Source: Ancylobacter mangrovi (GTDB taxonomy: Bacteria > Pseudomonadota > Alphaproteobacteria > Rhizobiales > Xanthobacteraceae). Taken from it: a stretch of DNA of 64,000 nucleotides. The notes under the pieces are model-generated. The model searched no databases. It had not been told where the DNA came from and was given only the letters and a program-made list of their open reading frames with translations. Each line of letters starts with the position of its first letter. Positions within the stretch are counted from its first letter, which is position 1. Positions 1 through 64,000 of the stretch are shown here, piece by piece. The stretch covers positions 1-64,000 of the forward strand of contig NZ_JANTHZ010000014.1 in NCBI RefSeq assembly GCF_024752355.1, written 5' to 3'. The position numbers were made by a program, and so were the translations under genes.

Positions 1-111
1 CGCCGGGACCGGCTTGATGTCGTACAGATAAAGCGTGTGGCCCGCGTCGATCAGGTGACCCGCCATCGGCGCGCCCATGATCCCGAGACCTACAAATCCA
101 ACCTTCGCCAT
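1..111 (-). CDS. 2-hydroxy-3-oxopropionate reductase-like (beta-hydroxyacid dehydrogenase), N-terminal part, cut by window edge
   Basis: The first 37 codons read on the minus strand from ATG at 111; the rest lies outside the window. The start MAKVGFVGLGIMGAPMAGHL is the NAD(P)-binding Rossmann signature of the 6-phosphogluconate-dehydrogenase-like beta-hydroxyacid dehydrogenases, and the GLGIMGxPMA form is typical of tartronate semialdehyde reductase (GarR/GlxR). A GAGGA ribosome site lies 7 bases before the ATG. It is the last visible gene of an operon running leftwards from kdgT. The enzyme would reduce tartronate semialdehyde to glycerate in cytosolic sugar-acid or glyoxylate metabolism, but the catalytic lysine region cannot be seen, so substrate is uncertain. 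Confidence 0.8.
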   Translation of the reverse strand, partial: MAKVGFVGLGIMGAPMAGHLIDAGHTLYLYDIKPVPA

Positions 112-147
112 CGTTTCGTCCTCGCTTTCCTGCTTGTTTCGCTGCGG

Positions 148-1137
148 TCAGGCCGTGACCTTGAGCACGTCGGGATTGACGCAGGTCCCGGGCGCGCGCC
201 CGTGCAGCACGTCGATGATGTTGGTCGCGGCGATGCGGCCCATGGCGAGCCGCGTTTGCGGCGTCGCGGAGGCGATGTGCGGCACGACGACCACGTTGGG
301 GAGCTCGGCGAGGCCGGGCGCGAGGGCGGGCTCGTCCTCGAACACGTCGAGCCCCGCGCCCCAGATCTCGCCGGCCTTGAGCGCCTCGACCAGCGCCGCC
401 TCGTCAACCACCGGGCCACGGCTCGCATTGATGAGCACGGCGGTCTTCTTCATCGCCCTCAGCTCGTCCGCGCCGATGTAGTGGTGGGTCTCGGGCAGCA
501 GCGGGACGTGCAGGGTGAGGAAGTCGGATTCGCGCAGCAGCGTCTGCTTGTCGACATGGCGGGCGCCGGTCTCCGCTTCGAAGTCGGCGTCGCGGTGCAT
601 GTCGGCATAGATGATGTTCATGTCGAAGCCGCGCGCCTTGCGGGCGACGTTGCGGCCGATGCGCCCGAGCCCGGCGATGCCCAGCGTCTGGCGGTCGACG
701 TCGAGCCCCACGAAGGTCATCGGCGCCCATCCCTGCCACCGGCCCTGGCGGACGAAGGCGTCGGACTCGGCGATCCGCCGGGCGGTGGCGAGCAGCAGCG
801 TCATGGTGTGGGTGGCGGTGGCGTCGTCCAGCACGCCGGGCGTGTTGGTGAGGACGACGCCGCGCCTGGTGGCGGCGGCGAGGTCGAAATTGTTGAAGCC
901 GACCGCGTAGTTGGCGACGACGCGAAGCTGCGGGCCGGCGGCGTCCAGCACCTCGCCGTCGATGGTGTCGGTCAGGAGCGTGATCGCGGCGTCCCGGCCC
1001 CTGAGGCGCTCCTTCAGCTCGTCGCGGCTCAGCGCCCGGTCCTCGGGATTGACCTCCACGTCGAAATGGGCGCGCAACTCCTCGATGGTCTCGGAAGGAA
1101 TGGCGCGCGTCACATAGACGGATTTGCGGCTCGTCAT
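148..1137 (-). CDS. D-2-hydroxyacid dehydrogenase (glyoxylate/hydroxypyruvate reductase type)
   Basis: A 329-residue cytosolic oxidoreductase of the normal family length. GLGRIG at residues 156-161 is the NAD(P)-binding loop. The catalytic triad is in place: Arg240 in INASRGP, Glu269 in DVFEDEP and His287 in VPHIASAT. Members reduce glyoxylate, hydroxypyruvate or 2-ketogluconate to the D-2-hydroxyacid. It sits between a GlcG-like gene (15 bases upstream) and a tartronate-semialdehyde-reductase-like gene (36 bases downstream), all on one strand with the KdgT permease, so it probably handles a keto-acid from the imported sugar acid. Family is clear; the choice among glyoxylate, hydroxypyruvate and 2-ketogluconate is not settled by sequence alone. 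Confidence 0.88.
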   Translation of the reverse strand: MTSRKSVYVTRAIPSETIEELRAHFDVEVNPEDRALSRDELKERLRGRDAAITLLTDTIDGEVLDAAGPQLRVVANYAVGFNNFDLAAATRRGVVLTNTPGVLDDATATHTMTLLLATARRIAESDAFVRQGRWQGWAPMTFVGLDVDRQTLGIAGLGRIGRNVARKARGFDMNIIYADMHRDADFEAETGARHVDKQTLLRESDFLTLHVPLLPETHHYIGADELRAMKKTAVLINASRGPVVDEAALVEALKAGEIWGAGLDVFEDEPALAPGLAELPNVVVVPHIASATPQTRLAMGRIAATNIIDVLHGRAPGTCVNPDVLKVTA

Positions 1138-1152
1138 GGATCGGATCCTGGA

Positions 1153-1563
1153 TCAGTGGGTGTCGAGGGAGGCGGCGAGGAGGTCGGCGATGGCCTGGTC
1201 CTCCTCCGGCGCGAGGCCGCTGATGCCGACGGCGCCCAGGAGGCGGCCGGCGGCGTTCTTCACCACCGCGCCGCCGGGCAGCGCGGTGAGGGCGGGATCG
1301 CAGAAATAGCTCGCCGGGATGTTCTCGCGGTGCAGGCGGGCGAGGAAGGCGTCGGTGCCCACGCCCATGCGCGCGGCCGAATAGGCCTTGCCCTGCGACA
1401 GGGCGATGCTGCGTACCGGGGCGCCGTCGGCCCGCGCGAAGGCGAGGAGGAAGCCCTGCGCGTCGCAGGCGGCGGCGCAGATCGGCCGGCCGTATTCGCC
1501 GGCGGCGCGGGCGAGGGCGTCGGCGACCATGCGCCGGGCCTGTGCGTAGTCGATCGTCTCCAT
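1153..1563 (-). CDS. GlcG/HbpS family (DUF336) protein
   Basis: 136 residues from ATG at 1563. The frame stays open upstream to 1719, but the added 52 residues are Pro/Arg-rich and unlike the family, so the inner start METIDYAQAR was chosen. The sequence has the GlcG/HbpS pattern: an N-terminal helix (ARRMVADALARA), a central strand GFLLAFARADGAP, the KAYSAARMGVGT helix and a C-terminal GAVGISGLAPEEDQ segment. Relatives are heme-binding or redox-sensing proteins, or of unknown role in glycolate, propanediol and sugar-acid operons. No signal peptide is seen. Here it is sandwiched between the permease and two reductases, which supports an accessory role in oxidised-carbon metabolism. Exact function unknown. 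Confidence 0.82.
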   Translation of the reverse strand: METIDYAQARRMVADALARAAGEYGRPICAAACDAQGFLLAFARADGAPVRSIALSQGKAYSAARMGVGTDAFLARLHRENIPASYFCDPALTALPGGAVVKNAAGRLLGAVGISGLAPEEDQAIADLLAASLDTH

Positions 1564-1699
1564 GGGGAAGCGCCTTTCACGGTTCGGGGCCGGCGGGGCC
1601 GGAGGGATCCCGGTCCCGCGCGGCGGTTTCGGCCCCGGCCACGCGCCGGACGGGCGCGGCCAGGGGCTCGGGCAGGGTGGGAGCTGTCGGGAGAAGCCG

Positions 1700-2725
1700 T
1701 CAGGGCTTGCCCTGCTCATAGGCGGGGCGGTCGGTCACCAGCGGCGGGGGCGCGGTCTCGTCCATGGCGACCATTCCCTCCGCCAGCCGCTCGGCGTTCC
1801 GCTTCTGCACCTTGCGGTAGACATAGGCGGTGAGCAGCGGGGTGAGCACGGCGGTGACGATGACCGAGGCTGCCACCTGCACGGTCGCGACCGGGGCAAT
1901 CGCGGCATAGGAGGGGTCGGCGGCGGCGATGGCCTTGGGCACGGCCGCGGCATTGCCGGCGGTGCTGGAGGCCGCAGCGCCCGCCACACCCGAGCCGCCG
2001 AGCATCTTGTCGGCGAAGACGCAGCAGATGCCGGTGACGACGAACACCAGCAGGCCGAGGAAGATGCCCGACAGGCCGCCGGCGACGACGTTGTTCAGGT
2101 TGATGTTCTGGCCCAGCGTGAAGGCCATGAACGGCACCACCAGCCCTTCCTTGGAGCCGAAGAACTCGCGCAGGTCGCCGTCGAGATTGCCGAGGATGGC
2201 GCCGGCGAAGATGGGCGCGACCACCGAGACCATCGACAGCCACGGGATGTTGGCGAGGCCGGCGCCGACCAGGATCACCATGGTCAGGAACGGGCCGGTC
2301 TCGATGCTCTGCGCCACATAGGTGCCGGCGTCCTCCTTGTTGCCCATGGCGCTCGTGAGGGCCATGAACATGCCGCCATTGGTGTCGCTCATGGCCACCA
2401 GCAGGGCGAGGGTGGAGAGGCCGAACAGTTCGCCGCCGAAAAACTTCGCCACCGACAGCGAGATCAGCATCGCCACGGCGACCTTGGCGAACAGGATACC
2501 GAAGCCGCGCTTCAGCATGCGCGGGGCGGCGTTGAAGGTCATCTTGGTGCCGACCGTGAAGAGGTACATGCCGAGCACGGTCGGGTAGCCAGCGCCGCTG
2601 AGCGCCTCGGTGAAGCCGCCGATCTTGAGCAGGTTGGGGCAGAAGGTGTTGATGATCATGCCGAGGAACAGCGGCACGACCATGAGCCCCCCGGGCACCT
2701 TGGTGATGGTCTGGTAGATCTTCAT
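1700..2725 (-). CDS. kdgT: 2-keto-3-deoxygluconate permease family transporter
   Basis: 341 residues with about ten hydrophobic segments and the hallmarks of the KdgT family: an N-terminal KVPGGLMVVPLFLGM segment, ALLVAMSDTNGGMFMAL in the middle and GQNINLNNVVAGGLSGI later. KdgT carries 2-keto-3-deoxygluconate into the cell with protons. An ATG two codons earlier exists, but the AGAGGA ribosome site is only about two bases from it and seven bases from the ATG at 2725, so the inner start is preferred. It heads an operon with the GlcG-like protein and two hydroxyacid dehydrogenases, and is divergent from an IclR regulator. No KDG kinase or aldolase is in view, so the real substrate may be another keto sugar acid. 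Confidence 0.9.
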   Translation of the reverse strand: MKIYQTITKVPGGLMVVPLFLGMIINTFCPNLLKIGGFTEALSGAGYPTVLGMYLFTVGTKMTFNAAPRMLKRGFGILFAKVAVAMLISLSVAKFFGGELFGLSTLALLVAMSDTNGGMFMALTSAMGNKEDAGTYVAQSIETGPFLTMVILVGAGLANIPWLSMVSVVAPIFAGAILGNLDGDLREFFGSKEGLVVPFMAFTLGQNINLNNVVAGGLSGIFLGLLVFVVTGICCVFADKMLGGSGVAGAAASSTAGNAAAVPKAIAAADPSYAAIAPVATVQVAASVIVTAVLTPLLTAYVYRKVQKRNAERLAEGMVAMDETAPPPLVTDRPAYEQGKP

Positions 2726-2802
2726 GGGCATTTCCTCTGACTTCTTGATTCGTCGACAGCGGCCCCGGAAACGCGCCCCGCGAGGCGCTTTCCGTAGCGT
2801 AA

Positions 2803-2821
2803 AGGTAATAAAATACTACCT
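2803..2821. promoter_or_regulatory. Inverted repeat upstream of kdgT, candidate operator
   Basis: AGGTA (2803-2807) and TACCT (2817-2821) form a perfect 5+5 inverted repeat around a 9-base AT-rich spacer. It lies about 80 bases upstream of the kdgT start in an A+T-rich island that stands out from the GC-rich surroundings. Position suggests a regulator site over the kdgT promoter. The rest of the 415-base gap between kdgT and the IclR gene is GC-rich and shows no coding signal. No conserved site for this IclR member is known to me, so this is a candidate only. Confidence 0.4.
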
Positions 2822-3008
2822 ATGGCCATGCGGCGGCCCGCCCGCGCGACGGCGGGACCGGCCCGTTTCCATCGAGAAGGCTGGCTTCAGGTGCCGGCGT
2901 TTCGCCGGATTTTTCGTTGAGCTGTCAGTAAGGCGAACGATAGGGCGGGCGCGTGCCTACCCCACGAGCATGGCGGCATGGGTGCATGGACCCGGTCTCC
3001 CTAGATAA

Positions 3009-3029
3009 TTCCATATGTGGAACTATAAT
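3009..3029 (+). promoter_or_regulatory. IclR-type operator and -10 element in the kdgT/iclR gap
   Basis: TTCCATATGTGGAA at 3009-3022 is an inverted repeat with perfect TTCCA/TGGAA arms and a 4-base centre, the size and shape typical for IclR-family operators. A perfect -10 hexamer TATAAT follows at 3024-3029, reading toward the IclR gene; no good -35 is visible. A second, weaker symmetric element follows at about 3029-3043. The layout fits an autoregulated IclR gene. Confidence 0.5.
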
Positions 3030-3140
3030 TCGTTATACGGATATGCTAGTTGTGTTGCCGGAGGAGATCAATGGGGTAGAAGCCCGCAACGGCACCGTTC
3101 CGCGGCCGCGGGCGGCGGGTGCGACGTTCTGGAGCAGGTG

Positions 3141-3947
3141 ATGGCCGACGGGCATACGGACGCGACGAAGTCTTCGGCGCCGGCGCTGAGCAAGGGGTTC
3201 GCCATTCTCGAGCTGCTGGCCGAGGAGCCGGGCCTGCGCTTCGCCGAGATCCGCGCGCGCCTCGGCCTGCCGGGCAGCAGCTGCCACCACCTCATCAACA
3301 CGCTGTGCCAGCTCGGCGCTCTGCAGATGAACGAGCAGCGCGGCTACGTGCTCGGCCTGCGGCTGCTGGAGCTCGGCGCGCTCGCCGCCGGCCAGCGCCA
3401 GATCGAGCACCAGGCGCTGCCGAGCCTGCGCCGCATGTCGCGCGAGCTGCAGCTCACCTGCCATCTCGGCGTGCTGGAAGGGCACGCGGCGATCTATCTC
3501 CTGAAGGTCGAGGGCCAGCGCGAGATTAGGGTCAATACCTGGGTCGGCAAGCGCCTGTCGCTGCACAGCTCCTCACTCGGCAAGGTGCTGCTGGCCTGGT
3601 TGCCGGAGGCCGACATACGCGACCGGCTGCAGCACGCGACCTGGGAGCCCAAGGGGCCGAAGACCATCACCGACCCGGCGGCCTACCACGCCCATCTCGC
3701 GCTGGTGCGCGAACAGGGCTGGGCGCTCGACGACGAGGAGGACAACCCCAACATACGCTGCATCGCCGCGCCGGTGCTGGACCTGCGCGGGCGCGTGGTG
3801 GCGGCGATCAGCGTGGTGGGAACGGTGCTGGACATCGGCCCAGAGCACATCGACACGCTGGCCTGCGCGGTGCGCGGCACGGCGGGCAGCATCTCGCGCG
3901 AGCTCGGCTATCGCGGCGCGCCGGAGCCGGCGCTGCCGGTGGACTGA
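3141..3947 (+). CDS. IclR family transcriptional regulator
   Basis: 268 residues. An N-terminal winged helix-turn-helix (LSKGFAILELLAEEPGL through SSCHHLINTL) is followed by the IclR effector domain: HLGVLEGHAAIYLLKVEG, the SLHSSSLGKVLLAWL motif, GWALDDEEDNPNIRCIAAPV and a terminal AISVVGT strand. The frame is open upstream to 3015, but a GGAG ribosome site six bases before ATG 3141 and the usual family length favour the inner start. It is divergent from the kdgT operon and is its obvious regulator, probably responding to a sugar-acid breakdown product as KdgR does. Dimer/tetramer binding to the inverted repeats in the gap is inference. Confidence 0.9.
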   Translation: MADGHTDATKSSAPALSKGFAILELLAEEPGLRFAEIRARLGLPGSSCHHLINTLCQLGALQMNEQRGYVLGLRLLELGALAAGQRQIEHQALPSLRRMSRELQLTCHLGVLEGHAAIYLLKVEGQREIRVNTWVGKRLSLHSSSLGKVLLAWLPEADIRDRLQHATWEPKGPKTITDPAAYHAHLALVREQGWALDDEEDNPNIRCIAAPVLDLRGRVVAAISVVGTVLDIGPEHIDTLACAVRGTAGSISRELGYRGAPEPALPVD

Positions 3948-3960
3948 CCGGCGCGCGGGA

Positions 3961-4758
3961 TCAGACGCTCTGGCCGACCTGCCGGCGGATCTCGTCGGCG
4001 ATCGGGTGCAGGTCGCCGGGCGCGACCGGGCCGACGAGGCTGTAGCCGATGCCGTCACGGGCCCAGCTGAAGCCGGTGAGGTCGCCGGTGCGGGTCTGCG
4101 ACATCAGCGCGTTCCTGTCGGCCGCCATCGGCCGCGTGACCATGACCAGCCGCGTGCCCTTGTCGTCGTCATACATCAGCATCAAAGCTGGCCCGTGAGC
4201 GGTCGGCACCAGCCGCCCGCCCATGAATCGGTAGCCGGAGGGCTTCAGATCCGGGATCTTCACCGGGTGGCGCAGCCGGTCCGAGGTCCAGGAGACGAGG
4301 TCGCTGCTGTCGGCGGCGGCGATCTCGACCGGGCGAACCCGGTCGGCGGCGAACACGGAGTAGCTGTCCGCCGCCTCGCTGGCGAGCGCGCCTACTCCCT
4401 CGGCCGGGCCGGCGACGCGGCCATGCACCACCCATCCCCCGGCAAGGCCGATGCCGAGCAGCACCACCGCGGCGGCGAGGTCGCGCCAGGAGCGGGCGGA
4501 ACGGCCGAAGCGGTCGTGCCGGCCGCGGCGGCGCTCCTCGACCAGATGGGCGAGGTTCAGCTCGGAGGGAACGGGCTCCTCGACCACCGGGCCAAGCGCG
4601 GCGCGGAGCTGGTCGCGCTGGTCCATATAGGCGGCGACGCGCGCGCCCGCCTCCGGGTGGGTGTCGAGATAGTCCTCGACCTCGCCCCGCCGCGCCGGGT
4701 CGAGCCTGCCGTCGACATAGGCCTGGAGGTCGTCTTCGCTGATCGGTCGTGCGTTCAT
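3961..4758 (-). CDS. Membrane-anchored anti-sigma factor (module 1)
   Basis: 265 residues. The cytoplasmic N-terminus starts MNARPISEDDLQAYVDGRLD and contains the short helical bundle of the anti-sigma family, but has none of the His/Cys zinc ligands of ZAS proteins. One membrane helix follows (DLAAAVVLLGIGLAGGWVVHG, residues about 160-180 from context), then a periplasmic sensor domain ending near VGQSV. The start codon overlaps the stop of the sigma gene by four bases (ATGA), giving coupled translation. It should hold its partner sigma factor at the membrane until a periplasmic signal releases it. It is clearly related to the second anti-sigma at 7562-8374 in length and motif order (AYVDGR, YxFMGGRL/YALMGGRL). 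Confidence 0.85.
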   Translation of the reverse strand: MNARPISEDDLQAYVDGRLDPARRGEVEDYLDTHPEAGARVAAYMDQRDQLRAALGPVVEEPVPSELNLAHLVEERRRGRHDRFGRSARSWRDLAAAVVLLGIGLAGGWVVHGRVAGPAEGVGALASEAADSYSVFAADRVRPVEIAAADSSDLVSWTSDRLRHPVKIPDLKPSGYRFMGGRLVPTAHGPALMLMYDDDKGTRLVMVTRPMAADRNALMSQTRTGDLTGFSWARDGIGYSLVGPVAPGDLHPIADEIRRQVGQSV

Positions 4759-5297
4759 TTCACTCTCCGCTGGCGGAACGGCAGCACCTGTCCGGCCTCG
4801 CCGCCACCCTGCGCGCCCGGCTCCATGATGTGGCGCAGGCGCTCGCGGGCGCGGGCGAGGCGGCTCATCACGGTGCCGATCGGGATGTCCAGCACGCGGG
4901 CGGCCTCGGCGTAGCTCAGATCCTCCACCGAGACGAGGAGCAGCACGTTCTTCTGCTCCTCCGGCAGGGCGTCGAGCGCCTTCATCACGTCGTGCTGGCG
5001 CAGGCCCTGGTCCTGGTCCGGCGCCTGCGCCACCACCTCCTGCTGCAGGTCGTCCAGCGGCACGTGCACGCCGCGCCGCTTGCTCTGGCGCATGCGCGAG
5101 ATCGCGAGGTTGTGCAGGATGGCGAAGGTCCAAGAGCGTGCGTCGCTGCCCTCGCGCCGCTGGTGCCAGCGGCTGATGGCGAGCTCGAGGCAGTCCTGCA
5201 CCAGGTCGTCGGCGGCCGCCCGGTCCCGCATCAGCGCCCGCGCATAGCGTCGGAGCGGCGGGATCAGGGGCTCGAGCAAGGTCACCATGTCGTCCAT
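4755..5297 (-). CDS. ECF (extracytoplasmic function) sigma factor (module 1)
   Basis: 180 residues with both core regions of an ECF sigma-70 factor. Region 2 includes DLVQDCLELAISRWHQ and SWTFAILHNLAISRMRQ; region 4 includes LPEEQKNVLLLVSVEDLSYAEAARVL and the recognition helix IPIGTVMSRLARARERL. There is no extra C-terminal domain. The open frame runs upstream to 5927 inside the propeller gene, but the ATG at 5297 with MDDMVTLLEPLIPPLRRYAR is the family start. It overlaps its anti-sigma gene by four bases and follows the beta-propeller gene. It directs RNA polymerase to a small stress or envelope regulon, likely including its own operon. Confidence 0.9.
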   Translation of the reverse strand: MDDMVTLLEPLIPPLRRYARALMRDRAAADDLVQDCLELAISRWHQRREGSDARSWTFAILHNLAISRMRQSKRRGVHVPLDDLQQEVVAQAPDQDQGLRQHDVMKALDALPEEQKNVLLLVSVEDLSYAEAARVLDIPIGTVMSRLARARERLRHIMEPGAQGGGEAGQVLPFRQRRVK

Positions 5298-5340
5298 GAC
5301 AGGTCTCTTTCGGGTTGGCGGCCCCTGCGTGGAGGGGAAG

Positions 5341-5369
5341 GCCCGCCGGCAGTCTACAGGCCGGCGGGC
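5341..5369 (-). terminator. Strong intergenic hairpin between the propeller gene and sigma gene
   Basis: GCCCGCCGGC (5341-5350) and its exact complement at 5360-5369 form a 10-bp GC-only stem with a 9-base loop, just after the propeller stop codon and before the sigma gene. There is no T-run on the minus-strand side, so it is not a classic intrinsic terminator. It may protect the upstream message end or lower read-through into the sigma gene. Confidence 0.5.
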
Positions 5370-5377
5370 CGGGCGGC

Positions 5378-6835
5378 TCACTCGACCGCGGTCTGCACCT
5401 GCACCGGGGCGCCGATCTTCTCCATCGAGCCGGAGGCGATCACCAGATAGCGCCGGCTGCCGGCGCTCCCGCCCTGCACCACCTGCCGGATCGGGCCGAC
5501 GGCGTTGACGATGGACGAGCCCGCCGGATTGGCCTTGAAGGCGGCGAGCGGTTCGAGCTCGCCCGAGCCGTCGGGCTTGTCGGCGAGCGCCAGCACGTAG
5601 GGGCTGCCGGGTTCGAGGCCGGTGACGGAGGCTTCCAGCACCTGCGTCAGCCCCTGGTCGAACAGCGCCACGCTGGTCGGGCTGGCGCCGTCCTTCGCGC
5701 CGGGCGCGGAGAGACGGAAATGCGCCACCGCGCCGGCGAGGCCGAGCGGCTGCAGATTGGCCGTGCCGGGGCCCTGCGGCACCGCGTCCGGCACATAGGC
5801 CACGGCCTGCGGCGCCTGGCCGATCGGGATCGTCGCCACCACCTTGTTGGTCAGCGTGTCGATGGCCGCGAGCTTCGCCGCGTTCTCGAGGCCGACATAG
5901 ACGCGCGTGCCGTCGCCCGAGGGCCACAGGCCGTGCGGCAGGTCGCCGACCGGGATGGTCGCCACCTCCTCGAACGTGTCGGTCCGGTAGACCTTGACCT
6001 CGTTGAGCCCGCCGATCGTCACATAGGCGAAGCTGCCCTTGGCGTTGCGGGCGAAGTTGACGTGGTTGGTGATCGGCCCGCTGTCGATGGTCTTCAGCAC
6101 CTTGAAGGGCGGGCGGGCGTCGAACACCTGGACCTTGCCGACATCCTTGAGCGTGAACCAGACCTGCTTGCCGTCGGGCGTGGCGGCGATGTTGGGGCAG
6201 AACGGGCTCGCCTGCTTCACCCGGCCGACGATCTTGTGGGTCGCGACGTCGACCACGTCGGTCTCCGGGTTGAAGGACGAGCAGACATAGCCGTACTTGC
6301 CGTCCGGCGAGAAGATCTGCATGCCGGGGCCGGCGGGCACCTTGATGCGCGTCTTCTCCTCGAAGGTCTTGCCGTCGAGCACGGCGACGTAGTCCTCGCC
6401 GCGCACCGTCACCCAGACCTCGCGGCCGTCCGGGGTGAAGAACGCCTCGTGCGGCGAGCGGCCGAGATAGGTGGTGTGCTTCACCGTGTTGGTCGCCGTG
6501 TCGATGAAGGTCACCGAGTTGCTGCCGGTGGAGACCACGGCGAGCGTGCGGTTGTCGGGCGAGAAGCCCATGCCGTGGACGAGGGTCTGGCCGCGATAGA
6601 GCGGCGAGAGGTTGCCGGGCTGGGGATCGCCGAGGCGGATGACGCCGAGCAGCGTGTTGCTGGCCGGGTCGGTGACTGAGACCGTGTTGGAGTACTGCTC
6701 GGCGGCGTAGACGCGGTCGCGATGGCTGACCGGAATGTCCTTCGCGGCGGCGGCATAGGGGGCCTGGCCCGCGAAGGCGGCGGCGCTGGCGAGCAGCGTC
6801 CCGGCCAGCGCGGCCAGGAAGGGGATGCGCTTCAT
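5378..6835 (-). CDS. Secreted YVTN-type beta-propeller protein
   Basis: 485 residues with a cleavable Sec signal (MKRIPFLAALAGTLLASAAAFA). The mature part is built from repeating blades such as NTVSVTDPASNTLLGVIRLG, SNSVTFIDTATNTVKHTTYLG and AKLAAIDTLTNKVVATIPIG, the YVTN/surface-layer propeller repeat, for roughly residues 40-360. A second, non-propeller domain follows (about 370-485). Family members are periplasmic or surface proteins with binding or scaffold roles, sometimes near cytochromes or metal enzymes; no catalytic residues can be assigned. It lies 57 bases downstream of the DUF305 gene and upstream of the sigma/anti-sigma pair, so it is probably both part of the stress response and co-transcribed with its regulator. 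Confidence 0.85.
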   Translation of the reverse strand: MKRIPFLAALAGTLLASAAAFAGQAPYAAAAKDIPVSHRDRVYAAEQYSNTVSVTDPASNTLLGVIRLGDPQPGNLSPLYRGQTLVHGMGFSPDNRTLAVVSTGSNSVTFIDTATNTVKHTTYLGRSPHEAFFTPDGREVWVTVRGEDYVAVLDGKTFEEKTRIKVPAGPGMQIFSPDGKYGYVCSSFNPETDVVDVATHKIVGRVKQASPFCPNIAATPDGKQVWFTLKDVGKVQVFDARPPFKVLKTIDSGPITNHVNFARNAKGSFAYVTIGGLNEVKVYRTDTFEEVATIPVGDLPHGLWPSGDGTRVYVGLENAAKLAAIDTLTNKVVATIPIGQAPQAVAYVPDAVPQGPGTANLQPLGLAGAVAHFRLSAPGAKDGASPTSVALFDQGLTQVLEASVTGLEPGSPYVLALADKPDGSGELEPLAAFKANPAGSSIVNAVGPIRQVVQGGSAGSRRYLVIASGSMEKIGAPVQVQTAVE

Positions 6836-6892
6836 CGGATTTTCCTGAGGTTTTGGATGGGGGAGGCGGCGGCGCCCGGATGGGCGGGCGGC

Positions 6893-7417
6893 CTAGTCGG
6901 CCGTGCCGGTGGGCGAGGGCGTCGAGGGCGGCAGCTTCTCGCCCACCGCGAGGCGCATCGCGGCGATCTCCTGCTGCTGCGTCACGATGATCTCCTGGGC
7001 GAGATATTTGAGCTTCTGGTTGGTGCCGTAGCGCAGCTCGAGCTTCGCCATGTCGATCGCGCCCTGGTGGTGCGGGACCATCATGTCGACGAAGTCCTTG
7101 TCGACGTCGCCGGTGGGCGCCACCGCCATGCCGGCCATCATGGTCGACATGGCGGCGTCATTGCCGTCGAGGAAGGGACGCTCGGCCGCGAGCGCGGCGG
7201 GGTCGGTGCCGGGCGCGGGCGCGGGGGCCGCCATCTTCATGGCGCCCATGTTCATGGCGTTCATGTCGTGAGCCAGCCCCGGGGCGGCGCTGCCACCCAG
7301 TGCCAGCACCGTGCCGACCAGCGCGCCGCGGGCGAACCCCGGGAGGGGGCGGAGGCTGCCGGAAAAAAGATTGCCGGCAAAGTTTCTGCGGAAGGTCCTG
7401 CGGATCGCGCCGGTCAT
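6893..7417 (-). CDS. DUF305 family exported protein
   Basis: 174 residues with a twin-arginine-like or Sec N-terminus (RRTFRR, then a hydrophobic stretch to GLAHD). The DUF305 signature PHHQGAIDMAKLEL is at residues 115-128, and the region before it is methionine- and histidine-rich (DMNAMNMGAMKM at 51-62, MSTMMAGM at 90-97). DUF305 proteins fold as ferritin-like four-helix bundles and several are linked to copper handling, which the Met/His clusters also suggest. It is the first gene of the operon that continues with the propeller and ECF module 1, and an ECF-like promoter lies directly upstream. Copper or another metal as ligand is inference. Confidence 0.87.
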   Translation of the reverse strand: MTGAIRRTFRRNFAGNLFSGSLRPLPGFARGALVGTVLALGGSAAPGLAHDMNAMNMGAMKMAAPAPAPGTDPAALAAERPFLDGNDAAMSTMMAGMAVAPTGDVDKDFVDMMVPHHQGAIDMAKLELRYGTNQKLKYLAQEIIVTQQQEIAAMRLAVGEKLPPSTPSPTGTAD

Positions 7418-7455
7418 CGGCCACTCCTTCGTCCGGTGATGAACGTCTGGTGGCG

Positions 7456-7483
7456 TAGACGCGGGCCGGGCGGGGATTATTCC
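7456..7483 (-). promoter_or_regulatory. Putative ECF sigma promoter, module 1 operon
   Basis: On the minus strand GGAATA (7483-7478) is followed after exactly 17 bases by GTCTA (7460-7456), with a C before it giving CGTCTA. It lies 38-66 bases upstream of the DUF305 start. The same geometry (GAAATA, 17 bases, GTCTC) heads the operon of module 2 at 9397-9424. The -35/-10 shape with a GTC core is typical of ECF promoters. Confidence 0.55.
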
Positions 7484-7561
7484 GCCGACGGAGCGGGAAG
7501 GGCCGCGCCGCCGGTCACGGCTGCTTGATGGACCGCGCGGGTCCCGGCATCGCGGGCGGGT

Positions 7562-8374
7562 TCAACCGTTCCCGGATGCCGAGCCGGCCGGCTCGAAGGC
7601 GTGGTAGACGGCTTCCGCGATCGGCAGCAGCGCGTTGCGGGCGAGCGGCGCCGTCACCGCGAAGCCGAAGCCCTGGTCGAGCCAGGCGAGCGTCGAGGCG
7701 TCGCCGTCGCGGAAGAAGCGGAACGCGGTCTGCGTGCCGTCGGAGGCCTGCACGTAGAGGGTCAGGCGCTCGCCGCCGGCGTTCTCGTACATGAGCTGGG
7801 CCGCCGCGCCCCGGCGGGCCGGCAGCAGGCGCCCGCCCATCAGCGCGTAGCCGAAGGCGCTGAGATCCGGCGCCTCCAGCGGACGGCCGAGCCGCTTCGA
7901 GAGCCAGGTCATCAGGTGCTTCTCGTGCTCGGCGCCGACCTCGACCGGATGCGCCACCTCCACCACATAGGTGCGGTAGGCGGCCATCGCGCCCTGCGAG
8001 ACCGCGTCGGCCGCCGCGAGGCGCGCCGCCGGTAGCGCGATAGGCGCCCCGCGTCCGAGCACCCAGCCGCTGCCGCAGCCGAGCGCGAAGATGAGCACCG
8101 CCGCGGCTGCCGCGCGCATCCAGCCGCGTGAGCGCCGCCGGCGGCCGGCGCGGATGCTGGAAACGCGCAGGCGCGCGGGAACAGGCTCCTCGAACTTCGC
8201 CCGCAACTGCTCCCTCAGCACCTCCACCTGACGGCGCTCGCGCTCGAGGCGGGCGCGCACCTCCGGCTGCTCGTCGAGATAGGTCTCGACCAGGGCGAAG
8301 CGGTCCTGCGCGATGCGCCCGTCGACATAGGCCTGGAGATCGTCCTCGCCGATCGGGGTGTGAGGGCCCTTCAT
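7562..8374 (-). CDS. Membrane-anchored anti-sigma factor (module 2)
   Basis: 270 residues. The N-terminus (MKGPHTPIGEDDLQAYVDGR) mirrors that of the module 1 protein, with a helical anti-sigma domain, again without zinc ligands. A single membrane helix (AAAAAVLIFALGCGSGWVLG) separates it from a periplasmic domain that shares the VEVxHPVEVGAEHEKHL/LMTWLSKRLGRPLEAPDLS and YALMGGRLLP elements with module 1. The ATG overlaps the sigma stop by four bases. The two anti-sigma proteins look like anciently duplicated paralogues with diverged sensor domains, so they may sense different signals. It should tether its sigma at the inner membrane. Confidence 0.85.
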   Translation of the reverse strand: MKGPHTPIGEDDLQAYVDGRIAQDRFALVETYLDEQPEVRARLERERRQVEVLREQLRAKFEEPVPARLRVSSIRAGRRRRSRGWMRAAAAAVLIFALGCGSGWVLGRGAPIALPAARLAAADAVSQGAMAAYRTYVVEVAHPVEVGAEHEKHLMTWLSKRLGRPLEAPDLSAFGYALMGGRLLPARRGAAAQLMYENAGGERLTLYVQASDGTQTAFRFFRDGDASTLAWLDQGFGFAVTAPLARNALLPIAEAVYHAFEPAGSASGNG

Positions 8375-8883
8375 TTGACTCTCCGCAGGAATGGGATGGC
8401 CTCGCCCTCCAATAGCTCGCGCAGCTTGCGGCGCGCCCGCGCGAGGCGCGACATGACGGTGCCGGACGGGATGGCGAGGATGTCGGCGGCCTCCGAATAG
8501 GAGAACTCCTCGACGCCGACGAGCAGGATCAGCGAGCGGTAGTCCTCGGGCAGCCGGTCGAGCGCGGCCATGACATCCTTCACGTCCAGCGCCCCCTCCT
8601 GGCCCGGCGAGACGGCGGGCGCGGGCGCCTCCTCGAGCGGGACGCTGGCGCCGCGCCGCCGGCCGGCATGGTAGGCGTTGATGAAGATGTTGCGCAGGAT
8701 GGTGAAGAGCCACGGCCTCAGCGCATCCGCGCCGCGATGCAGGTGCCAGCGCGAGAGCGCGCGCTCGAGGCAGTCCTGGACCAGATCGTCGGCGGCCTCG
8801 TGGTCGCGCGTCAGCGCATAGGCGTAGCGCCGCAGGGCGGGAATCTCGCCCTCGATCAGCTCGTCCCTGTCAGCCTTCGCCAT
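8371..8883 (-). CDS. ECF sigma factor (module 2)
   Basis: 170 residues. Region 2: IPALRRYAYALTRDHEAADDLVQDCLERAL and PWLFTILRNIFINAYH. Region 4: LPEDYRSLILLVGVEEFSYSEAADIL and helix IPSGTVMSRLARARRKL. It is closely similar to the sigma of module 1 in both regions, including the recognition helix (IPxGTVMSRLARAR), which means the two could read overlapping promoter sets. A start AGGGAAG ribosome site lies eight bases before the ATG. The gene follows the secreted-repeat gene by 87 bases and overlaps the anti-sigma gene by four. Confidence 0.9.
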   Translation of the reverse strand: MAKADRDELIEGEIPALRRYAYALTRDHEAADDLVQDCLERALSRWHLHRGADALRPWLFTILRNIFINAYHAGRRRGASVPLEEAPAPAVSPGQEGALDVKDVMAALDRLPEDYRSLILLVGVEEFSYSEAADILAIPSGTVMSRLARARRKLRELLEGEAIPFLRRVK

Positions 8884-8970
8884 GGCGATCGCTTCCCTGA
8901 TCGCTTCCCTGCCGGTGCTGCGGACCGGAAGGCGCCGGCGCCGGGCGGGCCGGCGCCGATGCCGTTCGCA

Positions 8971-9348
8971 TCACGGCTTGGCGACGTGCCAGGCGCCGTT
9001 GAGCAGGCCGTCGCCGGAGGCGTCCCCGGCCTTCTCGTCCTTGACGAAGGTGTAGAGCGGCTTGCCCTTGTAGGCCCATTGCAGCGAGCCGTCCTGGCGC
9101 GTCACGATCGAGTAGCCGGCCTCGGCCTTGGCGCCCTTGGCGGCCATCAGCGGCGGCCAGTTCTCGGCGCATTTGCCGTTGCAGGCGGACATGTCCTTGC
9201 CGTCCTTGGAGAAGGTGTAGAGCGTCATGCCGTGGGCGTCCACGAGTGCCTCGCCCTTGGCGGTTTTGCCGGCCATGGCCGGCGCGGCGAGGGCGCTGCC
9301 CGCGGCGGCGGCCATGATCACGACGGCAAGCGAAAGGGTCTTCAGCAT
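8971..9348 (-). CDS. Secreted-repeat (COG4315 / lipoprotein_15 type) protein
   Basis: 125 residues with a Sec signal peptide (MLKTLSLAVVIMAAAAGSALAA). The mature protein has two copies of the short secreted repeat: first LVDAHGMTLYTFSKDGKD with CNGKCAENWPP, then LQWAYKGKPLYTFVKDEKAGD. There is no lipobox cysteine, so it is probably soluble in the periplasm. The biochemical role of this family is unknown; members are often found in operons with ECF factors or cytochromes. It opens the operon of ECF module 2 and has the shared ECF-like promoter 49-76 bases upstream, so it is a likely direct target of one or both sigma factors. Confidence 0.87.
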   Translation of the reverse strand: MLKTLSLAVVIMAAAAGSALAAPAMAGKTAKGEALVDAHGMTLYTFSKDGKDMSACNGKCAENWPPLMAAKGAKAEAGYSIVTRQDGSLQWAYKGKPLYTFVKDEKAGDASGDGLLNGAWHVAKP

Positions 9349-9396
9349 CGGTTCTCTCCTTGTTGCATCGTCGCGGCGATCGCGACCTGCAGCAGA

Positions 9397-9424
9397 GAGA
9401 CAGCCGGGGCGGGCGATCTATTTC
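9397..9424 (-). promoter_or_regulatory. Putative ECF sigma promoter, module 2 operon
   Basis: Minus-strand GAAATA (9424-9419), 17-base spacer, GTCTC (9401-9397). Same spacing and nearly the same bases as the element at 7456-7483, and a similar distance from the first start codon of the operon. Two identical-geometry sites at the heads of two ECF operons argue for a real promoter class. Confidence 0.55.
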
Positions 9425-9477
9425 GCTCCCGCGCAGTTTTTTCGCGGCCCGGGGCGGCAGGCGCCCGGCAGCAACGC

Positions 9478-9501
9478 AAAAGGGCGGCCGCCGGGCCGCC
9501 C
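9478..9501 (-). terminator. Intrinsic terminator of the acid phosphatase gene
   Basis: Reading on the minus strand after the phosphatase stop, GGGCGGCC (complement of 9501-9494) pairs with GGCCGCCC (complement of 9489-9482) around a 4-base loop, followed directly by TTTT (9481-9478). An 8-bp GC stem plus T-run is a standard Rho-independent terminator. Confidence 0.75.
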
Positions 9502-9525
9502 TCGCGCTTGGATAGACCGGCCGCC

Positions 9526-11052
9526 CTACAGGTCGAGAGCGCCGGAGAGGTCGCCCATGGGCGGCTGGTGATGGGCGGCGAGCGCCTTGTCGCGCTCGAT
9601 CAGGCCGGGCAGCACCGGCAGGTTCCAGCGTTCGGTGATGAAGCGCAGGATCGAGGTGGTGTCGTACTGGGTGTGGTCGACGAAGCCCTTCCGCGCGAAG
9701 GGCGACACGATCAGCGCGGGAATGCGCGAGCCCGGGCCCCAGCGGTCGGCCTGAGGCGGGGTGACATGGTCCCAGAAGCCGCCATTCTCGTCATAGGTCA
9801 GCACCACCAGCATGTGGCCCCATTGCGGGCTCTTCTGAAGGTGGGCGATGACGTCGGCGATATGCGCGTCGCCCGCCGCCACCGAGGCGTAGCCGGCGTG
9901 CTGGTTGAGGTTGCCCTGCGGCTTGTAGAAGGTCACGGCGGGCAGCTTGCCGGCGTCGATGTCGGCGATGAAGGCGGTGCCGTTCATGCCGCCGTCGCGC
10001 AGATGCGCGGCCCGCGCCGGGGTGCCGGGCGCGAACTGGGCGAAATAGTTGAAGGGCTGGTGGTGGTACTGGAAGTTCGGCACCGGCTTGGCGTTCTTGC
10101 CGTCCAGCGCCGCCTGCCAGGCGCCCGCATACCAGGCCCAGTCCACGCCCTTGGCGCTGAGCAGGTCGCCGATGGTGACGTCATGCTGCGGCGGCAGGGT
10201 GGTGGCGACGGAAGGGTCGGCATAGGCCGGGCCGGACTGCTCGGTCGGCGGGTTGCCGCTCGGCTGGTACGGCGGCTGCATGGTGTTCACCGCGTAGAAG
10301 TCCGGCGTCAGGTTCGAGCTGTTGGCGAATTTGGGCGGGCCGTCCATCGCCGAGCCGGGCGCGTTGGCGGCTGGCGTCAGGGTCACGCCGTCCGGCTCGA
10401 CCTTGGAGATCAGCCCCTTGGCCGGGCTGTTATCGGCGTCGGGATAGCGCGGGATGCAGGCGCAGATCAGCTCGAAATGGTTGAGGAAGGAGCCGCCGAA
10501 CGCGCCCTGGAAGAAGTTGTCGGCCAGCGTGTATTCCTTCGCCACGTCCCACAATTGCTGCTGCGCATGGGCGTAGTTGCCCATCACCAGCCCACCGGAA
10601 TCGGCGAAGGCGGCGAACTTGTCGTTCCGGCCGCCGTCGATCTGCATCTGCTCCTCATAGAAGCGGTGCCACAGGTCGCGGGTGATGACGCTGTCGGCGG
10701 TGTCGAAGCCCTTGGGGTCGTCGATGGCGAAGGGTGCGTTGGGCAGGTGCTCAGTCTTGGCCTGGGTCACCACTGGCGTCACGCCCTTGGCGGTGAGCCC
10801 CTCCCAGATGGCCGGAAGCTCGGCGAGCGGCTTGCCGTCGCGATCCACCTGCCGCGCCGCCTGTGGGGTGACCTCCTGAAGGCCGCGCGCGCCGGGGAAC
10901 TTGCCGTAGATATTGTCGAAGCTGCGGTTTTCCGCGTAGATCACCACAACCGTATCGATCTTATCGAGATCGACTGCCGCTGCGGAAGATATGGTTGCCG
11001 CAAAGGCAACCAGTGACGCGCCGGTCAGGAGCAACGTGCGAAGCGGATGCAT
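9526..11052 (-). CDS. acpA: Secreted acid phosphatase / phospholipase C-type phosphoesterase (AcpA-like)
   Basis: 508 residues with a Sec signal (to about SSAAAVD). It belongs to the phosphoesterase family of AcpA and phospholipases C: the metal-binding start is AENRSFDNIYGKFPGA (residues 40-55), with DNFFQGAFGGSFLNHF in the middle and LTYDENGGFWDHVTPP near the C-terminus. Members hydrolyse phosphomonoesters or phospholipids in the periplasm or outside the cell. It has its own terminator and is divergent from a cytochrome c peroxidase gene, a pairing seen in other proteobacteria. It may be induced by phosphate shortage, but I do not see a clear Pho box. Whether it is a phosphatase or a phospholipase is not certain. 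Confidence 0.85.
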   Translation of the reverse strand: MHPLRTLLLTGASLVAFAATISSAAAVDLDKIDTVVVIYAENRSFDNIYGKFPGARGLQEVTPQAARQVDRDGKPLAELPAIWEGLTAKGVTPVVTQAKTEHLPNAPFAIDDPKGFDTADSVITRDLWHRFYEEQMQIDGGRNDKFAAFADSGGLVMGNYAHAQQQLWDVAKEYTLADNFFQGAFGGSFLNHFELICACIPRYPDADNSPAKGLISKVEPDGVTLTPAANAPGSAMDGPPKFANSSNLTPDFYAVNTMQPPYQPSGNPPTEQSGPAYADPSVATTLPPQHDVTIGDLLSAKGVDWAWYAGAWQAALDGKNAKPVPNFQYHHQPFNYFAQFAPGTPARAAHLRDGGMNGTAFIADIDAGKLPAVTFYKPQGNLNQHAGYASVAAGDAHIADVIAHLQKSPQWGHMLVVLTYDENGGFWDHVTPPQADRWGPGSRIPALIVSPFARKGFVDHTQYDTTSILRFITERWNLPVLPGLIERDKALAAHHQPPMGDLSGALDL

Positions 11053-11116
11053 ATTTTCTTCTCCACCTTTCGGGCGAACGACTGGCCCACGCCACGAGAC
11101 AAGCCGTCGAGCGCTT

Positions 11117-11143
11117 GGAATTATTCTTAGCTACGCCTGTCAT
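11117..11143 (+). promoter_or_regulatory. Possible ECF-like promoter for the cytochrome c peroxidase gene
   Basis: GGAATT (11117-11122), 16 bases, GTCAT (11139-11143), reading toward the peroxidase gene. It resembles the GRAATA-N17-GTCT elements of the neighbouring ECF operons but differs in the last base of the -35 and in spacing. It may be a weaker third target or chance. Confidence 0.25.
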
Positions 11144-11254
11144 ATTGCAGTTTCGTGATCCTCCGACGGCCGCCATCACGCCGCTGTCATGGAACGGGCC
11201 CAACGATTCACCGGCACGCGCGCCGGCGCGTCCGGTTTCGAGGGAGAGCGCAGC

Positions 11255-12550
11255 GTGACGAGGGAGCGGAAGGAGAAGGAGATCGCCCGCAGGGCTGGCG
11301 TTTTCGGTCCGCGGCAGGCCGCCGGCATCGGTCTGCTCGCGGCGCTCACTGTGGCGATGGCGGGGGCGCCGGCGATGGCGGTCTCGGGCGGGCTGTCGCG
11401 GGCGGACGCCTATGCGCGGGCCGACGCGCTCACCGCGCTGGGGCGCAAGATGTTCTTCGACCCGAGTCTGTCAGCCTCGCACGCCCTGGCCTGCGCCTCC
11501 TGCCACGCGCCGTCGGCGGGCTTCTCGCCGGCGGATGCGGCGCCGATCCGCTTCGGCGGCCCGCATCTCGACCAGCCGGGCGGGCGCGCCGTGCCCTCGC
11601 TGACCTATATCGAGGTGACGCCCGCCTTCACCGAGCACGAGTTCGACGGCGAGGAGGAGGGCGACCCCAGCGTCGACAACGGGCCGACCGGCGGGCTCGA
11701 CTGGGACGGGCGGGCGGATCGCGGACGCGACCAGGCGCGCTTTCCCCTGCTCGCGCCGAACGAGATGGCGAATGCGAGCCCGGCCGCCGTGGTGGCCTCG
11801 GTGCGCGCCGCGCCCTATGCCGGCGAGGTGCGCGCGCTCTCCGGGGGAAGCGACGACGCCGCGCTGTTCCGCACCGTGGTGGCGGCGCTGGAGGCGTTCG
11901 AGCAGGACCCCGCCACCTTCTATCCCTACACCAGCAAGTTCGACGCCTATCTCGCCGGCAAGGCGACGCTGAGCAATGCCGAGGCGCGCGGGCTGAAGCT
12001 GTTCGAGGACGAGGACAAGGGCAATTGCGCGAGCTGCCATCGCAGCCAGGTGGACGCCACCGGCACGCCGCCGCAGTTCACCGATTACGGCATGATCGCG
12101 CTCGGCCTGCCGCGCAACCCGGCCATCCCCGCCAACAAGGACCCGAATTTCTACGATCTCGGCCTGTGCGGGCCCTACCGCACCGACTTCGCCGGCGAGG
12201 CCGACTATTGCGGCCTGTTCAAGACGCCCTCGCTGCGCAACGTGGCGCGCCGCAAGACCTTCTTCCACAACGGCGTGTTCACCAGCCTGCGCGACGCGGT
12301 GGCGTTCTACGTCTATCGCGACGTGCAGCCCGAGCGCTTCTACCCGCGCCGGGCCGATGGGAGCGTCGCCATCTATGACGACCTGCCCGAGCGCTACCGG
12401 CAGAACCTCAATCAGGACCCGCCCTTCGGCGGCAAGCCGGGCGACAGGCCGGCGCTGACCGAGGCCGAGATCGACGACGTGGTCGCCTTCCTGAAGACGC
12501 TGGACGACGGCTACCAGCCCCCGCATGCGGGAGTCTCGTCGAGCCGGTGA
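11255..12550 (+). CDS. Di-heme cytochrome c peroxidase (MauG/CcpA family)
   Basis: 431 residues from GTG at 11255, chosen because AGGGAG lies eight bases before it; the frame stays open to an ATG at 11189 without family-like sequence. After an N-terminal signal segment (GIGLLAALTVAMAGAPAMA) come two heme c sites: CASCH at residues 80-84 and CASCH at 258-262. Further family features are LGRKMFFDPSLSASHALAC before the first heme and KTPSLRNVARRKTFFHNGVF near the distal side. It would reduce hydrogen peroxide or act as a MauG-like oxidant in the periplasm. The partner electron donor is not encoded nearby. Convergent with ggt. Confidence 0.88.
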   Translation: MTRERKEKEIARRAGVFGPRQAAGIGLLAALTVAMAGAPAMAVSGGLSRADAYARADALTALGRKMFFDPSLSASHALACASCHAPSAGFSPADAAPIRFGGPHLDQPGGRAVPSLTYIEVTPAFTEHEFDGEEEGDPSVDNGPTGGLDWDGRADRGRDQARFPLLAPNEMANASPAAVVASVRAAPYAGEVRALSGGSDDAALFRTVVAALEAFEQDPATFYPYTSKFDAYLAGKATLSNAEARGLKLFEDEDKGNCASCHRSQVDATGTPPQFTDYGMIALGLPRNPAIPANKDPNFYDLGLCGPYRTDFAGEADYCGLFKTPSLRNVARRKTFFHNGVFTSLRDAVAFYVYRDVQPERFYPRRADGSVAIYDDLPERYRQNLNQDPPFGGKPGDRPALTEAEIDDVVAFLKTLDDGYQPPHAGVSSSR

Positions 12551-12569
12551 GGCGGGGTGGCCCTGCTCG

Positions 12570-14159
12570 TCAGAAGCCCATCGGCCCGCCGTCGCTGCGC
12601 GGGTCGCCGGCGCCTTCCAGCACGCCGTCGGCATGGCGCGCGATGGCGCCGGCATGGCCCATCATCTGGTCGAACGGCGCCACGACCTCGACGTCGTGCC
12701 CGGCCTCCCGCAGCGCCGCGACGAGTTCCGGCGGGAAGCGGCTTTCGAGCTTCAGCGTCACCGTCTCCGCGCCCCAGGTCCGCCCGAGCAGCCAGCGCGG
12801 CGCGGTGATCGCCGCCTGCAGCTCCTGCCCGAACAGGGCGTAGCGCGAGAACAGCGCCGCCTGCGTCTGTGGCTGGCCTTCGCCGCCCATGGTGCCGTAG
12901 ACCAGGCGCCGCCCGTCGGCGAAGGTGGCGAAGGCCGGGTTGAGGGTGTGGAACGGCTTGCGGCCGGGCGCCAGCACGCGCGGGCCCTCGCCACGGAGCT
13001 GGAAGCTGGAGCCGCGGTTCTGCCAGACGATGCCGCTCTGCGGCAGCACGACGCCAGAGCCGAACTCGAAATAGATGCTCTGGATGAAGCTCGCCGCCAT
13101 CCCCTCGCCGTCGATGGCGCCGAGCCAGACCGTGTCGCCGGCCGAGGGTGGCGCCGGCCAGGGCAGGGCGCGGGCGGGATCGATGCGGGCGGCGAGCCGG
13201 TCCAGCGCCTCGTCGGTGAGCCAGGCGCGCGGGTCCTCGCCCATGGCGTCGGGATCGCCGACGATCCGGTTGCGCACCAGGAAGGCCTGCTTGGTGGCCT
13301 CGACGAGGCCGTGCACGTGCGCGAACCCCTCCGCCGCGTCGACGCCGAGCCGCGCGAACAGGGCGAGGATCATCAGCGAGGACAGGCCCTGCGTGGGCGG
13401 GGGCATGTTGTAGAGCGTCATGCCGGGAAGGCCGACCGAGAGCGGCGCCACCCGCCGGGCGCGGCAGGCGGCGAGGTCCTCGGCGCTCACCGGCGAGCCG
13501 GCGGCGGCGAGGTCGTGCGCGATCTCGCGTGCGAGCGCGCCGCGATAGAAGGCGTCCGTCCCCTCGGTGCCGAGCCGGGCGAGCGTGTCGCCGAGCGCGG
13601 GCAGCTTCATCACCGATCCGGTCGCGGGCGCGGCGCCGTCGACGAGGAAGCTCGGCGCGAAGCCGGCGACGTCGGCGAGCTCGGGCAGCTTCTGCGCCGT
13701 CAGCTCACTCTGGCTGGCGGTGACGGGGAAGCCGTTGCGCGCGTGCCATACCGCGTCCTCGACCAGCCGGGACAGCGGCAGCCGGCCGCCCTTCTCGGCG
13801 CTGAGCGCCAGCGCCTCGCCCCAGCCGGCGACGGTGCCGGCGACCGTGTTGGCGGCGAGCGGACCGCGCGGGGGAATGACCTCCAGCCCGGCGTCGAGAT
13901 AGAGCGCGGGGGTGGCACGCGCGGCGGCGCGCCCGCAGGCCTCGATGCCGACCGGCGCCTCGCCCGGCGGGGCGACGAGCCAGAAGCCGTCGCCGCCGAT
14001 CGCGGTCATGTGCGGGTAGACCACGGCCAGGGTCGCGGCCATGGCGAGCGTCGCCTCGACCGCGTTGCCGCCCTCGCGCAGCACGCGCAGGCCCGCCTCG
14101 CTCGCCAGATGATGCGGCGATGTCACCATGCCCCGGCGGGCACGCGATGTGTTGAGCAT
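12570..14159 (-). CDS. ggt: Gamma-glutamyltransferase family protein
   Basis: 529 residues, the length of an uncleaved Ggt precursor. Signature parts: GMVTSPHHLASEAGLRVLREGGNAVEA near the start, AIGGDGFWLV, the large-subunit PPPTQGLSSL, and the autocleavage site GDTVWLGAIDGEG with the Ntn nucleophile Thr343. No signal peptide is present, so it is cytosolic unless exported otherwise. Ggt transfers or hydrolyses gamma-glutamyl groups of glutathione and related amides. The start is 16 bases after the TRAP gene dctM, so enzyme and importer form one operon; the pair may take up and open a gamma-glutamyl or lactam-like compound. The small-subunit substrate-binding GxGGE motif is present as GTMGGEGQPQ. 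Confidence 0.87.
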   Translation of the reverse strand: MLNTSRARRGMVTSPHHLASEAGLRVLREGGNAVEATLAMAATLAVVYPHMTAIGGDGFWLVAPPGEAPVGIEACGRAAARATPALYLDAGLEVIPPRGPLAANTVAGTVAGWGEALALSAEKGGRLPLSRLVEDAVWHARNGFPVTASQSELTAQKLPELADVAGFAPSFLVDGAAPATGSVMKLPALGDTLARLGTEGTDAFYRGALAREIAHDLAAAGSPVSAEDLAACRARRVAPLSVGLPGMTLYNMPPPTQGLSSLMILALFARLGVDAAEGFAHVHGLVEATKQAFLVRNRIVGDPDAMGEDPRAWLTDEALDRLAARIDPARALPWPAPPSAGDTVWLGAIDGEGMAASFIQSIYFEFGSGVVLPQSGIVWQNRGSSFQLRGEGPRVLAPGRKPFHTLNPAFATFADGRRLVYGTMGGEGQPQTQAALFSRYALFGQELQAAITAPRWLLGRTWGAETVTLKLESRFPPELVAALREAGHDVEVVAPFDQMMGHAGAIARHADGVLEGAGDPRSDGGPMGF

Positions 14160-14175
14160 GTGATGGGTACTCCGG

Positions 14176-15501
14176 CTACCAGCCGATGGCCCGGGGCAGC
14201 CAGGTGGCCAGGTCCGGGAAGGCGAACACCACCGCCACGGCGGCGATCTGCAGCGCGATGAAGGGCAGCACGCCGCGGTAGATGTCGCCGGTCGCGACCT
14301 CGGGCGGCGCCACGCCCCTCAGGTAGAACAGCGCCCAGCCGAAGGGCGGGGTGAGGAACGAGGTCTGCAGCACGGTGGCGATCAGCGCGGCGGCCCACAC
14401 CAGGTCGACCCCGGCATTGTTGAGCAGCGGCAGGAACATTGGCACCACGATGTAGCTGATCTCGATCCACTCGATGAAGAAGCCGAGCACGAAGATGATC
14501 GCCAGCATGAAGATGATGATGCCGTTGGTGCCGCCCGGCACCAGCGAGAACGCGTCGTGCACCAGTCGCTCGCCGCCGAGGCCGCGGAAGGACAGGGCGA
14601 AGACCTGCGAGCAGATCAGCACGAAGAACATCATCGCGGTGATGCGCGCCGTCGACTGCACCGTCGCCACCAGCACCTTCCAGGTGAAGCGGCGGGCGAT
14701 GGCGGCGACCAGGATCGAGCCGAGCGCGCCCATGCTGGCGGCCTCGGTCGGCGCCGCGATGCCGGCGATGATCGAGCCGAGCACGGCGAGCACGAGGCCG
14801 ATCGGCGGCAGGCCAACCTTGAGCACCTTCAGCCACAATTCGCCGCGCGGCATGGCCCGGCGTTCCTCGATCGGGACGGCGGGCACCTTCTCCGGCGAGA
14901 CGATGCCGACGACGATCATGTAGATGCAGAACACGCCGGTGAGCAGCAGCCCCGGCATCAGCGCGGCCGCGAACAGCGTGCCGACCGATTCGCCGAGGAT
15001 GTCGGCCAGCAGGATCAGCACCGTGCTGGGCGGGATGAGCTGGCCGAGCGTGCCGGAGGCGCAGATGGCGCCGCAGGCGAGACTCTTGTCGTAGCCGCGC
15101 CGCAGCAGGGTCGGCAGGGTGAGCAGGCCGAGCGTGACGATGGTGGCGCCGACGATGCCGGTGGTCGCCCCCATCAGCATGCCGACCAGCACGATGCCGA
15201 GCCCCATGCCGCCGCGCAGGCTGCCGGAGACATGGCCGATCACGTCCATCAATTCGTCGGCGAGGCGGGATTTCTCCAGCATCACGCCCATGAACACGAA
15301 GAGCGGGATGGCGATCAGCGTGTAGTTGGCGGTGACGCCGTAGATGCGGGCCGGCAGCAGGTTGAACAGCGTGGTGCCGAAGCCGAGCCAGCCGAAGAAG
15401 AAGCCGCTGATGGCGAGCGTGAGCGCCACCGGCACGCCGGCGAGGAGCAGCACGAAGAAGGAGGCGATGCAGGACATCGCCAGGATTTCATTGACGGGCA
15501 T
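14176..15501 (-). CDS. dctM: TRAP transporter large membrane subunit
   Basis: 441 residues with about twelve membrane helices, the normal DctM size. Conserved elements include LLAGVPVALTLAISGFFFG near the start, GRIYGVTANYTLIAIPLFVFMG, and the repeated GxxLGQLIPPST motif (ASGTLGQLIPPSTVLI). The start MPVNEILAMS at 15501 lies inside the end of dctQ (14-base overlap); the open frame further upstream is not family-like. DctM forms the sodium-coupled channel of the TRAP importer together with DctQ, and takes the solute from the periplasmic DctP. Followed by ggt. Confidence 0.92.
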   Translation of the reverse strand: MPVNEILAMSCIASFFVLLLAGVPVALTLAISGFFFGWLGFGTTLFNLLPARIYGVTANYTLIAIPLFVFMGVMLEKSRLADELMDVIGHVSGSLRGGMGLGIVLVGMLMGATTGIVGATIVTLGLLTLPTLLRRGYDKSLACGAICASGTLGQLIPPSTVLILLADILGESVGTLFAAALMPGLLLTGVFCIYMIVVGIVSPEKVPAVPIEERRAMPRGELWLKVLKVGLPPIGLVLAVLGSIIAGIAAPTEAASMGALGSILVAAIARRFTWKVLVATVQSTARITAMMFFVLICSQVFALSFRGLGGERLVHDAFSLVPGGTNGIIIFMLAIIFVLGFFIEWIEISYIVVPMFLPLLNNAGVDLVWAAALIATVLQTSFLTPPFGWALFYLRGVAPPEVATGDIYRGVLPFIALQIAAVAVVFAFPDLATWLPRAIGW

Positions 15502-16036
15502 CGGTGGGCACCGGCGAGGCGGGATGGGACCCGCCGCCAAGGAAGGGCTGGATCGCGCGAAGCGTCGCGGCGATGCTCTGGAGCAGCAGCAGCGCGAAGC
15601 CGGCGGGGATCATCGCCTTGAGGATGAAGCGGTAGGGCAGGCCGCCGGGATCGGGCGAGCCCTCGCCGATGACGTAGGACTGCTTGACGTAGTGCCAGGA
15701 CAGCACGATCACGATCACCGACAGCGCCACCACGCACAGCGCGGAGAACAGGTCGATCACCTCCCGCACCACGGCGGGGAAGTGGGCATAGGCGATGTCC
15801 ACCCGGACATGGCCCTCATGCTTGACCGTGTAGGCGATGCACAGCAGCGTCAGCGGCGACATCAGGTGCCATTCCAGCTCCTGCATCGCCACCGAGCCGA
15901 CGTTGAAAATGTACCGCGCCAGCACGTTGCCGGCCATGACGAGGACGAGCGCGAGGCCCGTCCACGCCGCGGCCCGGCCGCAGACCTCGACGATGGCGTC
16001 GAGGACGCGGGCGCATCTTTCCAGCGCTTCGTTCAT
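15488..16036 (-). CDS. dctQ: TRAP transporter small membrane subunit
   Basis: 182 residues with four predicted membrane helices: LALVLVMAGNVLARYIFN, LTLLCIAYTV, LFSALCVVALSVIVIVLSW and FALLLLQSIAATLRAI. The motif EWHLMSPLTLLCIAYTVKHEGHVRVD is characteristic of DctQ. The ATG at 16036 overlaps the dctP stop by four bases, so the three TRAP genes are translationally coupled. It joins the substrate-binding protein to the large permease. Confidence 0.9.
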   Translation of the reverse strand: MNEALERCARVLDAIVEVCGRAAAWTGLALVLVMAGNVLARYIFNVGSVAMQELEWHLMSPLTLLCIAYTVKHEGHVRVDIAYAHFPAVVREVIDLFSALCVVALSVIVIVLSWHYVKQSYVIGEGSPDPGGLPYRFILKAMIPAGFALLLLQSIAATLRAIQPFLGGGSHPASPVPTDARQ

Positions 16037-17127
16037 GCGCCCCTGCGGATCTGGGTCTGGTAGACCGCTTCCGACAGGCCGGCCCACTGGCTGTGCTGGG
16101 CGGCGAAGGCGTTGAAGCTGTCATAGACCTTCTGGATCTTCGGGTCGGAGGCGGCGAGCTGGTCGAGCGTGGTCTTGGTGACCTCGCGCAGCTTGTCCAC
16201 TACGGGCTTGGGCAGCGGGCCGGCGATGACGCCCTGGTTCTGCACGAGGTCGGTCATCGCCTCGCCGTTGGTCGCCTCGCACCAGGTGTGGCTGATGACG
16301 TTGCAGGCCGCGGCCGCGGTGCGCACGATCTCCTTCAGGTCGTCGGGCAGGCTGTCCCAGGCGGCCTTGTTGACCACCAGCTCGGTGACGTTGTTCGGCT
16401 CGTGCCAGCCGGTCGTGTAGTAGTACTTGGCCGCCTTCTGCAGGCCGAGGCGACGGTCCTGGTAGGGGCCGACGAACTCGGCCGCGTCGATCACGCCGCG
16501 CTCCAGCGCGGGGAAGATCTCGCCGCCGGGCAGCAGCTTCACGTCGACGCCGAGCTGGGCGTAGACCTTCCCGGCGAGGCCCGGGATGCGCATCTTCAGG
16601 CCCTGGAAGTCCTCGACCTTCTCGATCGGCTTGCGGAACCAGCCGGACATCTGCACGCCGGTATTGCCGAGCGGCATCGGCACCAGGTTGAAGGGCTCGT
16701 AGAGCTCCTCCCAGAGCTGCAGGCCGCCGCCATGGTAGATCCACGCGGTCTGGCCCTGGAAGTTGAGGCCGAACGGCACGCAGGTGAAGAACTGCGCCGC
16801 CGGCACCTTGCCGGCCCAGTAATAGGAGTTGGCCGCGTTCATCTCGACCGTGCCGGCGGAGACCGCGTCGAAGCCCTCCAGCGCCGGGATCAACTCGCCG
16901 GCGGCGAAGTGCTGGATGTTGAGCCGGCCGCCCGACATCTTGCCGACCAGGTCGCAGAAATAGGTCGGGCTGCCCGGACCGACGACATAGAAGGGCGAGC
17001 CGGGACCGTAGGCGTTGGTCATCTTCCAGTTGAACGTCTGCTGCGCGCGGGCGACGTGCGGCGCGGCGACGGTGGCGACGGCCGCTGTACCGGCGAGGCC
17101 GGCGCCCAGAAATCCACGACGATCCAT
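16033..17127 (-). CDS. dctP: TRAP transporter periplasmic substrate-binding protein
   Basis: 364 residues with a twin-arginine-type leader (MDRRGFLGAGLAGTAAVATVAA, cleavage about AHVARAQQ). The mature protein follows the DctP fold, with GRLNIQHFAAGELIPALEGFDAVSAGTVEM, GLKMRIPGLAGKVY and the ligand-site region EFVGPYQDRRLGLQKAAKYYYTTGWHEPNN, which resembles the 2-oxoacid/monocarboxylate-binding TakP group. TRAP ligands normally carry a carboxylate bound by a conserved arginine (here in KMRIPG). It opens the dctPQM-ggt operon, divergent from the AraC-amidase fusion. Binding of a gamma-glutamyl amide or an amide-containing carboxylate would link all partners but is inference. Confidence 0.9.
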   Translation of the reverse strand: MDRRGFLGAGLAGTAAVATVAAPHVARAQQTFNWKMTNAYGPGSPFYVVGPGSPTYFCDLVGKMSGGRLNIQHFAAGELIPALEGFDAVSAGTVEMNAANSYYWAGKVPAAQFFTCVPFGLNFQGQTAWIYHGGGLQLWEELYEPFNLVPMPLGNTGVQMSGWFRKPIEKVEDFQGLKMRIPGLAGKVYAQLGVDVKLLPGGEIFPALERGVIDAAEFVGPYQDRRLGLQKAAKYYYTTGWHEPNNVTELVVNKAAWDSLPDDLKEIVRTAAAACNVISHTWCEATNGEAMTDLVQNQGVIAGPLPKPVVDKLREVTKTTLDQLAASDPKIQKVYDSFNAFAAQHSQWAGLSEAVYQTQIRRGA

Positions 17128-17280
17128 CTCGAATCCCTCTGATGTTTGCGCCCCGACGGGTTCCGCTGGGCGATGCGTGGCCGGAATATCCCGGTTATAC
17201 CGCAGTGCGGCAATGCCCCCTGTGGTGCAGAAATGCGCGTGCGGGGGCGCGACGAAAAGGCATGAAATCGCCGTTTATGA

Positions 17281-17300
17281 TGCAACCACAAATGGTTGTA
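17281..17300. promoter_or_regulatory. Inverted repeat between dctP and the AraC-amidase gene
   Basis: TGCAACCACAAATGGTTGTA contains perfect CAACCA/TGGTTG arms (17283-17288, 17293-17298) around a 4-base centre, with 7 of 8 pairs when extended. It lies midway in the 276-base divergent gap and is a plausible site for the AraC-type regulator or another factor controlling both directions. Confidence 0.45.
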
Positions 17301-17403
17301 AGGGCATGCCCGGGAAGTGGGCAGCCCCGCCGGGCTGGCGCCAGACAAGTTTTTGTGCGCCAATCGTCAAACAGCTTCGCCGGCCCCTCGCCGGCTTCCT
17401 CCC

Positions 17404-19758
17404 ATGAAGATCCGCCCCATGAGCCGCACCGTCCCGGTCTCGATCGCCGCCTTCCCCGCCAGCAAGCAGGAGGCCGCCTGGCGCGAGACGCTGGGCATGC
17501 TGTCGCTGTCCGACCAGTGGCCGAAAGGGGCGGCGTTCCATTTCGGCGAGATCTCGATCAAGCGCTCGCCGACGCTGGCGACGCTCGCCCTGCTACGCTC
17601 CACCGCGCAGGTGCTGAAGACGCGGGCGGACGAGGCCGACGGCGTGCTGATCGGCTTCGTGCATTACGGGCGCGGGCACCTCACCGATACCGGCCGGCGC
17701 GCGTTCGAATTCGCCGATGGCGATCTGTGGGTGTGCGATCCGCTCGCCGCCGGCACGATCCAGTTCCGCAACGATTTCGAGCTGCTGCTGCTGCGGGTGC
17801 CGCGCGAGCGGCTGGCGGGGCGCATCGGCCGGGGCGCGGAGGTGGCGACGATCGTGCTCGGCGAGAGCGTCTCGGCCGCCGCCACGCGGCCGATGATGCG
17901 CGCGCTGGCGGCCAATTTCGCGATGATGGAGGATGGCGAGCTGATCGCCGCCGAGACCGCGATCACCGAGCTGGTGCTGTCGGCCCTGCTGGCCGAGGCG
18001 CGCCCGGAGGAGGACAACGCCACCCAGGTGCAGGCCGCCCATCTCGCCCGCGTCTGCGCGCAGATCGAGGCGCGGCTGCGCGAGCCCGACCTCTCGGTCG
18101 CCGACATCGCCAAGGCCGAGGGCCTGTCGCCGCGCTACGTGCAGCGCCTGTTCGAGGGGCAGGACCGCGCCTTTTCCGACTATGTGCGCCATCGGCGGCT
18201 GGAGCGCTGCCGGCTCGACCTGATCAACCCGCACCATGCCGACCGCAGCATCGCCGAGATCGGCTATCGCTGGGGCTTCGGCGACCAAGCCCATTTCAGC
18301 CGCGTGTTCAGCGCCGCCTACGGCATCGCCCCGCGCGAGTTCCGCAAGTCGAGCAGCGGCGCGGTGGAGACGCGCTGGACCCGCGGCCGGCCGATCCATA
18401 GCGGGGTGCGCCCGATGCGGCCGGGGCCCTCGCCGGTGCCCGCGCCGGAGGAGGCCGACGCGCCGGCCGCCGAGGCCCGCGCGCGGGCGCCGGAGCCCTC
18501 CGAGCCCGGCCGCCACCATCTTCCCGTCTCGCGCGAGACCGTGCACTGGGGCTATCTCAGCCGCTCCATCCCGCCGGTGCTGCGCGTGCGCTCGGGCGCC
18601 ATCGTCACGGTCGAGACGCTGACCCAGCACGCCTATGACGACCATGAGCGGATGATAAAGGGCGATCCGGGCGCGGAGAGCGTGTTCCGTTGGAGCCGGG
18701 ACTACAAGGCGGTCGACCGGCGCGGCGCCGGGCCGGTGAATGCCAGCATCTTCGGGCGCGGCGCCGGCGAGGGGTTCGGCGTGCACATCTGCACCGGGCC
18801 GATCTTCGTCCATGGCGCCGAGCCGGGCGACGTGCTGGAGGTGCAGATACGCGACCTGCGCCCGCGCCCCTGCGCCAACCCGGCCTATGCCGGGCAGGCC
18901 TTCGGCAGCAACGCCGCCTCCGCCTGGGGCTTCCACCATGACGACCTGCTGGACGAGCCGCGCAAGCGCGAGGTCGTCACCATCTACCGCACCGACGCGG
19001 CCGGCGAGAGCGGCTATGCCGAGGCGGTCTATTCCTTCCGCTGGGTGCCGCAGACCGACCCGTTCGGCGTGGTGCACGAGACCATCGACTATCCCGGAAT
19101 CCCGGTCGACCACGCCCGGCTCACCGAGCGCCACGGCGTGATGAAGGGCGTGCGCGTGCCGGTGCGCCCGCATTTCGGCTTCATCGCGGTGGCGCCGCGC
19201 GAGAGCGACATCGTCGATTCCGTCCCGCCCGGCTATTTCGGCGGCAATGTCGACAACTGGCGGGCAGGCAAGGGCTCCTCGGTCTATCTCCCCGTCACCG
19301 TGCCCGGCGCGCTGCTTTCGGTCGGCGACCCGCATCTGGCACAGGGTGACGGCGAGATCAGCGGCACGGCGCTGGAATGCTCGCTGACCGGCGAGATAAG
19401 GCTGGTGTTGCACAAGAGGGGCGAGACCGAGAAGGCGTTCCTGAACGGGCTCAACGCGCCGCTGATCGAAACCGAGGGCGCCTTCCTGCTGCACGGCTTC
19501 AGCTACACCAACTATCTGCGCGAGCTCGGGCGCAACGCGCAGTCCGAGGTGTTCAAGCGCTCCTCGCTGAGCCGGGCGCTGCGCAGCGCGGTGCGCGCAA
19601 CCCGCAAGTTCCTGATGGAGCGCTACGAGCTCGACGAGGACGAGGCGATCTCGCTGATGTCGGTGGCGGTCGATTTCGGAGTGACGCAGGTCGCCGACGG
19701 CAATTGGGGCGTCCATGCCAAGGTGGACAAGCCGATGTTTCCCGCCCCGGAGCGGTGA
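17404..19758 (+). CDS. AraC-family regulator fused to an acetamidase/formamidase domain
   Basis: 784 residues in one uninterrupted frame from ATG 17404 (ATG 17419 and GTG 17317 are alternatives; no strong ribosome site marks any of them). Residues 1-200 form an AraC-type sensor domain; about 212-315 hold two AraC helix-turn-helix units (LSVADIAKAEGLSPRYVQRLF and SIAEIGYRWGFGDQAHFSRVF). A Pro/Ala/Glu-rich linker spans 320-370. Residues 375-784 are a full FmdA/AmdA domain: GPIFVHGAEPGDVLEVQI, HFGFIAVAP, GGNVDNWRAGKGSSVYLPV and the VGDPHLAQGDGE motif. The enzyme part should release ammonia from a short amide. Joining regulator and enzyme suggests substrate sensing within the same protein. It faces the dctPQM-ggt operon. 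Confidence 0.88.
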   Translation: MKIRPMSRTVPVSIAAFPASKQEAAWRETLGMLSLSDQWPKGAAFHFGEISIKRSPTLATLALLRSTAQVLKTRADEADGVLIGFVHYGRGHLTDTGRRAFEFADGDLWVCDPLAAGTIQFRNDFELLLLRVPRERLAGRIGRGAEVATIVLGESVSAAATRPMMRALAANFAMMEDGELIAAETAITELVLSALLAEARPEEDNATQVQAAHLARVCAQIEARLREPDLSVADIAKAEGLSPRYVQRLFEGQDRAFSDYVRHRRLERCRLDLINPHHADRSIAEIGYRWGFGDQAHFSRVFSAAYGIAPREFRKSSSGAVETRWTRGRPIHSGVRPMRPGPSPVPAPEEADAPAAEARARAPEPSEPGRHHLPVSRETVHWGYLSRSIPPVLRVRSGAIVTVETLTQHAYDDHERMIKGDPGAESVFRWSRDYKAVDRRGAGPVNASIFGRGAGEGFGVHICTGPIFVHGAEPGDVLEVQIRDLRPRPCANPAYAGQAFGSNAASAWGFHHDDLLDEPRKREVVTIYRTDAAGESGYAEAVYSFRWVPQTDPFGVVHETIDYPGIPVDHARLTERHGVMKGVRVPVRPHFGFIAVAPRESDIVDSVPPGYFGGNVDNWRAGKGSSVYLPVTVPGALLSVGDPHLAQGDGEISGTALECSLTGEIRLVLHKRGETEKAFLNGLNAPLIETEGAFLLHGFSYTNYLRELGRNAQSEVFKRSSLSRALRSAVRATRKFLMERYELDEDEAISLMSVAVDFGVTQVADGNWGVHAKVDKPMFPAPER

Positions 19759-19816
19759 GGGGATGGCCGCCCCGTTCGCGGGGAACGGAGCGGCCGGGAG
19801 AGGCGGCGCGGGCGGC

Positions 19817-22087
19817 TCAGGCCGCGGCCGGCACCAGCAGGTCGTCGAGCCCGATCGGGAAGTGGCGCACCCGCACGCCGGTGGCGTGCCAGACCGCGTT
19901 CGCCACCGCGCCGGCCGAGCCGGTGATGCCGATCTCGCCCACGCCCTTGATACCGAGCGCGTTTACGTGCGGGTCGTGCTCCTCGATCATCAGCGCATCG
20001 AGCGAGGGCACGTCGGCATTCACCGGGATGTGGTACTCGGCGAGGTCCGCGTTCAGGATGCGGCCGGAGCGCCGGTCCATGACGGCGTGCTCGTGGAGGG
20101 CGAAGGAGATGCCCCAGATCATGCCGCCATAGAACTGGCTGCGCACCATCCGGGGATTGATCACCCGCCCGGCCGCGAAGGCGCCGACGAGGCGCGTGGC
20201 GCGCACCTGGCCGAGGTCCGGGTCCACCTTCACCTCGGCGAACACCGCGCCATGGGCGTGCATGGCGTAGGTCTCCTGCACCGACGGGTCTGGCGCCGCC
20301 GAGCCCTTGCCCTCGATCTGCGCGAGGCCGGCGCGGGCGAGGATGTCGCCATAGCCCTCGCTACGGCTCTCGTCGTCGCGCCGGTGGAGCCGTCCCTCGC
20401 GGGCGACGACGCCGGCATTGCCGGCGCCGAACAGGGGCGAGCGCTCGTCGCCGGTGGCAAGCGCGGCGAGTTTGGCGACCACGTCCGCGCCCGCATTGTG
20501 GATCGCCATGCCGGCGGTGGCGGTGTGGGCCGAGCCGCCGGCGATGCCGGCATCGGGCAGGTCCGAGGTGCCGGCGCGGAACTCCGTCCGGTCGAGATCG
20601 AGGCCGAGGGCGTCGGCCGCGATCTGGGCGAGGGCGGTCCACGCCCCCTGGCCCATGTCGTGGGCGCCGGTCTCCATCACGCCGGAGCCGTCGCGGCGCA
20701 GCACTGCGCGCGCCTCGGCCTGGAACATCAGCGCCGGGAAGGTGGCTGTGCCCATGCCCCAGCCGACCAGATAGCCGTTCTCGTCGCGCATCTTGCGCGG
20801 CTCGATCGTGCGGCGCGACCAGCCGAAACGCTCGGCGCCCTGGCGGTAGCATTCGCGCAGCGCCTTGGAGGAGAAGGGCTTGCCGGAGATCGGTTCGACC
20901 TCGGCATAGTTCTTCAGGCGGAAGGCGAGCGGGTCCATGCCGCAGGCGAAGGCGGCCTCGTCGATCGCCCCTTCGAGCGCGATCGAGCCGGTGGCCTCGC
21001 CGGGCGCGCGCATGAAGAGCGGGGTGCCGATATCCGCCCGCACCGCCTCGTGCGAGGTGAGGATGGCGGGGGCGGCATAGAGCGTATGGGAGATGTCCGC
21101 CGCCGGCTCGAAGAAGTCGTCGAAGGTGCTCGAGACGGTCTTGGCGTGGTGGTGGAGGGCGGAGAGCTTCCCCTCGCCGTCGAAGCCGAGGCGCAGCGTC
21201 TGGCGGGTGGGCGGGCGATGGCCGACCGGCCCGTACATCTGGTCGCGGCGCAGCACCAGCTTCACCGGCCGTCCGACCAGCTTCGCCGCCATGATGCCGA
21301 GCACCTGCGGGCCCGAGACCAGGCCCTTGGAGCCGAAGCCGCCGCCGAGGAAGGGGCTGCGGATGTGGATGTTCTCCGGCGCGATGCCGAACAGGCCGGC
21401 GAGCCGGCCCTGCGCCATCGCCAGGCCCTGGCTGGGCGTGTCGATGGAGAGCGTGTCGCCGTCCCAGGCCGCGACGATGGCGTGCGGCTCCATGGCGTTG
21501 TGGTACTGGGCCGGCGTCTCGTAGGTCGCCTCCAGCCGGTGCTCGGCGCGCGCGAGCGCGGCCTCCACGTCGCCGCGCTCGATGCGTGCGGGCGAGCCGA
21601 TGCCGATCGCCGCCGGCTCGAAGCTTTCGTCGGCGTCGAGCCCGACCCGGGCCGGCTCCTCCTCGTAGCGCGGCGCCAGCAGCGCCGCGCCCTCGGTCGC
21701 GGCCTCGAGCGAGCGGGCGACCACCACCGCGATCGGCTGGTGGGCGTAGCGCACCAGATCGTTCTGCAGCAGGTCGAGCCGGAACATGAAGGGGTTGGTC
21801 TTCGCGTCCGGGTCCATGGCGAGCTCCGGCTTGTGCGCCGGGGTCATCACGTCGACCACGCCCGGATGGGCCTTGGCCGCGTCGACGTCGAGCGCGACGA
21901 CGCGCCCGCGGGCGATGGAACTGGTCGCCATGACGGCGAACAGCATGCCCTCGGGATGGTTGTCGGCGGCATAGGTGGCCGCGCCCGTCACCTTCAGCAC
22001 GCCGTCGCGGCGGGTGAGGGGCTGGCCGATATTGGAGCCGTGCCTCGTATGGGCCGGCACCGTGGAGAGGCTGATCTCAGACGTCAT
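19817..22087 (-). CDS. paoC: Aldehyde/xanthine oxidoreductase, molybdenum-cofactor subunit (PaoC-like)
   Basis: 756 residues, matching PaoC (YagR) and clearly shorter than fused xanthine dehydrogenases. Molybdopterin-binding signatures are IGQPLTRRDGVLKVTGAATYAAD at the start, HNAMEPHAIVAAW, SPFLGGGFGSKG, MRAPGEATGSIALEGAIDE, GAHDMGQGAWTALAQIAAD and the terminal GIKGVGEIGITGSAGAVANAV, whose GVGE glutamate is the catalytic base. The gene overlaps the FAD-subunit gene by 11 bases. With PaoA and PaoB it forms an aldehyde oxidising complex; aromatic aldehydes are known PaoABC substrates. No maturation chaperone (PaoD/XdhC type) is encoded next to it, so one must come from elsewhere. Confidence 0.9.
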   Translation of the reverse strand: MTSEISLSTVPAHTRHGSNIGQPLTRRDGVLKVTGAATYAADNHPEGMLFAVMATSSIARGRVVALDVDAAKAHPGVVDVMTPAHKPELAMDPDAKTNPFMFRLDLLQNDLVRYAHQPIAVVVARSLEAATEGAALLAPRYEEEPARVGLDADESFEPAAIGIGSPARIERGDVEAALARAEHRLEATYETPAQYHNAMEPHAIVAAWDGDTLSIDTPSQGLAMAQGRLAGLFGIAPENIHIRSPFLGGGFGSKGLVSGPQVLGIMAAKLVGRPVKLVLRRDQMYGPVGHRPPTRQTLRLGFDGEGKLSALHHHAKTVSSTFDDFFEPAADISHTLYAAPAILTSHEAVRADIGTPLFMRAPGEATGSIALEGAIDEAAFACGMDPLAFRLKNYAEVEPISGKPFSSKALRECYRQGAERFGWSRRTIEPRKMRDENGYLVGWGMGTATFPALMFQAEARAVLRRDGSGVMETGAHDMGQGAWTALAQIAADALGLDLDRTEFRAGTSDLPDAGIAGGSAHTATAGMAIHNAGADVVAKLAALATGDERSPLFGAGNAGVVAREGRLHRRDDESRSEGYGDILARAGLAQIEGKGSAAPDPSVQETYAMHAHGAVFAEVKVDPDLGQVRATRLVGAFAAGRVINPRMVRSQFYGGMIWGISFALHEHAVMDRRSGRILNADLAEYHIPVNADVPSLDALMIEEHDPHVNALGIKGVGEIGITGSAGAVANAVWHATGVRVRHFPIGLDDLLVPAAA

Positions 22088-23135
22088 GGTGCAGTTCCGG
22101 AAGCGAGGAGAAGGGCGAGCCGGGCAGGGCGGGCACGCGCTCGGGCGTGCCTGAGGCGGCGAGCGCGAGGGCGCGCACCACCAGCCGGCGGGCCAGCTCG
22201 ATCTTGAAGGCGTTGTCGCCGGAGGGGCGGGCCCCGGCGAGGGCGAGCTCCGCCGCGCGGCGGAACGCTTCCTCGTCCGGGCGGGCGCCGGCGAGGGCCT
22301 GCTCGGCCCAGGCGTCGCGCCAGGGCTTTGCCGCGACCCCGCCCAGCGTCAGCCGGGCCTCGGCGATCACCCCGCCCTCGAGGCGCAGCATCGCCGCCGC
22401 GGAGACCACGGCGAAGGCGTAGGAGGTGCGCTCGCGCAGCTTGATGTAGCGGGCATGGCCGGCGAAGGCGGCAGCGCCGGCCGGCAGGCGCACCGCGACG
22501 ATCAGATCGCCGGGCTCCAGCGCGGTGTCCTTCTCCGGCGCGTCGCCGGGCAGGCGGTGCAGCTCGGCGAGCGGCACCTCGCGCCGGCCGCCGCGGCCCT
22601 CGATCTCGACCACCGCGTCGAGCGCCACCAGCGGCACGCAGAAGTCGGACGGATGGGTGGCGATGCAGGCATCGCTCCAGCCGAGCACGGCGTGCAGCCG
22701 GTTCTCGCCGGCGCGCGCGTCGCAGCCCGAGCCCGGCACGCGCTTGTTGCAGGCGCTGTCGAGGTCGGCGAAATAGGCGCAGCGCGTGCGCTGGAGCAGG
22801 TTGCCGCCGACGCTGGCCGCGTTGCGCAGCTGCCCTGAGGCGCCCGAGAGCAGGGCCTCCGCCACCGCCGGGAAGGACGCGGCGAAGCGCGGATCGTGGG
22901 CGAGGTCGGCATTGCGCACCATGGCGCCGATGCGCACGCCCCCGTCTTCCAGCCACTCGACGGCGTCGAGGCCGGGCAGGCGGGTGACGTCGACCAGCCG
23001 GCCGGGCCGGGCGACACCGCCCTTCATGAGGTCGAGAAGATTGGTGCCGGCGGCGAGATAGGCCGCGCCGGGCGCTGCCGCGGCCGCGACCGCTTCGGGG
23101 ACGGTGGCGGGGCGGATATAGTCGAAATCGTTCAT
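22077..23135 (-). CDS. paoB: Molybdenum hydroxylase FAD-binding subunit with extra 4Fe-4S site (PaoB-like)
   Basis: 352 residues starting MNDFDYIRPATVPEAVAA; the longer open frame upstream belongs to the PaoA region in another frame. FAD contacts are YLAAGTNLLDLMKGG (residues 26-40) and ASVGGNLLQRTRC (107-119). The insertion RCAYFADLDSACNKRVPGSGC and a later WSDACIATHP place Cys119, Cys129, Cys138 and Cys157 like the additional 4Fe-4S cluster of E. coli PaoB, which marks this group off from ordinary CoxM proteins. It passes electrons from the molybdenum site and 2Fe-2S clusters to the final acceptor. Its ATG overlaps the PaoA stop by four bases. Confidence 0.9.
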   Translation of the reverse strand: MNDFDYIRPATVPEAVAAAAAPGAAYLAAGTNLLDLMKGGVARPGRLVDVTRLPGLDAVEWLEDGGVRIGAMVRNADLAHDPRFAASFPAVAEALLSGASGQLRNAASVGGNLLQRTRCAYFADLDSACNKRVPGSGCDARAGENRLHAVLGWSDACIATHPSDFCVPLVALDAVVEIEGRGGRREVPLAELHRLPGDAPEKDTALEPGDLIVAVRLPAGAAAFAGHARYIKLRERTSYAFAVVSAAAMLRLEGGVIAEARLTLGGVAAKPWRDAWAEQALAGARPDEEAFRRAAELALAGARPSGDNAFKIELARRLVVRALALAASGTPERVPALPGSPFSSLPELHHDV

Positions 23136-23644
23136 GCCGCGTCCCTCCGGCCCGCATCGGTACCGCCGGCTTCGGCCAGCTTCTTCTGGGCGTCGAGCAC
23201 CGCCTCGGTGATGCCGGCATAGGCCGAGCAACGGCAGAGATTGCCGCTCATCCCCTCGCGCACGCGCTCGGGATCGCCGTCCGTCTGGCCTTCCTGGATC
23301 AGGCCGATGGCGCTCATGATCTGGCCCGGCGTGCAGAAGCCGCACTGCAGCGCGTCATGGGCGATGAAGGCTTCCTGCACCGGGTGGAGGTGCCCGCCCT
23401 CGGCAACGCCCTCGATGGTGCGGATGTCGGCCCCGTCATGGCTCAGCGCCAGGGCGAGGCAGGAATTGATGCGCCGGCCGTCGACCAGCACGGTGCAGGC
23501 GCCGCACTGGCCGCGGTCGCAGCCCTTCTTGGTGCCGGTGAGTTGAAGTCGCTCGCGCAGGAGGTCGAGCAGGGTCACCCGTGGGTTGTCCAGCTCGACG
23601 TCGCGCCTTACACCGTTCACGGTGAGGCTGATGGAGAAAGTCAT
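23132..23644 (-). CDS. paoA: Molybdenum hydroxylase 2Fe-2S subunit (PaoA-like)
   Basis: 170 residues with two 2Fe-2S clusters: the plant-ferredoxin type at Cys42, Cys47, Cys50 and Cys62 (GCDRGQCGAC ... NSC) and the second at Cys101, Cys104, Cys137 and Cys139 (CGFC ... CRC). Unlike E. coli PaoA there is no twin-arginine leader: the protein starts directly with MTFSISLTVNGV, so the complex should stay in the cytoplasm. First gene of the paoABC-like operon, with a near-consensus promoter about 150 bases upstream and a divergent TetR regulator. Confidence 0.92.
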   Translation of the reverse strand: MTFSISLTVNGVRRDVELDNPRVTLLDLLRERLQLTGTKKGCDRGQCGACTVLVDGRRINSCLALALSHDGADIRTIEGVAEGGHLHPVQEAFIAHDALQCGFCTPGQIMSAIGLIQEGQTDGDPERVREGMSGNLCRCSAYAGITEAVLDAQKKLAEAGGTDAGRRDAA

Positions 23645-23791
23645 GCGGAACTCCGATCAGTGTCGTCGTCGAATGTCGTTGAGGGCCGCACGCGGGTGCG
23701 GCGGGAAGCCGGGGGTTGGGAGGGAGGCGTCATCGGGACGCCAAATTTGCCCGGCGTAATGGATGGGCTCTCGCGTGGCCCATCTGGAATC

Positions 23792-23820
23792 ATTATACGG
23801 AGGGACCCTCCGCTTTGCAA
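23792..23820 (-). promoter_or_regulatory. paoABC promoter with palindromic operator in the spacer
   Basis: On the minus strand TTGCAA (23820-23815) and a perfect TATAAT (23797-23792) are separated by exactly 17 bases. The spacer holds CGGAGGGACCCTCCG (23798-23812), a perfect 7+7 palindrome around one base. A repressor bound there would cover both hexamers. The divergent TetR gene starts 55 bases to the right and is the natural ligand. Confidence 0.7.
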
Positions 23821-23866
23821 GCGGCAGGGTGGAGCCGTTCGAATCTGGCGGACCAGTTGGAATCCG

Positions 23867-24454
23867 ATGGGAGAGGCCGAGCCGAAAATCGCGCGTAAGC
23901 CGCGCGCGGACGCGATCCGCAACCGCGAACGGGTGCTGGATGCCGCCAAGGTGGTGTTCAGCGCCGGCGGTCCCGATGCGAGCCTCGATGCGGTCGCACG
24001 GCGGGCGGGCGTCGGCATCGGCACGCTCTACCGGCATTTCCCCACCCGCGAGGCTCTGTTCGAGGCGGTCTACCGGCGCGAGGTCGACCAGCTCGGCGAC
24101 TTCGCCGAGGAACTGAAGGGCGAGCCCGACCCGGTGAAGGCGCTGCGGCGCTGGCTCGGCGCCAATGTCGACCTCGTCTCGACCAAGAAGGGCATGCTCG
24201 CCGCGCTGGCGATCGCCTCCTACGGCTCATGCGACCTCTACGCCTACAGCTTCGAGCGCCTGACGCGGGCGATCGGCCTCTTGCTGGCGCGCGCGGTGGA
24301 GGCGGGCGAGATCCGCGACGACGTGAGCGCCGAGGACCTGCTGCGGGCGCTGGTCGGCATGTGCTACCTGCACGACCAGGTCGGCTGGCAGGCCAATGTG
24401 GTGCGGCTGATGGACGTCTTCGTCGACGGGCTGCTGGTGCGCAAGCCGGGGTGA
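23867..24454 (+). CDS. TetR family regulator of the paoABC-like operon
   Basis: 195 residues from ATG 23867 (the frame is open much further upstream through the promoter, which is not coding). The N-terminal helix-turn-helix reads RVLDAAKVVFSAGGPDASLDAVARRAGVGIGTLYRHFPTREALFEAVY in pieces typical of TetR. The C-terminal ligand domain includes LRRWLGANVDLVSTKKGMLAALA and ends GLLVRKPG. It is divergent from paoABC with the palindrome lying between. It should repress the oxidoreductase genes until an aldehyde or related compound binds. Autorepression is possible because the operator is close to its own start. Confidence 0.9.
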   Translation: MGEAEPKIARKPRADAIRNRERVLDAAKVVFSAGGPDASLDAVARRAGVGIGTLYRHFPTREALFEAVYRREVDQLGDFAEELKGEPDPVKALRRWLGANVDLVSTKKGMLAALAIASYGSCDLYAYSFERLTRAIGLLLARAVEAGEIRDDVSAEDLLRALVGMCYLHDQVGWQANVVRLMDVFVDGLLVRKPG

Positions 24455-24473
24455 GGCGGACCGGGCAGGACGA

Positions 24474-25373
24474 TCACGCCTTCACGGCGAGTGCGGCCTC
24501 CACCGCTGCGAGAGCGGCGCCGGCGCGCGCCGTGTGCGCGGCGAGGGCATCGATGTCCCGCTCGCGCAGCGCGAACATCCAGTAGGGCACCGGGATCTCC
24601 AGCGCGCCGACGCGCGCCAGCAGGCCGGCGCGCAGCAGCGGGGCCGCCGCCCGTTCGGGCACCAGGCCGAGGTGGTGCCCGCCTTGCAGCGCCGACATCA
24701 CCGCCATGCTCGAGGCCAGCCTGAGCTTCGCCGGCGCGAGGCGGCCGGGGTCCAGCCGCTGCGCGGCGAGGCCGGCCAGGATCGTCGGCGCGAGGTCGCC
24801 ATGCTCCCAGATGACGGGGCCGTGCTCCTCCAGTTCGCGCCAGCCGATCGCCTCCGGCACCTCGCGCGCCCGCAAGGGATGGGCGCACAGGATCAGCCGG
24901 TCGGCGAAGACGCGCACCTGGCGGAACTGCGGGTGGCTCGGCATCACGCTGGTGAGGCCGACATCGGCGCTGCCGCGCATCACCCAGGCGGTGACCTCGT
25001 CGAGCCCGGCACGCACCAGATTGACCTGCGGCGCCCCCGCAGCGCAGGCGATCCCCGCCATCCAGTGGTCATAGGCATTGCCGGTGCAGGCGACGATGGC
25101 GAACGGGTCGGCCGGCCGCCGGCTCTCGATGCGCTGGATGGTCAGTTCTACGTCGCGCAGGATGCGCTCGGCCTCGCCGAGCAGGACCTGCCCGGCTTCG
25201 GTCAGCACGAGCCGGCGCCCGGAGCGCTCGAACAGGGCGACGGCGTGCTTCTCCTCGAGCTTCTTGATGCACACGCTGACGGCCGACTGGGTGATGCCCA
25301 GCCGCTCGGCCGCGTAGGTGAAGCTGCCGTAATGAGCCGCTTCCAGGAAGATCCGCATCTGCTCGAAGGTCAC
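24474..25373 (-). CDS. LysR family transcriptional regulator
   Basis: 299 residues from GTG at 25373, preceded by a full AAGGAGG ribosome site at six bases; this decides the start against the longer frame from 25454. The DNA-binding helix-turn-helix is FLEAAHYGSFTYAAERLGITQSAVSVCIKKLEE; the effector domain follows with the usual two lobes (FAIVACTGNAYDHWMAGI, GSADVGLTSVMP). It lies 20 bases from the convergent TetR gene and is divergent from the flavin monooxygenase cluster, which it most likely activates. The inducer is unknown; LysR regulators of sulfur- and nitrogen-scavenging monooxygenases are common. Confidence 0.9.
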   Translation of the reverse strand: MTFEQMRIFLEAAHYGSFTYAAERLGITQSAVSVCIKKLEEKHAVALFERSGRRLVLTEAGQVLLGEAERILRDVELTIQRIESRRPADPFAIVACTGNAYDHWMAGIACAAGAPQVNLVRAGLDEVTAWVMRGSADVGLTSVMPSHPQFRQVRVFADRLILCAHPLRAREVPEAIGWRELEEHGPVIWEHGDLAPTILAGLAAQRLDPGRLAPAKLRLASSMAVMSALQGGHHLGLVPERAAAPLLRAGLLARVGALEIPVPYWMFALRERDIDALAAHTARAGAALAAVEAALAVKA

Positions 25374-25831
25374 CGCCGGCCTCCTTCCCGGGCGCCGCGG
25401 TCGCCGAACCGGCCCCGGCCGATCCCGGCGGCACCCGCGCCGGGCGCCGTTCAAATTCCCACCACGCCCCGCCGGCCCATGCCGCCAAAGCGGTCACTGT
25501 CCCGCCGCAGGATAAGTCCCGCTCATCTCCCGCGTCGCATTGCATGAAGATGGCGTCGCTCCATTAATAATATTCTCCAACCATGAATGGAATGCATGTC
25601 ATTCCAAATATTGCTCAGTATTTTCTCATTTTCGGCCTAGTTTATGGCCATAGCCGATCAAATAGCGGGCAAACTCACCGTTTCGCTGCCGCAGGGAAAT
25701 TCTGGCGCGGCGCTTGCCCTGAAGGCACCGAGATCGAGAACGCCGCCGGCAGGTCCGGGCGCCCGTCGCGCCGGAACGGACCGGGCCGTCGCTCCATCGA
25801 TCCGTCATGTGATGAACTGGTGAGAACTACG
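25374..25831. promoter_or_regulatory. Divergent regulatory gap with inverted repeat 25588-25606
   Basis: This 458-base gap between the LysR gene and the monooxygenase cluster has no coding pattern. Its middle (about 25555-25665) is strongly A+T-rich. TGGAATGCATGTCATTCCA at 25588-25606 is a perfect 7+7 inverted repeat around CATGT and is the best operator candidate. The ATG at 25583 starts a frame joined to the monooxygenase, but it runs through the palindrome and is unlikely to be used. Confidence 0.55.
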
Positions 25832-26896
25832 ATGGAAATCGGCATCTGGCTTCCGGTGTATGGGGGATGGCTGCGCTCCCTCGACGCGCCAACGGGACCC
25901 GACGTCGCCGCCTGCCTCGCGATCGCCCAGCAGGCGGAGGCGCTCGGCTTCGACTTCCTCTACGCGTCCGAAAACCTGCTCAACTGCATTCACGGCCCGG
26001 CCGAGAGCGTCGCGGACGCCTGGAGCATCCTCGCCGCCATCGCCGCCGTGACCAACAAGGTGGGGCTGTGCGGGGCGGTGAAGCCAGGCTTCCGCTCGCC
26101 CTTCCTGGTGGCGCGGATGCTGGACACGCTGTCCAAGATCTCTGAGCGCCGGCTCGGCATGAACATCGTCTGCGGCTGGTGGAAGGAGGAGTTCGATCTC
26201 TCCGGCGTCGACTGGCTGGACCATGACGGGCGCTACGACCGCGCGGCCGAGTTCCTGCGCTCGCTGAACGGGCTGTTCCAGCCGCCGGCCGACGCGATGG
26301 CGGGCGGGGAGGACGGTGCCGGCGAGGGCGGGATCGGCGCGCCGCCCAGCTATGGCCTCGACCCGGCGGCGCTGCCCGAGATCTGGATCGCCGGCCATTC
26401 CGACCGCGCCGTGCGCATGGCGGCCGAATGGGGGCACTGCCTCTTCCTGAACGGCATGAGCGACGAGGAGCTCAAGCAGCGGATCGAGAACATCCGTCAG
26501 GAGGCCAACAACTGGGGGCGCGACATCCTCGTCGCCGCCAACGCCTACGTCATCGCCACCGAGACCAGCGAGCAGGCGCGGCAGCGGTGGAAGTCGGTCG
26601 TCTCGCGGCGAAACCCGGACACGATCGGCTTCTTCCGCCAGGTGATCGGGGATTCGGGGGCGGCGGCGTGGTCCTCGCTGTCCGAGGACCAGATGGTCGA
26701 CTCCAATGCCGGCTTCGAGCTCGGCCTGATCGGCTCCTTCGAGGACATCCGCCAGCGCATCCCCAAGCTCGAATCGATCGGGCTGAACCGCATCGTGTGC
26801 CAGTTCGACGACCCGATGCGCGACGCCGGCCCGTTCATGAAGCACGTCATCCGGCCGCTGCGCACCTCGCGGCCGCTCGAGCTGACCGCGAAGTGA
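25832..26896 (+). CDS. Luciferase-like (LLM class) flavin-dependent monooxygenase 1
   Basis: 354 residues starting MEIGIWLPVYGGWL. It has the TIM-barrel pattern of the bacterial luciferase family in the SsuD/SfnG/RutA branch: FDFLYASENLLNC, KVGLCGAVKPGFRSPFLVARM, RLGMNIVCGWWKEEFDLSG (the flavin/substrate loop) and PEIWIAGHSDRAVRMAAEWG. Such enzymes use reduced flavin and oxygen to split C-S, C-N or ring amide bonds. A glycine/glutamate insertion (MAGGEDGAGEGGIGAP) near residue 155-170 is unusual. A flavin reductase gene follows after 11 bases, making a two-component system. The substrate cannot be read from the sequence. Confidence 0.85.
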   Translation: MEIGIWLPVYGGWLRSLDAPTGPDVAACLAIAQQAEALGFDFLYASENLLNCIHGPAESVADAWSILAAIAAVTNKVGLCGAVKPGFRSPFLVARMLDTLSKISERRLGMNIVCGWWKEEFDLSGVDWLDHDGRYDRAAEFLRSLNGLFQPPADAMAGGEDGAGEGGIGAPPSYGLDPAALPEIWIAGHSDRAVRMAAEWGHCLFLNGMSDEELKQRIENIRQEANNWGRDILVAANAYVIATETSEQARQRWKSVVSRRNPDTIGFFRQVIGDSGAAAWSSLSEDQMVDSNAGFELGLIGSFEDIRQRIPKLESIGLNRIVCQFDDPMRDAGPFMKHVIRPLRTSRPLELTAK

Positions 26897-26907
26897 GGGC
26901 GCGCAGG

Positions 26908-27417
26908 ATGACCCCGGACCCGATCCCCACCCCGGACGACGTCAGGCGACGCTTCAAGGACGTCTTCAGCCGGCTCGCTTCCGGCGTCTGCGTGGTCTCG
27001 TTCTGGCGCGGCGGGCGCGTGCACGGCTTCACCGCGACCTCGGTGACCTCGGTGTCGCTCGACCCGCTGCGGGTGCTGTTCTGCCTGTCGCGGGCGAGCG
27101 ACAGCCACGCCTGCCTGCGGCCGGGCGCGGCGATCGGCATCTCGGTGCTGCATGCCGAGCAGCAGATCCTCTCCGAGCGCTTCGCCCGCCAGGCCGATCC
27201 CGGCGGCTACGACGATGTCGGTATTTCCAAGGATATCCCGCATGCCCCGCTGATCGAGGGGGCGATCGGACAGATCGCGGCCACGGTGGCCGAGATCATC
27301 CCCTCGGGCGACCACGTCATCGTGCTCTGCGACGTCTCGGCGGCACAGGCATCGGACCATGGGGACCCGCTTCTGTACTGCAAGCGAACCTATCACAGAC
27401 TTCACCACATCCTCTAG
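26908..27417 (+). CDS. Flavin reductase (HpaC/RutF-like)
   Basis: 169 residues. The flavin-reductase fold is recognised from FSRLASGVCVVSFWR, HGFTATSVTSVSLDPLRVLFCLSRASDSH and a C-terminal GDHVIVLCDVSAAQASDHGDPLLYCKRTYH. It uses NAD(P)H to make free reduced FMN for the two luciferase-like oxygenases of the cluster. The chosen ATG at 26908 follows GCAGG closely; the long frame upstream overlaps the oxygenase in a shifted frame and is not used. The symporter gene follows after 19 bases. Confidence 0.9.
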   Translation: MTPDPIPTPDDVRRRFKDVFSRLASGVCVVSFWRGGRVHGFTATSVTSVSLDPLRVLFCLSRASDSHACLRPGAAIGISVLHAEQQILSERFARQADPGGYDDVGISKDIPHAPLIEGAIGQIAATVAEIIPSGDHVIVLCDVSAAQASDHGDPLLYCKRTYHRLHHIL

Positions 27418-27436
27418 AACTGCGGAGAAGATCGAA

Positions 27437-28936
27437 ATGGACAAGTCGATATTTGCGTCTATGCCGAGTCTCACGCCTTCGCTCGGCTTCGCGTCGATGA
27501 TCGGGCTCGGACTGTTCTCGCTGGCCCTGTCCTACGCCGTGAAGACGCTGCTGGTGCGCAACACGCACGACTTCATCATCGCCGACCGGCGCGTCGGCTT
27601 CGGCTTCGGCGTCGCCTCGGTCATCTCTGTCTGGACCTGGGCCATGGCGGTGATGATGAGCTCCGCCATGACCTTCCAGTGGGGCCTGTCCGGCCTGTTC
27701 TGGTTCGTGGTGCCGAACGGGCTGGCGGTGATGGCGATGATCCCCTTCGCCCGCGTGCTGCGCCGCAACATGCCGGAGGGCTACACGATCTCGGAATTCA
27801 TCCAGTACCGCTTCGAGCGCTCGCGGGTGGCGACCGGCATCGTCACGCTGACCATGATCTTCGGCATCATCCTCGAGATCCTGATCAACCTGAAGGGCAC
27901 CTCGGTGGTGGTTTCCACCGTGTTCGGCATCGACTGGAAGGTGGCGACCATCGTCGGCATCGTCTGCGTGCTCGCCTATTCCTATTTCGGCGGGCTGTGG
28001 ACCAGCGTGCTGACCGGCACGCTGAACACGCTGATGATCACCGTGCCGGCGGCGATCATCGTCGCCGCGGTGTTCGCCGCGGTGCCGGGCGGGTCGGAGG
28101 CGGTGTTCAACGCCGTCGGCGACGCGGGGGCGCAGAACCTCTCCGTGCTGCGGCCCGACGCGGCGGCGGGCTTCGGCATCACGCTCGCCTTCGGCCTGCT
28201 CGCCGCCACCGTGTCCGACCAGACGTTCTGGCAGAAGGTCTGGGCGATCAAGAGCCGCGACGTGGGGCGCACCTTCCTGTGGGCGGGCGCGCTGTTCTAC
28301 CCGATCCCGATCTGCCTCGGCATGCTCGGGCTGGTCGGCATCGCCGCCGGCCTCACCCCGGCCGACATCGGCGGCGACATCGCGGCCATCGGCCCCTACA
28401 TCGTCGCGCATATCGGCCTGCCGCTGACGCTGGTGCTGCTCTACGTGCTGGTGATCCTCGCCGCCTGCTACTCGACCATCGACGGCGCCAGCTCGGCGCT
28501 GTCGTCGATCGTCGCGGTCGACATCGTCAAGCGCTACTTCCCGGCCACGCCGGAGCGGCTGCTGTTCCCGATCACCAAGTTCTCGGTGCTGCTGGGCGGC
28601 GTGATCGCCACCATCATCGTGCTGTCCGGGGTCGACTTCACCACGCTGGTCCTGACGACCTACGCCCTCAAGACCTCGATCCTGCTGCCGCTGATCCTCG
28701 CCATCCTGTGGCCGAAGACCAACACGGTCGGCTTCGTCGGCGGGGTCGTCGCTTCGATCGCGATCGGCATGCCGATCTACGAGATGGTCGGGGAGCTGGC
28801 GGGCACGCTCTCCATCGTGGCGATCGGCGGCCTCGCGGTGGTCGGCTGCGGGCTGATGGACAGCAAGGAGTTCGACGTCACGCAGCTCCGGCGCGTGTCG
28901 GACGAGATCGCGAGCCCCGCCCCGGGGGCCGAATGA
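27437..28936 (+). CDS. Sodium:solute symporter family transporter
   Basis: 499 residues with about thirteen membrane helices. SSS-family features are TLLVRNTHDFIIADRRVGFGFG after the first helix, MPEGYTISEFIQYRFERSRVA, VSDQTFWQKVWAIKSRDVGRTF and LAACYSTIDGASSALSSIVAVD. Urea, proline and nucleobase carriers share this fold. A GGAGAAG ribosome site lies six bases before the ATG. Its place between the flavin reductase and the second oxygenase indicates that it imports the compound, or a product, handled by the cluster. Confidence 0.87.
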   Translation: MDKSIFASMPSLTPSLGFASMIGLGLFSLALSYAVKTLLVRNTHDFIIADRRVGFGFGVASVISVWTWAMAVMMSSAMTFQWGLSGLFWFVVPNGLAVMAMIPFARVLRRNMPEGYTISEFIQYRFERSRVATGIVTLTMIFGIILEILINLKGTSVVVSTVFGIDWKVATIVGIVCVLAYSYFGGLWTSVLTGTLNTLMITVPAAIIVAAVFAAVPGGSEAVFNAVGDAGAQNLSVLRPDAAAGFGITLAFGLLAATVSDQTFWQKVWAIKSRDVGRTFLWAGALFYPIPICLGMLGLVGIAAGLTPADIGGDIAAIGPYIVAHIGLPLTLVLLYVLVILAACYSTIDGASSALSSIVAVDIVKRYFPATPERLLFPITKFSVLLGGVIATIIVLSGVDFTTLVLTTYALKTSILLPLILAILWPKTNTVGFVGGVVASIAIGMPIYEMVGELAGTLSIVAIGGLAVVGCGLMDSKEFDVTQLRRVSDEIASPAPGAE

Positions 28937-29003
28937 GAGCGCGCCGCCTCGCCGCCTGGGTGGCGGGGCCTTCTCCCTCACGGATTTTCAGAAGGACATG
29001 ACG

Positions 29004-29294
29004 ATGTACACGCTCATTCTCGTTCTCGGTATCTGCGCGGCGGCCCTGTTCCTGGCGGGGTTCGCGCGCGGCCTTCGCAACGCGGTCATCGAGTACAGGC
29101 GCGGCAAGCCCGAGCCGACCGAGGTGCCCGACTACAACTATGTCGGCATGGCGGCGATCTCGGTGGTCATCTCGGCCACCGTGATCGCGCTGGTCGGGGT
29201 GGCGCCGATGTGGATCTATGCCGGGCCGCTGATGGTGCTGGGCACGGCCGCCGGCATCGGCGTCGCGTTCTTCGTCGAGCGCCCCAGCGCCTGA
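29004..29294 (+). CDS. Small membrane protein of the monooxygenase cluster
   Basis: 96 residues with three hydrophobic helices: MYTLILVLGICAAALFLAGF, YVGMAAISVVISATVIALVG and MWIYAGPLMVLGTAAGIGVAFF. An ATG at 28998 is in frame but only about one base from the GAAGGA ribosome site; the ATG at 29004 has proper spacing and is preferred. No family is recognised. It follows the symporter by 67 bases and may be an accessory subunit of it, similar to small partners of some sodium symporters. Confidence 0.65.
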   Translation: MYTLILVLGICAAALFLAGFARGLRNAVIEYRRGKPEPTEVPDYNYVGMAAISVVISATVIALVGVAPMWIYAGPLMVLGTAAGIGVAFFVERPSA

Positions 29295-29434
29295 CGTCGC
29301 GGGCCCGAGGCTCGTGGCCCGATCTTCGCGGGCCCGACCTTCGCGGAATCGACGACCGCCCCTTCCGAACAGTCCGCATGGCCGCCGCCGCGGCCATGCC
29401 CGCTTCATGACGACTGCAGCGCGAGGCGCCAGAC

Positions 29435-30763
29435 ATGACGACAAAGAACAAGAAGCACGCCCATCTTCTCGGCTTCATCCAGCACGGCGTGAACAGCCAC
29501 GCCACCGGCATGTGGCGCAACGCCCGCGACAAGATCGGCTGGGACTTCGCCCGGCCCGAATACTGGCAGCACATGGCGCGCACGATGGAGCGCGGCCTGT
29601 TCGACGCCATGTTCATCGCTGACGAACTCGCGCCCTACAACACCCACGAGGACAGCTCGGACGCCATCGTGAAATGGGCGGTGCAGTGCCCGACCCACGA
29701 GCCCTCGACCATCGTGCCGATCATCACGACCGCCACGAAGCATCTGGGCGTGGGGGTGACGCTGTCGACGGCGTTCGAGCATCCCTACTCGATGTGCCGG
29801 CGGCTCTCGAGCCTCGACCACCTCTCCTCCGGCCGCGTCGCCTGGAACATCGTGTCCTCCTACTCGAAGAGCGAGTGGGACGCCTACGGGCAGCCCATGA
29901 CCGACCGCAGCGGGCGCTACGAGCGGCTCGAGGAGTATATGGAGGTCTGCTACAAGCTCTGGGATTCCTGGGAGCCCGACGCCATCATCGCCGACAAGGC
30001 TTCGGGCATCTATGCCGACCCCGCAAAGGTCAAGGTGGTCCACCACCAGGGCAAGTACTACACCTGCAACGGCCGCCATTTCTGCGCGCCCTCGCCGCAG
30101 GGCCGGCCGGTGCTCTGGCAGGCGGGCTCGTCCGGGCAGGGGCGCGACTTCGCCGCCCGGCATGCGGAGGCGATCTTCGCGGTGCATCCCAATGTCGAGC
30201 GGATGAAGCAGTATACGAGCGACCTCGACGACCGGCTGACCAACAAGTTCAAGCGGGAGCCGGGCTCGGTGAAGCTGATCTTCGGCCTGCAGACGGTGGT
30301 TGCCGACACGCGCAGCGAGGCGCAGGACAAGTACGAGCGGATCAAGGCCTGCATTCCCCCCGAGGGCGCGCTGGCCTGGATGTCCGGCCATTTCGGGCTC
30401 GACTTCTCCAAGTTCCCGCTCGACGCCGTGGTGCAGAACATCGAGGTGCCGGGCATCCAGGGCCTGTTCGAATCGATCATCTACGCCAAGGGCGGCGCGC
30501 CGGTGACCGTGAAGGAGGCGGCGATGATCTACGCCCAGGGCATGGGCATGCCGGTGGCGGTGGGAACGGCATCGGACATCGCCGACCAGATCGAGCACTA
30601 CATGGACGACGGCGGCGCCGACGGCTTCATGCTGGCCGCGACCTACACGCCCGGCTGCTTCGAGGAATTCGTTGACCTCGTCGTGCCGGAGCTGCAGCAC
30701 CGCGGCCGGCTGCGCACGCGCTACACCGGCGCGACGCTGCGCGAGAACCTGCTCGAGGCTTGA
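29435..30763 (+). CDS. LLM class monooxygenase 2 (NtaA/SnaA/DszA family)
   Basis: 442 residues, the length of the NtaA/DszA/DmoA group. Diagnostic stretches: HATGMWRN near the start, EYWQHMARTMERGLFDAMFIAD, VGVTLSTAFEHPYSMCRRLSSLDHLSSGRVAWNIVSS and GRPVLWQAGSSGQGRDFAARHAEAIF. Relatives oxidise nitrilotriacetate, dibenzothiophene sulfone or dimethyl sulfide with reduced FMN. It would share the flavin reductase of the cluster with oxygenase 1. Two oxygenases of different branches in one operon suggest two consecutive oxidation steps on an imported organosulfur or organonitrogen compound; that is inference. Confidence 0.88.
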   Translation: MTTKNKKHAHLLGFIQHGVNSHATGMWRNARDKIGWDFARPEYWQHMARTMERGLFDAMFIADELAPYNTHEDSSDAIVKWAVQCPTHEPSTIVPIITTATKHLGVGVTLSTAFEHPYSMCRRLSSLDHLSSGRVAWNIVSSYSKSEWDAYGQPMTDRSGRYERLEEYMEVCYKLWDSWEPDAIIADKASGIYADPAKVKVVHHQGKYYTCNGRHFCAPSPQGRPVLWQAGSSGQGRDFAARHAEAIFAVHPNVERMKQYTSDLDDRLTNKFKREPGSVKLIFGLQTVVADTRSEAQDKYERIKACIPPEGALAWMSGHFGLDFSKFPLDAVVQNIEVPGIQGLFESIIYAKGGAPVTVKEAAMIYAQGMGMPVAVGTASDIADQIEHYMDDGGADGFMLAATYTPGCFEEFVDLVVPELQHRGRLRTRYTGATLRENLLEA

Positions 30764-30790
30764 CGGGGAGCGCCCGCGGGCCCGGCGCCG

Positions 30791-32680
30791 TCAGACCGGG
30801 GAGGCCGCGCGCGCGGCCTCGTCTCCGCTCCCGCTCCCTCTCCCGGCCGCCTCGCGGCTCTTCGCCCGCGCCGCGATGGACAAAACCAGCACGCCGGCGA
30901 CCGCCGACAGGATCGAGGCCATGAACACGGCGATCTTGGCGGCGGCGAAATCGGCGGGCTCGGCGAAGGCCTGCCCGGCGATGAACAGCGACATGGTGAA
31001 GCCGATGCCGGCCAGCATGCCGGCGCCCACGAGCTGGAGCCACGAATAGGCCGCCGGCTTCACCGCCACCCCTGAGCCCACCGCGATGGCGCAGGCCAGG
31101 ACGATGCCGAGCGGCTTGCCCAGCGCCAGCCCGGCGACGATGGCGAGCATCAGCGTCTCGTGTCCGTGCCAGAGGTCGGGCGTGAGCGCGACGCCGGCAT
31201 TGGCGAGCGCGAACAGCGGCAGGATGACGTAGCTCGAACGCATGCTGGCGTGCCGCAGCAGCCGGTCGGCGGGCGATTCCAGCCGGTCGTGGATGGCGTC
31301 GAGCGCCCGCATCGCCGGCAGCGAGGGGCCGTGCCGCAGGGCATCGCCCTGATGCGCCTCGGCGGCGATGATGGTGTCGGCCTGGAGCGTGAGCGCGCGC
31401 AGGTTCGCCGGCGGGCGCGTCGGGATGGCGAGGGCGAGGATGACCCCCGCCAGCGTCGCATGCAGCCCGCTCGCATGGACGCACGCCCACAGCGCGATGC
31501 CGACCAGCACATAGGGCGAGACGCGGTAGACATGGGAGCGGCTGAGCCCCCACAGGCACAGCGCGAGCACGAGCGCGGCGGCCATGTAGTCCAGCCGCAA
31601 TTCGCCCGAATAGAACAGCGCGACCACCGCGATCGAGCCGATGTCGTCGACGATGGCGGCGGCGGTGAGGAAGATGCGCAGCTCGACCGGCACCCGCCGC
31701 CCCAGCATCACGATCAGGGCGACGGCGAAGGCGGTGTCGGTCGCCATCGGCACGCCCCAGCCATGGGCCCACGGGCCGTCGGGGATGACCAGCCGGTAGA
31801 TCAGCGCCGGGGCGACCATGCCGCCGATGGCGCCGGCGATCGGCAGCGCCGCCGTGCTCACGCTGGCGAGGCGCCCGACTGTCATCTCGCGCTTGATCTC
31901 CAGCCCGACGACGAGGAAGAAGATCGTCAGCAGGCCGTCATTGATCCAGTGCAGCAGCGACATGCGGAACGCGGCATCGCCCACCAGCAGGCCGAGCTCC
32001 TGGTGCAGCAGGTTCTCGAAGCCCGGGCCGAGCGGCGAGTTGGTGAGGATGACGGCAAGTATCGTCGCCACCAGCAGCAGGATGCCGGCCGAGGGCCCCC
32101 AGCTCGCGAAGTCGATCGCCGCCGACTGCACCCGGTGGCCGAGCCGCCCGAGCATCGCGTCCGCCAGCGAGCTCTCGTCCCACGGCCCGTCATAGCGGCG
32201 CCCGTTGATGAAGAAGGTGGGGGTGAAGCGCACGCCGCTCGCCTGCGCGCTCGCCGTGTCCGCCGCGACCCGTGCCTTGGCGCGCCCTTCCTCCTCCGCC
32301 GAGCGGCGCGGGTCCTCGCTCGCCAGGCCCAGATCGTCGGCGACCGCGACCAGGTCCTCCTCGGTCAGCGTCGCCGAGCGCGTCATCAGCTTCACATGGG
32401 CGTGCCAGAAGCGCTCGGCGTCGCCCGCGCGCTCCACCAGTTCGGCGGCGCGGCGGGCGATGTCGCTGCCGGTGAGGGGGCGGTGGCGGAAGACGTAGCG
32501 CACCCGCTCGCCGAAATGATCGCGCACATGGGCGATCTCCTCATTGGCGGCGCGGCAATAGGGGCAGGCATAGCTGCCATATTCGACCAGCGTCATCTCG
32601 GCGCGCTCCGAGCCGAGCACGTGGTCGAGGCTCTCGTCCACCGGCCGGTCCAGCCGGTTCGCGGGTTCTGGCTGCATCAT
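30791..32680 (-). CDS. nhaA: DsbA/thioredoxin-fold domain fused to Na+/H+ antiporter NhaA
   Basis: 629 residues from ATG 32680, after AGGAAAG. Residues 25-175 are a DsbA-like thioredoxin fold with active site CPYC at 39-42 and a cis-proline region [10 protein letters not shown]. Residues about 185-615 are a whole Nha[37 protein letters not shown] with the paired aspartates in [15 protein letters not shown], and FALANAGV. NhaA exchanges sodium for protons in the inner membrane. This domain fusion is known from other bacteria, but its purpose is not; thiol control of the antiporter is a guess. The upstream gene, 40 bases away, encodes a thioredoxin-reductase-like protein. Confidence 0.88.
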
Positions 32681-32720
32681 CGGCCGACCGGACTTTCCTG
32701 TTGCCCTTCCCGAAGCGTCG

Positions 32721-34415
32721 TCAGCGCGCCGCCGCCGCCAGGCTCGCGAGCCAGCCATGAATGGCATGCACCACCACGGATCCCTCGCCGACGCTGGAGG
32801 CGACGCGTTTGACCGAATCCGCCCGCACGTCGCCGACCGCGAACACGCCGGGAATGCTCGTCGCGTGCTGGGCGACGGCGACCCGGTCGTCATGGACGTA
32901 GCCGGTCTTCACGAAGCCCTTGTCGTCGAGCGCGACGCAGCCGCTGAGCCAGTCGGAGTTCGGCTCCGCGCCGATCATCTGGAACAGGTTCGAGACCTGC
33001 CGCTCGGTCTCGGCGCCGCCGTGCTCGCGCCAGCGCACGGCCTCCAGGCACTCCTCGCCGATGAGCGCGGTGATCTCGCAGCGCGGGTGCAGCGTGATGG
33101 CCGAGGATTCGACGATCCGCCGCACCAGATAGTCCGACATGGTGTCGGTGAGCCCCTCGCCGCGCACCAGTATGTGGACGTGGCTGGCCTTGCCGGAGAG
33201 GAAGATGGCGGCCTGGCCGGCCGAATTGCCGCCGCCGACCACCACCACCTCGCTGTCGACGCACAGCCGGCCTTCCAGCGAGGTCGCCGCGTAGTGCACG
33301 CCCTGCCCCTCGAAGCGGGCGAGGTCGGGTACGTCGAGCCGCCGGTAGCGTGCGCCGGTGGCGACCACGATGGTGCGCGCGGCGATGGTCTCGGTGCCGT
33401 CGAGGCTCACCCGGTAGGGGAAGCCGCTGCAGTCGAGGCTGGTCGCGGCCTTGGCGACGACGAGGCGGGCGCCGAATTTCTGCGCCTGCACCTGCGCCCG
33501 GCCGGCCAGCGCCTGCCCGGAAATGCCGGTCGGGAAGCCGAGATAGTTCTCGATGCGCGAGCTGCTGCCGGCCTGCCCGCCCGGGCCGACCGCCTCGATG
33601 ACGATGGTGTCGAGCCCTTCCGAGGCCGCGTAGACCGCGGCGGCGAGGCCGGCCGGGCCGGCGCCGACGACCGCGACGTCGTAGACATGGTCCGGGTCGA
33701 GTTCCTCGGTGATGCCGAGCGCGTCGGCCAGCGCGCGGTTGGTGGGATGCTCCAGCACCTGCTCGCCGCTCAGGATGACGACCGGCAGCGCGCCGGGGCC
33801 GAGATGGAAGGATTCGAGCGCCTGCTGGGCGCTGGCGTCGTGGTCGATGTCGATCACCCGGTGCGGGTAGCCGTTGCGGGTGAGGAAGCTCTGGATCCGC
33901 AGCGCGCTCGCCGAATGGCCGCTGCCGAGCACCACCGTGCCGCCCTCGGCGTGCTGGATCAGGCCGACGCGGCGCAGGATGAAGGCGCGCAGGATGATCT
34001 CGCCGATATCCGGCTCGGCGCTCACCATCCGCCGGAACGCGTCCCGCGTCACCCTGATCACCCGCGTCGGGCGGGCGGCGCGGGCGCACACCAGCACGGC
34101 GCGGCCGGTGAGGTGGTTGAGCTCGCCGGTGAATTCGCCCGGCTCGTGGGTGATGATGAGCACGTGCCCGTCGCGGCCGTCGCTCTCCAGTATGTCGACC
34201 GCGCCGTCGAGGATGAGGAAAAAGTCGACGCCGCGGTCGCCGACCTCGAACAGGTAGTCGCCGCCGTCGAAGCTCGCCGGCTCGCCGTAGCGCGAGATGC
34301 GCTCGACCATGGCGGGGGGCAGCTTCGGGAAGGTCTGGCCCGGCCGGTCATAGGGATCGGTCGGCATGCCGCCGTCGCCGGCGGGGCCGCGCCGGTCGGG
34401 TGGGGAGATGTTCAT
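32721..34415 (-). CDS. Cyclic-nucleotide-binding / thioredoxin-reductase-like FAD protein lacking the redox CxxC
   Basis: 564 residues from ATG 34415 (AGGAGA seven bases upstream). Domains: a cNMP-binding beta-barrel at about 28-150; a short thioredoxin-like segment at 160-235 ([20 protein letters not shown]); then a thioredoxin-reductase-type flavoprotein from 245, with GAGPAG at 251-256, [26 protein letters not shown] at 394-400 and the FAD-binding GVFAVGDVR near the end. Where classical thioredoxin reductase has the CATC redox pair, this protein reads AATS (376-379). It therefore cannot reduce thioredoxin in the usual way and may sense or transfer electrons differently. It precedes the DsbA-NhaA gene. 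Confidence 0.87.
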
Positions 34416-34569
34416 CGGACGTCTCCTGTTGCTGGCGGGATGATCGCACGAAAGGGCACGTCGACGAAGGCGGCGCCGGCGGGGAAAGCCGGGCCGGCGG
34501 CCGGAGCGCCGGCGGATGCTGCCAGCAGATCGCGGCCCCTGTCCAACGGCGTTTTCGCCGCCGCACCCG

Positions 34570-35676
34570 TCAGGGCAGGGCGGCCTCGTCGAGGCGGGCA
34601 TAGTCGGTGTAGCCCTCGGCGCCGCCGCCGTAATAGGTCGCCCGGTCGGCCTCGGCGAGCGCCGCGTCGCGGCGCAGCCGTTCCACCAGGTCGGGATTGC
34701 CGATGAAGGGCCGGCCGAAGGCCACCATGTCGGCATAGCCCGAGGCGAGCGCGTCGATCGCGAGGCGCCGGTCATAGCCGTTATTGGCGATGTATCTTCC
34801 GCCGAACGCCGCGTGCAGCGCCTTGAAGTCGAACGCGTCCGCCGCGTTGGGCCCGCGCGTCTGGCCCTCGACGCAGTGGAGGTAGGCGAGGCCGAGCGTG
34901 CCGAGCTCGCGCGCCAGATGCCCGTAGGTGGCCTGCGGCGTGCTGTCGAGCGGCGTGTCGCCGGCGGAGCGGGTGAGCGGGGAGAGCCGCACGCCGACCC
35001 GGTCGGCGTCCCAGATCTGAGCGACGCCGGTGACGACCTCGACGGCGAGCCGGGTGCGGTTCTCGATCGGGCCGCCATAGGCGTCGGTACGCCGGTTGGT
35101 GCTGTCGCGGATGAACTGGTCGAGCAGGTAGCCGTTCGCCGCGTGCACCTCGACGCCGTCGAAGCCGGCCTCCTTCGCCAGCCGCGCCGCGTGACGGTAG
35201 TCCTCGATGATGCCGGCGATCTCGTCGGTCTCGAGCGCGCGCGGCATGGAGGGCTGCGCCTGGGTACGCGTCTCCAGGAAGATCAGCTCGCCGGCACGGA
35301 TGGCGGAGGGCGCGACCGGCGCGGCGCCGTTCTCCTGCAGGTCCACATGCGAGATCCGCCCGACATGCCAGAGCTGGCAGACGATCCGCCCGCCGGCCCG
35401 GTGCACCGCCTCGATGACGGGGCGCCACGCCTCGACATGGGCGGGCGTGTAGATGCCGGGGGTGAAGGCGTAGCCGCGGCCCTGGCGCGAGATGTTGGTG
35501 GCCTCGGTGATGATGAGGCCGGCCGAGGCGCGCTGGCGGTAATAGTCGACGGCGAGCGGCGAATGCACCCCGTCCATGCCGGCGCGCGAGCGTGTCAGCG
35601 GGGCCATGGCGATGCGGTTCGCGGCCTCGATGGCGCCGATCCGCGTCGGCGAGAAAAGGGCGTCGGCGTCGGGCAT
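34570..35676 (-). CDS. Old Yellow Enzyme family ene-reductase
   Basis: 368 residues, the usual OYE length. Recognised by NRIAMAPLTRSRA near the start, CQLWHVGRISH, the substrate-binding HAAN in VEVHAANGYLLDQF, STNRRTDAYGGPIENR, and VAFGRPFIGNPDLVERL at the end. FMN-bound enzymes of this kind reduce activated C=C bonds, nitrate esters or quinones with NAD(P)H. An AAGGAAG ribosome site lies six bases before the ATG. It stands alone: a separate gap of about 155 bases lies between it and the downstream flavoprotein, and no NemR-type repressor is next to it. Confidence 0.92.
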   Translation of the reverse strand: MPDADALFSPTRIGAIEAANRIAMAPLTRSRAGMDGVHSPLAVDYYRQRASAGLIITEATNISRQGRGYAFTPGIYTPAHVEAWRPVIEAVHRAGGRIVCQLWHVGRISHVDLQENGAAPVAPSAIRAGELIFLETRTQAQPSMPRALETDEIAGIIEDYRHAARLAKEAGFDGVEVHAANGYLLDQFIRDSTNRRTDAYGGPIENRTRLAVEVVTGVAQIWDADRVGVRLSPLTRSAGDTPLDSTPQATYGHLARELGTLGLAYLHCVEGQTRGPNAADAFDFKALHAAFGGRYIANNGYDRRLAIDALASGYADMVAFGRPFIGNPDLVERLRRDAALAEADRATYYGGGAEGYTDYARLDEAALP

Positions 35677-35933
35677 GTCGGGCTTCCTTGTCGTGGGCGA
35701 GGTGCTGCGGCACGAGGCGGAGCGGCCGCCGCGCGCGCAGCCTAGCGCGCCGCGCGGCGCGCGCCCGTCAATCCTGGTGAAAACCGGTAAAGGCGAAGGC
35801 GGGCGGATCGACCCTCGCCACCCGGCATAGCTTTCAATTTTACCAATTTTAACTCGCGGGGGCCCGGGGCGAATACTAACATTCCCCTGCGTACGTCATG
35901 CCGTCAGGCAGTGTTCAGGAGAGGAGCCTCCCG

Positions 35934-36410
35934 ATGGCCTTTTCGCTCAATGTAAACGGCAGGAGCTATGCGATCGACGTGGACGCCGACACGCCGCTGC
36001 TGTGGGTGCTGCGCGACGTCATCGGCCTGACCGGCACGAAGTTCGGCTGCGGCGTCGCCCAGTGCGGGGCCTGCACCATCCATCTCGACGGGCAGGCGGT
36101 GCGCTCCTGCGTGACGACGATCGAGAGCGCGGGCACCTCCCCGATCACGACCATCGAGGCGATCGGCGACACCCCGACCGGCCACCGCGTGCAGCAGGCC
36201 TGGCTCGAGCAGGAGGTCGTCCAGTGCGGCTACTGCCAGTCCGGCCAGATCATGTCCGCCACCGCGCTGCTGAACGAGAACCCGGCGCCGGAGGACGAGG
36301 ACATCGACGCCGTCATGGCCGGCAATATCTGCCGCTGCGGCACCTATCCGCGCATCCGCGCCGCCATCAAGAGCGCGGCGGCGGGCGTGCCGGCCGGCAA
36401 GGGAGGCTGA
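35934..36410 (+). CDS. iorA: Molybdenum hydroxylase 2Fe-2S subunit (IorA-like)
   Basis: 158 residues from ATG 35934, after AGGAGAGGAG. Clusters: Cys39, Cys44, Cys47, Cys59 ([13 protein letters not shown]) and Cys98, Cys101, Cys133, Cys135 ([16 protein letters not shown]). The CGVAQCGAC and CGTYPRI forms are those of isoquinoline 1-oxidoreductase alpha and related quinone- or cytochrome-linked aldehyde dehydrogenases. The upstream gap from the OYE gene is A+T-rich near 35830-35860 and contains the repeated AATTTTA element, a probable promoter area. One base separates it from the large-subunit gene. Confidence 0.9.
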
Positions 36411-36411
36411 G

Positions 36412-38562
36412 ATGGGTATTCTCGCCCGGGCCGGGGATCTGCGGCTCTCGCGCCGCTCCTTCGTGGTGTCGGCGCTGTTCGCCGGCGGCAGCCTTATCAT
36501 CGCGCCGCGGCTTATCGGGACGGCGCAGGCCGCCGAGGCGGCGGAGCTCAACGCCTTCATCCGCATCCCGCCGGCCGGCCCCATCGAACTCGTCATCGCC
36601 TCGGTGGAGATGGGGCAGGGCGTCTATATGGGCCTGTCGACCCTGCTCGCCGAGGAGCTGGAGGTCGGGCTCGACCAGATCGTCGCCGTGCCGGCGCCGG
36701 CCAATCCCGCGCTCTACTCCCACCCGGTGCTGCGCGACCAGATAACCGGCGGCTCGGTGAGCATTCGCGGCTTCTGGGAGCCGATGCGCAAGGCCGGCGC
36801 GACCGGGCGCCTGATGCTGGTCGCGGCGGCCGCCGACAGATGGGGCGTGCCGGCGGCGAGCTGCCGCGCCGAGTCGGGCGAGGTGATCCACGCCGCGAGC
36901 GGGCGGCGCCTCGCCTATGGCGAGCTGGCGCAGAAGGCGGCCGGCATGCCGGTGCCGCAGGACGTGCCGCTGAAGCCGGCGAGCGCGTTCCGGCTGATCG
37001 GCAAGCCGGCCCGGCGTATCGACACGCCGGCCAAGGTGGACGGCACCGCCCGGTTCGGGCTCGACGCCCGGCCGCCGGGCGTCGCCTTCGCCGCCATCAG
37101 CATCTGCCCGACCTTCGGCGGCACGCTCGGCTCGGTCGACGACGCCGAGGCGCTGAAGGTGCGGGGCGTGCGAAAGGTGGTCCGTCTGAGCGACGCGGTG
37201 GCGGTGGTGGCCGACCATACCGGCGCCGCGCGCAAGGGGCTGGCGGCGCTGCGCATCGACTGGGACCGCGGCGCCAATGCGAGCCTCACCACGCAGGAGC
37301 TGGAGCGCCGCGCCGACGCCGCCATGGCGGGCGACGCGCTGGTGGCGGTGAACGAGGGCGATGTCGAGGCGGCGACCGGCGGGCCGGTCGTCGAGGCCGT
37401 CTATCGCATGCCGATTCTCCCGCACACGACCATGGAGCCGATGAACTGCACCGTCCATGTGCGCCCCGATTCCTGCGACGTGTGGGTCGGCACGCAGGTC
37501 GCCGGCCGCGCCCGCCAGACCGCCGCCGAGGTGACCGGCCTGCCGGTCGAGAAGGTGATCGTCCACAACCACCTGCTCGGTGGCGGCTTCGGCCGCCGGC
37601 TCGACCATGACGGCGTGACCATGGCGGTGCGGGTGGCGCAGCAGGTCGAGGGGCCGGTCCAGGTGGTGTGGAGCCGGGAGGAGGACGTGCGGCACGATTC
37701 CTACCGCTACCTCAACCTCAGCCGGATCGACATCCGGCTCGGGCCGGACGGCATGCCGGTGGCGCTGCGCCACCGGGTGGTGGGGCCGGCCATCATGGCC
37801 CGCTTCCTGCCGATCTTCTTCAAGGACGGGGTCGATTTCGACATCATCGACGCCGCCGAGAGCCCCTATCGCATCCCGAACAAGCGGGTCGAATTCGCTC
37901 GCCACGAGGCGCCGGAGGGCATGCTCACCGGCAACTGGCGCGGCGTCGGCCCGACCCGCAATGCGCCCGCCATCGAGGGCGGGATCGACGAGGCGGCCCA
38001 TCTCGCCGGCATCGACCCGGTGGAGTACCGGCGCCGGCTGCTCTCCGGCAATCCGCGCCTGCTGGCGGCGCTCGAGCTCGCTGCCGGCAAGGCCGGCTGG
38101 GGCGGGGACCTCGGGCCGCGGCGCGGGCGCGGCGTCGCGCTGATGGCGGCCTTCGGCAGCTTCGCCGCCACCATCGCGCATGTCCATGTCGGCCCGGACG
38201 GGGCGCTGAAGGTGGAGCGCATCGTCTGCGCCGTCGATTGCGGGCAGGCGGTCAATCCCGAGGTGCTGCACCAGCAGGTGGAGAGCGGCATCGTCTACGG
38301 GCTCAGCGCCGCGCTCTACGGGCGGCTCACCATCGAGCAGGGCGCGGTGGTCGAGAGCAATTTCGACGACCAGCCGGTGCTGCGCATCAACGAATGTCCC
38401 GAGATCGAGGTCCATGTCATCGAGAGCGGGGAGGCGCCGGGGGGCATCGGCGAGCTCGGCACGCCGGGCGTGGCGCCGGCGCTGATGAACGCGATCTTCG
38501 CGGTGACCGGCAAGCGGCTGCGCGCGCTGCCGATCGACACCGCCGAACTCAGCGGGAGCTGA
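36412..38562 (+). CDS. iorB: Molybdenum hydroxylase molybdenum-cofactor subunit with Tat leader (IorB-like)
   Basis: 716 residues. The leader LSRRSFVVSALFAGGSLIIA is a twin-arginine signal, so the folded enzyme with its cofactor is exported or membrane-attached. IorB-type features are VEMGQGVYMGLSTLLAEEL, LLGGGFGRRLDHDG, the DGTARFGLDARPPG region, NWRGVGPTRNAPAIE and the terminal GGIGELGTPGVAPALMNAI, where GELG replaces the GVGE of xanthine dehydrogenases. Together with IorA and the following cytochrome c it would oxidise an N-heterocycle or an aldehyde and send electrons to the respiratory chain. The natural substrate is not evident. Confidence 0.9.
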   Translation: MGILARAGDLRLSRRSFVVSALFAGGSLIIAPRLIGTAQAAEAAELNAFIRIPPAGPIELVIASVEMGQGVYMGLSTLLAEELEVGLDQIVAVPAPANPALYSHPVLRDQITGGSVSIRGFWEPMRKAGATGRLMLVAAAADRWGVPAASCRAESGEVIHAASGRRLAYGELAQKAAGMPVPQDVPLKPASAFRLIGKPARRIDTPAKVDGTARFGLDARPPGVAFAAISICPTFGGTLGSVDDAEALKVRGVRKVVRLSDAVAVVADHTGAARKGLAALRIDWDRGANASLTTQELERRADAAMAGDALVAVNEGDVEAATGGPVVEAVYRMPILPHTTMEPMNCTVHVRPDSCDVWVGTQVAGRARQTAAEVTGLPVEKVIVHNHLLGGGFGRRLDHDGVTMAVRVAQQVEGPVQVVWSREEDVRHDSYRYLNLSRIDIRLGPDGMPVALRHRVVGPAIMARFLPIFFKDGVDFDIIDAAESPYRIPNKRVEFARHEAPEGMLTGNWRGVGPTRNAPAIEGGIDEAAHLAGIDPVEYRRRLLSGNPRLLAALELAAGKAGWGGDLGPRRGRGVALMAAFGSFAATIAHVHVGPDGALKVERIVCAVDCGQAVNPEVLHQQVESGIVYGLSAALYGRLTIEQGAVVESNFDDQPVLRINECPEIEVHVIESGEAPGGIGELGTPGVAPALMNAIFAVTGKRLRALPIDTAELSGS

Positions 38563-38564
38563 CC

Positions 38565-39227
38565 ATGCGGGGGCAACAGCTGCGTGAAGCCGGCCGTGCC
38601 GCGCTGGTGGCGCTGGTCGCGGGAGCGGCGATCACCGGCATGATCGCGGTCGCCAGCGGCTCGTCGGGCGACCCTGCGGCCTCGGGCGGCGGGGCGCTGA
38701 AGAGCGTCGCCGAGTTCCGCTCCATAGCCGCCACCGATGCGCGCTCGCGGGCGCTGTTCACCGAGGCGGCGCGGGTCATCACCGATCCGCGCTGCATGAA
38801 CTGCCATCCGGCCACCCGCAGCCCGACCCAGGGCGACGACCTGCACCCGCACATGCCGCCGATACAGGCGAGCGAGAGCGGCATGGGCGTCGCCGGGCTG
38901 AACTGCCATTCCTGCCACCGCTTCGAGAACACGACCCTGCCGGGCACCCGGGTCGGCTCGGTGCCGGGCGCCGAGCAGTGGCTGCTGGCGCCGGCGAGCA
39001 TGGCCTGGCAGGGGCTCACGCTCGGCGAGATCTGCCGCCAGATCAAGGACCCGGCGCGCAATGGCGGGCGCTCGCTCGCCGACATCCTCAAGCATATGGG
39101 CACCGACCATCTGGTCGGCTGGGCCTGGCACCCGGGCGCGGGACGCGAGCCGGCGCCGGGCACGCAGGAAGCGTTCGGCGCGCTGATCGAGGCCTGGATC
39201 GCGACCGGGGCGCACTGCCCCTCGTGA
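38565..39227 (+). CDS. Di-heme cytochrome c, electron acceptor for the IorAB-like enzyme
   Basis: 220 residues, starting two bases after the IorB stop. An N-terminal hydrophobic segment (AALVALVAGAAITGMIAVA) is a signal or membrane anchor. Two heme c sites are seen: CMNCH at residues 77-81 and CHSCH at 114-118. This partner is usual for periplasmic IorAB-type enzymes, which deliver electrons to cytochrome c rather than to NAD. The C-terminal half (LGEICRQIKDPARNGGRSLADILKH) matches cytochrome-associated Isoquinoline-reductase partner proteins of the Isc/'isoquinoline 1-oxidoreductase subunit' type. Last gene of the operon; convergent with an MFS gene. Confidence 0.85.
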   Translation: MRGQQLREAGRAALVALVAGAAITGMIAVASGSSGDPAASGGGALKSVAEFRSIAATDARSRALFTEAARVITDPRCMNCHPATRSPTQGDDLHPHMPPIQASESGMGVAGLNCHSCHRFENTTLPGTRVGSVPGAEQWLLAPASMAWQGLTLGEICRQIKDPARNGGRSLADILKHMGTDHLVGWAWHPGAGREPAPGTQEAFGALIEAWIATGAHCPS

Positions 39228-39239
39228 CGCTCCGGCCCG

Positions 39240-40547
39240 TCAGGCGCCGCTCAACGCGCGGCGATAGGCGCCGCGCCCCATGAACATGACGAGCGCGGAA
39301 AGCGGCGCCAGCAGCCCCGCGACGACGGCGAGCGAGTGGCCGATCTCCTCGCGGCGCACGAAGACGTGGTCGGTCAGCAGCGCCACCAGTAGCGGGCCGA
39401 AGGTCAGGCCGAGCACCCCGATGACAAGGTAGTAGACCGCCGCCGTCCGGCCGTGCAGGCGCGGCGGCGCGACGTCCTGGATGGCGCCGATCAGCAGGCC
39501 GACCGGCAGCGAATAGCAGGCCCAGGCGAGGGCGAGGAAGGCGAGCGCGGTGCCCGCCTTCGGCGCCAGGAAACCCGTCACCGCGAGCGGCGCCACCAGC
39601 GCGATGGCCGGCAGCGCGATATCGATATTGGCGGTGGCAAGCCCACGTCCGCGGGCGCGGCTCGCCAGCGCGCCGCCGGCGAAGGAGCCGAGTACGCCGG
39701 CGACGAGCAGGACGAGGCCGAATTTCAGGCCGGTCTCGGCGGCGCTCCAGCCGAAGCGGCGGATGAAGAAGGCCGGGATCCAGGCCAGCAGGCCGAAGGC
39801 GATGGCGCCGTAGAGCGCGATCGCGCCGTACTGGCAGGCGAAGAAGCGGCGATGGGCTGCGAGGCAGCCGAGCAGCGTGACGGCCTGCGGGCGATCGGCG
39901 AATTGCGGTTCGGCGCGGCGGGCCGGCTCGCGCAGGATGGCCATCAGCAGCGGCACGATCAGCCCGGCGAGGCCGACGATGATGAAGGTCGCCTGCCAGG
40001 AACGCACGATGCCGAAGAGCGGCAACTCGATTTGTGGTGCCTGCTCCACGGCGCGGATGACGGCTCCGCCGCCGATCAGCGCCAGTCCCGAGCCGATCGA
40101 GGCGGCGCCGACATAGACGCCGAGCGGCAGGGAGCGCCGCTCGGGCGGGAAGGAATCGCCGATCATCGACACGGCGGCGGGCGACAGCGAGGCTTCGCCT
40201 GCCCCGACCCCGACCCGGGCGAGGAACAGCCGGCCGAACGAGCCGGCAAGGCCGCAGGCGACGGTCGACAGGCACCAGGCGGTGGCGCCGGCCACCACGA
40301 TCCATTTGCGCGAGGCGCGGTCCACCAGCCAGCCGAAGGGCAGGCCCATGGTCGAGTAGAAGATCGAGAAGGCCAGCCCCTGCAGCAGCGAGAGCTCGGT
40401 GTCGCTCAGCGCGAGGTCCGTCTTTATCGGCTCGACCAGCAGGCTGATGACCATGCGGTCGACGAAGGACACCGTGTAGGCCAGGGTCAGCAGCAGGACC
40501 ATCGTCCAGGCGCGGGCGCGGGACGGCAGGGCGTGGTCGGGCGTCAT
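39240..40547 (-). CDS. MFS transporter (spinster-like)
   Basis: 435 residues with twelve membrane helices. The MFS loop motif is GLPFGWLVDRASRKWIV after helix 2, and the N-terminal TLAYTVSFVDRMVISLLVEPIKTDLALSD stretch is typical of the spinster-like/hexuronate-type carriers in proteobacteria. It is convergent with the cytochrome gene by 12 bases and downstream, in the same direction, of the large regulator at 40616-43555. It may move the substrate of the neighbouring hydroxylase or be controlled by the regulator. Substrate unknown. Confidence 0.87.
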   Translation of the reverse strand: MTPDHALPSRARAWTMVLLLTLAYTVSFVDRMVISLLVEPIKTDLALSDTELSLLQGLAFSIFYSTMGLPFGWLVDRASRKWIVVAGATAWCLSTVACGLAGSFGRLFLARVGVGAGEASLSPAAVSMIGDSFPPERRSLPLGVYVGAASIGSGLALIGGGAVIRAVEQAPQIELPLFGIVRSWQATFIIVGLAGLIVPLLMAILREPARRAEPQFADRPQAVTLLGCLAAHRRFFACQYGAIALYGAIAFGLLAWIPAFFIRRFGWSAAETGLKFGLVLLVAGVLGSFAGGALASRARGRGLATANIDIALPAIALVAPLAVTGFLAPKAGTALAFLALAWACYSLPVGLLIGAIQDVAPPRLHGRTAAVYYLVIGVLGLTFGPLLVALLTDHVFVRREEIGHSLAVVAGLLAPLSALVMFMGRGAYRRALSGA

Positions 40548-40615
40548 CGCATTCCTTCCGCCGGCGGGCCGGTGGCAGGCGGGCGGCCTGCGCGCTCCTG
40601 TGCTCGCCGGGCCGT

Positions 40616-43555
40616 TCAGGCCGAGGCGGTCTGCTGGCCCCGCTTGCCCAGCCTTTCGCGCAGGCGCTCGCGCGCTGCGGCGAGGTCCGCGAAGTCGTAG
40701 TCGCCGGACGAGCGGGCGTGGCAGGCCTCAAGCACCTCGAACGCCTCGCCGAGCCGGCACTCGGCCTCGAGCTTGGCGGCGAGGGCGAGGGCGGCGCGCA
40801 CCTCGAGCGATAGCGCGCCGATCTCCTGCGCCGCGCGGATGGCCTTGGCCATGAGCCGTTCGGCCTCCTCCGGCCGGCCGGCGCGCAGATGGACCAGCCC
40901 GTCGAGGCGCAGCACCTCGGCGAGGCACCACATCTCGCTTTGCGCCTGCACGCTCGCCCGCGCATCCCTGACCGCGCCGCGCGCCTCCTCGATCTCGCCG
41001 GCGGCGAGCAGGGTCTCGGCGAGCATGCAGTGATACATCGGCGCGCGCACCACGAACCGCCCGGCGATCAGCTCGGCGAGCCGCGCCTTCATCTCGGCGA
41101 CCCCGCCGGGCGCGCCCTGCCGGGCCCTGAGCGCGCTGCGGAAAAAGCGGCCGAGCGGGCTCCAGACGGCGATGTTCTCGCGCCGGAGATTGTCCTCCAG
41201 CATGGCCTGGAACCGGGCCGCACCGTCCTCGTCGCCGGACCACAGGGCGATCGGTATCGCGCCGAACGCCAGCGCGTTCGACTGCGAGACGATGTGGCCG
41301 ATGGCGTCGGCGCGGTCCACCGCGTCCTCGGCGACGCGCGCCGCCCGCGCCGGTCCGCCGGTGAGCCAGAGCAGGAAGGCGAGTGAACAGCCGATCGCCA
41401 CCAGCCGGTCGAGCTGGAACCGGGCGATGCGCGCGCGCTCCTTGGGCTGGCGGTAATAGGCGGCGAGCCGGTCGAGCCGCTGCCGGGCGCTGGCGAGCCG
41501 GCCTATATAGGTCTCGGCCATGGCCAGCACCCGCTCGCCCTCATGGATGGCGGACCAGTCGGCATGCGCCTCGGCGAGCTCCATGAATTCGCCGAGCCGC
41601 CCGATCGCCTCCAGCGGGCGGCCGGTGAAGACGAGGTAGATCGACAGCCCCCACAGGCCGCGAAGCTGGTATTCGAGGCTGTCCGCCTCCACCCCCAGCC
41701 GGTAGCAGTCGAGCCAGGCGGCCTCGGTCTCCGGCACCAGCGTCTGGGCGAAGTTCATGCCCGAGGCGCGGGCGGCGGCGAGCTTCATCTTCAACTCGGC
41801 CGGGCAGTCGCCGATCTCGCGGACCGCGAGCAGGGCGCTGTCGACGCGGGCGCGGGCCTCGGCCACGGAGGACAGTTCGTCCCACAGCGGGATGGCCGCG
41901 GCGGTGAGGCGGACGCCAAGCATGCGGATGCCCGGCAGCCCATCCCCGCCGGCGCCGCTCCCGCCCTTCGGGCCGAACGCCCAGGCCATCACCTTGCGCA
42001 GGTCGTCGATCCGCCCGGCATATTCGGCCAGCCATTCCTGCTTCTCGCGCCACGACCATTGCTCGTCGGCGCGCTCGAACAGCGAGAGCACGTGCCGGGC
42101 GTAGCGGGCCATCGCCCGGTTCTGCTCGCCGGCCGCGGCCAGCCGCTCGCCCGCATAGGCGCGGGTGCTGTCGAGCAGGCGGTAGTGCAGCGCGCCGTCG
42201 CGATACTCGACCGCGACCAGCGAGCGCGCCGTCAGCCGCTCGATGGCGTCGATCGCCTGCGCGGGCGCGAGGCCGGCGGCTTCGGCCACCGCGATCGCGT
42301 CCTGCAGGTGGAACACGCCGGCGAAGACCGAAAGGAAGCGCAGCAGCGTCGCCTCGTCGTCGGAGAGCAGGCGGTAGCTCCAGTCGAGCGTGGCGAGCAG
42401 GGTCTGCTGGCGCAGCGGCGCCTGGCGCGGGCCGTTGCTGAGAAGCTGGAAGCGCTGCTCCAGCATCTGCAGCAGGGTCGCGACGTCATAGGCGCCGATC
42501 TTGCTAGCGGCGAGCTCGATCGCCAGCGCGATGCCGTCGAGCCGCTGGCAGATCGCCGACACCAGCGGGGCATCGGCATCGGTGAGCGCGTAGTCGCAGC
42601 GCTCCCGGGCGCGGGTGACGAACAGGCGGATGGCGGGAAATTCCAGCGCCTGCTCCGCCGTCATGGCCCGGCCCGGGGCGGGCACCTCGAGGGTCGGCAG
42701 GCGGTGCACATATTCGGGCGCGACGCGCAGCGGCTCGCGGCTGGTGGCGAGCACGGTGAGCAGCGGCAGCGCCGTCGTCAGCCGCTCGACCGTCGCGGCG
42801 ACGGCGGGGGCGAGGTGCTCGCAATTGTCGAGCAGCAGCAGGACGCGCCGCTCGTGCAGCGCGTCGATGATCCCCGCGAGCCCGTCATCGGCGGCCTGCC
42901 GCGCGCCGATGCCGGCCGCGATCGCCGCCGGCACGTATTGCGGGTCGTCTATGGTCGACAGGTCGACGAATGAGATCCCGTCGGCAAAGCCCGCCCGCGC
43001 CTCATGGGCGACGGCGACCGCGACGGTGGTCTTGCCCACCCCGCCGGGCCCCACGATGCTGAGGCAGCGCGCGCCGGCGAGCCGGTCGGCCAGCCGCGCG
43101 ATGTCCTGTCGGCGCCCGATCAGCGGGCGCAGCGCGGGCAGGGTCCTCGAATGCACAGGGGCGGCGGGGGCGGTCGGCAGCGAGGGTTCGGCGGGCGGCG
43201 CCATCGGCTCGACCGCGACCGGGACGACGAAGCGGTAGCCGCGGCCAGGCACGGTGGCGATATAGGACGCGTCGGAGGCGTCGCTTTCGGTCCCGGCCAG
43301 CACGCGGCGCAGCGCGGCGACGTTCACCTTGAGGTTGCCCTCGTGAACGAAGGTGTCCGGCCAGCCGAACTGCAGCAGTTCCTTCTTGCTGACCAGATCG
43401 CCGGAGCGGCGCACGAGCAGGGTGAGAAGGTCGAAGGCGCGGGCGCCGATGCGCACCGGCACGCCGTCGCGGCTCAGGCTCTGGCGGCTGGGATGCAATC
43501 GGTACGGGCCGAAAATGAACGCGCGATCGTCCGGTTCCGTCGGCTGTGGTCCCAT
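40616..43555 (-). CDS. Winged-helix DNA-binding regulator with NB-ARC-like ATPase and TPR region
   Basis: 979 residues from ATG 43555. Residues 13-112 form an OmpR/PhoB-type winged helix (RIGARAFDLLTLLVRRSGDLVSKKELL, PGRGYRFVV) without a receiver domain. A STAND-type ATPase follows, with P-loop GPGGVGKTT at 169-177 and a Walker B LLLLDNCEHL. The C-terminal half is helical and TPR-like. Such proteins are signal-integrating activators similar to AfsR/CadC-ATPase combinations; ligand and targets are usually unknown. The divergent side carries only an SDR-like remnant, so its former target may have been lost; the MFS gene downstream is another candidate. Confidence 0.87.
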   Translation of the reverse strand: MGPQPTEPDDRAFIFGPYRLHPSRQSLSRDGVPVRIGARAFDLLTLLVRRSGDLVSKKELLQFGWPDTFVHEGNLKVNVAALRRVLAGTESDASDASYIATVPGRGYRFVVPVAVEPMAPPAEPSLPTAPAAPVHSRTLPALRPLIGRRQDIARLADRLAGARCLSIVGPGGVGKTTVAVAVAHEARAGFADGISFVDLSTIDDPQYVPAAIAAGIGARQAADDGLAGIIDALHERRVLLLLDNCEHLAPAVAATVERLTTALPLLTVLATSREPLRVAPEYVHRLPTLEVPAPGRAMTAEQALEFPAIRLFVTRARERCDYALTDADAPLVSAICQRLDGIALAIELAASKIGAYDVATLLQMLEQRFQLLSNGPRQAPLRQQTLLATLDWSYRLLSDDEATLLRFLSVFAGVFHLQDAIAVAEAAGLAPAQAIDAIERLTARSLVAVEYRDGALHYRLLDSTRAYAGERLAAAGEQNRAMARYARHVLSLFERADEQWSWREKQEWLAEYAGRIDDLRKVMAWAFGPKGGSGAGGDGLPGIRMLGVRLTAAAIPLWDELSSVAEARARVDSALLAVREIGDCPAELKMKLAAARASGMNFAQTLVPETEAAWLDCYRLGVEADSLEYQLRGLWGLSIYLVFTGRPLEAIGRLGEFMELAEAHADWSAIHEGERVLAMAETYIGRLASARQRLDRLAAYYRQPKERARIARFQLDRLVAIGCSLAFLLWLTGGPARAARVAEDAVDRADAIGHIVSQSNALAFGAIPIALWSGDEDGAARFQAMLEDNLRRENIAVWSPLGRFFRSALRARQGAPGGVAEMKARLAELIAGRFVVRAPMYHCMLAETLLAAGEIEEARGAVRDARASVQAQSEMWCLAEVLRLDGLVHLRAGRPEEAERLMAKAIRAAQEIGALSLEVRAALALAAKLEAECRLGEAFEVLEACHARSSGDYDFADLAAARERLRERLGKRGQQTASA

Positions 43556-44252
43556 GCCTGCAACCGCCCCGCAGCCTTCAAGCAGCTGGCCCCGATGGCC
43601 TTTTCCCAAAGTCCATCAGCTCCGCGCATCGGCTCGATCCATGAGTAAAAAGCATGCCTTATGGCGGGAGATGGCGCAAGGTTACCACAACGAGGGCGGG
43701 CAGCCGGCGGGCCCGTCGCGGGGCATGGGGCGAGGGGCCGGGCAAGGGGGCGACGCTAACCTCGCTTTGCCGGGCCGCCGGCACCACGCCGCCACCGCCG
43801 AGCTCGGGACCTTCCCGGTCGACGTCTCGGATCGCGAGGGGCTGGGCGCGCTCGTCGAGGCGCTGGAGGCGCGCTTAGGCGACGGCGAGTGCTGATGACC
43901 ATGCCGCCATCTCCCCGCCGGCGCCATCGTCTAGAACCGTCCGGCGCTGTCGCGCTGGCACCCCGACTACGCCGGGGTCCTCGCCGCCTTCGTCGCCCGA
44001 CTCGGGCCGCCGGATCGGAGGCGCCGACCTCCCGCGCCACCTCCTCCTGCGTCACGTGATGCCGCCGGGCCATACCCGTCCCATTGCGTGAGCGCGCCAT
44101 ATTGCCGGATGGCCCGAGGGCCGGTACGAAGCGGCATCGAGTCCGACCACGGCGACGAAAGTTTCTTCCGCCCTGCCCTGGCCGAAGGGAGGCGTTCCGG
44201 CCCGGCCGGGGCGCCGGGAGAAAGCCATGCGCGCGCTCTGGCCGGTCCGCCG
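43556..44252. other. Long gap without intact gene between regulator and DHA2 transporter
   Basis: 697 bases. The first part (to about 43640) is the likely promoter zone of the regulator, with a relatively A+T-rich patch around 43605-43660. The remainder has open frames on both strands but none with family-like sequence, apart from the SDR-like remnant listed separately. No repeats or mobile-element ends are seen. Confidence 0.6.
43640..43895 (+). pseudogene. Short remnant resembling a short-chain dehydrogenase
   Basis: The frame ending at 43895 finishes with GRRHHAATAELGTFPVDVSD and then REGLGALVEALEARLGD, which matches the segment of SDR enzymes that follows the nucleotide loop (GRR...LDVSD...LVE). 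The N-terminal TGxxxGIG and all of the catalytic YxxxK half are missing. It therefore looks like the decayed middle of an SDR gene, perhaps once the divergent target of the large regulator. It is short enough to be a chance similarity. Confidence 0.35.
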
Positions 44253-45698
44253 ATGCACAAGCCGCTAGTCCGCTCCGAGCCGACGGACGCCGCCGTCGCA
44301 CCGCTCGCCGCCCGCCCGCCCGGGCCGGCCGCCGGCACCCGGCTGAAGGCGGTGATCGTCGCCTGCGCCATCTTCATGTCGAACCTCGACGGCACCGCCG
44401 TGGTGACGGCGCTGCCCTCCATGGCGCGCGACCTCGGGCTGCCGCCGCTTCATCTCAGCGGCGCGATCACGGCCTATCTGGTGGCGCTGACCGTCTCGGT
44501 GCCGGTGAGCGGCTGGCTGGCCGACCGGTTCGGCGCCAAGCGGCTCTTCATCACCGCGATCATCTGCTTCACCATCGCCTCTGCCCTGTGCAGCACCGCC
44601 AACGGCCTCGCCGAGATCATCCTGTTCCGCTCGCTGCAAGGCGTGGGCGGGGCGATGATGATCCCGATCGGCCGGCTGCTGGTGTTGCGCGATGTGCCGC
44701 GCGAGGAATTCCTCACCGCCACCACCTGGCTCACCACGCCGGCGCTGGTGGGGCCGGTGATGGGGCCGCTGATCGGCGGCTTCCTGACCGACCTGATCTC
44801 CTGGCGCGCGGTGTTCTGGATCAACATCCCGATCGGCATCGCCGGCATCGCCATGGTCGCGCGCTACATTCGCGACGTGCCGACCAAAAGGCCGCCGCCG
44901 CTCGACGTCACCGGCATGGTGCTGGTGGCGGTGTCGCTGGCGGCCATCGTCGGCGGGCTGGAGACGATCGGGCGCGGGCTGGTGCCGGCCGTGGTGCCGG
45001 CGGCTTGCCTCGCCGGCGGCGTGGTGCTGGCGCTTGTGCTGGTGCGCCATTCCCGCCGCCACCCGCACCCGCTGGTCGATCTCGACATACTGCGCATCCC
45101 GACCTTCGGGGCCACGATGCTGGCGGGCTGCTTCGTGCGCATCGGCATGGCCTCGGTGCCGTTCCTGATCCCGCTGTCGATGCAGATCGGCTTCGGCCTC
45201 TCGGCGACGCGCAGCGGCGGCGTGCTGCTGGCGAGCGCGCTCGGCGCGTTCATGACCAAGCCGATGGTGCGGTTCGCGATCCGGGTGCTCAACATGCGCC
45301 ACGTGCTGATGGTGAACACGCTCGTCTATGCCGCCTCGATCGCCAGCTTCTCGCTGCTGGAGCCGGGGTGGGCGATGCCGGCGGTGTTCCTGCTCGTGCT
45401 GTTCAACGGCGTGACCCGCACCATCTCGCTCACCACCATGGGGGCGCTGGCGCTGGTCGACGTGCCCTCGGAGCGGATGTCGGCGGCGACGCCGATCTTC
45501 GCCACCGCCCAGCAATTACCGCAGGCGCTCGGCGTGGCGGTGATCGCCGGCACGCTGCAGCTCGCGGTGATGCTCTCCGGCAGCGCGAGCGCGGGGCTGC
45601 CGCAGTTCCATGTCGGCTTTCTGGTGGCGGCGGCCGGCGTGCTGCTCGCCGTGCCCTGCTTCGCCCGCCTGCCGCACGACGCCGGCGAGGGGATGTAG
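44253..45698 (+). CDS. MFS drug exporter, DHA2 family
   Basis: 481 residues from ATG 44253; the frame is open to 44088, but the extra segment is Pro/Arg-rich and not family-like. Fourteen membrane helices are predicted. DHA2 features: IFMSNLDGTAVVTALPSMARDLG in helix 1, SGWLADRFGAKRLF after helix 2, and GPLIGGFLTDLISWRAVFWINIPIG (antiporter motif C and the helix 5-6 region). It probably exports drugs or other hydrophobic compounds with proton exchange. No membrane-fusion partner (EmrA type) is next to it. Convergent with the S10 peptidase gene. Confidence 0.88.
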   Translation: MHKPLVRSEPTDAAVAPLAARPPGPAAGTRLKAVIVACAIFMSNLDGTAVVTALPSMARDLGLPPLHLSGAITAYLVALTVSVPVSGWLADRFGAKRLFITAIICFTIASALCSTANGLAEIILFRSLQGVGGAMMIPIGRLLVLRDVPREEFLTATTWLTTPALVGPVMGPLIGGFLTDLISWRAVFWINIPIGIAGIAMVARYIRDVPTKRPPPLDVTGMVLVAVSLAAIVGGLETIGRGLVPAVVPAACLAGGVVLALVLVRHSRRHPHPLVDLDILRIPTFGATMLAGCFVRIGMASVPFLIPLSMQIGFGLSATRSGGVLLASALGAFMTKPMVRFAIRVLNMRHVLMVNTLVYAASIASFSLLEPGWAMPAVFLLVLFNGVTRTISLTTMGALALVDVPSERMSAATPIFATAQQLPQALGVAVIAGTLQLAVMLSGSASAGLPQFHVGFLVAAAGVLLAVPCFARLPHDAGEGM

Positions 45699-45724
45699 CC
45701 CCTGCCGGCGCGGGCATGCCGCCC

Positions 45725-47284
45725 CTAGTCCTGCCGGGCCTCGACCATGGAGCGCACGGCGTCGTGGAGCCCCGCGCGCGAGCCGTCGCGCCAGTAGAAC
45801 ATGTGGCCGCCGGGGAATAGCTCCAGCCGCACCCGGGAGGGATCGCCGAGGGCGGGAAGCTGGTCGAGCAGGAGCCGGCTCTCGAAATAGGGCGTGACCA
45901 GATCGGTGAAGCCGTGCGCCACGATCACCTGCACCCGCGAGTCGAGCGCGAGCACGTCGCGCAGTTCGCTCATGGATTCGCGGTCGCCGCGCCCCTCGCC
46001 ATAGTCCCAGCGATGGCTGACCTGGTCGTTGAGCAGGAAGTAGCGCCCCTCCGGCTGCCACTTCAGGTCGTTGGCGTAATAGTCGAGCATCGCGCTGGTG
46101 AGCGGCGCGGTGAGGGCGTCGAGCACCGCGTCGGGCGCGCGGTCGCGGGCGGAGTCCGGGTCGGGATCGAGCGCGGCGACGTTGCTGTCATAGGGGCTCG
46201 CGACCATCTGCCGGTCGCGATCGATTTCGCGCAGGAAGGTGCGGGTGTCGACCTTGCCGCCGAGCCGCTCGACGACGTCGCGGTCGAGCCCGGTCAGCGC
46301 CGCCACCCGGTCGGTCATGCGCGCGACCGCCTGCCGGTCGCGCGGCCCCTTCATGAGGTCCGCGAGATAGTCGCCGGTGGCGTAGCTCTCGGCCGCGTGC
46401 AGCGCGTCGGGCGAGAGCTTGCCCTCGCGCTCCAGCCGGGTCGCCGCCATGCTGGGCAGCGGCACCACCCATTTCAGCGGCGAGGAGCGGCTGTCGCGCT
46501 CATAGGTGAAGTCGAGCACCGGCGAGAGCATCACCAGCCCGGAGACGCCGATGCCGTCGCCGGTCTGCAGTTCGCGGGCGATCTTCGGCACGCGGAAGCC
46601 GCCATAGCTCTCGCCGACGAGGAATTTGGGCGAGGCCAGCCGGTTGTTCTGCCGCAGCCAGTTGGTGACGACCCGCGCGAGCGACTTGTAGTCGCCCTCG
46701 ACCGACCAGAGCAGCTTGCGGTCCTCGTCGCGCTCGGAAGCGAAGCGGCTGAAGCCGGTGCCCACCGGATCGACGAAGACGAGGTCGGTGAAGTCGAGCC
46801 AGCTCTGCGCGTTGTCGACGAGCAGCGGCGGGCTGGAGGGGGAATCGCCCTGTCCGCCCGCGCGTAGCCGCCGCGGGCCCATCATGCCGAGATTGAGATA
46901 GGCCGAGGCCGCCCCCGGCCCGCCATTGAAGGCGAAGGTGACGGGGCGCGACACCGGGTCTTCGTCCGGGCCGCGGTCGAGCACATAGGCCACATAGGCG
47001 ATGTCGGCGAGCTTGCGCCCGCTGGTGTCGCGCACCGGCAGCGAGCCGGCGGTCGCGGTGTAGCGCAGCGTGCGATCGCCCAGCACCAGCTCGTGTTGGG
47101 TAACCGAATCGGCTGGCAGCGACAGGCCGGCGGAAGGGCCGGCCTTCCGCGCATCCTGCTCCGCGCTGGCACCCGGTCCGTGCCGGGGCGGCGCTTCCTG
47201 CGACCAGGCGCCGGTCAGGGGAGCGAGCGCGGCCGCGGCGATGAGCGCGACGCGGGCAAGGGTCAGTGACGCATGAAACCGCAT
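45725..47284 (-). CDS. Secreted S10 family serine carboxypeptidase-like protein
   Basis: 519 residues from ATG 47284, after a GAGG site; the extra upstream frame is ignored. A Sec signal (MRFHASLTLARVALIAAAAL to GAWSQ) is followed by the S10 alpha/beta-hydrolase: FAFNGGPGAASAYLNLG (oxyanion region), LVGESYGGFRVPKIA with nucleophile Ser226, and FPGGHMFYW with the catalytic His. The Asp lies in the AHGFTDLVTPY region. Members remove C-terminal residues from peptides or act as esterases in the periplasm. It stands alone, divergent from the dienelactone hydrolase gene. Confidence 0.87.
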   Translation of the reverse strand: MRFHASLTLARVALIAAAALAPLTGAWSQEAPPRHGPGASAEQDARKAGPSAGLSLPADSVTQHELVLGDRTLRYTATAGSLPVRDTSGRKLADIAYVAYVLDRGPDEDPVSRPVTFAFNGGPGAASAYLNLGMMGPRRLRAGGQGDSPSSPPLLVDNAQSWLDFTDLVFVDPVGTGFSRFASERDEDRKLLWSVEGDYKSLARVVTNWLRQNNRLASPKFLVGESYGGFRVPKIARELQTGDGIGVSGLVMLSPVLDFTYERDSRSSPLKWVVPLPSMAATRLEREGKLSPDALHAAESYATGDYLADLMKGPRDRQAVARMTDRVAALTGLDRDVVERLGGKVDTRTFLREIDRDRQMVASPYDSNVAALDPDPDSARDRAPDAVLDALTAPLTSAMLDYYANDLKWQPEGRYFLLNDQVSHRWDYGEGRGDRESMSELRDVLALDSRVQVIVAHGFTDLVTPYFESRLLLDQLPALGDPSRVRLELFPGGHMFYWRDGSRAGLHDAVRSMVEARQD

Positions 47285-47448
47285 GGGAACCTCGATGCCA
47301 GTCCGGTCGGCCTGCATAGGGCGGCAACAAGGCGATAATGAATGAGCCAAGCCCCATTCGCACCGCGAGGGCGCCGGCTCACGCACTCGTCATGTTGCCT
47401 TGGCCGGAAATGACCATCTTAATCGGCGCCAACGACGGAGGAACCGGG

Positions 47449-48198
47449 ATGTCATTCTACCGAGGCATGAGCTGCGAGAACGTCACCCTCGCCGGTGACG
47501 GGGGCACCCCGATCACAGCCTATGTCGCCCGCCCGGAGGGAGACGGGCCTTTCCCCGCCGTGGTGCTGGTGCATCACCTGCCCGGCTGGAGCGAGTTCTA
47601 CATCGAGACCACGCGGCGCTTCGCCCATCACGGCTATCTCGCCATCTGCGCCAATCTCTACGAGCGCGCCGGCGCCGGCGACCCGGACGACGTCGCCGCG
47701 CGGGTGCGCGCGGAAGGCGGCGTGCCGGACGCGCAGGTGATCGGCGACACCGCGGCGGCGGTCAAATGGGCGCGCGCGCAGGCGGGGCACAACGGCAAGG
47801 TCGGCCTGTTCGGCTCCTGCTCCGGCGGGCGCCACGCCTTCCTCTATGCCTGCCGGAAGGACGACGTCGACGCCTGCGCCGAGCTGTGGGGCGGGCGCGT
47901 GGTGATGGCGCCGGAGGAGCTGAACGAGAAGACGCCGGTGGCCCCGATCACGCTGACGGCCGGGCTCTCCTGCCCGCTGATCGGCCTGTTCGGCAACGAG
48001 GACCGCGCCCCGAGTCCTGAGCAGGTGGACCAGCACGAGGCGGAGCTGAAGAAGCACGGCAAGAGCTACGAGTTCCACCGCTATGACGGCGCCAGCCACG
48101 GCTTCTTCTACTGGCACCGGCCGATGTACCGGCCCGAGCAGGCGATGGACGGCTGGGGCCGGATCTTCGCGTTCTTCGGCCGGCATCTGGCCGGCTAG
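47449..48198 (+). CDS. Dienelactone hydrolase family protein
   Basis: 249 residues from ATG 47449, with GGAGGA seven bases upstream. Alpha/beta-hydrolase of the DLH type: VLVHHLPGWSEFYIETTRRFAHHGYLAI after the first strands, the nucleophile elbow GLFGSCSGGRHAF with Cys124 as in true dienelactone hydrolases, and DGASHGFFYWHRP carrying the catalytic His. The substrate may be a dienelactone or another ester; no other chlorocatechol gene is nearby. The next gene, DUF6295, follows by 29 bases and the two often go together. Confidence 0.87.
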   Translation: MSFYRGMSCENVTLAGDGGTPITAYVARPEGDGPFPAVVLVHHLPGWSEFYIETTRRFAHHGYLAICANLYERAGAGDPDDVAARVRAEGGVPDAQVIGDTAAAVKWARAQAGHNGKVGLFGSCSGGRHAFLYACRKDDVDACAELWGGRVVMAPEELNEKTPVAPITLTAGLSCPLIGLFGNEDRAPSPEQVDQHEAELKKHGKSYEFHRYDGASHGFFYWHRPMYRPEQAMDGWGRIFAFFGRHLAG

Positions 48199-48227
48199 CA
48201 GTCCTTCGGCGAACAGGGAGGTGCAGC

Positions 48228-48530
48228 ATGTGCACGTCGATCGTTGAGATCATCGGCGCGGACGGTATGGCCAAGCGCGGCGAGGAGTGGTTCGCGCTGA
48301 CGCAGGCGGTGGTCGCCTATGACCATGCCCGCCACGCGCCGCATGCCGACGTCATCACGCTCGATTTCATCAATGCCGGTCTCGATCCGGGCGCGCGGGC
48401 GGGCATCGAGCTGACGCTGGAGAGCGCCCGGGAGCTGCTGGCCGCGCTCGACCGGGCGATCACCGCCGCCGATTTCGAGGAGGCGGAAGTGCGCGGCCGT
48501 AGGACGCCGGGTCTCGTCGAGGCAGCGTGA
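48228..48530 (+). CDS. DUF6295 family small protein
   Basis: 100 residues starting MCTSIVEIIGADGMAKRGEEWF, with the family pattern VVAYDHARHAPHADVITLDFIN and ARELLAALDRAI. An AGGGAGG ribosome site lies eight bases before the start. Function unknown. Cys2 and several His (Tyr-Asp-His, His-Ala-Pro-His) could bind a metal. Coupled to the dienelactone hydrolase gene, it may be an accessory protein of that enzyme. Confidence 0.8.
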   Translation: MCTSIVEIIGADGMAKRGEEWFALTQAVVAYDHARHAPHADVITLDFINAGLDPGARAGIELTLESARELLAALDRAITAADFEEAEVRGRRTPGLVEAA

Positions 48531-48563
48531 GGGGCGCCGTCCGCCGGAACGCGGTGGGCGGGC

Positions 48564-48977
48564 TCACTCGGGCATGTACTCGAATTGCGGCAGGTCGAGC
48601 GGCGGCGCCCAGCCGAGCCGGCGCGCCGTGAACATCTCCAGCATCGGCCTTATGCCGGCGGGATCGTCGAGGCTGCCGAGGGTGACGAAGACGGTGCCGG
48701 GGAAGCTCTCCAGATTGGAGGAGAAGACCCTGGCGCCGCAATCGGGACAGAAGTTCCGGTCCAGCCCCTTGCCGGATCGGGCGATGTAGTGGAACGCCCG
48801 GGGCCGGCCGCCGGTCAGGGTGAAATCCTCCTCGGGCACGCCGAAGAACGTCGCCGCCTCGCCGCCGGACGCCTTCTTGCAGTCGAGACAATGGCAGACG
48901 GCGACGAAGGTCGGGTCGGTGTCGAACTCGAAGGTGGTCGCGCCGCAGGCGCAGCGGGCGGTGTGCTTCTTCGTCAT
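48564..48977 (-). CDS. GFA family zinc protein (glutathione-dependent formaldehyde-activating fold)
   Basis: 137 residues with the zinc ligands of the GFA fold: Cys9 and Cys11 (RCACGA), Cys28, Cys30 and Cys33 (CHCLDC), Cys77 and Cys80 (CPDCGA). Most members bear this fold without being formaldehyde-activating enzymes, so the reaction is unknown. A GGAGAGG site lies five bases before the ATG. Monocistronic; convergent with the DUF6295 gene. Confidence 0.87.
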   Translation of the reverse strand: MTKKHTARCACGATTFEFDTDPTFVAVCHCLDCKKASGGEAATFFGVPEEDFTLTGGRPRAFHYIARSGKGLDRNFCPDCGARVFSSNLESFPGTVFVTLGSLDDPAGIRPMLEMFTARRLGWAPPLDLPQFEYMPE

Positions 48978-49085
48978 GGTGACCTCTCCGTGCGCCGACG
49001 GCGTTCCCCTCGTGCATCCGCGTCGGACTCTAGCGGGGCGGGCGCTCCGGGCGCAGTGAGAAGTCGTAAAATCCGGTGAAACGGA

Positions 49086-50618
49086 TCAGGCCCGGGACGG
49101 CTCCGGGCAGGCGGCCTCCGGCACGGGCGCGAACCAGCGCCGGAGCGCCTCGCGCAATCCCCCGATGCCGCCCGCCTCGCCGACCCAGGCGACACAGGCG
49201 TCGGAACGGATCAGCAGCGAGGGGCTGTCCTCGAGCGCGACGCAGCGTATGCCGTCCGTCGCGGCGGCGGCGAGAAGGGAGGCTTCCTGCCCGCCCGAGG
49301 CGTCGAGAAGGACCCATTTCCCGTCCGCCATCAGCTCGTGAAGCGAAAATTCGCCCGTGCGGGCGCGGATCCGACGGTCGCCGAGCAGCCGTCCGAGCTC
49401 GTCCGGTCCCGGCCCCAGGTCGTAGTGGGTGGAAAGCCCGCTCATCATTCCGGCGATGAACCGGGTGGCGTCGTCGGACTGCATGAGGCTCGCGAAGAGG
49501 TCGCGCATGGCGCCCGATTGCGGGTCGGGCCGCAGCAGCGCCACCTGCGCCCGGGTATTGGCCAGAACCGCCTCGGCGACCGGGCGCCGCTCGTCGTCGT
49601 AACTGTCGAGCAAGGCGTCCGCCATGTCGCCGCGCAGCACGGCGGCGAGTTTCCAGCCGAGATTCGCCGCATCCACCAGGCCGAGATTGAGGCCCTGGGC
49701 GCCGAAGGGCGGATGGATGTGGGCCGCGTCGCCGGCAAGCAGTATCCGGCCGCGGCGGTAGCTGTCGGCGAGCCGGGTATGGTCGGTCCACCGGCTGGCG
49801 CTTTCGAGCCGCCGCACGCGGACATCGGCGCCGCTGACGCGCCGCAGGACGACGTCGATCTCCTCGCGCGTGACCGGCGCGTCCCGGTCCGCCGGCGGGC
49901 CGGAGAAGTCCAGCATGAACAGCCGGCCCGGGAACGGCCCGCAGGAAAACACGCCGCCCGGGGTGCGGTTCCAGCCGACCGGCAGCAGCCGCTCGGGATG
50001 ATCGATCTCGCCGATCGCCTGGTACATGGTGAGCGTCGGCGTCGTGCCGGGGAAGGCGAAGCCGGCCATCTTGCGGATGGAACTGCGCCCGCCGTCGCAA
50101 GCGACGAGATAGGCGCAGCGTAGATGCCCCGCGCCGGCCGGCGAGGTCCATTCCACCTCGACGCCGTCCGCCTGCTGCGTGACGCGGGTGACGTCGCAGC
50201 CGCGCCGCAGGTCGATCCCGAGGGCCAGCGCGCGCTCGCCCAGCATCGCTTCGACGGCCGGCTGGTCGACCATGCGGGCGCACCGATCCGGCTCGGCCTG
50301 CGGGTCGCGGCGGACCGGCAGGCCGGCGAAGTGGCCGCTGAACCTTGAGGCGCGCTTCGCGAGGTCGGTCCCGCTCTGCGCGGAGAATTCCGCGATCGCC
50401 GCGAGGCTGCGTGCTTCCGCGGTGGCGAGGGCGGCGCCCATGCCGCGGCGCTGCAAGGCTTCGCTTCCCAGCGCTCCGACCGACAGGGCCTTCATCGCCG
50501 TGCTGGGGGCGGCGAGCCGCTCCAGCACCATGACGCGTGCGCCATGCACCGTCAGCTCGATCGCCGTCAGCAGCCCGACCGGGCCGGCGCCGACGACCAC
50601 GACATCCACCATTTCCAT
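49086..50618 (-). CDS. FAD-dependent monooxygenase (PheA/TfdB-type hydroxylase)
   Basis: 510 residues. The FAD-binding start is VDVVVVGAGPVGLLTAIELTVHG in two parts, followed by the DG motif LVACDGGRSSIRK and the GD motif ILLAGDAAHIHPPFGAQG. The C-terminal thioredoxin-like domain of TfdB-type hydroxylases is present (WVLLDASGGQEA onward). ATG 50618 or the ATG at 50612 can be the start. Class A hydroxylases add one oxygen to aromatic rings. It is divergent from a TetR gene with two matching operators in the gap, so it is probably induced by an aromatic or toxic compound, including antibiotics of the tetracycline/rifampicin type. Confidence 0.87.
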   Translation of the reverse strand: MEMVDVVVVGAGPVGLLTAIELTVHGARVMVLERLAAPSTAMKALSVGALGSEALQRRGMGAALATAEARSLAAIAEFSAQSGTDLAKRASRFSGHFAGLPVRRDPQAEPDRCARMVDQPAVEAMLGERALALGIDLRRGCDVTRVTQQADGVEVEWTSPAGAGHLRCAYLVACDGGRSSIRKMAGFAFPGTTPTLTMYQAIGEIDHPERLLPVGWNRTPGGVFSCGPFPGRLFMLDFSGPPADRDAPVTREEIDVVLRRVSGADVRVRRLESASRWTDHTRLADSYRRGRILLAGDAAHIHPPFGAQGLNLGLVDAANLGWKLAAVLRGDMADALLDSYDDERRPVAEAVLANTRAQVALLRPDPQSGAMRDLFASLMQSDDATRFIAGMMSGLSTHYDLGPGPDELGRLLGDRRIRARTGEFSLHELMADGKWVLLDASGGQEASLLAAAATDGIRCVALEDSPSLLIRSDACVAWVGEAGGIGGLREALRRWFAPVPEAACPEPSRA

Positions 50619-50637
50619 GATATATCCGATACAAACA

Positions 50638-50650
50638 TGTACTCAGTATA
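50638..50650. promoter_or_regulatory. TetR-type operator site 1
   Basis: TGTACTCAGTATA: arms TGTAC and GTATA are near-palindromic around three bases. It lies 20 bases from the monooxygenase start and shares 11 of 13 bases with the site exactly 50 bases away at 50688-50700. Confidence 0.55.
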
Positions 50651-50687
50651 TATCTGAAGCGATGGTGGCGACGTGTCAATGTAAATA

Positions 50688-50700
50688 TGTACTCGGTACA
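50688..50700. promoter_or_regulatory. TetR-type operator site 2
   Basis: TGTACTCGGTACA is a palindrome with perfect TGTAC/GTACA arms around TCG. It lies 23 bases before the TetR start. Paired with site 1, it brackets the divergent promoter area, suggesting that the TetR protein controls both genes. Confidence 0.6.
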
Positions 50701-50722
50701 GTCAGCGTGGTATCGCGGGGCC

Positions 50723-51351
50723 ATGACCACGCCCTCCGACCGCCGGTCCCGCAAGCGCCTCGCCACTCGGGAGGCCATCTCCGAGGCGGCCACGCGCCTG
50801 TTCCTCGAACGTGGTTTCGATCACGTCACGGTGGACGAGATCGCGGCGGCCGCCGATGTCGGGCGGATGACGGTGTTCAACCACTTCCCGCGCAAGGAGG
50901 ACATGTTCTTCGACCGCGACGAGGAGGGGCGCGACCTCCTGCGCGAGGCCCTGCGCGGGCGCGATCCCGGCATCTCGCCGGTCGAGACGCTGCGCCTCCT
51001 TGCCCATCGGCTGGTCGCCGAGGCGAGCCCCTATGTCGACTTCTCCCCCCGGAGCCGGGGCTTCATGGAGACGATCGAGCGCAGCGAGACGCTCAAGGCG
51101 CGCGCGCGGGCGATCCGGGATGAACTGGCCGGGCTGGTGGCGGCGGCGCTGGCGGAATGCGTGGGGCGCGCGGCCGGCGATGCCGATGCCCGGCTCGCGG
51201 CGGACCTGCTGCTCGCGACCTGGGGCGCCGCCTTCATCGAGGCCCACCGGGCCGCCCGGCAGGGGCGCGATCCCGGGCAAGCGCAGGCGCTGTTCCTCGC
51301 CATCGTCGATCGGGGGACGGCCGGTGTGAAGGCGGCGATGGCCGGCACGCC

Positions 51352-51361
<10 letters not shown>
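50723..51361 (+). CDS. TetR family transcriptional regulator
   Basis: 212 residues from ATG 50723; the frame from 50687 would run through operator 2 and is less likely. Helix-turn-helix: EAATRLFLERGFDHVTVDEIAAAADVGRMTVFNHFPRKEDMFF in pieces, with the usual TVDEIA and VFNHF positions. The C-terminal domain is helical and ligand-binding. It is divergent from the FAD monooxygenase and probably represses it and itself. Its last ten bases overlap the end of the convergent CobW-type gene. Confidence 0.9.
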
Positions 51362-52444
<1,083 letters not shown>

Positions 52445-52452
<8 letters not shown>

Positions 52453-52762
52453 CCAGCGCCTCCAGCAGCGCCGGGTCGAGCGGGTCGAGCGGCCGGCCGG
52501 TCACCGCCTGCACCCGGACCCACAGCTCGCCGAGGTCGGCGGCGATCTCCACCCGGCCGGTCGGGCCGGTGACGGTGAAGGAGGTGCCCTGCCAGTCGCG
52601 CACGGTGACGCGGTGACGGCGCAGGATCTCGTTGGCGAGCGCGACCGAGCGCTGGCGCGCCTGGCGGCGTAGCCACGGGCGCGCGGTGCCGGAGCCATCG
52701 CGCCCGCCTATGCCCTCGCTCCAGTGGGCGGCGCCGCCCAGCACGCCGCACAGGCCGCACAT
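52445..52762 (-). CDS. Unknown 105-residue protein starting MCGLCG
   Basis: 105 residues from ATG 52762; the longer frame (to 52840) lies inside the metallohydrolase gene. It starts MCGLCGVLGGAAHWSEG, which resembles the Cys2 end of class II glutamine amidotransferases, but the rest of that Ntn fold is absent. The CxxC pair (Cys2, Cys5) could instead bind a metal. The body is helical, then beta (TVRDWQGTSFTVTGPTGRVEI). It overlaps the CobW-type gene by eight bases and starts only eight bases from the end of the hydrolase gene, so the three are a translational unit. No family is recognised. Confidence 0.7.
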
Positions 52763-52769
52763 GGCGCGC

Positions 52770-53648
52770 TCACCGGCGCGGCGAGCGGCGGGCGAAATCG
52801 TCCGCGATCGCGTCGAAGGTGGTGAAGCGCACGCCCTCATGCGAACTGATATGTGCGAAGAGCCGCTCCAGCATCATCAGCACCTGCGGGCGGCCGGAGA
52901 CGTCGGGATGCACCGTCATGGTGAAGACCGCATAGTCGTGCTCGCGATAGACCCAGTCGAACTGGTCGCGCCACATCTGCTCGATGTCGCGCGGGTTCAC
53001 GAAGCCATGGCTGTTGGGCGACTTCTTGATGAACATCATCGGCGGCAGGTCGTCGAGATACCAGCTCGCGGGGATCTCGATCAGGTCGGTCTCGGTGCCG
53101 CGCACCAGCGGCTTCATCCAGGCCGAGGGGTGCTTGGAATAGTCGATCTTGGTCCAGCTGTCGCCGACGCGCACATAGTAGGGCTGGAAATCGTGGTGCA
53201 TCAGGCTGTGGTCGTACTTGATGCCCTTCTTCAGCAGCAACTCGTTGGTGACGGCGCTGAACTCCCACCACGGCGCGACATAGCCGGTCGGCCGCTTGCC
53301 GGTGACCTCGGTGATGAGGGCGATGCAGTGGTCGAGCACCGTCTCCTCCTGCTCGGGCGTCATGGCGATCGGGTTCTCGTGGCTGTAGCCGTGCACGCCG
53401 ATCTCGTGGCCGGCCTCGGCCACCGCCTTGATCTGCTCGGGGAAGGTCTCGATCGAATGGCCCGGCACGAAGAAGGTGGTCTTGATGCCGAGGCGCTCGA
53501 ACAGCTTGAGCATGCGCGGGATGCCGACCTCGCCAGCGAACAGGCCGCGCGAGATGTCGTCGGGCGAATCCTCGCCGCCATAGGAGCCGAGCCAGCCGGC
53601 AACCGCGTCCACGTCGACGCCGAAAGCACACAGGATTTCCTTCGCCAT
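52770..53648 (-). CDS. Polysaccharide-deacetylase-fold metallohydrolase (HP0310/PuuE/imidase-like)
   Basis: 292 residues from ATG 53648, after GAGGAGG. Metal ligands of the CE4-like fold are in place: Asp14 (GVDVDAVAG), His86 and His90 ([10 protein letters not shown]). The sequence is very near the Helicobacter HP0310 type ([58 protein letters not shown]). Relatives include allantoinase PuuE and cyclic imidases, which open cyclic amides, so deacetylation of sugars is less likely here. Followed by the MCGLCG protein and the CobW GTPase, and preceded by an asparaginase: a possible pathway from cyclic imide or amide to dicarboxylate. Confidence 0.85.
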
Positions 53649-53670
53649 TTGCTCCTCCTCGGATGCGGGT

Positions 53671-54651
53671 TCAGTCTGCGATGCGGCCGACGGCCGCGAC
53701 GATCTCGTCCATCGCCGCTCCGGCCCCGACCAGGACCGAAAGCAGAATGCGTGCCTTGATGCCGCTGAGGTCGCCGGCGAAGATCGCGCCGGCCTGCGCG
53801 ACGTCCTTGCCCCCGCCATTGCCGTAGATCGGCTCGACCCGCCCCTGCGGGCAGCGCGAGGTGACGAGCACCGGAAGGCCGACGGCGACGCAGGCGCGGA
53901 TGCCCTCGAGCGCGCCGGGCGTCACGTTTCCGCGGCCGAACGTCTCGACCACGATGCCCCGCACGCCGGCGTCTCGCGCGGCGTGGAAGAAGCCGGGGCC
54001 GCAGCCCATGGCGAGCCTGACGAGCTCGATCGCCGGCTCGACACGCTCGACGTCGAACGGCGCACGCGCGCGGGGCGTGCGGTAGATGAGGATGCGGGCG
54101 CCGTCGACGTCGCCGAGCTTGCCGTGCTCGGCCGACTGGAAGGCGCCGACCCGCGAGGTGTGGGTCTTGGTGACGTCGCGCGCGGCGTGGAACTCCTCGT
54201 CGAAGGCGATCATCGCCCCGAAGCCGCGCAGGCGCGGGTCGGCCGCGAGGCGGATCGCGGCGGCGAGGTTGCGCGGACCGTCGCGATCCGGCTCCTCGGC
54301 GAGCCGCTGCGCCCCGGTGAACACCACCGGCTTGTCCGAGCCCACCGTAAGCTCGGCCATGAAGGCGCTCTCCTCCATCGTGTCGGTGCCGTGGGTGACG
54401 ACCACGCCCGAGACGTCCGGCGCGCGCAGCGCCTCGTCCGCCGCCCGGGCGAGGCGGAAAGCGTCGTCGAGCCCGAGCGCATAGCTGCCGAGGTTGAAGA
54501 GCTGGACCACCTCGATATCGAGCCCGTCCGGCAGGCCGCGGAGATCGGCGACGAGCTCGGCGCCGCCGACCACCGCACGGATGTCGCCATGCTCCGGGTC
54601 GAGGCGGGAGGCAATGGTGCCTCCCGTGCTCAGGACCACGACTTTCGCCAT
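53671..54651 (-). CDS. L-asparaginase family amidohydrolase
   Basis: 326 residues from ATG 54651 ([15 protein letters not shown]). Catalytic Thr12 in TGGTIAS and the second threonine Thr89 with Asp90 in HGTDTMEES are in place. The GAQR...[12 protein letters not shown] region and a C-terminal domain of type I/II asparaginases follow. No signal peptide, so it is cytosolic. It deaminates asparagine or, in this place between TctA and a cyclic-amide hydrolase, perhaps a half-amide such as succinamate or maleamate. That proposal rests on neighbours only. Confidence 0.87.
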
Positions 54652-54743
54652 GTCGAAGGCACTCCCGTCGACGTCGCGGCCGCGCCGCGCATGGACCCCG
54701 AGGCCGGAACGGCGGACGCCTCGCGGCGCCCGTCCTTCCCGTC

Positions 54744-56246
54744 CTATTCCTGGAACGCAGCCTCGCGCCGGCGCCGTACCGAGGGCGCCGCCACCACCAC
54801 CAGCAGGATCAGCGCCGCCGCCAGCAGTGCTGCGCTCAGCGGCTCGGTGATGAAAATCGCGGCGTCGCCGCGCGACAGCAGGAGCGCGCGCCGCAGGTTC
54901 TCCTCCATCAGCGGGCCGAGGATGAAGCCGAGCAGCAGCGGCGCCGGCTCGCAGCCGACCTTGGCGAAGCCGTAGCCCACCGCCCCGAACACCGCCGCGA
55001 ACAGGAGGTCGTTGGGCTCGTGGTTGATGCTGTACACGCCGATGCAGCAGAACAGCAGGATGGCGGGGAACAGCATGCGGTAGGGCACGCGCAGCAGCCG
55101 GATCCAGATGCCGATCAGCGGCAGGTTGAGGATGACGAGGATGATGTTGCCGATCCACAGGCTGGCGATCAGCCCCCAGAACAGGCGCGGATCGGAGTTC
55201 ATCACCTGCGGGCCCGGGGTGATGCCCTGGATGGTCAGCGCGCCGAGCATCAGCGCCATCACCGCGTTGGGCGGGATGCCGAGGGTCAGCAGCGGCACCA
55301 TGGAGGTCTGCGCGCCGGCATTGTTGGCCGATTCCGGCGCCGCCACGCCCTCGATGGCGCCGCGCCCGAAGCGGCTCGGGTCGCGGGCGATCTTCTTCTC
55401 CACCGTGTAGGAGGCGAAGGAGGCGAGCAGCGCGCCGCCGCCCGGCAGCACGCCGAGCAGCGAGCCGAGGAAGGTGCCGCGCACGATCGCCCCCGCCGCC
55501 TGGCGGATGTCGTCCCGGCTCGGCAGCACCCGGCCGAGGCGGGAGGTGAACACCTCGCGCTTCTCGCCCTGGGCGAGGTTGGCGAGGATCTCGGCGAAGG
55601 CGAACAGGCCGACCGCGATGATGACGAAGTCGATGCCGTCGGACAGCGACAGGATGTCGAAGGTGAAGCGGCGCATGCCGGTGTTGAGGTCGGTGCCGAC
55701 CGTGCCCAGCAGCACGCCGAGGATGACCATGCCGACCGCCTTCAGCAGCGAGCCGCTGGCGAGCACCACGGCGCTGATGAGGCCGAGCACCATCATCGAG
55801 AAATAGTCGGTCGGTCCGACGCTGAGCGCCACCTTCGACAGCAGCGGGGCGAACAGGAACATGACCAGAGCCGCCACGCAGCCGGCGAAGAAAGAGCCGA
55901 TGGCGGAGATGCCGAGAGCCGGCCCGGCCCGTCCCTGTCGCGCCATCTGGTAGCCGTCGATGCAGGTGACGACCGAGGTGGATTCGCCGGGAAGGTTGAC
56001 CAGGATGGCCGAGACCGAGCCGCCATACTGGGCGCCGTAATAGATGCCCGCCAGCATGATGAGCGAGGTTTCCGGCGGCAGGTTGAAGGTCAGCGGCAGC
56101 AGCATCGCGATGGTTGGCACCGGGCCGAGGCCGGGCAGCACGCCGATCAGCGTGCCGAGCAGGCAGCCGACGAAGCAGTAGGCGATGTTCATCGGCGTGA
56201 GCGCGACGGTCATGCCGAGAACGAGGTGGGAGAGCGCGTCCATCAC
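54744..56246 (-). CDS. tctA: Tripartite tricarboxylate transporter, large membrane subunit
   Basis: 500 residues with about eleven membrane helices. TctA features are LLGTLIGVLPGLGPVPTIAMLLPLTF near the start, AGIYYGAQYGGSVSAILVNLPGESTSVVTCIDGY, and PLLTLGIPPNAVMALMLGAL in the second half; both PG loops are typical. One base separates it from tctB. It moves carboxylates delivered by TctC. The substrate-binding partner tctC lies about 5.8 kb upstream in the same array. Confidence 0.93.
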   Translation of the reverse strand: MMDALSHLVLGMTVALTPMNIAYCFVGCLLGTLIGVLPGLGPVPTIAMLLPLTFNLPPETSLIMLAGIYYGAQYGGSVSAILVNLPGESTSVVTCIDGYQMARQGRAGPALGISAIGSFFAGCVAALVMFLFAPLLSKVALSVGPTDYFSMMVLGLISAVVLASGSLLKAVGMVILGVLLGTVGTDLNTGMRRFTFDILSLSDGIDFVIIAVGLFAFAEILANLAQGEKREVFTSRLGRVLPSRDDIRQAAGAIVRGTFLGSLLGVLPGGGALLASFASYTVEKKIARDPSRFGRGAIEGVAAPESANNAGAQTSMVPLLTLGIPPNAVMALMLGALTIQGITPGPQVMNSDPRLFWGLIASLWIGNIILVILNLPLIGIWIRLLRVPYRMLFPAILLFCCIGVYSINHEPNDLLFAAVFGAVGYGFAKVGCEPAPLLLGFILGPLMEENLRRALLLSRGDAAIFITEPLSAALLAAALILLVVVAAPSVRRRREAAFQE

Positions 56247-56247
56247 G

Positions 56248-56697
56248 TCACCACGCCGGCCAGAGCGGCAGGTGCATGCCGAGCGCCCAGTCGAAGACGG
56301 CGACCGAGAACACCGCCAGGGCGAGGGTGAGGGCGGCGACCTCGTGCAGGCGGAACTCGTGGCCGGCGCAGGCGCCCACGACCGTGAGGACGACGATGGC
56401 GGGCACCAGCCCGCCGCTCGTCACCGCGAGCGCGAACAGGGCGACGGCGACGAGCACGAGGAACGGGCGCAGCGCGGTGCCGGTGATCTTCTCGCCGTCG
56501 GCGATCAGCCCGCGCAGGGTGACCAGCGCGCCGATGCCGCACAGCAGGAAGCTCAGCAGGTCCGGGAAGAATCCCGGGCCCATCGACGTGGCGGTGCCGG
56601 TCGGATAGTCCCGCCCGATCCACAGGGCGGCGATGCCGACGCCGAGGAACATCAGCCCGGCCCAGGTATCCTGCCTTCTGAAAGCGCGTTGCAACAT
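56248..56697 (-). CDS. tctB: Tripartite tricarboxylate transporter, small membrane subunit
   Basis: 149 residues with four membrane helices: AGLMFLGVGIAALWIG, FFPDLLSFLLCGIGALV, PFLVLVAVALFALAVTSG and AALTLALAVFSVAVFDW. The YPTGTATSMGPGFFP motif after helix 1 is diagnostic of TctB. An AGAGGTGG site precedes the start by about six bases. Partner of TctA. Confidence 0.9.
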   Translation of the reverse strand: MLQRAFRRQDTWAGLMFLGVGIAALWIGRDYPTGTATSMGPGFFPDLLSFLLCGIGALVTLRGLIADGEKITGTALRPFLVLVAVALFALAVTSGGLVPAIVVLTVVGACAGHEFRLHEVAALTLALAVFSVAVFDWALGMHLPLWPAW

Positions 56698-56792
56698 TCG
56701 TCCACCTCTGGTTCTCGGTGCTGTCCGCCGGGTCCGCGCATCGCTGACGGATGCTTTGTGCGGGGCGGTCCGGTTGTCGAAAAGCTTCCTCG

Positions 56793-58985
56793 CTAGCCCG
56801 CGTCCCCCGCGAGCAGGATGCGCGCGTCGACGACGGCGCAGCCCTCGGCATTGACGATGACCGGGTTGAGATCGATCTCGACGAAGTCCGGCGCGGACAT
56901 CGCCAGTGCCGACACCTCAAGCAAGAGTTCGACCAGTCCCTCCCGGTCGACCGGCGCCATGCCGCGCGCACCCTCGAGCAGCGCCCGGCCGCGGATCTGG
57001 TCCAGCATCTCGCGGGCGTCGGAACGGCTGACGGGAAGGGTGCGGAACACCACGTCCTTCATGATCTCGACGAACACGCCGCCGAGGCCGAACATCAGCA
57101 GGCGGCCGAACTGGGGATCCTCGGTCACGCCGATCACCACCTCGACCCCCTTGCCCGCCATCGGGGTGACGAGCACGCCGGCGATGTCGGCACCGGGGCA
57201 GGTGGCGCCGATATGGGCGAGCAGCGCGGCGCTCTCGGCCTCGATCGCAGCTGCGCCGGAAATGCCGAGCCGCACGCCGCCGACGTCGGATTTGTGCAGG
57301 ATGTCGCGCGAGACGATCTTGAGCGCGACCGGACCGGCGAGGAGCTCAGCCGGCAGGCGCGCGGCGTCCGCGGGCGCGCGCAGCAGCGCGAAGGGCGGGA
57401 TGGCGACGCCGGCGCCGGCGAGGGCCTGCATCGCCTCCGGCTCCAGCAGCGCGCTGCGGCCCTCGGTGCGGGCGGCGGCGGCAAGCTGCGCCGCCTCTGC
57501 GCTCGCCGGCGTGGGCGCGCTCGCCTCGTCCATCGGCGCCGTCGAGACCTCGTGGAAGCGCTGCGCGGCGGCGAGGGCGGCGGCGGCGATCTCGATCGAG
57601 CGGACGACGACGATGCCCCCTTCGCGCAGGATCGCGATCGCCTCGGTCGGGAACTCGGCATAGTGGCACTGCACCACGACCGGCTTGCCGTGCTCCCGGG
57701 CGAGCGCGACGAGCTGGTGGGCCGCCTCGTTCTCGATCTCGCGCAGCGAGGCGCCGTAGCGCACCTGGTAGCCGCCGAAATAGCCGACGATAAGCAACGC
57801 ATCGACGGCTAGGTCGGCGAGGATCTCTCGGGCGCAGGCGGGCATGTAGCGCGGATGGGGATCGGTGCCGCCGCCGGCGTCGATCGGGTTGGAGAGCTGA
57901 GAGGCGTTGGGCGTGATCGTCTGCAGCGCCGCCACCGTCGCTTCCGCCAGCGGCGGCAGGTCGAGGCCGCGCTCGGCCAGCGCGTCGGCCGCCTGCGAGA
58001 TCGGGCCGCCGCCTTCCGACAGTACGGCGACGCCTCGGGTCGGGCGCCCGCCGGTGCGCGAGACGAGGTCGGCGACGACGAACATCTCGTCGGAGCGCTC
58101 GACCTGGATCACGCCGGCCTGCCGCAGCGCGGCGCTGGCGGCGACATAGTTGCCGGCGAGCGAGCCCGAATGCGAGCGTGCCGCACCCTCGCCCTGGTCG
58201 GTGCGCCCCGCCTTGTAGAGGACGACCGGCTTGCGGCGGGCGACCTCGCGCGCCGCCTCGAGGAAGGCGCGCCCGTCCTTGAAGCCCTCGGCATAGACGA
58301 TGACCGCCTTGGTGTTGGGGTCGTCGCCGAAGAAGCGCAGATATTCGTGGAACCGGATGTCACCCTCATTGCCGACGCCGACGAAGGTGCTGAAGCCGGC
58401 ATGGCCGTTCTGGTGGCTCTGGGCGAGCAGCGACAGCGCGACATTGCCCGACTGCGACAGCACGCCGAGCCCGCCGGCGTAGACGCTGGGCCAGCCGGTC
58501 AGGTTGAGGCCGGTATGGCCGTCGAACATGCCGTTGGTGTTGGGCCCGATCAGCCGGACATTGCCCTTGCGGGCGGCGGCGAGCGTGCGGGCCTCGAGCT
58601 CGGCACCGGCCGGACCCGCCTCGCTGAAGCCGCCTGCGAGCACCAGCGCGCCGTGCACGTCGCGCTCGCCGCACAGGGCGATCACCTCGGGGGCGACGCG
58701 CGCGGGCGTGCACACCATGGCGAGGTCGATCTCCCCCGGCGCGGAGGCAAGGTCGGGGTAGCAGGGGAGGCCGAGGATCTCGGTCTCCTTCGGATTGATC
58801 GGCAGGATGGTGCCGGCATAGCCGCAGTCGAGCAGGGTCTGGATCGCCCGGTTGCCGCGCTTGGAGGGATCGCGCGAGGCGCCGATGATGGCGACCGAGC
58901 GCGGCTTGAGGAAGTCGAGGGCGGCGGGCATGTCGGCTCCGGCTTGGGTAACGATCGAGGGGGCCTTCGCGAGCGCCGTGCTCAT
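56793..58985 (-). CDS. NDP-forming acyl-CoA synthetase (acetate-CoA ligase type, fused alpha-beta)
   Basis: 730 residues. The alpha part has a CoA-binding domain (LKPRSVAIIGASRDPSKRGN) and succinyl-CoA-synthetase-like domains, with the phospho-histidine motif RSHSGSLAGN. The beta part (about 490-730) is an ATP-grasp domain (GPVALKIVSRDILHKSDVGGVRLG and LLMFGLGGVFVEIMKDVVFR). Such enzymes interconvert an acid, CoA and ATP with acyl-CoA and ADP. The ATG overlaps the stop of the ThDP-enzyme gene by four bases, so the two are coupled. The acid could be an alpha-hydroxy or dicarboxylic acid acted on by the ThDP enzyme. Confidence 0.9.
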   Translation of the reverse strand: MSTALAKAPSIVTQAGADMPAALDFLKPRSVAIIGASRDPSKRGNRAIQTLLDCGYAGTILPINPKETEILGLPCYPDLASAPGEIDLAMVCTPARVAPEVIALCGERDVHGALVLAGGFSEAGPAGAELEARTLAAARKGNVRLIGPNTNGMFDGHTGLNLTGWPSVYAGGLGVLSQSGNVALSLLAQSHQNGHAGFSTFVGVGNEGDIRFHEYLRFFGDDPNTKAVIVYAEGFKDGRAFLEAAREVARRKPVVLYKAGRTDQGEGAARSHSGSLAGNYVAASAALRQAGVIQVERSDEMFVVADLVSRTGGRPTRGVAVLSEGGGPISQAADALAERGLDLPPLAEATVAALQTITPNASQLSNPIDAGGGTDPHPRYMPACAREILADLAVDALLIVGYFGGYQVRYGASLREIENEAAHQLVALAREHGKPVVVQCHYAEFPTEAIAILREGGIVVVRSIEIAAAALAAAQRFHEVSTAPMDEASAPTPASAEAAQLAAAARTEGRSALLEPEAMQALAGAGVAIPPFALLRAPADAARLPAELLAGPVALKIVSRDILHKSDVGGVRLGISGAAAIEAESAALLAHIGATCPGADIAGVLVTPMAGKGVEVVIGVTEDPQFGRLLMFGLGGVFVEIMKDVVFRTLPVSRSDAREMLDQIRGRALLEGARGMAPVDREGLVELLLEVSALAMSAPDFVEIDLNPVIVNAEGCAVVDARILLAGDAG

Positions 58986-60628
58986 GTCATCGTCCTCGTG
59001 AAACGCACCGTCTGGGCGCGGGCGTCGTGGTCGGTGACGACGTTGACGAGGGCGGTGCGCCCCTGCGCGACGGCGGCGGCGGCGCGCTCCAGCGCCGGGC
59101 GGATGTCCTCGGGGCGCTCGACATATTCACCGACGCAGTCGAGCGCCTTGGCGAAGTCGTGGAAGCGGGTGTAGCCGAGGTCGCGGCCGGGCTTGATGCG
59201 CTCGGGGTCGGCGGTCCAGCCGCCATTGAGGCTGATGACCACGATCACCGGCAGCTTGTGGCGCACCGCGGTGTCGAGCTCCATGCCGTTCATGCCGAAC
59301 GAGCCGTCGCCGTGCAGCACCAGCACCGGCGCGTCCGGCTTGGCCGCCTTGGCGCCGAGGCCGAAGGGCAGGCCGACGCCCATGGTGCCGAAGGTCCCCG
59401 AATTGAGGCGGTGGCGGGCGACATAGGTCGGGATCGACTGGCGGCCGTAATTGAGGATCTCCTGGCCGTCCACGGCGAGGATGGCGTCGCGGGGCAGGAA
59501 GTCGCGGATCTCCTTGCACAGGCGCAGCGGGTGGATCGGCACTTGGTCGGTCGCGAGCTGGGTCTCGAACTTCGCGGCCTTCTCCTCCTCGACGGCGGAC
59601 AGGCGTCCGATCCAGGCGCCGTAGCGCGCGGCGGCGACCCGCTCGCCGGCGCCGTCGATGAGCTGGCCGAGCACGGTGTGCGCATCGCCGACGATGCCGA
59701 GCTCCACCTGCGGGGTGGAGGCGATCTCGCCGGGATCGATGTCGATGCGGATCAGCTTGGCGCTGCGGGCGAAGCGCGGCGCCTGGCCCTGGCCGAACAC
59801 GTAGTTCAGCCGCGTGCCGACCACCAGCACCACGTCGGCCTCGCGCAGCGCGGTCGAGCGGGCATTGGGGAACAGGCCGGGGTGATCCTCCGGCACCACG
59901 CCGCGCCCCTGCGGGGTGGTGTAGAGCGGCATGCCGGTATGGGCCACCCATTCGGCGAGCCTCTCCGACGCGTCCGACCAGAGCACGCCGCTGCCGGAGA
60001 TGACGACCGGGCGCTGCGCCCCGGCGAGAAGGTCGAGCGCCTGTGCCACCAGCGCCGGATCGCCGGCCGGGCGGCTGCGATGGCCGTCGGGCGGGATCTT
60101 CGGCCACACCACCTTCGCCTCGTCGACCTCGGCGTAGAGGATGTCGCTCGGGAAATCGAGATAGACCGGGCCGGGCTTGCCGCTCAGCGCCTGGCGGAAG
60201 GCGAGGTTCACGATCTCGGGGATGCGGTGCGCCTCGTAGACCCGGTCGGCCCATTTCACCAGCGGGCGCATGGCGGCGAGCTGGTCGAACTCCTGGAACG
60301 CGCCGCGGCCATATTCGCCGATCGGGCTCGAGCCGCCGAGGGCCACCACCGGCACGCCGTCGACCAGCGCGGTGGCGAGGCCGGTGCCGAAATTGAGCGT
60401 GCCGGGCCCGGAGCAGGCCATGCACACGCCGGGGCGGTTGGCGACGCGGGCATAGGCATGGGCCATCATCGCCGCCGCCTGCTCGTGGCGCACGTCGATG
60501 CCGCGAATGCCGAGATTGATCGCCGCCTTCTCGCCGGACGACATCGGCGCGCCCATGATGAAGAAGAAGGTGTCGACGCCCTGCTGCTTGAGGGCCTGCC
60601 CGAGCAGGTCGTGTCCCATCACGCCCAT
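58982..60628 (-). CDS. Thiamine-diphosphate enzyme (acetolactate synthase / oxalyl-CoA decarboxylase / 2-hydroxyacyl-CoA lyase superfamily)
   Basis: 548 residues from ATG 60628, after GGGAGG. Three domains of the pyruvate-oxidase-type ThDP family: N-terminal Pyr domain with catalytic Glu49 (RHEQAA), middle domain, and C-terminal PP domain with GDG at 440-442 and Asn469 (LNGG), the diphosphate/metal motif. It is not a standard IlvB: the neighbours are not branched-chain genes. Coupling to an acyl-CoA synthetase points to a CoA-thioester substrate, as in oxalyl-CoA decarboxylase or 2-hydroxyacyl-CoA lyase. Which of these reactions it performs is not clear from sequence. Confidence 0.85.
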   Translation of the reverse strand: MGVMGHDLLGQALKQQGVDTFFFIMGAPMSSGEKAAINLGIRGIDVRHEQAAAMMAHAYARVANRPGVCMACSGPGTLNFGTGLATALVDGVPVVALGGSSPIGEYGRGAFQEFDQLAAMRPLVKWADRVYEAHRIPEIVNLAFRQALSGKPGPVYLDFPSDILYAEVDEAKVVWPKIPPDGHRSRPAGDPALVAQALDLLAGAQRPVVISGSGVLWSDASERLAEWVAHTGMPLYTTPQGRGVVPEDHPGLFPNARSTALREADVVLVVGTRLNYVFGQGQAPRFARSAKLIRIDIDPGEIASTPQVELGIVGDAHTVLGQLIDGAGERVAAARYGAWIGRLSAVEEEKAAKFETQLATDQVPIHPLRLCKEIRDFLPRDAILAVDGQEILNYGRQSIPTYVARHRLNSGTFGTMGVGLPFGLGAKAAKPDAPVLVLHGDGSFGMNGMELDTAVRHKLPVIVVISLNGGWTADPERIKPGRDLGYTRFHDFAKALDCVGEYVERPEDIRPALERAAAAVAQGRTALVNVVTDHDARAQTVRFTRTMT

Positions 60629-60799
60629 GAGGAGACCTCCCGGGCCGATGCCGTGGACGGGTCGAGATTTACCGAAGGGGGCACGATGGACACTCCATTT
60701 CACTGGGCAGGTCGGGCACGGCCCGCGCGGCGGACGGGGCCGCCCGGCGCGGCTCGGCCGGCGGCGCCGCGGATCCGGCGCGGGATGCGAAGCTTCATG

Positions 60800-60852
60800 C
60801 TGAATTGTTCAACTATCGATATTTTCATACATTTTTCGCATTAATCGAAGGC
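60800..60852. promoter_or_regulatory. A+T-rich promoter region upstream of the ThDP operon
   Basis: In the 287-base gap between the tartrate dehydrogenase and ThDP-enzyme genes, this stretch is strongly A+T-rich and contains the palindrome TATCGATA (60814-60821). It probably carries the promoter of the ThDP/acyl-CoA synthetase/TctBA unit. Its plus strand also reads like the first residues of a LysR protein (see findings). Confidence 0.4.
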
Positions 60853-60915
60853 ATTCCCGCCTGTCACTCTGCCGATCGGGGCGCCGGCCGGACCTGGCGG
60901 CGCCCCGGCCGGGCG

Positions 60916-61968
60916 TCACAGGGCCGCGGCGATCGCGGCTCCGACCTCCTGCGTCGAGGCGCTGCCGTGAAGGTCCGGCGTTCGCGGACCCTCGGCGAGC
61001 ACGGCCTCGATGGCGGCGACGATGGCGGCGGCGGCGTCGGGCTCGCCCAGATGCTCGAGCATCATCGCCCCGGACCAGATCTGGCCGATCGGGTTGGCGA
61101 TGTTGCGCCCGAAGATGTCCGGCGCGGAGCCGTGCACTGGCTCGAACATGGAGGGATGCAGCCGCTCCGGATTGATGTTGGCCGAGGGCGCGATGGCGAT
61201 GGTGCCGGTGCAGGCCGGGCCGAGATCGGACAGGATGTCGCCGAACAGGTTCGAGGCGACGACGACGTCGAACCATTGCGGGTTGCGCACGAAATGCGCG
61301 GCCAGGATATCGATGTGGAACTGCGCCGTGGTGATGCCGGGATACTGCGCCGCCATCTCCGCGAACCGCTCGTCCCAATAGGGCATGGTGATCGCGATGC
61401 CGTTGGACTTGGTGGCGGAAGTGACGCTGGAGCGCCGCTTGCCGGCGGCCTCGAAGGCGTATCTGAGGACGCGGTCGACGCCCTTGCGGGTGAAGATGCT
61501 CTGCTGGACCGCGCGTTCCTCCGGCGTGCCGACATTCTCGCGCCCGCCCACGGCGGAATATTCGCCCTCCGTGTTCTCGCGCACGATCAGCATGTCGATG
61601 TCGCCCGGCTTGCGGTCGGCGAGCGGGGAGCGCACGCCGGGCATCAGGCGCACCGGGCGGACATTGGCGTACTGGTCGAAATTGCGGCGGATCGGGATCA
61701 GCAGGCCCCAGAGCGAGACGTGGTCCGGCACGCCGGGATAGCCCACGGCGCCGAGATAGATGGCGTCGTGGCCGGCGATCTCATCGAGGCCGTTCTCGGG
61801 CATCATCTGCCCGGTGCGGTGGAAGCGCTCGCACGACCAGTCGCGTTCGTCCCAGGTGAGGGTGAAGCCGAAGCGCCGGGCGGCGGCCTCCAGCACGCGC
61901 ATGCCCTCGGGCATGACCTCGTGGCCGATTCCGTCGCCCGGAATGGTGGCGATGCGATACGTCTTCAT
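60916..61968 (-). CDS. ttuC: Tartrate dehydrogenase/decarboxylase / D-malate dehydrogenase
   Basis: 350 residues from ATG 61968 (MKTYRIATIPGDGIGHEVMPEG). Isocitrate/isopropylmalate-dehydrogenase fold of the TtuC/DmlA group: DVSLWGLLIPIRRNFDQYANVRPV, VRENTEGEYSAVGGR, GIAITMPYWDERF, NLFGDILSDLGPACTGTIAIAPSANI and FEPVHGSAPDIFG. It oxidises D-malate or tartrate with NAD and a divalent metal, some members also decarboxylating. Placement next to TctC and the ThDP enzyme fits use of imported hydroxy-dicarboxylates. Confidence 0.9.
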   Translation of the reverse strand: MKTYRIATIPGDGIGHEVMPEGMRVLEAAARRFGFTLTWDERDWSCERFHRTGQMMPENGLDEIAGHDAIYLGAVGYPGVPDHVSLWGLLIPIRRNFDQYANVRPVRLMPGVRSPLADRKPGDIDMLIVRENTEGEYSAVGGRENVGTPEERAVQQSIFTRKGVDRVLRYAFEAAGKRRSSVTSATKSNGIAITMPYWDERFAEMAAQYPGITTAQFHIDILAAHFVRNPQWFDVVVASNLFGDILSDLGPACTGTIAIAPSANINPERLHPSMFEPVHGSAPDIFGRNIANPIGQIWSGAMMLEHLGEPDAAAAIVAAIEAVLAEGPRTPDLHGSASTQEVGAAIAAAL

Positions 61969-62037
61969 GCTGCTGACTCTCTGTGGCACGGGGGGCGAGC
62001 GACCGGCCGCAGCCGGCCGCTGCGCGTCACTCGACCG

Positions 62038-63000
62038 TCAGTTTAGCGTGATGTGCGCTTCGGTGATCAGGGTGTGGAAGCTCGCGATCTCCGAATCGAG
62101 GAAGCTCGCGAACTCGGCCGGGCTGGTGCCCTGCACGACGAGGCCGAGCTCGGTCAGGCGCTTCGCCACCGCCGGCTCGGCCAGCGCCTTGACCACGGCG
62201 GCGTTGAGCTTGTCGATGATCGGCTGCGGGGTGCCGGCGGGCGCCGCCATGCCGAGCCAGCCGCGGGCGACGAAGTCGGTGACGCCGGCCTCGGCCATGG
62301 TCGGCACGTCCGGGAGCTGGGCCGAGCGCTTGTCGACCGTCACAGCGAGCGGGCGGAGCTGGCCGGAGCTGATGTAGGGCATCGCGCTCGGGATGGTCTC
62401 GAACATCAGCTGGATGCGGCCGGCCACCAGGTCCGTCATGGCCGGGCCGCCGCCGCGATAGGCGACGTGCACCATGTCGACGCCGGTGCGGCGCTTGAAC
62501 AGCTCGCCGGCGAGATGCTGGGAGGCGCCGAGGCCCGAGGAGCCGAAGTTCAGCTTGCCGGGATTGGCCTTGGCGTAGGCGATCAGCTCGGCGACGCTCT
62601 TCACCGGCAGCTCGGGATTGACCACCAGCACGTTCGGCTGCAGCGCGACCAGCGAGATCGGCGCGAAGCTCTTCACGGGGTCGTAGCCGAGCTTCTTGTA
62701 GAGGCTGACATTCACCGCCAGCGGCGAGGAGGCCATGAGCAGGGTGTAGCCGTCGGGTGCCGCCGCGGCGACCGCCTCGAAGCCGATATTGCCGCCGGCG
62801 CCGGCGCGGTTCTCGACCACGATCGACTGGCCGAGCTCCTTGGTGAGCTCCTGGCCGACGATGCGCGACACCGTGTCGACGCTGCCGCCGGGGGCGAAGG
62901 GAACCACCAGCTTGATCGGCTGGGTCGGGTAGTCGGCAGCGTGCACGGGCGCGGCGAACAGGCATAGGGACGCGCCGAGCGCGCAGATCATCTTCCGCAT
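62038..63000 (-). CDS. tctC: Tripartite tricarboxylate transporter substrate-binding protein (Bug family)
   Basis: 320 residues with a Sec signal (MRKMICALGASLCLFAAPVHA). Bug-family marks: YPTQPIKLVVPFAPGGSVDTVSRIV, NRAGAGGNIGFEAVA, YTLLMASSPLAVN, FGSSGLGASQHLAGELF and VAYRGGGPAMTDLVAGRIQLMFE. It binds a carboxylate in the periplasm and hands it to TctAB. It is 69 bases upstream of ttuC, so the imported compound may be tartrate, D-malate or a related acid. Confidence 0.92.
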   Translation of the reverse strand: MRKMICALGASLCLFAAPVHAADYPTQPIKLVVPFAPGGSVDTVSRIVGQELTKELGQSIVVENRAGAGGNIGFEAVAAAAPDGYTLLMASSPLAVNVSLYKKLGYDPVKSFAPISLVALQPNVLVVNPELPVKSVAELIAYAKANPGKLNFGSSGLGASQHLAGELFKRRTGVDMVHVAYRGGGPAMTDLVAGRIQLMFETIPSAMPYISSGQLRPLAVTVDKRSAQLPDVPTMAEAGVTDFVARGWLGMAAPAGTPQPIIDKLNAAVVKALAEPAVAKRLTELGLVVQGTSPAEFASFLDSEIASFHTLITEAHITLN

Positions 63001-63159
63001 AGTTTCGTCCTCTGGATTGTTTGTTCGGCCTTGTCCTTGCCCGAGCCGGCGCTTCTTCGACGCCTGACAGCGGGCAATCAGTCTCGCGGCCGTCGGGGCA
63101 TGCCGCCCGACGGCAAGATCCGTGTTTGCCGGCGGCGTCCCGCCGGGCCGGCGCCGCTC

Positions 63160-63630
63160 TCAGAGGCGGCCGGCGTAGGGGGCGATGATCGCCTGCACGC
63201 TCTTCACCGCCTCGTCGAGGGCGGCGGTGTCGGCGGCGCTCCAGTCGCGCGCGCCCTTGCTGTAATGGACCGAGATCCAGCCCTGCAGCGCGTCCTTGAC
63301 GATGATCGGCGCCAGCATCTGGGCGCGCGCGCCGTAGATCTCGATCAGCGCCTGCGGGGCGGGCACGTCGGTATTGGACAGGTCGCCCTGGATCAGCGGG
63401 CGGCGCTCGCGGTCGAGCCACTTCACGGTCTCGACGGCGCGCTGGTCGATGCCGGTCTCGCCGCGCAGCGACTTCTCCTCCGGCCGCCGCGCCTCGCCGG
63501 CGACGTCGTTCACGTGGAAGCCGAACTCGGGCAGGTCGATCCGCAACGTGGTGCGGCTGCCGGCGGTGCCGTCGAGCAGGGCGGAGAGGACCGCGTCGAA
63601 CCGTCCGCCAATATCCTGCGCCGCTTTCAT
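63160..63630 (-). CDS. GAF domain protein
   Basis: 156 residues forming one GAF-like domain: VKWLDRERRPLIQGDLSN, LIEIYGARAQMLAPIIVKDALQGWISVHYSKG and a final helix DEAVKSVQAIIAP. No output domain is attached. It opens the minus-strand array and is divergent from the LysR gene. It could be a small-molecule sensor; ligand and role are unknown. A GAF protein at the head of TctC operons in other bacteria would support a functional link. Confidence 0.8.
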   Translation of the reverse strand: MKAAQDIGGRFDAVLSALLDGTAGSRTTLRIDLPEFGFHVNDVAGEARRPEEKSLRGETGIDQRAVETVKWLDRERRPLIQGDLSNTDVPAPQALIEIYGARAQMLAPIIVKDALQGWISVHYSKGARDWSAADTAALDEAVKSVQAIIAPYAGRL

Positions 63631-63689
63631 CGTCCCTCCACCCGCATCCCCGGAACCGTTCCAGGGATGCTAGGTGGCGGTGTTCTTCA

Positions 63690-63733
63690 TATCAAATAAT
63701 TTCTGATACCGTTTACTGATGCGATTTTCGCAT
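63690..63733. promoter_or_regulatory. Two LysR-type boxes in the GAF/lysR gap
   Basis: TATCA (63690-63694), nine bases, TGATA (63704-63708) gives the classic LysR ATC-N9-GAT form. ATGCGATTTTCGCAT at 63719-63733 is a perfect 6+6 inverted repeat and also fits T-N11-A (63720 to 63732). Both are in the A+T-rich centre of the 147-base divergent gap. Confidence 0.6.
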
Positions 63734-63777
63734 ATATCTCTCGGATCTCGCCGCTCCCGCTCCGACGGACCGCCGCC

Positions 63778-64000
63778 ATGTCAGACATCCCGGACCTGTC
63801 CATCCGCCAGCTCAAGGCGATCACGGCGGTGGCGAAGTATTCGAGCTTCATCGCCGCCGCCTCGGAGCTGCAGCTCTCGCAGCCGGGCCTGTCGCGCATG
63901 ATCCGCTCGGCGGAGGAGGAGCTCGGCATCGCGCTGTTCGACCGCACCACGCGCCATGTCGCGCTGACGACGGCCGGCGCCGAGTTCGTGCCGCTGGCGG
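63778..64000 (+). CDS. LysR family transcriptional regulator, cut by window edge
   Basis: The first 74 residues of a LysR protein start at ATG 63778: LSIRQLKAITAVAKYSSFIA and AASELQLSQPGLSRMIRSAE form the winged helix-turn-helix, followed by ELGIALFDRTTRHVALTTAG. The gene continues beyond the window. It is divergent from the GAF-tctC-ttuC array and is the likely regulator of it. Confidence 0.9.
   Translation, partial: MSDIPDLSIRQLKAITAVAKYSSFIAAASELQLSQPGLSRMIRSAEEELGIALFDRTTRHVALTTAGAEFVPLA

Follow-up and report, generated by a model that had tools for sequence, protein, structure and literature searches.

The window, a 64,000-nucleotide stretch of Ancylobacter mangrovi DNA, contains a gene that encodes an AraC-type sensor domain, a double helix-turn-helix and an FmdA/AmdA amidase domain in one unbroken frame. 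We see about an even chance that the product is an AraC activator whose enzyme-derived amidase domain senses an amide and controls nearby uptake and hydrolysis genes as well as the fusion gene itself. An amide that reaches the cytoplasm would bind the pocket of the fused amidase domain, binding would alter the activator sitting on a direct repeat with 22-bp spacing, and the activator would turn on the neighboring genes for amide uptake and hydrolysis. In most relatives a likely target would be a separate amidase that is either Tat-exported or cytoplasmic and paired with an ABC importer. For the window's group, the fusion would also serve a divergent operon for a TRAP importer and a hydrolase of the gamma-glutamyltransferase (GGT) family. 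By sequence comparison, the fused domain is related to the separate amidases beside the relatives.

The gene and its parts are:

17404, forward strand: start of the fusion gene in the first-pass annotation (784 residues, stop-free translation of 17404-19758)
17419..19758, forward strand: AraC-amidase fusion gene from the ATG at 17419 common to aligned relatives, 779 amino acids
17581..17991, forward strand: AraC_binding_2 sensor/dimerization domain (residues 60-196, Pfam)
18106..18348, forward strand: double helix-turn-helix DNA-binding domain, HTH_18 (residues 235-315, Pfam)
18358..18507, forward strand: variable linker rich in Pro and Ala (residues 319-368), with the lowest identity and low pLDDT
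18511..19749, forward strand: FmdA/AmdA amidase domain (residues 370-782)
19324..19356, forward strand: GDPHLAQGDGE motif (residues 641-651), including D642, H644, Q647, D649 and E651

The ATG at 17419 (residue 6), not the start at 17404, is conserved in the alignment, so the fusion product is probably 779 residues long, which is also the length of the window's own database protein (P0002). Translation and Pfam bear out the domain order first read from the sequence: AraC_binding_2, HTH_18 and FmdA_AmdA (best stretch 606-763) each exceed the curated cut-off. HTH_18 scores 69.8 bits against a cut-off of 33.6, with the double helix-turn-helix over about 100 residues that is characteristic of AraC/XylS proteins, and the fused domain scores above the gathering cut-off of PF03069 and has the acetamidase fold. 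The motif at residues 640-651 reads VGDPHLAQGDGE. Linker identity is 48% in the window's group and 21% (21.3%) over all fused proteins, and in the predicted structure pLDDT is below 50 at residues 318-364. Fifteen fusion orthologues from the same genus are 81-90% identical over nearly the full length; the stops flagged in four of them are natural terminal stops.

At least 247 relatives were confirmed in named genomes, and the best 80 of the 247, ranked by match to the fusion, were analyzed as named loci. They form two sets, 14 window-type loci and 66 others. All 14 window-type loci have genes for DctP, DctQ, DctM and a GGT-family protein divergent from the fusion, which in the window are:

16033..17127, reverse strand: DctP, TRAP solute-binding protein
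15488..16087, reverse strand: DctQ, TRAP small permease
14176..15540, reverse strand: DctM, TRAP large permease
12570..14159, reverse strand: GGT-family hydrolase with no obvious signal peptide

A separate amidase was not found within the fetched sequence of the window-type loci (0/14). Among the other loci, 60 of 66 have one within the fetched 9 kb, 53 of these within 1 kb and the remaining seven at 2.4-6.8 kb from the fusion. The six loci without a separate amidase comprise one with an amidase fragment cut at the contig edge (L071), two where the sequence ends early (L077, L087) and three true exceptions (L066, L088, L119). The partner amidases belong to class i (25), class ii (22) and the shorter class iii (13). 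An RRxF Tat-like N-terminus occurs in all 25 class-i partners; the class-ii partners align from residue 1-3 of the enzyme in the window's own genome, and 19 of the 22 class-ii loci have an ABC permease/ATPase at least 60% identical to the one encoded there. One locus outside the window-type set (L102) also has a 58% relative of the window's GGT gene, and CPCC 101076 has both locus types in one organism (L049 and L051). Some of the queries used for these neighbor matches were perhaps cut from a gapped alignment row, and their boundaries would then be shifted somewhat. The DctM match in L049 (5658-7002) lies in two adjoining pieces, which suggests a frameshift in the assembly or the gene.

On the other side of the fusion, and convergent with it, the window encodes the molybdenum-binding and FAD subunits of an aldehyde/xanthine oxidoreductase (19817-23345, reverse strand); no match to these right-hand neighbors was found beside the fusion in the 14 window-type loci. 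An FMN-dependent monooxygenase follows at 25583-26896 (forward strand), whose closest profile is the dimethylsulfone monooxygenase SfnG, scored below its cut-off.

The TRAP operon gives some clues to the ligand. DctP has as its closest PDB matches the ketoacid-binding protein 7ug8 and SmoM (2hzk). The GGT-family protein scores below the TIGR00066 cut-off, and in the PDB it is most similar to 5hft (E 1.3e-88 for one chain, 3e-78 for the other), which we take to be HpxW, an oxamate amidohydrolase; the window's protein differs in its place in a TRAP operon. Oxamate resembles pyruvate. Taken together, these similarities point to an amide-bearing 2-oxo acid, possibly oxamate, as a candidate ligand. 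HpxW is described as converting oxamate to oxalate and ammonium (PMC5270733). FmdA/AmdA enzymes are described as hydrolyzing formamide or acetamide, and the fmd cluster of Methylophilus, with a putative regulator and amide uptake genes, as being induced by its substrate (PMC10781810).

Upstream of the fusion we compared two candidate binding sites:

17344..17371, forward strand: putative operator GACAAGTTTTTGTGCGCCAATCGTCAAA, half-sites at 22-bp spacing, 47 nt upstream of the conserved ATG
17281..17300, no strand assigned: palindrome proposed in the first-pass annotation, present in the window and not conserved in relatives

A single block stands out as strongly conserved in the alignment of the dctP-fusion intergenic region (16 sequences: the window, 14 named loci and L013). 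It reads CAAGTTTTTGTGCGnnnnTCGTCAA, varies little, is at 17346-17370 and lies about 45-70 nt upstream of the fusion match start (15 measured). We read the element as GACAAG and GTCAAA 22 bp apart, a half-site spacing known for AraC-family dimers. AraC/XylS operators are direct repeats upstream of target genes, with about two helical turns between half-sites, and the conserved element with its 22-bp repeat is a candidate for such a site. The element precedes the fused gene itself in the window's group, so the fusion would be autoregulated.

The window and the named loci of its type supply 15 sites; a position weight matrix was trained on all of these except L047 and L108, 13 in total, and run on the 66 other loci. 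Hits were counted inside zones of 450 bp upstream, on the same strand, of the fusion, the separate amidase or the binding-protein gene; these make up 2.8% of the sequence, and their reference points are match starts rather than mapped start codons. A score of at least 14 gave 18 hits in 18 loci, 16 of them inside zones, against three hits for the reversed matrix with none inside. Other thresholds gave 24 hits with 19 in zones (at least 12; reversed control five, none in zones), 11 with nine (at least 16; reversed control zero) and nine with eight (at least 18; reversed control zero). The loci are related and were counted as independent, so the nominal binomial value overstates the enrichment. 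No hit with a score of at least 14 was found in 48 of the 66 loci, and the paralogue locus (L009) has no copy even at 15 of 21 letters. In the own genome the element has two hits at up to three mismatches versus one for the reversed control, and only the hit at 17350 stands out. Window-type loci match the forward element at 17-19 of 21 letters, and no copy directed towards dctP was found in them (reverse strand best 10-13 of 21 letters).

The palindrome at 17281-17300, earlier suggested as the site to which the protein binds, did not hold up as an operator. Its sequence is absent from the 15 aligned relatives, and among 15 upstream regions (the window and 14 named loci) a stem beyond shuffles (p < 0.05) occurs only in the window, L043 and L049, with differing sequences. 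The direct repeat at 17344-17371 thus appears to be the better operator candidate. Separately, there is a TGCCCC..GGGGCA-like inverted repeat at 17214-17229, about 90-100 bp upstream of dctP, that is seen in many Ancylobacter-type sequences of the intergenic alignment; it is possibly the site of another regulator or a part of the dctP promoter.

The fused amidase domain is apparently competent, judging by its residues. We checked 25 positions that are conserved in the family by comparison, and all 25 are kept in 79 of 82 fused domains, including that of the window. The three that deviate have D642H (L104), T761S (L119) or are cut at the end (L094). The D642H change is the sole one in the GD.H motif among the 82 domains and could reflect natural inactivation or a MAG assembly error. 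At 23 of the 25 positions (the exceptions being H590 and D757) the residue is also identical in three canonical members from the own genome; H461 is N in 2f4l, so not every checked position is invariant across the superfamily. Against the formamidase FmdA equivalog NF045496 the protein scores 60.9 bits, below the cut-off of 500. With the conserved residues intact, turnover by the fused domain is likely possible, and a dead sensor domain is not supported.

Both mechanisms that had been offered for the fusion, amidase domain as sensor and a tie of DNA binding to amide turnover, are compatible with the residues; the neighborhood and operator data favor the sensor. Most of the fusions examined have a separate hydrolase close by, so that a second enzyme would be superfluous, and the conserved amidase residues are under strong constraint despite that nearby hydrolase. 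The occurrence of the fusion in many genera, the linkage to amidases and to DctPQM plus GGT, and the matrix hits also favor sensing. We likewise count for it that the amidase part is more conserved than the other folded parts: over 3321 fused pairs the mean identity rises from 21.3% in the linker and 29.5% in the N-terminal part to 53.9% in the helix-turn-helix and 67.1% in the amidase, and in eight comparisons dN/dS is 0.10-0.24 for the amidase part and 0.14-0.51 for the N-terminal part. Enzyme cores are often conserved, so this high conservation does not single out sensing. Against sensing, the kept residues would fit an active enzyme equally well, and the loci with no motif hit and the missing element copy towards dctP also weigh against it.

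A bifunctional trigger enzyme is possible, if on the unlikely side. The fused domain would then be a working catabolic amidase that replaces the separate one in the window type, and the AraC part would regulate its own gene and the TRAP operon. The 79 intact domains and the low dN/dS of the amidase part are consistent with this, as are the 14 window-type loci with no separate amidase found, where the element that precedes the separate amidase in several other loci precedes the fused gene. Fused domains are also on average more conserved than their class-iii partners (75.9% vs 70.5%). However, they are less conserved than class-i partners (65.4% vs 77.0%, lower in 300/300 pairs) and, on average, than class-ii partners (77.4% vs 82.0%, with 89/253 pairs the opposite way). 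A dedicated amidase nearby in 60 of the 66 other loci and the GGT-family hydrolase in the window's operon also argue against a second enzyme. So do three class-separating positions: fused domains have Q408, F612 and L629 where classes i and ii have H, T and Y, although F612 and L629 are also found in two of the three canonical own-genome members.

Sensing and turnover may also be combined. We tentatively propose, as a rather unlikely variant, a self-limiting sensor: on binding its inducing amide, the fused domain would switch on transcription of the amide operon from the direct repeat while slowly hydrolyzing that inducer. If so, one molecule would be sensor, switch and timer, and in the window type the fusion would be its own main target.

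It is improbable that sensing falls to the N-terminal AraC_binding_2 domain, with the amidase as a passenger or contributing only to oligomerization. That domain could be the real sensor, but it is the least conserved folded part, and a pure scaffold would not need the amidase residues that are kept.

The fusion is found well beyond the window. A protein search gave 3049 matches at E <= 1e-3, and all 120 of the matches listed, the window's own protein among them, have both HTH_18 (PF12833) and FmdA_AmdA (PF03069). The gene is fused in 80/80 named loci from alpha-, beta- and gammaproteobacteria, so the earlier expectation of a fusion conserved in several genera is confirmed; these loci were chosen by match to the fusion and are silent on the number of unfused relatives. 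An assembly or frameshift join of two genes at the linker, or relatives with two separate genes, had been named as grounds for rejecting the fusion, and with one frame throughout the listed proteins and named loci and nothing found in its favor, a join is refuted and its probability practically nil.

The description of the fusion as rare stands in part, since the family has many members but few genomes of the class have a close match. In an even class-wide sample of 241 genomes (up to four candidates scored per genome), three have a match at E <= 1e-100; besides the own genome, these are G072, where the gene is fused, and G278, which has just a separate amidase. Of 41 near genomes, 24 match at E <= 1e-60; 23 are within the 25 same-genus genomes (own included), and in the 24th (G039) the match covers the amidase part only. 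Plasmid carriage was sought, and four records match partly, none over 80% of the query.

A second fusion is encoded in the own genome at C17:244815-247148. It comes immediately after a separate amidase (C17:247255-248529), and their cluster also contains a solute-binding protein and an ABC permease/ATPase. Such a pair of fusion and adjacent amidase is seen in 16 of the 25 same-genus genomes among the matches listed. Two same-genus genomes have further fusions (G004:C13:183293-185554, 52% identity; G018:C23:103898-106156, 50%), with no adjoining amidase among the matches listed. The own genome also encodes three more FmdA/AmdA-type proteins (L010, L011 and L012), so the strain may have several amide-hydrolyzing enzymes.

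A quick tree (81 of 147 amidase rows; SH-aLRT, no bootstrap) places the fused amidase domains in one weakly supported clade (80), so one old fusion event is likely, not firmly shown. The branching order among this clade, class i (96) and class ii (99) is not resolved, and the tree does not single out the fused domains as sister of the Tat-exported class; on average they share 61.3% identity with class i and 57.5% with class ii. The window-type domains group together (99) within a larger clade of 17 fused rows (100), and each of the remaining 10 rows in it is paired with a class-i amidase. The window's arrangement therefore looks derived: the separate amidase would have been lost or left behind and the TRAP-GGT operon taken its place.

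This architecture is already known to annotators, as several records are named 'acetamidase/formamidase/AraC-like DNA-binding protein'; no study of an AraC-amidase fusion was found in the literature by title among the papers listed. The fusion may be a clear example of a transcription factor whose ligand detector was recruited from among the relatives of the enzyme under its control, with the conserved residues kept. It makes testable the general question of whether one active site can run both catalysis and gene control. Direct handles on this are the conserved element and the separate amidases that often accompany the fusion, and the family might serve as a source of ready-made amide biosensors.

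The fusion shares the AraC_binding_2 N-terminal domain and double helix-turn-helix with FeaR and other AraC/XylS activators. Its best NCBIfam profile is PRK09685 FeaR (126 bits), with 126.4 bits against a cut-off of 199 for the FeaR equivalog NF007243; the FeaR profile, 303 positions long, lacks the C-terminal enzyme part that the fusion has. Within FmdA/AmdA (PF03069), the closest solved member is 3b9t from Methylobacillus flagellatus, a separate protein named as a Tat signal protein; the fused domain instead follows a DNA-binding protein and is set apart through the class changes Q408, F612 and L629. The fusion can be classed as an enzyme-bearing AraC regulator. Known enzyme-bearing AraC proteins and trigger enzymes include Ada, AraC proteins that contain a DJ-1/PfpI-like domain (FtrA and GbdR among them), and PutA, which likewise have a regulator and an enzyme fold on one chain; they use other enzyme families, and in the fusion the enzyme domain is C-terminal of the helix-turn-helix and its conserved residues are not degraded.
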